Shown: positions 1 through 20,386 of the stretch, piece after piece
Numbering within the stretch: the stretch's first letter is position 1
How the letters are laid out: each line of letters opens with the position of its first letter
From: a virus
Length of the DNA stretch: 20,386 nucleotides
Virus record (IMG/VR): IMGVR_UViG_3300020185_000323
Location: 1-20,386 of that record
Direction: 5' to 3' (one strand)
Made by a program: the position numbers and the translations under genes
The notes under the pieces: model-generated
The model's input: only the letters and a program-made list of their open reading frames with translations
Databases searched by the model: none
Told to the model about the DNA's origin: nothing

Positions 1-253
1 TACTGAACATCCAGAATTGCGAGATTCTAATGAAAGGTTATTTTATCATTACTTATTAGATATTCAATATAATGTAAACAAACCTTTTAAAGAAGCTCTA
101 AAAGATATGGAATCTAGGGAAATACCTTACATAGATTCATTCGGTAGAGCATCTAGAAAGGTACAAGAAGAGCACCCACATTTAAGGGGTGAATTGTATA
201 ACAAACGTAAAAAGAAAGCAGATGAAGTAAAGAAAGAAATTAAGAGTATTTAA
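1..253 (+). CDS. Small phage protein of unknown function, 5'-truncated by the window edge
   Basis: The reading frame is open from base 2 to a TAA at 251-253, and the start lies outside the window; a TTG at 17 in the same frame should not be taken as the start. The visible 83 residues begin T-E-H-P-E-L-R-D-S-N-E and contain an IPYIDSFGRASRKVQ segment followed by a lysine/glutamate-rich basic tail. This pattern, a 'hP..RDs(D/N)' stretch followed by 'iPs.ds..RarRKiQ', resembles a short protein family that I remember as common in phage genomes and that has no assigned function. The second half could be a helix-turn-helix, but that is inference. The gene is followed by a 74-base gap with a candidate promoter, so it probably closes an upstream operon. 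Confidence 0.75.
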   Translation, partial: TEHPELRDSNERLFYHYLLDIQYNVNKPFKEALKDMESREIPYIDSFGRASRKVQEEHPHLRGELYNKRKKKADEVKKEIKSI

Positions 254-265
254 CACCTGAAACCC

Positions 266-296
266 TTGTAAATACAGGGAAAAATGACTATATTTA
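266..296 (+). promoter_or_regulatory. Candidate promoter for the replication block
   Basis: TTG at 266-268 is followed after 20 bases by TATATTTA at 289-296. The Bacteroidota housekeeping promoter is TTG, a spacer of roughly 17-23, then TAnnTTTG, so only the last base differs. The same stretch also reads as TTGTAA, 17 bases, TATATT in sigma-70 style. A start near 303 would leave a leader of about 25 bases before the ATG at 328. This is pattern matching in AT-rich DNA, so the support is moderate. Confidence 0.35.
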
Positions 297-302
297 TATA
301 GT
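287..302. repeat. Perfect palindrome overlapping the candidate -10 region
   Basis: ACTATAT and ATATAGT are separated by TT, giving a perfect 7+2+7 inverted repeat. It covers the -7/-10 element of the promoter candidate, where a dimeric regulator could bind. Short AT palindromes also arise by chance in DNA this AT-rich. Confidence 0.5.
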
Positions 303-327
303 AGTAATAATCACAAAATTTAATTTT

Positions 328-1002
328 ATGGCACAATTAGTGTTCCTGGTTGGTAAATCAGGTATGGGAAAATCTACCTCTATGAGGCTGCTTAATCCCG
401 AAGAAACTGTAATAGTAAATACCGATCAAAAGGCATTACCATTTAAACAGTTTAATTTAAAGTATAACGAAGAAAAACGCAATTATCGTAAAACATCTGA
501 TGTAGCAATCGTACTAAACACTTTACAGAAAGTGAACAAATTAGAGAACGTCAAGACTGTTATTATTGATACTTGGTCAAGAATCATGACTGACACAGTT
601 ATGAGTCAAAAGTTCAGAGCTGAGAAAGGCTTTGATAAATGGTCAAAAATGGCGGCTAGTCAATATGACCTCATTAATTTTATTAATGACTCTATGCGCG
701 ATGATATCATAGTATATCTTATGGCTCATCCTGAAACACATTACGATGATTCTGGATTTGCATCTGAGCGTATTGGAGTGCAAGGTAAAATGCTAGAAAG
801 ATTTGTTCCTGAGTCTTTTAGCACTATAGTTCTATACACAGAGATTGTAAAATCTCCTGGCAAACCTAATCGCCATGTATTTAGAACTGTATCATCAGGA
901 TCAGATACATGTAAAACCCCTCTCGAAATGTTTGAAGAAGAAATGATCGATAATGATCTTATCAATGTCAATAAAACAATCAGAGAGTATTATTCAATTT
1001 AA
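328..1002 (+). CDS. P-loop ATPase of the Sak4 / AAA_24 (RecA-like) phage type
   Basis: This 224-residue protein starts with a beta strand and a Walker A motif, GKSGMGKS, at residues 9-16. A Walker B strand, VKTVIID, ends at Asp81 and is followed by TWSRI. A further strand near residues 127-136 (IIVYLMAHPETH) fits the RecA fold. Length and motif layout match the phage nucleotide-binding AAA_24/Sak4 family, whose members are single-strand-annealing or recombination ATPases that work with a phage single-stranded DNA-binding protein. A probable SSB lies two genes downstream, which fits that role. The gene is preceded by a promoter candidate and ends 20 bases before the next start. No Shine-Dalgarno is present; the leader is AATTTAATTTT. 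P-loop assignment is firm. Sak4 as the specific function is likely but not certain; a generic phage NTPase is the alternative. Confidence 0.88.
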   Translation: MAQLVFLVGKSGMGKSTSMRLLNPEETVIVNTDQKALPFKQFNLKYNEEKRNYRKTSDVAIVLNTLQKVNKLENVKTVIIDTWSRIMTDTVMSQKFRAEKGFDKWSKMAASQYDLINFINDSMRDDIIVYLMAHPETHYDDSGFASERIGVQGKMLERFVPESFSTIVLYTEIVKSPGKPNRHVFRTVSSGSDTCKTPLEMFEEEMIDNDLINVNKTIREYYSI

Positions 1003-1003
1003 T

Positions 1004-1019
1004 TAATTTTTAAAAACAA
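1004..1019 (+). promoter_or_regulatory. Repeated A-rich translation leader, copy 1
   Basis: TAATTTTTAAAAACAA ends exactly three bases before the ATG at 1023. The same 16 bases occur at 1629-1644, again three bases before an ATG. Bacteroidota ribosomes rely on A-rich upstream sequence rather than Shine-Dalgarno pairing, so this is probably a translation-initiation leader. Confidence 0.5.
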
Positions 1020-1022
1020 GAA

Positions 1023-1628
1023 ATGGAAGATTTCACATGGGATGCTGTGCCCTCACAAAGACAGCGAAAAACAGAAAAATATGATTATCCTGTAATGACA
1101 ATGGCAGCATTAGCAAAAGCAGGTGCTGGTAGAAAGTTTAGCTTTAATAAAGCTGCACAAGAGTTATTAAGTGTTGAAGGAGAAGATAGAGTATCTTTTG
1201 GTTTTAATGCTGATAGAACTGTTGTAGCTATTCGTAAAGCTGAAGGAGATGCTGGTTTTAAATTAACTAAAACTTGTACATTCAGTGATAAGAAAATCTT
1301 TGAATTTATTTCTAAAACATTAAGCCTTTCTAATGATACAGAAAATGAATTTAAAATTTCTGAAAACACAGGATTTTATTCTTTAGAATTACTAGATGTT
1401 CGTGCCGATATTCGTCCAGAATTAGGAACAATAGATGCAGAATACACAATGAATTCCATTCATAGAGATGAAGATTGTGAAGATTGTAAAGAAGAAACTG
1501 CAGAAATGAAAGAAGAAACTGAACAAGAAGTTGTAGCAGATACTATTGGTAATGTAGATTATCCTGAAGTAGAAGAACCTACAAGTATTGAATTAGATAC
1601 ACCTAATGGTGTAGAATCACAATGGTAA
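1023..1628 (+). CDS. Unknown protein with acidic tail, beside the probable SSB
   Basis: The 201-residue product is not recognised. The first half (about residues 25-130) alternates hydrophobic and polar residues as in a mixed alpha/beta domain; it has a segment KFSFNKAAQELLSVEGEDRV and a strand-like stretch VSFGFNADRTVVAIRK. From about residue 148 the chain is dominated by Glu and Asp, includes D-E-D-C-E-D-C, and ends in Val-Glu-Ser-Gln-Trp. An acidic tail with a terminal aromatic residue resembles phage and bacterial SSB tails, and the next gene has the same arrangement more clearly. It sits between the Sak4-type ATPase and that SSB candidate, so a role in replication or recombination is plausible by context only. 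The start follows the repeated A-rich leader. It could be a second ssDNA-binding protein or an accessory factor. Confidence 0.85.
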   Translation: MEDFTWDAVPSQRQRKTEKYDYPVMTMAALAKAGAGRKFSFNKAAQELLSVEGEDRVSFGFNADRTVVAIRKAEGDAGFKLTKTCTFSDKKIFEFISKTLSLSNDTENEFKISENTGFYSLELLDVRADIRPELGTIDAEYTMNSIHRDEDCEDCKEETAEMKEETEQEVVADTIGNVDYPEVEEPTSIELDTPNGVESQW

Positions 1629-1644
1629 TAATTTTTAAAAACAA
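1629..1644 (+). promoter_or_regulatory. Repeated A-rich translation leader, copy 2
   Basis: The 16 bases are identical to 1004-1019 and again end three bases before the start codon (1648). Because the flanking bases differ, this looks like conserved function rather than a recent tandem copy of the whole gene. Confidence 0.5.
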
Positions 1645-1647
1645 TTT

Positions 1648-2253
1648 ATGTATAATTTAAATGACAATGGCTTTGATGCCAAACAAGGAGTTACAATCTT
1701 TAATGGTGGTGTAGCAGGATTAGTAAACGATGTAAAAATGTCTGTTTACAAAAAAGGGAAAGATGATAAAGAGAATGCCCCTGACTATAAAGTAACTTTT
1801 ACAGATAGCAATGGTGGAGAAGTTTCTTCTTCTTATTGGTATGCTACTAAAGATACTCAGTATAGTACTATAGATGAACAAGCAAAGAAACAAGGTAAAT
1901 CTATGAAGCATATAATTCATGCTGTATATGGAGCTGGCTTTGAAATTCCTTTTATAGCAAAAAGTCCTCAAGAATTATTGGACATGTCTATGAAGTGTAT
2001 AAAAGACGGTCTTGCTAGTAGTCCTGGTAAATTTAGAATCTTTGCTACTTATGGTACTTTGAATGCTGTGAAAAATTATATTCAGCCTCGTAGCTGGGTT
2101 CCTTTTGTAGAATCTATGAGTACTAGTGAAGACTCTACTAGATTAAAATTAGCACCTACTATAGATGCTATGGCTAGAGTTGAAGAAAGTCAACCTGTAT
2201 TGCAAGGCGCAAAAGCAGATGATTTGATGGACACATCAACTGATGACTGGTAG
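1648..2253 (+). CDS. Probable phage single-stranded DNA-binding protein
   Basis: This 201-residue protein has an N-terminal half rich in short beta-type segments with several aromatic residues (for example SSSYWYATKD near residues 60-69), then a helical middle and a C-terminal tail ending D-L-M-D-T-S-T-D-D-W. Phage and bacterial SSB proteins typically end in a short acidic stretch capped by a hydrophobic or aromatic residue (DDDIPF in E. coli SSB, an acidic tail ending in Phe in T7 gp2.5), which recruits partner enzymes. The tail, the length and the position between a Sak4-type ATPase and the primase gene support an SSB role, but no diagnostic sequence motif was recognised, so this rests on architecture and context. 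It is the last gene before a strong terminator. It ends with TAG, one of three TAG stops in the window. Confidence 0.7.
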   Translation: MYNLNDNGFDAKQGVTIFNGGVAGLVNDVKMSVYKKGKDDKENAPDYKVTFTDSNGGEVSSSYWYATKDTQYSTIDEQAKKQGKSMKHIIHAVYGAGFEIPFIAKSPQELLDMSMKCIKDGLASSPGKFRIFATYGTLNAVKNYIQPRSWVPFVESMSTSEDSTRLKLAPTIDAMARVEESQPVLQGAKADDLMDTSTDDW

Positions 2254-2274
2254 ACAAATATAAACTATAAAAAT

Positions 2275-2304
2275 GGGAGGGTGTAAAAGCCCTCTCTTTT
2301 TTTT
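2275..2304 (+). terminator. Intrinsic terminator touching the primase start
   Basis: GGGAGGG (2275-2281) pairs with CCCTCTC (2290-2296), seven pairs with one G-T wobble and an 8-base loop, followed by eight T residues (2297-2304). It is a textbook terminator, yet the primase ATG begins at 2308, three bases past the T run. That leaves no room for a promoter or leader between them. Confidence 0.88.
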
Positions 2305-2307
2305 ATT

Positions 2308-3315
2308 ATGAAAGATATAAATTTAAATTCTATAGTATTTAATGATCTAATTAGTAGAGAAGACATCTTAAAACATGTTACGCAAGAAGAAGTATATAGT
2401 TTTTACTTAGGAGAAAAGATAACTACACTTGGTGTATATCATAGTCCTTTACGTGAAGACAATATTCCATCATTTGCACTATTCTTTCATAGAGTAGAAC
2501 CAAATGTTCTTATGTTTAAAGATTTTGCCACAGGAGATTGTGGCGACTTTGTTGCTATGGTAAGAAAGCTGTTTAATTTAAGCTATTCTGAAGCATTAGA
2601 AAAAGTAACATTTGATCTTGGTCTATCTAATTACGGAGTGTCTGGTACTAGACAAACCGTAAATTATACTAAAATAACACAGAAACAAAAAGTAGAATTA
2701 GGAATAAAAATAAGACTGTGGCAAAAGCTGGACAAAGAATTCTGGCAACCCTTCGGTATAAAAAAATCTACATTAGAAAAGTTTAATGTGTTCCCTATTA
2801 GTCACGTATTTTATAATAGTAATGCTGTTAAAGTCTCAAATCATGCGTATGTATATGCAGAGAAAAAAGATAACAAACTTACTTATAAAATATATCAGCC
2901 ATTTGAAGATAAACTCAAAAAATGGATTAACAATGCAAATTATTCTGTTCACCAAGGCTACACACAGTTGCCTAAATCTGGTGAATTACTAGTTATTACT
3001 AAATCTTTAAAAGATGTTATGAGTCTTCATGATGTCATAGGTGTTCCTGCCATAGGTTTACAATCAGAATCTGTTATGATGAAAGACTCCGTTATGGATG
3101 AATATAAATCTAGATTCGAGAAAGTTGTATGTCTCTTTGACAACGACGATGCAGGTATGAAACTCTCAAAAGAGTTTTCTAAAAGATATGATGTACCTTA
3201 TTTCTTTGTATTACCTATTGCAAAATCTAAAGACTTTAGTGACTTTGTAAAAAATACTACTGTAAAATTTAGTATAGAATATTTTAATAAAAAAATAAAA
3301 AAGTTATATGAATAA
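2308..3315 (+). CDS. DnaG-like DNA primase, short form with altered motifs
   Basis: This is a 335-residue primase-type protein. Residues 44-86 follow the primase N-terminal zinc-binding domain pattern (HSPLREDNIPSFALFF, then FKDFATGDCGDFVAMVRK), but the usual zinc-ligand set is gone; only one Cys remains in that stretch. A Toprim domain occupies about residues 226-315, with LFDNDDAGM at 276-284 and KDFSDF at 308-313 providing metal-binding aspartates. The first Toprim motif, normally containing a catalytic Glu (E-G-x-x-D), reads T-K-S-L-K-D at 231-236, so that Glu is missing. I remember the TKSLKD variant from other Bacteroidota phage primases. No helicase domain follows. Its role would be to lay RNA primers for phage replication. 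The start lies immediately after a terminator, and its end overlaps the next gene by 8 bases. Confidence 0.87.
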   Translation: MKDINLNSIVFNDLISREDILKHVTQEEVYSFYLGEKITTLGVYHSPLREDNIPSFALFFHRVEPNVLMFKDFATGDCGDFVAMVRKLFNLSYSEALEKVTFDLGLSNYGVSGTRQTVNYTKITQKQKVELGIKIRLWQKLDKEFWQPFGIKKSTLEKFNVFPISHVFYNSNAVKVSNHAYVYAEKKDNKLTYKIYQPFEDKLKKWINNANYSVHQGYTQLPKSGELLVITKSLKDVMSLHDVIGVPAIGLQSESVMMKDSVMDEYKSRFEKVVCLFDNDDAGMKLSKEFSKRYDVPYFFVLPIAKSKDFSDFVKNTTVKFSIEYFNKKIKKLYE

Positions 3316-4528
3316 GCAAGAATCGCTGAGTAAAATCAGCAAAAACTTAATGCTAAAAGAACCGTTTTACGGTTTCTTTCTAATAATGCTAAATAAAGTC
3401 TGGCATGATGCTATTGGTACAGCAGCTGTAAGCAAAAATGGCATTAACTATCAGCTCACTATTAGTGAGAAATTTTGGGAACCTTTATCTGATTTACATC
3501 GTATGGGTTTGTTAAAACATGAACTACTTCATATTGCATTTAACCATCTTACTACATTTGATTTATTCAAAGATAAGGAGTTGGCCAATATTGCAATGGA
3601 CATGGAAATCAATCAATATATTGATAAAACATGGTTACCTGAAGGAGGTATAGATATAAACGACTATCCTGATCTTAACTTAGACATAAAAGCAGGTAGT
3701 AGATATTACTATGATAAGCTTCAATCACTTCAAAAGAAGAAAAAACAAAACGGCACTTGTGGCTGTGAGAATATGGACAAACTTCTTGATGCTGTAGAAA
3801 AAGGCAATTGCCAAATTACAATAGGAGTACCTGGAGAAGGGGATAAAGATGTTAATGTGCCTAATCATCCTTGGAAAGAGTTTGAAAATCTACCTGATGC
3901 AGAAAAGCAACTTATAGAAAAGCAAGTACAAAGAATATTGCAAGAAGTGCAATCTCAGGCTGAAAAGAAACAAGGACATATTCCTGGTGAGATGAAAGGT
4001 ATTATTAAGATTCAAGAAATAATTCCTCCTAAATTTAATTGGAAGAACTATCTCCGACGCTTTACAGGTATTAGTACTAAGATTTTTACGAAAAAGATTC
4101 GTAGAAAAGAGAATACTAAGTTTCCTGACATGCCTGGTATGAAGATTAAGATGAAACAAAAGCTTATGTTAGCTATAGACACATCTGGATCTGTATGTGA
4201 TGATGAAGTAAGAGAGTTTATGAATGAGATGCATCATATATATAAAACTGGCGTAGATATAACTCTTGTACAATGTGATACTTATATACAAGATATTAGT
4301 GAGTATAAAGGCAAGTATGATCTTAAACTGCATGGTCGTGGTGGTACTGACTTTACACCTGTTATAAAATATTTTAACGAGAATACTAGTTATACTAGTC
4401 TTGTGTATTTTACTGACGGTGAAGCAAGTACTAGTGTTAGCCCTAGAGCTAAAGTATTATGGGTTCACTCTGAACAATCAGATATCAATGAAGACCTTCC
4501 TGGTCTAAAAATTAAATTAGAATTATAA
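3308..4528 (+). CDS. Zincin-like domain fused to a VWA domain (DUF2201 type)
   Basis: The 406-residue protein has two parts. Residues 1-125 carry a zincin-like motif, HELLH at 71-75, a further His at 80, and NIAMDMEIN (Glu100) as a possible third ligand; this is the layout of the putative metallopeptidase N-domain called DUF2201_N. A Lys- and Gln-rich linker, with a C-G-C at 151-153, leads to a von Willebrand A domain from about residue 285. Its metal-ion-dependent adhesion site is complete: DTSGS at 291-295, GGTDF with Asp348, and TDG at 369-371. VWA proteins of this kind work with MoxR-type AAA+ ATPases, and exactly such a gene follows after 12 bases. The pair probably acts as a chaperone or remodelling machine; the substrate is unknown. 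Domains are clear. Whether the HELLH site is catalytically active is inference. Confidence 0.88.
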   Translation: MNKQESLSKISKNLMLKEPFYGFFLIMLNKVWHDAIGTAAVSKNGINYQLTISEKFWEPLSDLHRMGLLKHELLHIAFNHLTTFDLFKDKELANIAMDMEINQYIDKTWLPEGGIDINDYPDLNLDIKAGSRYYYDKLQSLQKKKKQNGTCGCENMDKLLDAVEKGNCQITIGVPGEGDKDVNVPNHPWKEFENLPDAEKQLIEKQVQRILQEVQSQAEKKQGHIPGEMKGIIKIQEIIPPKFNWKNYLRRFTGISTKIFTKKIRRKENTKFPDMPGMKIKMKQKLMLAIDTSGSVCDDEVREFMNEMHHIYKTGVDITLVQCDTYIQDISEYKGKYDLKLHGRGGTDFTPVIKYFNENTSYTSLVYFTDGEASTSVSPRAKVLWVHSEQSDINEDLPGLKIKLEL

Positions 4529-4540
4529 AAATTAAAATCA

Positions 4541-5710
4541 ATGAATCAAATACAATTAAATGTAGATGAAATGAAAAACTTCATCAAACATATGGTTAAT
4601 AATAATCAACATATACAACAAACGGGTAAAGTTCCTGTGGCTATAAATATTGAAGGTGATGCGGGCCTTGGTAAAACATCTGCTATTATGCAATTAGGCA
4701 GCGAGCTAGAAATGCAAGTAGTAAAGCTAAATCTAGCGCAGCTAGAAGAATTAGGTGACCTTGTTGGTTTTCCTGTTAAAGAATTCCAAGTTAAGAATAA
4801 CGAAGGAAAGTCTTTATGGGTTAATGAACAAGAAATCGATACTGCTAATAAGAAAGGTTTCAAAGTTGTAGACAAGAGAATGTCTCATGCTGCTCCTGAA
4901 TGGATTCAGGGTCGTGGTGAAGGCGGTTTCTTAGTTCTAGATGATTACACTCGTGCTGATCATAGATTTATGCAAGCATGTATGGAATTAATAGACAAAC
5001 AAGAATATGTTAGTTGGAGACTTCCTAAAAACTGGCATGTAATCTTAACTACTAATCCTGATAATGGCGACTATAATGTTACTAGTCTAGATAATGCGCA
5101 GAAAACTAGATTTATATCTATAGATACTAAGTTTGACGGTCCTGTATGGGCGCGTTGGGCAGAGAATGTAGGCATAGATGGTCGTTGTATTAATTTCTTA
5201 TTAATGCATCCTGAAGTAATTACTAAAGATGTAAATCCTAGGTCTGTTACTACTTTCTTTAATTCTATAAGTTCTATAAAAGATTTTGAAAAAGAACTTC
5301 CTCTTATTCAAATGGTTGGCGACGGTTCTATTGGACCTGATGCTGGCGCCATGTTTGTCATGTTTATTAATAACAAACTAGATAAGATTTTAACTCCACA
5401 ACAACTGTTAACTCTTGATGAAAATGATTTAATTAAAGAGACAAAAGAGTGTATAGGAATAAACGATACTTATCGCGCTGATATAGCCAGTGTACTAGCT
5501 ACTAGATTAGTAAACCATTGTTTAGTTTTTGCACAAACAAATCATATTAACGAATTAATAACTAAAAGGTTGGTCAGTTTAACTACTAAACATAATGTAT
5601 TTACTGATGACCTTAAATATTATATCGTCAAAGAATTGTTAGGTGGAAACAAAGCTAAGTTTGCGAAGATGATGCTAGATCAAACTGTTTTACAAATGAG
5701 TACTAAATAA
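4541..5710 (+). CDS. MoxR-like AAA+ ATPase, partner of the VWA protein
   Basis: This 389-residue ATPase has Walker A GDAGLGKT at residues 39-46, a Walker B stretch ending LVLDD at 131-135, a sensor-1 style TTNP at 170-173, and an arginine-finger candidate in QKTRF (Arg190). The LGDLVGFP segment near residues 71-78 is typical of the MoxR/VWA-associated AAA_5 group. A less conserved alpha-helical C-terminal half follows. In bacteria such ATPases pair with VWA proteins to assemble, activate or load metal into complexes. Here the partner gene is directly upstream with only 12 bases between. The leader ATTAAAATCA is A-rich like the other starts. Family assignment is confident; the phage substrate is unknown. 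Confidence 0.9.
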   Translation: MNQIQLNVDEMKNFIKHMVNNNQHIQQTGKVPVAINIEGDAGLGKTSAIMQLGSELEMQVVKLNLAQLEELGDLVGFPVKEFQVKNNEGKSLWVNEQEIDTANKKGFKVVDKRMSHAAPEWIQGRGEGGFLVLDDYTRADHRFMQACMELIDKQEYVSWRLPKNWHVILTTNPDNGDYNVTSLDNAQKTRFISIDTKFDGPVWARWAENVGIDGRCINFLLMHPEVITKDVNPRSVTTFFNSISSIKDFEKELPLIQMVGDGSIGPDAGAMFVMFINNKLDKILTPQQLLTLDENDLIKETKECIGINDTYRADIASVLATRLVNHCLVFAQTNHINELITKRLVSLTTKHNVFTDDLKYYIVKELLGGNKAKFAKMMLDQTVLQMSTK

Positions 5711-5716
5711 TAAAAT

Positions 5717-6889
5717 ATGTTAAATTTAAAAAATGTAATAATTACAAAAGATTATTCTGATAGAACTTTTAAAAATGGAAAAATAGATAATATAACTATA
5801 GATATAGATGAACATGGACATATTTATAAATATGACCATGAAGAATTATCCAAAATAAAAATTAAACAAACCTATTCCCCAAATCCTGGAGAAATTCTTT
5901 ATATAGGTCCTGGTTGTAATATTCCTAGAATAAAATTAAAAGATCTTCTTTTAAATAATGTGGCTAAAACTACTAATGATATTACTAAAGCAACTAGTAT
6001 TTTTATAGATGAACATTTTTCAAAAATAACTACACATGATTGGTTTTATTATGCTCATAAACAAGGTATATTACAATTTTGTGAATTAGCTGAAAAAGCA
6101 GAATATTTAGACGAAGAAGAATTATTTTATATAAAAAATCTTTTAAAAGATCTTTCTGATGAAGACGAAATAGCAATAAACCATAGGTTTGCTAGCGAAT
6201 TAAGTCAAAGAACTGATCCCATTTATAATGGTGTTAATATTATACACGCTTGTGAAAGATATAGTAATCATATTAATATAATAGTTCCAGATCACGTAGA
6301 ATCTTATAATTATATAATAAATAATTTAGATAAAGTATATGATTATAAATCACTAATAGCTCATATAAACTCTGATGACTCTATAACTATAGATGAAAAA
6401 GTATTTAAGCAACTTGGCAATATGTTTCAAAGTCAAGACACTGATAATCATATATTAGCCATGGAGATTATGGCCAATAGTAATTATCTAGATTCTCTTA
6501 TGTATTTAGAAATGTTGTTTTGTGATTATGGAAATACGATGAATGACTGTAAAACTAAAAGACATGTTAATTTTAAATCTTTAACGTCTTATTTAGGGAA
6601 AAATAGTAATTATTTATACCAAACTACTTCTGATGATGTAATTCAATCTTTAATAGACAGAAAAGAAGTTACTATAGATAAATTACATTATATATTTGAA
6701 AAATATAATCAGGACTTTTATAGTAATAGTGCGCATTTTAGTGTAAAACAAATAACTCTTAGCGATGAATTATTAAAAATAGTTAATGAAAATTATGTAA
6801 ATAGTATTAAAGAAGATTATGTTCCAGAAGAACGAGAAGAAATAGAAGAAAAAGTAGAATCCAATGAAGAATTCAATTGGGTTGAATAA
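5717..6889 (+). CDS. 390-residue protein of unknown function
   Basis: No known family is recognised. The first 60 or so residues look beta-rich (repeated ITIDIDEHGHIYKY-like strands), the rest is largely helical with a stretch around residues 230-275 (LGNMFQ ... NHILAMEIMANS ... LMYLEMLFCD) that could be an alpha-helical repeat. There is no signal peptide or membrane segment. The C-terminus is highly acidic (roughly residues 368-390, EEREEIEEKVESNEE) and ends F-N-W-V-E, reminiscent of the acidic, tryptophan-bearing tails of the two proteins encoded at 1023 and 1648. It begins 6 bases after the MoxR-like gene, so it could be an adaptor or substrate of that ATPase/VWA pair, which is inference from position. 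The gene is visibly more AT-rich than its neighbours. Confidence 0.88.
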   Translation: MLNLKNVIITKDYSDRTFKNGKIDNITIDIDEHGHIYKYDHEELSKIKIKQTYSPNPGEILYIGPGCNIPRIKLKDLLLNNVAKTTNDITKATSIFIDEHFSKITTHDWFYYAHKQGILQFCELAEKAEYLDEEELFYIKNLLKDLSDEDEIAINHRFASELSQRTDPIYNGVNIIHACERYSNHINIIVPDHVESYNYIINNLDKVYDYKSLIAHINSDDSITIDEKVFKQLGNMFQSQDTDNHILAMEIMANSNYLDSLMYLEMLFCDYGNTMNDCKTKRHVNFKSLTSYLGKNSNYLYQTTSDDVIQSLIDRKEVTIDKLHYIFEKYNQDFYSNSAHFSVKQITLSDELLKIVNENYVNSIKEDYVPEEREEIEEKVESNEEFNWVE

Positions 6890-6899
6890 TTAAAAACAA
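6890..6899 (+). promoter_or_regulatory. Short copy of the A-rich leader
   Basis: TTAAAAACAA matches the 3' core of the leaders at 1004-1019 and 1629-1644. Here it sits six bases, not three, before the start codon at 6906. Confidence 0.35.
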
Positions 6900-6905
6900 A
6901 GCGAT

Positions 6906-7400
6906 ATGGTAAGTGAGATTAAATTAGAATTTCCTGAATTCATAACGCATATTCCTGTTAGTAAAAATAAATGGGTCAAGATTGGTTATAATAAAATTCA
7001 CGCGTCTGTGCACTACACAACTAGGGCAGCTCTTGTAGCTGCCATGCACGGATTTATTGAAAAACATATACCGAATAATCTAACGATTAATGCCCCCGTA
7101 GAAACAAAACTAACAGTATATGCACCCGTAAATTATGGAGTTATGAAAATGATAAAAGATAAAGTAACAGGAAAAAGAAAGACGAGTTGGAAACCAGCTG
7201 CTGATAATTATAAACCTAACTGGGATATAGGCAATTTAGCTCTTATATGGTTAAAATGCTTAGATGATGTATTAATAAAGAAAGGCATACTTCCTGATGA
7301 CACAATAGAATTTTTACAAAGAACTACATATGAGTTTGTTCCTGTAACAAATTTTAAAGACAGAAAGTTAGTATACCAAATAAAAACAATTAAACAATGA
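6906..7400 (+). CDS. RusA-like Holliday junction resolvase
   Basis: This 164-residue protein is close to the usual RusA length (about 120-150). The diagnostic region is residues 103-133: K-P-N-W-D-I-G-N, then W-L-K-C-L-D-D-V-L, then L-P-D-D-T-I-E-F. This follows the RusA pattern of a Lys-Pro-Asp/Asp-Asn metal site, a helix ending in Leu-Asp, and a conserved Asp-Asp. Asp107, Asp120 and Asp131/132 are candidate metal ligands; the usual second Asp of the first motif is replaced by Ile-Gly, a departure from E. coli RusA. It would resolve branched DNA made during phage recombination or replication before packaging. Its stop (TGA) overlaps the next gene's ATG as ATGA, so the two are probably translationally coupled. 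Other small phage endonucleases of this fold are the main alternative. Confidence 0.82.
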   Translation: MVSEIKLEFPEFITHIPVSKNKWVKIGYNKIHASVHYTTRAALVAAMHGFIEKHIPNNLTINAPVETKLTVYAPVNYGVMKMIKDKVTGKRKTSWKPAADNYKPNWDIGNLALIWLKCLDDVLIKKGILPDDTIEFLQRTTYEFVPVTNFKDRKLVYQIKTIKQ

Positions 7401-8437
7401 TAGATTACCAAACAATAAGTGCTCTTAATCAAAGCACTTTAAAACAAATATTGATCAGTCCTCAAGCATATGTCAAAGCAAAAGAAAGACAGCTTGCAAG
7501 AATAGAGTCTAGTGAGCGACACTTTATATTTGGGTCATTAGTAGATATGATGCTGACTGAATCTAAAGAAGACTTTGATAAAAAGTATGCGGTTATACCT
7601 GATGATATAGGAGTCACAGAAGTTGTTGCTAGAATAATTAAAGGAATATATGATGACGTATCTTATCTTGTAGAAGAAAAAACTTTAGAAGATTATAAAA
7701 ATGAAATTCTAGAATATTGTAAGTATGAACAGTATCAGCCTAGATGGAAAGACGAGACAAGAATTAATAAAATTATAGAACAAGGTTCTAAATATTTTGA
7801 TATTCTTAAAGAATCTGGAACTAGGTCTATAATTACTGAAACTGAGTATGCTAATGCAGTTAACTGTGTTATGGCCCTTAGAACTGATAAGTACACTAGT
7901 AAATATTGCCAAAAGAAATCTAGCAATCCTAATATAGAAATAGTAGACAAGCATGTAATAGTATTTGATTATCATGGTTTAGAATTTAAAGGCGAGTTAG
8001 ATAGAATTATAGTCGATCATAAAGAAAAAACTATAACTCCTATTGACTTTAAAACTACTAGCAAGTCTGTTCTCAACTTTGAAAATAGTTTCTGGCATTT
8101 CAGATATGACTTTCAAGCAGCTGTATATACTTTAGGATTATCTTTAGATAAATCAGAAAAGTTTGAAAAGTATTATAAAGATGGATATAGTTTTAAGCCT
8201 ATGTTGTATATTGTAGTAGAAACTTTCTTAAACAATCCTCCTATGGTATTTGAAATAAGCAAAACAGCTATTAATACAGGTTTATACGGTAATATAGATC
8301 AAGTTCCTAAAATCAAAGAAAACTTGGAAGGATTTACTCAAGCTATTAAACGCTTTAAATATGCTACTGAAAATGATGCTTGGGATTACCCAATGGAATA
8401 TGATATTAAAGGTAGTCACAGTATAACCTTATTATAG
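7397..8437 (+). CDS. PDDEXK (RecB/lambda-exonuclease type) nuclease
   Basis: The 346-residue protein begins with SALNQSTLKQILISP, a typical N-terminal signature of phage PDDEXK exonucleases (DUF3799/PD-(D/E)XK type), followed by FGSLVDMMLTE at about residues 45-55. The catalytic core is KGELDRI at 198-204 (Asp202) and PIDFKT at 215-220 (Asp217, Lys219), then FQAAVY at 239-244, the conserved Gln-x-x-x-Tyr helix. Such enzymes resect double-stranded DNA ends for annealing-type recombination, which fits the Sak4-type ATPase and SSB candidate upstream. It overlaps the RusA-like gene by 4 bases and lies one base before the next gene. Family assignment is confident; polarity and exact substrate are not visible. 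Confidence 0.88.
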   Translation: MIDYQTISALNQSTLKQILISPQAYVKAKERQLARIESSERHFIFGSLVDMMLTESKEDFDKKYAVIPDDIGVTEVVARIIKGIYDDVSYLVEEKTLEDYKNEILEYCKYEQYQPRWKDETRINKIIEQGSKYFDILKESGTRSIITETEYANAVNCVMALRTDKYTSKYCQKKSSNPNIEIVDKHVIVFDYHGLEFKGELDRIIVDHKEKTITPIDFKTTSKSVLNFENSFWHFRYDFQAAVYTLGLSLDKSEKFEKYYKDGYSFKPMLYIVVETFLNNPPMVFEISKTAINTGLYGNIDQVPKIKENLEGFTQAIKRFKYATENDAWDYPMEYDIKGSHSITLL

Positions 8438-8438
8438 C

Positions 8439-9050
8439 ATGAAATTTACAAAAACTGCAACATTTTTGTTTCCGCTGCTAAACGTACCAAAGTCTTTGTT
8501 TGATTGTCATATACTAGATAGCTGGGGTCGACTTAAACATAAGTCTAGATTCCTTAATGCGTTTCTAGCTAATAACACAATTAGTAAATACAAAGAAGAA
8601 AATTATATATACGTTGTAGTAAGGGGCTATCGAGATACAGATTTTGATAAATTTTATACTACTGTCCAAGCATTTCCAAACTTCATAGATGACTATGATA
8701 TAAAGGATTGCTGTGTGTTTATATTTAGTATACCTACAGATTTTGCTGCAGATTATGATCTGATAGTAAATGGTAAGTATTCTGAAATAACTGCAAATAG
8801 TAAAAAGCTAATACTAGCTAATCACTATTTCTCAGGTAAAGCTTATACTTTGCCTTTAATTCTTAATAAAGCTATTGTTTTAAAAGATAGTTGGGAAGAG
8901 AGACTAAGTAACCCTGGGTCACCTGCATATTTATATGATCAGGAAGTATGGCCTATTATTAATAGTACTGCAGAAATACTAACACATGAAGTAGTTAATA
9001 GCTATTCGATAAACAAAAAATTAAAACCAACAGGGGACTTCTTCGAGTAG
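8439..9050 (+). CDS. Conserved phage protein of unknown function
   Basis: This 203-residue product begins with a hydrophobic stretch (TATFLFPLLNVPKSLF) that reads as a buried strand or helix rather than a signal peptide. It continues with YIYVVVRGYRDTDFDKFY and later a pattern DYDLIVNGKYSEI followed by KKLIL. I remember this arrangement, an N-terminal 'F.lPll', a central strand, then 'y..i..GkYS.is...K..I', from unannotated proteins of many Bacteroidota phages, with no function assigned. It starts one base after the exonuclease stop and is the last gene of the co-directional block. Its TAG stop lies within a hairpin (9032-9056), so the 3' end may be structured. Confidence 0.88.
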   Translation: MKFTKTATFLFPLLNVPKSLFDCHILDSWGRLKHKSRFLNAFLANNTISKYKEENYIYVVVRGYRDTDFDKFYTTVQAFPNFIDDYDIKDCCVFIFSIPTDFAADYDLIVNGKYSEITANSKKLILANHYFSGKAYTLPLILNKAIVLKDSWEERLSNPGSPAYLYDQEVWPIINSTAEILTHEVVNSYSINKKLKPTGDFFE

Positions 9051-9056
9051 TCCCCT
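9032..9056 (+). other. Hairpin spanning a stop codon
   Basis: AGGGGACT (9032-9039) and AGTCCCCT (9049-9056) are perfect complements with a 9-base loop. The TAG stop of the preceding gene (9048-9050) lies at the start of the second arm. No T run follows, so it is not a standard terminator; it may protect or mark the mRNA 3' end. Confidence 0.7.
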
Positions 9057-9073
9057 TGATTGGGATGCAGTTT

Positions 9074-9088
9074 AGATTATATTAATCT
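9074..9088. repeat. AT-rich inverted repeat between two hairpins
   Basis: AGATTA and TAATCT flank TAT, a perfect 6+3+6 inverted repeat. It lies between the stop-codon hairpin and the terminator, making three inverted repeats in 85 bases. Confidence 0.55.
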
Positions 9089-9090
9089 GA

Positions 9091-9116
9091 AGGGTCCTAG
9101 AAATAGGGCCCTTTTT
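9091..9116 (+). terminator. Intrinsic terminator of the replication block
   Basis: AGGGTCCT (9091-9098) pairs with AGGGCCCT (9105-9112), eight pairs including one T-G wobble and a 6-base loop. The last T of the stem begins the run TTTTT, followed by ATTT. The next gene starts at 9128, only 11 bases beyond. Confidence 0.85.
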
Positions 9117-9127
9117 ATTTAAAAAAA

Positions 9128-9991
9128 ATGACAAAACTTATAAAAAAAATTAAAAGAAAATCTATGTTGATTCGCCCTTCTGGTAGATCTACAGATTTTA
9201 TTAGTCCTAGTTTTGGCTATGGCTGTTTATATAACTGTAGTTACTGTTATATGAAAAGACATAAGCCTAAAGGACTAGATGTAGCTAAGAATATAGGAGA
9301 CATTCTCACAGCTATAAATAACCATGTTTATTTTACTCCTGTTGACAAACCTAATCAAACACATGCTGTATTAACTACTTATGATATTAGCTGTAATGAG
9401 GATTTTGCATTACATGCTAAATTTTATGATTGGCGTACAATATTTGATTTCTTTAAAAAGCATCCTATGGCCATGGGGTCCTTTGCTACAAAGTATGTAA
9501 ATCCTGATCTTATAAATTACGACGCTAATAAAAAAATTAGAATCAGGTTTAGTCTAATGCCTCAAAAATTATCTGACATACATGAGCCAGGCACTTCTAA
9601 AATTATTGACAGAATTAAAGCTATAGATGCATTTATTGATGCAGGCTATGATGTTCATATAAACTTTAGTCCTGTTATTGTATATAAAGGCTGGCGAGCT
9701 GATTACAGAGAGTTATTTGAGATGGTTAATGACTATGTCGATTACAAAGACGAAGTGCTCTCAGAGGTTATCTTTCTAACTCATAATTACAAAAAACATA
9801 TAGCTAATCTTAAAGATCATTTAGAAGCAGAAAAGGTATTATGGATGCCTGAAATTCAAGAAAGTAAAATATCACAATATGGTGGAGAAAATGTAAGATA
9901 TAAACTTTCTTTAAAAAAGAAATTTATCGAGCAGTTTATAGCTCTTCATGATGAAATAATCTCGTGGAATAAAATTAGATATATATTTTAA
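9128..9991 (+). CDS. Radical-SAM enzyme of the spore photoproduct lyase type
   Basis: This 287-residue protein has C-L-Y-N-C-S-Y-C at 33-40, the Cx3Cx2C motif that binds a [4Fe-4S] cluster and S-adenosylmethionine. Later segments match what I remember of Bacillus SplB: S-C-N-E-D at 88-92 (Cys89, where SplB has its hydrogen-donor Cys141), an EPGTS at 153-157 followed by RIKAIDAF, AGYDV at 172-176, and GWRADYRELFE at 188-198. SplB reverses the UV-induced thymine dimer called spore photoproduct. The protein is shorter than SplB (about 340), mainly at the ends. Functions to consider are repair of phage DNA lesions or radical chemistry on another nucleotide. The gene stands alone: a terminator lies 11 bases upstream and its end overlaps the convergent gene by 4 bases. 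Radical-SAM assignment is firm; substrate is inference. Confidence 0.88.
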   Translation: MTKLIKKIKRKSMLIRPSGRSTDFISPSFGYGCLYNCSYCYMKRHKPKGLDVAKNIGDILTAINNHVYFTPVDKPNQTHAVLTTYDISCNEDFALHAKFYDWRTIFDFFKKHPMAMGSFATKYVNPDLINYDANKKIRIRFSLMPQKLSDIHEPGTSKIIDRIKAIDAFIDAGYDVHINFSPVIVYKGWRADYRELFEMVNDYVDYKDEVLSEVIFLTHNYKKHIANLKDHLEAEKVLWMPEIQESKISQYGGENVRYKLSLKKKFIEQFIALHDEIISWNKIRYIF

Positions 9992-10887
9992 AGAGGGAAT
10001 TTACTAGAATCTATTTGTCTATCATGATAATCAGATGTTTTACCATCTACTTTAGTCCGAATTCTTTTATAATCTATAGTAAGAATTCTTCCTCCAATTG
10101 GCTTAATGGGTGCGCCACGTTCAACGTGCCATCCTTTTGAGCCATCTCCGTACTCTTCTTTATACGTTCCTGTCAAACACATATGAAGTTGTTTTTGCAC
10201 ATGTCTATATTTATCGGCTCCTTGTACTATAGTATCTCTTGCATCATTTCTAGCTGCATTCTCATGGATGTGACCCATAGTAAACACATCAAAGTCTTCA
10301 TACATTTCTAAAGCTCTTGTAAGGTTAAGTGCTCCTTTAGTTACAACACCTCCGCCACCTGATCCGTGAAAATATCTTATTTTTATACTTCTAGTAGAAT
10401 CTTTTGGTACTTTTTTTCTAAGTGTTTGATTAATAATAAACCACCCACCATATCCACCCACCTGTACATTAGTATGGTTTTTAATATTTAAAAGCTTTAC
10501 GAATCTAGCTAATATATCAGTTTCTTGAAATTTAATAATAGCTGTTTCGTGATTGCCGTAGCCTATCACAGTGATTAAATGAGCATAAGGACTAAACCAT
10601 TCTACTGCTGTTTCTACAATACTATCTAAATACATAGCATTGTTGTGTTCTGGCCTAATATCTGATTTACTTTTTCTATTATCGCCACGTCCTTGCATAA
10701 GACAAAACATATCTCCATTAATCATAATAGGAATAGATTCTTTGAGACAATAATTTAAATCTTTTTTTAATAATTTCCAATCGCATTTCGGATTGTCCCA
10801 ATGTAAATCTGACAACATTGCGATTTTGGCATGAGTACCTTCTAATTTTAACTCGTGAATATTACCTGCATGTTTAATTAATTTCAT
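9988..10887 (-). CDS. Calcineurin-like metallophosphoesterase
   Basis: This 299-residue protein carries the full metal-site series of the calcineurin-like superfamily: D-L-H at 27-29, G-D at 58-59, G-N-H-E at 111-114, His174 in YFHGSGGGG, and G-H-I-H at 205-208. The length and order of motifs match phage metallophosphoesterases whose substrates are usually unknown; nuclease, phosphatase or cyclic-nucleotide phosphodiesterase activity are all possible. A glycine run at 176-180 follows the fifth motif. There is no signal peptide, so it should be cytoplasmic. It is the last gene of the minus-strand block, 67 bases after the 1404-residue gene. Its TAA overlaps the 3' end of the radical-SAM gene on the opposite strand by 4 bases. 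Fold and metal binding are confident. Confidence 0.9.
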   Translation of the reverse strand: MKLIKHAGNIHELKLEGTHAKIAMLSDLHWDNPKCDWKLLKKDLNYCLKESIPIMINGDMFCLMQGRGDNRKSKSDIRPEHNNAMYLDSIVETAVEWFSPYAHLITVIGYGNHETAIIKFQETDILARFVKLLNIKNHTNVQVGGYGGWFIINQTLRKKVPKDSTRSIKIRYFHGSGGGGVVTKGALNLTRALEMYEDFDVFTMGHIHENAARNDARDTIVQGADKYRHVQKQLHMCLTGTYKEEYGDGSKGWHVERGAPIKPIGGRILTIDYKRIRTKVDGKTSDYHDRQIDSSKFPL

Positions 10888-10954
10888 ATTGATTTTATTT
10901 TACTCTTTCTCACAAGATACAGTAAAAAAAGTTTTTTAAAAAAAATTTGGCGTT
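10888..10954 (-). other. 67-base gap with A and T tracts
   Basis: This gap separates the 1404-residue gene from the metallophosphoesterase gene. It contains runs of seven to eight A or T residues between about 10922 and 10947, with a TTTTTTAAAAAAAA junction. No GC-rich stem and no convincing promoter were seen. The tracts could bend DNA or mark an unconventional promoter or terminator. Confidence 0.5.
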
Positions 10955-13900
10955 TTAGGCATTAAATCTTTCTGATTCATCTGCAGCAGCTTCGTCAATT
11001 AGATCATCCATTATAACATCTCTTTCTGGATCTGTCATGCTGCCCCAATAATTAACATCATTATAAGGTAATAACCAATTAAAAAATATATCTGTTAATC
11101 CTGTTTTATCATCGTCTGATAGATTTTCATATAAACCAGATTTAACTACAGTTTTAATAAATTTGTTTTTTTCGTCAGGATATTGTAGCTCATATAAATT
11201 TTTAATAGGAGTAAATTTCATTCTTTTTCTATATCCTTTTGTTTTTCCTTTATATATTCCTCTTTCTACTTCTTCTCCGCTAAAGAAATTCCACATGTCT
11301 GCCCATTCTTTAAACTGTCTAGATCCTGCTATAGGCTCATCTACCATTTCTACGAATTCGCCAAGTGACCAAGCAGCATTTTGTTCTAAAAGAATTCTAT
11401 TTGTTTGATATGCCATAAGCTGCATTAACCAACTATCTGGTTCATCATCTGCTTTTAAATTAGCAGCTGCGGCCATTATACTTGTAATAACTAAAAATGC
11501 AAAATCCATAAGAGTTTTTGCAACTCCTCTTTTTCTTACAGCATTTAATTTACCGTAAGCAGCAAATGGAGCAAATCCATAACCTTGTTCATGTACAAAA
11601 ATATTTTTTAAGTATGATAAAGAAGCTCTGTAATTTCCTATTTCTTCTTCTCCTGATATTTTATTAAAAGTTTGTTTTCTAAGCCTGGTGTCTATTAATT
11701 GCACTACCCAACCTCTGTGCATTAATAGAAAATCTCCTAATATTTGCCTAGATAATACTCCTTTATCTATATCTCCTAAAACACCGTCAAGAGTACTAGC
11801 AACATGTTGTACTTTACCTCTAACAGAATTTAATAGTGCTTCAGTAACATAAGATTCAAATTCTTTTTTAACTTGTAAATTACCGTCAACTACTTCATAT
11901 GAATTGTATAAACTTTTTTCTCTAAGATCTTTCCAATCTTGTTTCATATTTTTTTCATGAACACCATCGTTTTCTACATTTTGTTCAGAAGCAGTTTTTG
12001 CTAAATACTGCGTTTTAGTTAAATATTGTCCATTATATAGTCTATGATTATCGTAAATACTTATTGCAGTTCTTCCTTTAATACCATAATCTGCGGTATG
12101 AAAAGTAGTATATGCTATATCTTTAGTAAGAAGTTTTCTAGTTCCTCTATTCTTACCAGTTTCGTGTAACATAGTATCTAACTTAACTATTTCACCTTCT
12201 TGTAATATTAAATGTAATTTATTAGTTTGATTTATTTTTCCTGTTTGGGATAGTATTTGGCCTATGTTTGCTAAAAATTCTTTTTTAGCATAAAGAGCGC
12301 TTTCACTATTTGTATACAAAGCTGTTTTTTCTTCTATAACTTTATCAATAGATCCTTTAAACCAACCTGCAGTAGAAGAGACAAAATTAAAAGCAAGGTT
12401 ATTATTTCTAATCCACCCTGCTACTGCTTGTGAAAACTTAGTCCAAGAAAATTCTTTTCCTACTAAAGAAGGAATAGTTTTACCTAATTTACTGTCTTTA
12501 GTAATTTTTACTCCTAAAGATTCTCTTTCTATTCCAAATAAATTAGTGTCTATTAAATATTCTAGAGCCTTATATTCTCTTGTTTCTTTTGTAGTCTTTT
12601 TTACACCTTTATTAATAAACTCTCTTCTTCCTAAAGTAGATTGTAATCCCTGCATTTCTCCAGCAATAGCACTCATTTCTTCAAAGTTTTTGGCCATTTC
12701 TGAAAATAATACTATTGTACGTCCTATATCATAAGAAAGAGTACTTAAATCATCTAATTTACCAGTAAAATGAATAGGGACCATTTTATTATTAAGTAGA
12801 TTTAATTGACCAAATTGTGTGTCATCTGCATCTACAAAAAAAGCTTTATCAGTAAGCTGTCCTAACCTTTTCATAAAGCTAACATCTTTATTAGTTACTG
12901 TATCTAAAAAGCTTTTCATAACACCAGGAAGTAAATATAAATTTCTTTCTGTTCTATATCTTTCAGGCAATAGCAGCAATGCTTCTTCTTTTGTTTTAAT
13001 AATTAAATCATAGTGATTTTTAAATACAGGATCTGCCATTAATCTTTCAAAGTCTTTATTAATGTAAGTATTATTTGGAATTCTTACTTCTAAAACATCG
13101 CCTGCTGTATCCTGCTCATAAGATATTTTAGTGTTTTCTTTAAAAAATCTTGCTAATCTCTCTTTTTTATATTTTCTCTCATCTGCAGATAATTGATCAA
13201 AAGGAATATCTGAATAAGAAATTTCTCCTTCTTCATTTTCATATCCTAATTTTTCAGCAATTTCTTGTCTAACTTTATTAAGCTCTTCATAATATTCTGT
13301 CATATTATGTTTTCTAATAAAATTATGAGTTAGTTTGCCGTTTTTATCTTTTTCTACTAAATCTTCTTGCTTATATTTAGTCATAAAAACTTCTTGACTT
13401 TTAAATATATTATTAGCAAGCCTAACAGCAAATCTTTTGACTTTACCTATTTGATCAGAAATTATTTTTAAAGCCGAAGTAATAGCTACAGAATCTGCAT
13501 ACTTTAAATTACCTGCATTTAGTCTCCAAACATTTACTCTATCATAATTTGATGTTTCTACAAGCTCTTCACTATTTTGATTTGGGTCTATTTTGTTTCC
13601 ATAAGCGTCTGAATTTGCTTTATCAGCAGTTTTTATAGAACCATTATCAGTAAGTTTAAAAGCCAAACTAGTTGATTTATTTAATTTACTTCCTATATTA
13701 TCAAAATTAGTAGATAATTCTTCTCTTTCTTCTTTAGATAATCCTGCATCAATAAAACTAGCAGTTACTCCTATAAAAATGTTATTATACATTTCATTGA
13801 ACCCTCTAATAAGAGTTAAATTAGTTTCACTAAGAGGTATATTATTATCTACACTATTGTTCATAGTTTCTAGTAAAACATCTATTTCTTTTTCTGCAAG

Positions 13901-15169
13901 AGAGACAAAAGAAGCAATTCCTAAATCATATTGTTGTTCTTCAATTTTTTTAGTAAGTTCTACTACTTCTCTTTTTAATTTATTTACAGTATTTTTTCCT
14001 GTATTAGAATTTTTTAAAAGAGATATTCTTGCATTTAAAATATCGATTGAATCATTTAAAAATTTTTCTTTTGTATGTATAGAGCTTTCGGGTATGTTAT
14101 TTTTTTTAGACGTTTCCTCTGTTTGTAATTTAATATCTTGCTTAGTAAATTTATTACTAGCAATTTTTCCTAAAAATTCTTCTGCTAAAATAGATTGTGC
14201 TAAAGGTATTATAACAGAATCAAGTTCTGTTCTTGCAGCTGTTTTTTTACTAAGTTTACTGCCTATAAAATTAAAGAAATCTGTTATAGCTTCCTTAATA
14301 CTTTGCCATAAACCAGATTGGCCAGCCATTTTTTCTGTCATCTGGTATTGAGTAACTATCTCTGCAGCAATTAGTTTACCAAGTGCTTCTTTTCTAAAAT
14401 CTATTTCATTTTTATATATGTCTTTATATTCTGTTTTAACTTGTGAGTATGCATTTGTTTCTGTTACTTTATTAATAGCATTACGTATATTAGGATTTTT
14501 TTGATCTACTAACATTTCTACTGCAAAATGAGCTACTTCTTCTGCCATAGTATCTATCTTAGCTCCATCAGCAATTGCTATTAAATTTTTAGCAAAATCA
14601 GCTACACCTAAAGCAGACTTTTCATATCTATCTGGAAATTTTTCCATAACAGATTTCATTGCTTTTACAGAAATTCCATGTTTACGAGCCCAACTTAATA
14701 ATTTTTTATCAAGTTTTTCTATTTTCCCTTCAGTAGATTGAGATCGTAACTGCCTAAAAAATCCTTGTGCAAATGGAGAAAAGTAATCATCCATTGTTAC
14801 AGGTCTGTTTTTATAACCTGCTATATAATAATTACCTTTTTGACTCATTCTAAGATTCCAAGGAACATCTCCTATTCTACTAGAAATTTGCTGAAGTTTT
14901 TTATTAATAATTTCAACATTAAGTGTGTTCGGGTCTTTACCGTATACATCATCAAAAAATATTCTTTTGGCTTGTTCTGCATATACTCTGCCATTAGGAG
15001 TTTGATACATTAAATCTGTTCCTAAATTTAGCTGAGATAATGTAGGAAAATTATCTGTACCATATTTATCCATCCACATAGATATCTCTGCTTTTAAAGA
15101 AACTGGAGATTCTCCAGAGTTTTCTAAAAGAAATTTATAATCAGGATGGTTTATGTTTATACAATGCAT
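10955..15169 (-). CDS. Giant 1404-residue virion-type protein, probable partner of the RNA polymerase
   Basis: No enzyme family is certain. The N-terminus (HPDYKFLLENSGESPVSLKA, then FPT at 41-43) matches a start that I remember from giant proteins next to the RNA polymerase in crAss-like phages. Residues 209-220 read A-E-E-V-A-H-F-A-V-E-M-L: a zincin-like motif with Glu in place of the first His, so peptidase activity is doubtful. A Lys/Glu-rich coiled-coil candidate lies at about 365-420. Near residues 1222-1240 is a hydrophobic segment (FAFLVITSIMAAAANL) able to insert in a membrane, and the C-terminus is acidic. Size, mixed architecture and pairing with the polymerase suggest a packaged protein ejected with the DNA. 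The start lies one base after the upstream stop (TAATATG), with no Shine-Dalgarno. Function is inference; the coding call is firm. Confidence 0.85.
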   Translation of the reverse strand: MHCININHPDYKFLLENSGESPVSLKAEISMWMDKYGTDNFPTLSQLNLGTDLMYQTPNGRVYAEQAKRIFFDDVYGKDPNTLNVEIINKKLQQISSRIGDVPWNLRMSQKGNYYIAGYKNRPVTMDDYFSPFAQGFFRQLRSQSTEGKIEKLDKKLLSWARKHGISVKAMKSVMEKFPDRYEKSALGVADFAKNLIAIADGAKIDTMAEEVAHFAVEMLVDQKNPNIRNAINKVTETNAYSQVKTEYKDIYKNEIDFRKEALGKLIAAEIVTQYQMTEKMAGQSGLWQSIKEAITDFFNFIGSKLSKKTAARTELDSVIIPLAQSILAEEFLGKIASNKFTKQDIKLQTEETSKKNNIPESSIHTKEKFLNDSIDILNARISLLKNSNTGKNTVNKLKREVVELTKKIEEQQYDLGIASFVSLAEKEIDVLLETMNNSVDNNIPLSETNLTLIRGFNEMYNNIFIGVTASFIDAGLSKEEREELSTNFDNIGSKLNKSTSLAFKLTDNGSIKTADKANSDAYGNKIDPNQNSEELVETSNYDRVNVWRLNAGNLKYADSVAITSALKIISDQIGKVKRFAVRLANNIFKSQEVFMTKYKQEDLVEKDKNGKLTHNFIRKHNMTEYYEELNKVRQEIAEKLGYENEEGEISYSDIPFDQLSADERKYKKERLARFFKENTKISYEQDTAGDVLEVRIPNNTYINKDFERLMADPVFKNHYDLIIKTKEEALLLLPERYRTERNLYLLPGVMKSFLDTVTNKDVSFMKRLGQLTDKAFFVDADDTQFGQLNLLNNKMVPIHFTGKLDDLSTLSYDIGRTIVLFSEMAKNFEEMSAIAGEMQGLQSTLGRREFINKGVKKTTKETREYKALEYLIDTNLFGIERESLGVKITKDSKLGKTIPSLVGKEFSWTKFSQAVAGWIRNNNLAFNFVSSTAGWFKGSIDKVIEEKTALYTNSESALYAKKEFLANIGQILSQTGKINQTNKLHLILQEGEIVKLDTMLHETGKNRGTRKLLTKDIAYTTFHTADYGIKGRTAISIYDNHRLYNGQYLTKTQYLAKTASEQNVENDGVHEKNMKQDWKDLREKSLYNSYEVVDGNLQVKKEFESYVTEALLNSVRGKVQHVASTLDGVLGDIDKGVLSRQILGDFLLMHRGWVVQLIDTRLRKQTFNKISGEEEIGNYRASLSYLKNIFVHEQGYGFAPFAAYGKLNAVRKRGVAKTLMDFAFLVITSIMAAAANLKADDEPDSWLMQLMAYQTNRILLEQNAAWSLGEFVEMVDEPIAGSRQFKEWADMWNFFSGEEVERGIYKGKTKGYRKRMKFTPIKNLYELQYPDEKNKFIKTVVKSGLYENLSDDDKTGLTDIFFNWLLPYNDVNYWGSMTDPERDVIMDDLIDEAAADESERFNA

Positions 15170-15170
15170 A

Positions 15171-18100
15171 TTAACATTTTTTTATTTGTTTCATGACAGT
15201 TGCTTTTTTCTCGGCACTGTAAGCATTAAATTCGTCTTCAGTAACAAAGTTATCTTTTCTTTTTGATTCATCTAAAGTATTAAGAATATCTAAAAATTTG
15301 TTATAAGAAGCAGCTTCTAATTTACTAGCATTTTCAGTAAGGCTAGAATCAATACTTGCTAAACCTGCTAATGGATTTTTAACCTCACTAGTTTGTTGTG
15401 TTGATTTAGAAAAATTAAATCCTATTGATTCAAGTACTTTTTTACTTGCTTCTTCTTTTGAGTATTTTGCTATATCTTGGTGCAAAGCGTTTAATATTTC
15501 GCCTTTAGTTCCCGCAAGTCTATTATAAAATCCAGACAAAGGAAACAGCAACTTAGATTTATTATCTATTACGCTCCATCCCCCTTTATCTTTATACACA
15601 AACAAATCAGTATCAGGCTGATTATCTATAAGAATAGATGTTCCTTTAACCTCTTCTTTATTAGCTAAAGTAAAAGTTTCTAACTTACCTTTTTTAAAGC
15701 TCAAATCTTTTTCTTTAATTTCTTCAACCTCACTAGTTTGTTGTTCAGCCTGATCTTTATTTTTAATACTAGGCACAATTACAGGAACAGTAGTATTTTG
15801 AATTTCTTCTTGCTGCATTAAAGCTATTGCTTCTTCTTCTGACATTTGAGAAGATTTTAAATGATTTGCTACAGATTTTTTTTCGATTTTAGGAGCAAGA
15901 GCTAAAGCAGTGTTTTCTATATCTTCTGAAAAATTAAATTCTAAAGAAATATTATCTAATCCTAAATTACTTACTGGAGAATATGTCCAAGTGTCTAAAC
16001 CTGTTTTACCATCAAAAGCATTAGGATTTTGTAATCCTTTAGTAATAGAATTAAAATCTAACTTATAAATATCTACTTTATAAGGATCAGGAATTTTATT
16101 TCCAAATTCTGAATATCGAGCTTTTCTAAATACTTTTATATATTCTACAGGTAATCCATTATTATGTTTAGTAACTAAATCTGAATTTTTTCTTCTATTA
16201 ATTATTAAATTACCGTTACTAGTTTTAACTGCTCCTTCTGCGCTTTCATAAGCAGTTAAAGTTTCTAATCTATCTTTTTCTGCCTCACTTAAAGGTAAGA
16301 CTTGTTCTTCTGTAATAACTTGTTTTTTAACCTTAACACTTTTTACAAATCCTTCTTTAGATGCAAAATTTCTATAAAACTGATCATAAAATCTTTTAGC
16401 AAATTTACTTTGACCCCCTTTAAATTTTTCAGAAAAAAGTGCTTGTTGTAAAAATTGATTAAAAGTATTTCCTCTACTATCTACTATATTATTTTTTACT
16501 TGGTAAGCATCTGTATAAAATTTAACAGGGATTAGATTACTAAATGATTTAGCTCCATAACCTAGACCACTAGCAAAATAAGTATACTTAATCATATCAA
16601 GAGCAAAGTTTTTTATTTCAGAATTAGAATCTAGTAACATTCTTTCCCAAGTCTGTCTAACAAAGTAATGATCTATAGAATTTTTTCCTGTATTGTAATA
16701 CTCTAACCTAGGTATTAAAGAATAACTATCTGCTTCTACTATATATATTTGTTCAAATAATAATTTAAGAGGTGAATTTTCGGGTAAAGAATTTTTAAAC
16801 TTTTTAAATCTTTTAGGAAAATTAAGAATCATATCTTTATTTTCAGAATATTTAAAGAAAGGAAAAGCACTTGCTGTAAAATTCATAAACTGCATGTCTA
16901 CCATACTAACTTCTTTTTCTGAAAGAACTCCAGATCTTTTACTAGCCCCCATTTTTCTTTTAAGATGTCCTAAAGCAGAGTATACACTATCATTGTTTTC
17001 TGATTTCATAGTTTCTACTGTACCATAAGCAGGAAATATCTTATTCATTATATTAGAAGGAAGCCTAATACCGTATTCATTAAATGCAGGAATCATTATT
17101 TGTCCAGATAATCTAGGCATAAAGACTTCATCAAGTCCTTCAATCATAGAAGTTTCTAATATTTCTGCATCATTGATTAACTTTTGCTTTTCTAATAAAA
17201 CAAAATTGTTAGCAGAACTAGGCCCTACTCCTTGAGTATCTACTTTACCTGCTTGGACTCCTCTAGAAAGTTCTAAAGCTATTTCTTTTTGAGTTATAAA
17301 TAAAGACACTGCTTTCATCTGTAAATAAAGATGCCTAAAAGAGTCAGTAGGAAATATATTATCTTCTAATAATTCAGTAGTTAAAGGAAGTTCTTCTAAC
17401 TCTTGTAGAACACTGTCACTTAAATTTTCTTCTTTAAACTTTTCTGCAATTTTACTTCTTAATTCTTTTCTAAAAGCACTAATCTGTTTTTCTTCACTCA
17501 TAGACCCCTGCTCGTTAAAATACTTTTGAGTAAGCTTAATTATAGCAGGCTGATTTAATAAGGCATATGTAAAATCTTCTGGTATTCCTAGTCTATTTTG
17601 AAAAGCAATCACATCAATAGTAAAACTATTCATGTTAAGAGGATTTGCTACAGGAGATTTTGTATTATCTACAATAGCTGCTAAGTTAGTTGCTAAAGTT
17701 CTAGAAATTCTAATTCCATCTATCTCTGATTTATTAAGATACTGATAAAACTTACCATTAATAAAGATAGGCTCTCTTAATCTTAGATTAGTATATTGAG
17801 CTTTTGCGTGATGTGTATTATGATTTGCAAAAGGACCAATAAGTTTTTTACCATCCATATTAGCTCTAAAGAAATCTAATTGTGTAGAAGGATAATTTAA
17901 ATTTTGATCTTCTGATTTTATTTCTTCAGCTTTTGTTTTGAGTGCTTTTCCTTTAAGAGTCCTAGCTTCTTTTTTTAACCCTGCTTTAAACAATACTATT
18001 TGATTTCCTTTATCTATTAAAGGAGAAGTATCTGCAATTCTTATTATAGATTCTGCAGTATGTCTACTTCTTAATATGCTTTCTATAAGAGTTACTAATT

Positions 18101-20386
18101 GATTATTTCTAGCTCTTTTACCATTAAAATCCATAGTATTAAGAGTTCCATTTGCTATTCCCTCTTCAATCTTTTGAGATATTTCGTTAATAATTGTTAA
18201 ATTAGTTTCATCTACTAAAGAAATCTCTTCATTAAAAGGAACATAGTTTTCTTCCATAGTTGCATATAATTCATCTATGTCTGCTTGGTATGAATCTATC
18301 ATTCCTTGTTTATTACTTTTACTTTTGGCAAGTTTTAAAGATTTTATTTTTAGCGTAATTTGCTTATGCTCTTTAGAATCAAAAATATTTTTTTTACCTT
18401 CTTTAGCAGCATCTCTAGCATCTATACCTTGTCTTTTAAGTTCTAGAAGCCCTTCTATATATTCTTCAGTAAAATTAGTTTTATACAAAAATCTTTTAAA
18501 ATCTCTAAAACTAGAAAATATATTTTTAGCTAATTCGTCTAGATCTTCTTGAATTTCTGTATCATAAAACTTAATTACTTTAGGATTCCCATTTTGGTCA
18601 ATATTAAACTCTCTAGACATGAAAAATAACTTATCAATGTCAAAGTCAAACCCTGATATAGTAAGTGCTTCTGGAGGCATTATTATTACTCCTCCCATAG
18701 ATTGAGGAGTAAATCCTTTTACTCTGATAGAGAACATAGAATATTTATCTTCCGTCGGAATCCTGTTAGCTACAATGTCTAAAAGTTCAGGAGCATGTTT
18801 TTTTATAGCATCTATATCTATTTCTCCATTTTTATTAGTAGGAAATAATTTTCTAGATGTCCAGGGGATAAGTGCTTCAAAAATAATACCTCCTGTAACA
18901 GGATCTTCTATCATTTTTAACTGTTCTGAAAATCCCCAAGAAGGAGCATTTACTAATTGGCCTCCTTTAATTTTTTGTTTAGTAACTCTATTTTTAAAGA
19001 AAGAATTCATAAGAGATTCCATTTTATAAGAAATTAAAGGATGATATAACGGCAATGCTGTTCCGCTTCCATTATTTCCTAAAACTTCTTCAACAGGGGC
19101 TAAAGCTTCTAAATACTCATTACCCATCTCTCTGTTAATAATTTCTTCTTTTAATTTTGCAACTAAAAAATCATAATTAATATTTCCATCTTTATCTTGG
19201 AAATCTCTACGTACTTCTTCAAAAGATTCTTTTATATTTTGTACTACTAGATTTTGATACATTTCAACTATTTCTCTACCAGTCATAATAAAACCGTTAG
19301 TCATTTCATAGTCTTCTTCCATTTTAATATCTGCAATTACAAGGTTTCGTAACTGCGTACCAAAATTAGATCTGTCGTCAGAATAATGTTCGGGAGTTTC
19401 TTGCTGTAGTCTAAGATCTGACCAATTTAATTCTAAAAATCCTGAAGGAGTTTTTATAATGTTATCGTGAGAAAGTTTATAATTACCAGTTTTACTATCA
19501 TAAATATAATCTGCAAATTGTACTTCGCCTTTTTCATTTATACCTACTCCTAATCCTCCTACTTTAATAGCAGAATCAAAATAAAGAACATCAAATTTTG
19601 CATTAGAGCCATTCATATCTAAATAAGCAGCTGCTAATTTTGGATCTACATATTTTCCTGAAGAATCTTTTTTAAGAGCTAAAGATGGAGATAAAACTAT
19701 TTCTGCATTCTTAGCTTGAAAAGGAATTTCAATTCCTTCTAGCATATAACTACTCACATCAAAAGGTTTTTCTGGTTTTGTAGGAGAATTAATAAGCATA
19801 AAATCTTCTATACTTTCTATACCTTTTTTTATATTATCTAGTGCTTTCTTTTCTGCTTCTCCTAATCTACCTAAACCATCTAAAAATTTTCTTCTATGTT
19901 CTATACTTACAATAGTACCACCGTCAGAAAGATTATTCCCTTCGTACTTTGAAGGGTTCTTTTCTAAAGCTTCTTGACTTCTTGATCCCCACGCAATTTT
20001 AAGAGCATCTTTTTCAGAATCTGTCATAGTATCAGATTCATCTATCTTTTTATAGAAATAATCAATAAGAGTATTTCTAGTAGAAGCAATGCCGTCTTTA
20101 ATAATCATTGCTTTATACGTTCCTTCTAAAGCGGGATACATTCCTGGGCTAACTTGCTGTTTACCTCTTTTTTGTTGATCAGTTGCGTCTTTGTAAAAAG
20201 CAGCGTCTTTATTAAATAAAGAATTAAATTGACTATTATAATAAAAATGATTTAATAAATATTCTTTAAAGAAAGAAGTTTTATCTTCAATGCCTGAACC
20301 AATAACTCCTTCTGAAAATTCTATTACTCCTGTTTCTAAATTAACATTATTAATAATTCCTTTACTAATAAACTTCTTTATTTCCG
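15171..20386 (-). CDS. Giant single-chain RNA polymerase (double-psi beta-barrel type), 5'-truncated
   Basis: At least 1737 residues are visible; the frame stays open to the window edge, so the Met at 20141 is internal. Numbering from that Met, R-I-P-T at 460-463, F-S-I near 472, V-I-I-M-P-P, then F-D-F-D-I-D at 498-503 follow the beta' active-site pattern of multisubunit RNA polymerases (R-x-P-T ... S-I ... N-A-D-F-D-G-D). Asp499, 501 and 503 would hold the catalytic Mg. Upstream, K-Q-K-I-K-G-G at 388-394 may be the lysine loop of the beta-type barrel. Other stretches recalled from crAss-like polymerases are KLIGPFANHNTHHA, VDTQGVGPS, FDSAIKVG and, before Met1, AFYKDATDQQKRGKQ. In crAss-like phages such enzymes are packaged in the virion and transcribe early genes. 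Its stop is one base from the next gene. Activity is inferred, not shown. Confidence 0.85.
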   Translation of the reverse strand, partial: EIKKFISKGIINNVNLETGVIEFSEGVIGSGIEDKTSFFKEYLLNHFYYNSQFNSLFNKDAAFYKDATDQQKRGKQQVSPGMYPALEGTYKAMIIKDGIASTRNTLIDYFYKKIDESDTMTDSEKDALKIAWGSRSQEALEKNPSKYEGNNLSDGGTIVSIEHRRKFLDGLGRLGEAEKKALDNIKKGIESIEDFMLINSPTKPEKPFDVSSYMLEGIEIPFQAKNAEIVLSPSLALKKDSSGKYVDPKLAAAYLDMNGSNAKFDVLYFDSAIKVGGLGVGINEKGEVQFADYIYDSKTGNYKLSHDNIIKTPSGFLELNWSDLRLQQETPEHYSDDRSNFGTQLRNLVIADIKMEEDYEMTNGFIMTGREIVEMYQNLVVQNIKESFEEVRRDFQDKDGNINYDFLVAKLKEEIINREMGNEYLEALAPVEEVLGNNGSGTALPLYHPLISYKMESLMNSFFKNRVTKQKIKGGQLVNAPSWGFSEQLKMIEDPVTGGIIFEALIPWTSRKLFPTNKNGEIDIDAIKKHAPELLDIVANRIPTEDKYSMFSIRVKGFTPQSMGGVIIMPPEALTISGFDFDIDKLFFMSREFNIDQNGNPKVIKFYDTEIQEDLDELAKNIFSSFRDFKRFLYKTNFTEEYIEGLLELKRQGIDARDAAKEGKKNIFDSKEHKQITLKIKSLKLAKSKSNKQGMIDSYQADIDELYATMEENYVPFNEEISLVDETNLTIINEISQKIEEGIANGTLNTMDFNGKRARNNQLVTLIESILRSRHTAESIIRIADTSPLIDKGNQIVLFKAGLKKEARTLKGKALKTKAEEIKSEDQNLNYPSTQLDFFRANMDGKKLIGPFANHNTHHAKAQYTNLRLREPIFINGKFYQYLNKSEIDGIRISRTLATNLAAIVDNTKSPVANPLNMNSFTIDVIAFQNRLGIPEDFTYALLNQPAIIKLTQKYFNEQGSMSEEKQISAFRKELRSKIAEKFKEENLSDSVLQELEELPLTTELLEDNIFPTDSFRHLYLQMKAVSLFITQKEIALELSRGVQAGKVDTQGVGPSSANNFVLLEKQKLINDAEILETSMIEGLDEVFMPRLSGQIMIPAFNEYGIRLPSNIMNKIFPAYGTVETMKSENNDSVYSALGHLKRKMGASKRSGVLSEKEVSMVDMQFMNFTASAFPFFKYSENKDMILNFPKRFKKFKNSLPENSPLKLLFEQIYIVEADSYSLIPRLEYYNTGKNSIDHYFVRQTWERMLLDSNSEIKNFALDMIKYTYFASGLGYGAKSFSNLIPVKFYTDAYQVKNNIVDSRGNTFNQFLQQALFSEKFKGGQSKFAKRFYDQFYRNFASKEGFVKSVKVKKQVITEEQVLPLSEAEKDRLETLTAYESAEGAVKTSNGNLIINRRKNSDLVTKHNNGLPVEYIKVFRKARYSEFGNKIPDPYKVDIYKLDFNSITKGLQNPNAFDGKTGLDTWTYSPVSNLGLDNISLEFNFSEDIENTALALAPKIEKKSVANHLKSSQMSEEEAIALMQQEEIQNTTVPVIVPSIKNKDQAEQQTSEVEEIKEKDLSFKKGKLETFTLANKEEVKGTSILIDNQPDTDLFVYKDKGGWSVIDNKSKLLFPLSGFYNRLAGTKGEILNALHQDIAKYSKEEASKKVLESIGFNFSKSTQQTSEVKNPLAGLASIDSSLTENASKLEAASYNKFLDILNTLDESKRKDNFVTEDEFNAYSAEKKATVMKQIKKC
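15381..15399. repeat. 19-base direct repeat inside the giant gene, copy 1
   Basis: AACCTCACTAGTTTGTTGT occurs here and at 15726-15744. On the minus strand both copies encode Q-Q-T-S-E-V in the same frame, 115 codons apart. They lie in the low-complexity C-terminal region of the polymerase gene and may flank a duplicated or swapped linker. Confidence 0.8.
15726..15744. repeat. 19-base direct repeat inside the giant gene, copy 2
   Basis: Identical to 15381-15399. The segment between the copies encodes a compact-looking domain (about residues 1469-1580 from the internal Met) with the stretch LFVYKDKGGWSVIDNKSKLLFPL. Confidence 0.8.

Follow-up and report, generated by a model that had tools for sequence, protein, structure and literature searches.

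A probable crAss-like virion RNA polymerase gene, cut at the end of a 20-kb virus fragment, carries the DFDID motif usual in its family

The window analysed here is the 20,386-base record of a virus fragment (IMG/VR record IMGVR_UViG_3300020185_000323, positions 1 to 20,386), at one end of which a minus-strand frame (15171-20384) extends over 1737 codons ahead of its stop and remains free of stop codons up to the contig end, where it is cut on its 5' side. In a relative that is 83% identical (L005), the whole gene forms a single uninterrupted frame of 3383 amino acids, with the Asp-rich motif at residue 2076. Judged by this sequence, the protein in the window would lack about 1500 N-terminal residues, and the window would contain roughly the 3' half of the gene for a crAss-like phage virion RNA polymerase. 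An earlier note had read RIPT, FSI, MPP and FDFDID in this order in the frame, and the order is as described: RIPT (residues 541-544) is encoded at 18753-18764 on the minus strand and FDFDID at 18650-18633, of which the codons of DFDID (residues 580-584), containing the putative metal-binding Asp triad, lie exactly at 18633-18647.

Adjacent to this frame, and in the same orientation, is a gene for a protein of 1404 amino acids (10955-15169, minus strand), homologous to the 'putative RNA-polymerase subunit' gp49 of Bacteroides phage crAss001 (tblastn, 22% over 84% of the protein). A gp49-type protein is also present in six relatives of 87-92 kb, and the order of the polymerase followed by the gp49-type gene is common to crAss001, DAC15, cr106 and phi14:2; the giant co-oriented neighbour by which the transcription block is recognised is therefore found in the window as well. 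On the opposite strand are encoded a Sak4-like ATPase, a DnaG-type primase, a DUF2201/VWA protein, an AAA ATPase and an exonuclease. The plus-strand gene at 3308-4528, which adjoins the AAA ATPase at 4541-5710, is named 'HNH endonuclease' in PHROGs (phrog_1314) while matching DUF2201 metallopeptidase-like and VWA-like families in Pfam, and the PHROGs name is probably wrong. The plus-strand gene at 9128-9991 encodes a radical-SAM protein assigned to the spore photoproduct lyase family (PF20903, E 1.6e-23), which possibly acts in the repair of DNA photoproducts.

Searches with the polymerase frame as a single sequence against the PDB, Pfam and PHROGs returned no match, as is to be expected of the crAss-like polymerase family, reported to be extremely divergent (PMC7886860). 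Among annotated phage records, by contrast with these searches, the best tblastn matches are to the 'putative RNA polymerase' of crAss-like phages (E ~1e-51), led by Dulem virus 41 and followed by crAss001 and its kin. A profile built from 58 relatives found exactly one solved chain, that of gp66 of the Cellulophaga phage phi14:2 (PDB 6VR4), with E 1.2e-162 and 546.7 bits across the whole core; the deposited phi14:2 open reading frame is identical to the 6vr4_A chain. Residues R541, P543, S549, G578, D580, F581, D582, D584 and K585 are invariant across the 58 aligned relatives, and together with the tblastn matches to crAss001 kin this excludes chance as the origin of the motifs in the frame.

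A cellular-type beta' subunit would be expected to match the Pfam family RNA_pol_Rpb1_2 (PF00623) and to carry DFDGD. The window protein has DFDID at this position and gave no match to PF00623 at E 10, a search in which 14 of 14 controls matched. What it has instead is homology to annotated crAss-like polymerases and a DxDxD motif with three catalytic Asp residues. Alignment by hhalign against E. coli beta' nevertheless places RIPT opposite NRAPT, of which it is the counterpart (its R and P being invariant in all 58 rows), and DFDID opposite DFDGD in one register, with an E value of 0.16 that is non-significant alone.

An AlphaFold2 model of residues 150-1291, built from the 58-relative alignment, reached a pLDDT of 84.5 and a pTM of 0.85. 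With Foldseek, 6vr4_A was the first match to this model (E 2e-30), and nothing else fell below 0.001. VIA-align superposed the model on 6VR4 with Z 24.1 and an rmsd of 2.9 A over 853 residues, followed by QDE-1 at Z 10.5 and, with values near 10, by phiKZ, AR9 and the beta' subunits of cellular polymerases. The matched ranges were model residues 2-1142 for 6VR4 and 1-971 for QDE-1. Because both of these are single chains that contain two double-psi barrels each (PMC10770324), the predicted structure supports, at the level of the whole core, the suggestion of the earlier note that the two barrels lie in one chain. Sequence homology, profile match and predicted fold hence agree on a single-chain polymerase of the crAss-like virion type, which is what had been proposed.

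The beta'-type barrel (DPBB-A) is predicted at residues ~469-595 (18600-18980, minus strand), where the model aligns with E. coli beta' from residue 345 onward and with the non-virion polymerases (nvRNAP) of phiKZ and AR9, at Z ~10; the same alignments place DFDID within this barrel, as the note had it. A probable bridge helix, residues ~832-862 (17799-17891, minus strand), corresponds to the model helix 683-713, and its identification comes from the ends of the alignment ranges, E. coli beta' (6oul_J) 344 to 804 having aligned with model residues 320-714. The beta-type barrel (DPBB-B) probably occupies residues ~204-369 (19278-19775, minus strand), as judged by the model strands, the whole-chain matches and the conservation of this region; a model of this piece by itself scored low (pLDDT 67), resembled none of the known folds and speaks neither for nor against the assignment.

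The earlier note had also proposed that the KQKIKGG loop (residues 469-475; 18960-18980, minus strand) could represent the beta-type barrel. Its position, 111 residues ahead of the first Asp of the motif (model D431), agrees with the 'about 110' first given, but the proposed identity does not hold. Many structural alignments to E. coli beta' open at K469 of the loop (model residue 320), opposite beta' 345 in the KRVDYSGR segment that forms the opening strand of the beta' barrel. From that strand to the first Asp there are 115 residues in E. coli, close to the distance observed here, and KQKIKGG is variable across the family, with G474 alone nearly fixed. These three observations place the loop in the beta'-type barrel, at its first strand. 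Better candidates for the beta-side lysines lie ~195-245 residues further upstream: K274, within a VKVG segment, which is conserved in 58 of 58 relatives, and K225, likewise a conserved residue.

Taken together, the gene is very probably that of a crAss-like (Crassvirales) virion RNA polymerase, with both double-psi barrels in one chain and a role like that of the phi14:2 enzyme. By analogy with the relatives, the catalytic magnesium would be bound by D580, D582 and D584 of the beta'-type barrel, with the conserved K274, and perhaps K225, contributing from the beta-type barrel. The protein would most likely be packaged in the virion and injected with the DNA, as its homology with phi14:2 gp66 and the crAss001 protein suggests, and would then transcribe the early genes of the phage without recourse to the host polymerase. 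The phi14:2 enzyme, to which the window protein is ~17-18% identical in the aligned core, has been reported to synthesise RNA in vitro and to carry out early transcription that resists rifampicin (PMC10136315); its location in the virion has likewise been reported (PMC7886860).

A crAss-like polymerase made only after infection, with a non-virion role, would fit a fragment in which no structural gene is recognised (crAss-type capsid and tail proteins are absent from these 20 kb) and in which the genes of the opposite strand serve replication, but this seems very improbable, as mass spectrometry has recorded the phi14:2 homologs of the two giant proteins among the structural proteins of the virion, and a second polymerase copy was not seen in six long relatives, each of which gave one match. 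Six contigs of 87-92 kb from the clade of the window encode a crAss001-like capsid protein (31-33%) and a stabilisation protein.

The virion polymerase of phi14:2 also bears on the fourth residue of the Asp-rich motif, which the earlier note regarded as a normally invariant Gly that had drifted to Ile. In phi14:2 gp66, residues 1361-1365 read DFDID, and the same string is found in DAC15, cr106, crAss002 and cr127, with DYDID in Fpv1, DFDVD in crAss001, crAssphage ZA and cr273, and DLDVD in cr111; the residue is Ile or Val in all 13 annotated phage records with a readable motif, and the 58 aligned rows all follow D/F/D/[IV]/D. A first sample of IMG/VR relatives was unfit for counting Gly, one of its gathering patterns having itself demanded Ile or Val. 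A second, motif-blind sample was collected with patterns downstream of the motif only, and the column was readable in 75 relatives: DFDID in 58, DFDVD in 15, DFDAD in two and DFDGD in none. The two DFDAD sequences belong to near-identical relatives (frames L154:3191 and L163:3191) and carry the sole residue in this sample other than Ile or Val.

Because Gly is absent from the motif-blind sample, the fourth position (Ile or Val, occasionally Ala) can be read as a signature of the crAss-like family, showing no sign of decay. That the window copy is a drifted member with a decaying motif or an impaired enzyme is scarcely credible, since its Ile, unusual as it is against the DFDGD of 80 of 80 bacterial beta' genes (a mostly proteobacterial sample, partly gathered with an ADFDGDQM pattern, that illustrates only the known rule), is shared with the solved and active phi14:2 enzyme. 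As the family's normal residue, the Ile should not impair activity, and the copy loses the value as a data point on motif drift that had been claimed for it. It is conceivable, though unlikely, that the family-wide replacement of Gly by Ile or Val affects catalysis, for example through the handling of metal or NTP, in a way that distinguishes crAss-like from the other two-barrel polymerases. The string DFDID appeared in no relevant paper among those searched, although the 6VR4 sequence itself shows it plainly.

Within the DFDxD codons themselves, the polymerase gene is interrupted in three crAss-like relatives (L040:10240-11162, L049:10270-11182 and, in cr116_1, L015:9984-10869), the interruption in L040 falling at GSD | FDIDKLY. 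Pieces of group I introns are detectable in the gaps of L040 and L049 (E 8e-9 and 5e-7, under the Rfam gathering score), and the gap of cr116_1, classed under Steigviridae, contains a LAGLIDADG endonuclease. Disruption inside DxDxD has been published for the Zeta group (PMC7886860).

In a tree of the polymerases, the window falls in a clade of 20 rows (support 100) that consists of environmental IMG/VR contigs and stands apart from the sampled Steigviridae, Intestiviridae, Crevaviridae and Fipvunavirus references; the deep forks of this tree are weak, and its Crassvirales references are confined to these groups. The clade (L019-L025, L100-L128; about 20 environmental contigs), in which the polymerase genes encode ~3.1-4.6 kaa, may be an unnamed Crassvirales group.

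Of the known systems, the closest is phi14:2 gp66 (Phi14:2_gp077, KC821624), which shares with the window protein the single chain, DFDID, RIP[TN], the order of the barrels, the giant gene downstream and the fold match described above. The phi14:2 protein has 2180 amino acids, while those of the window lineage reach ~3.1-3.7 kaa, with extra N- and C-terminal length. For the two adjacent giant genes, the sequence relatives with the best annotation are gp50 and gp49 of crAss001, although its polymerase has DFDVD rather than DFDID and is 27% identical to the window protein in the core. The polymerases of RNA interference, QDE-1 and RDR, likewise carry two double-psi barrels per chain and provide the second-best fold match, but they are eukaryotic RNA-silencing enzymes to which the profile search detected no sequence match. 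Among phages, gp96 and gp64 of Thermus phage P23-45 are two-barrel polymerases like that of the window, and gp96 is also virion-borne, but its motif reads DFDGD and it forms a fusion with the tape measure protein (PMC10770324). The find is hence an ordinary one, Ile being the standard residue of the family, including its one solved and tested member: a family of polymerases already described both structurally and functionally gains, in the window protein, a further representative from an environmental clade.
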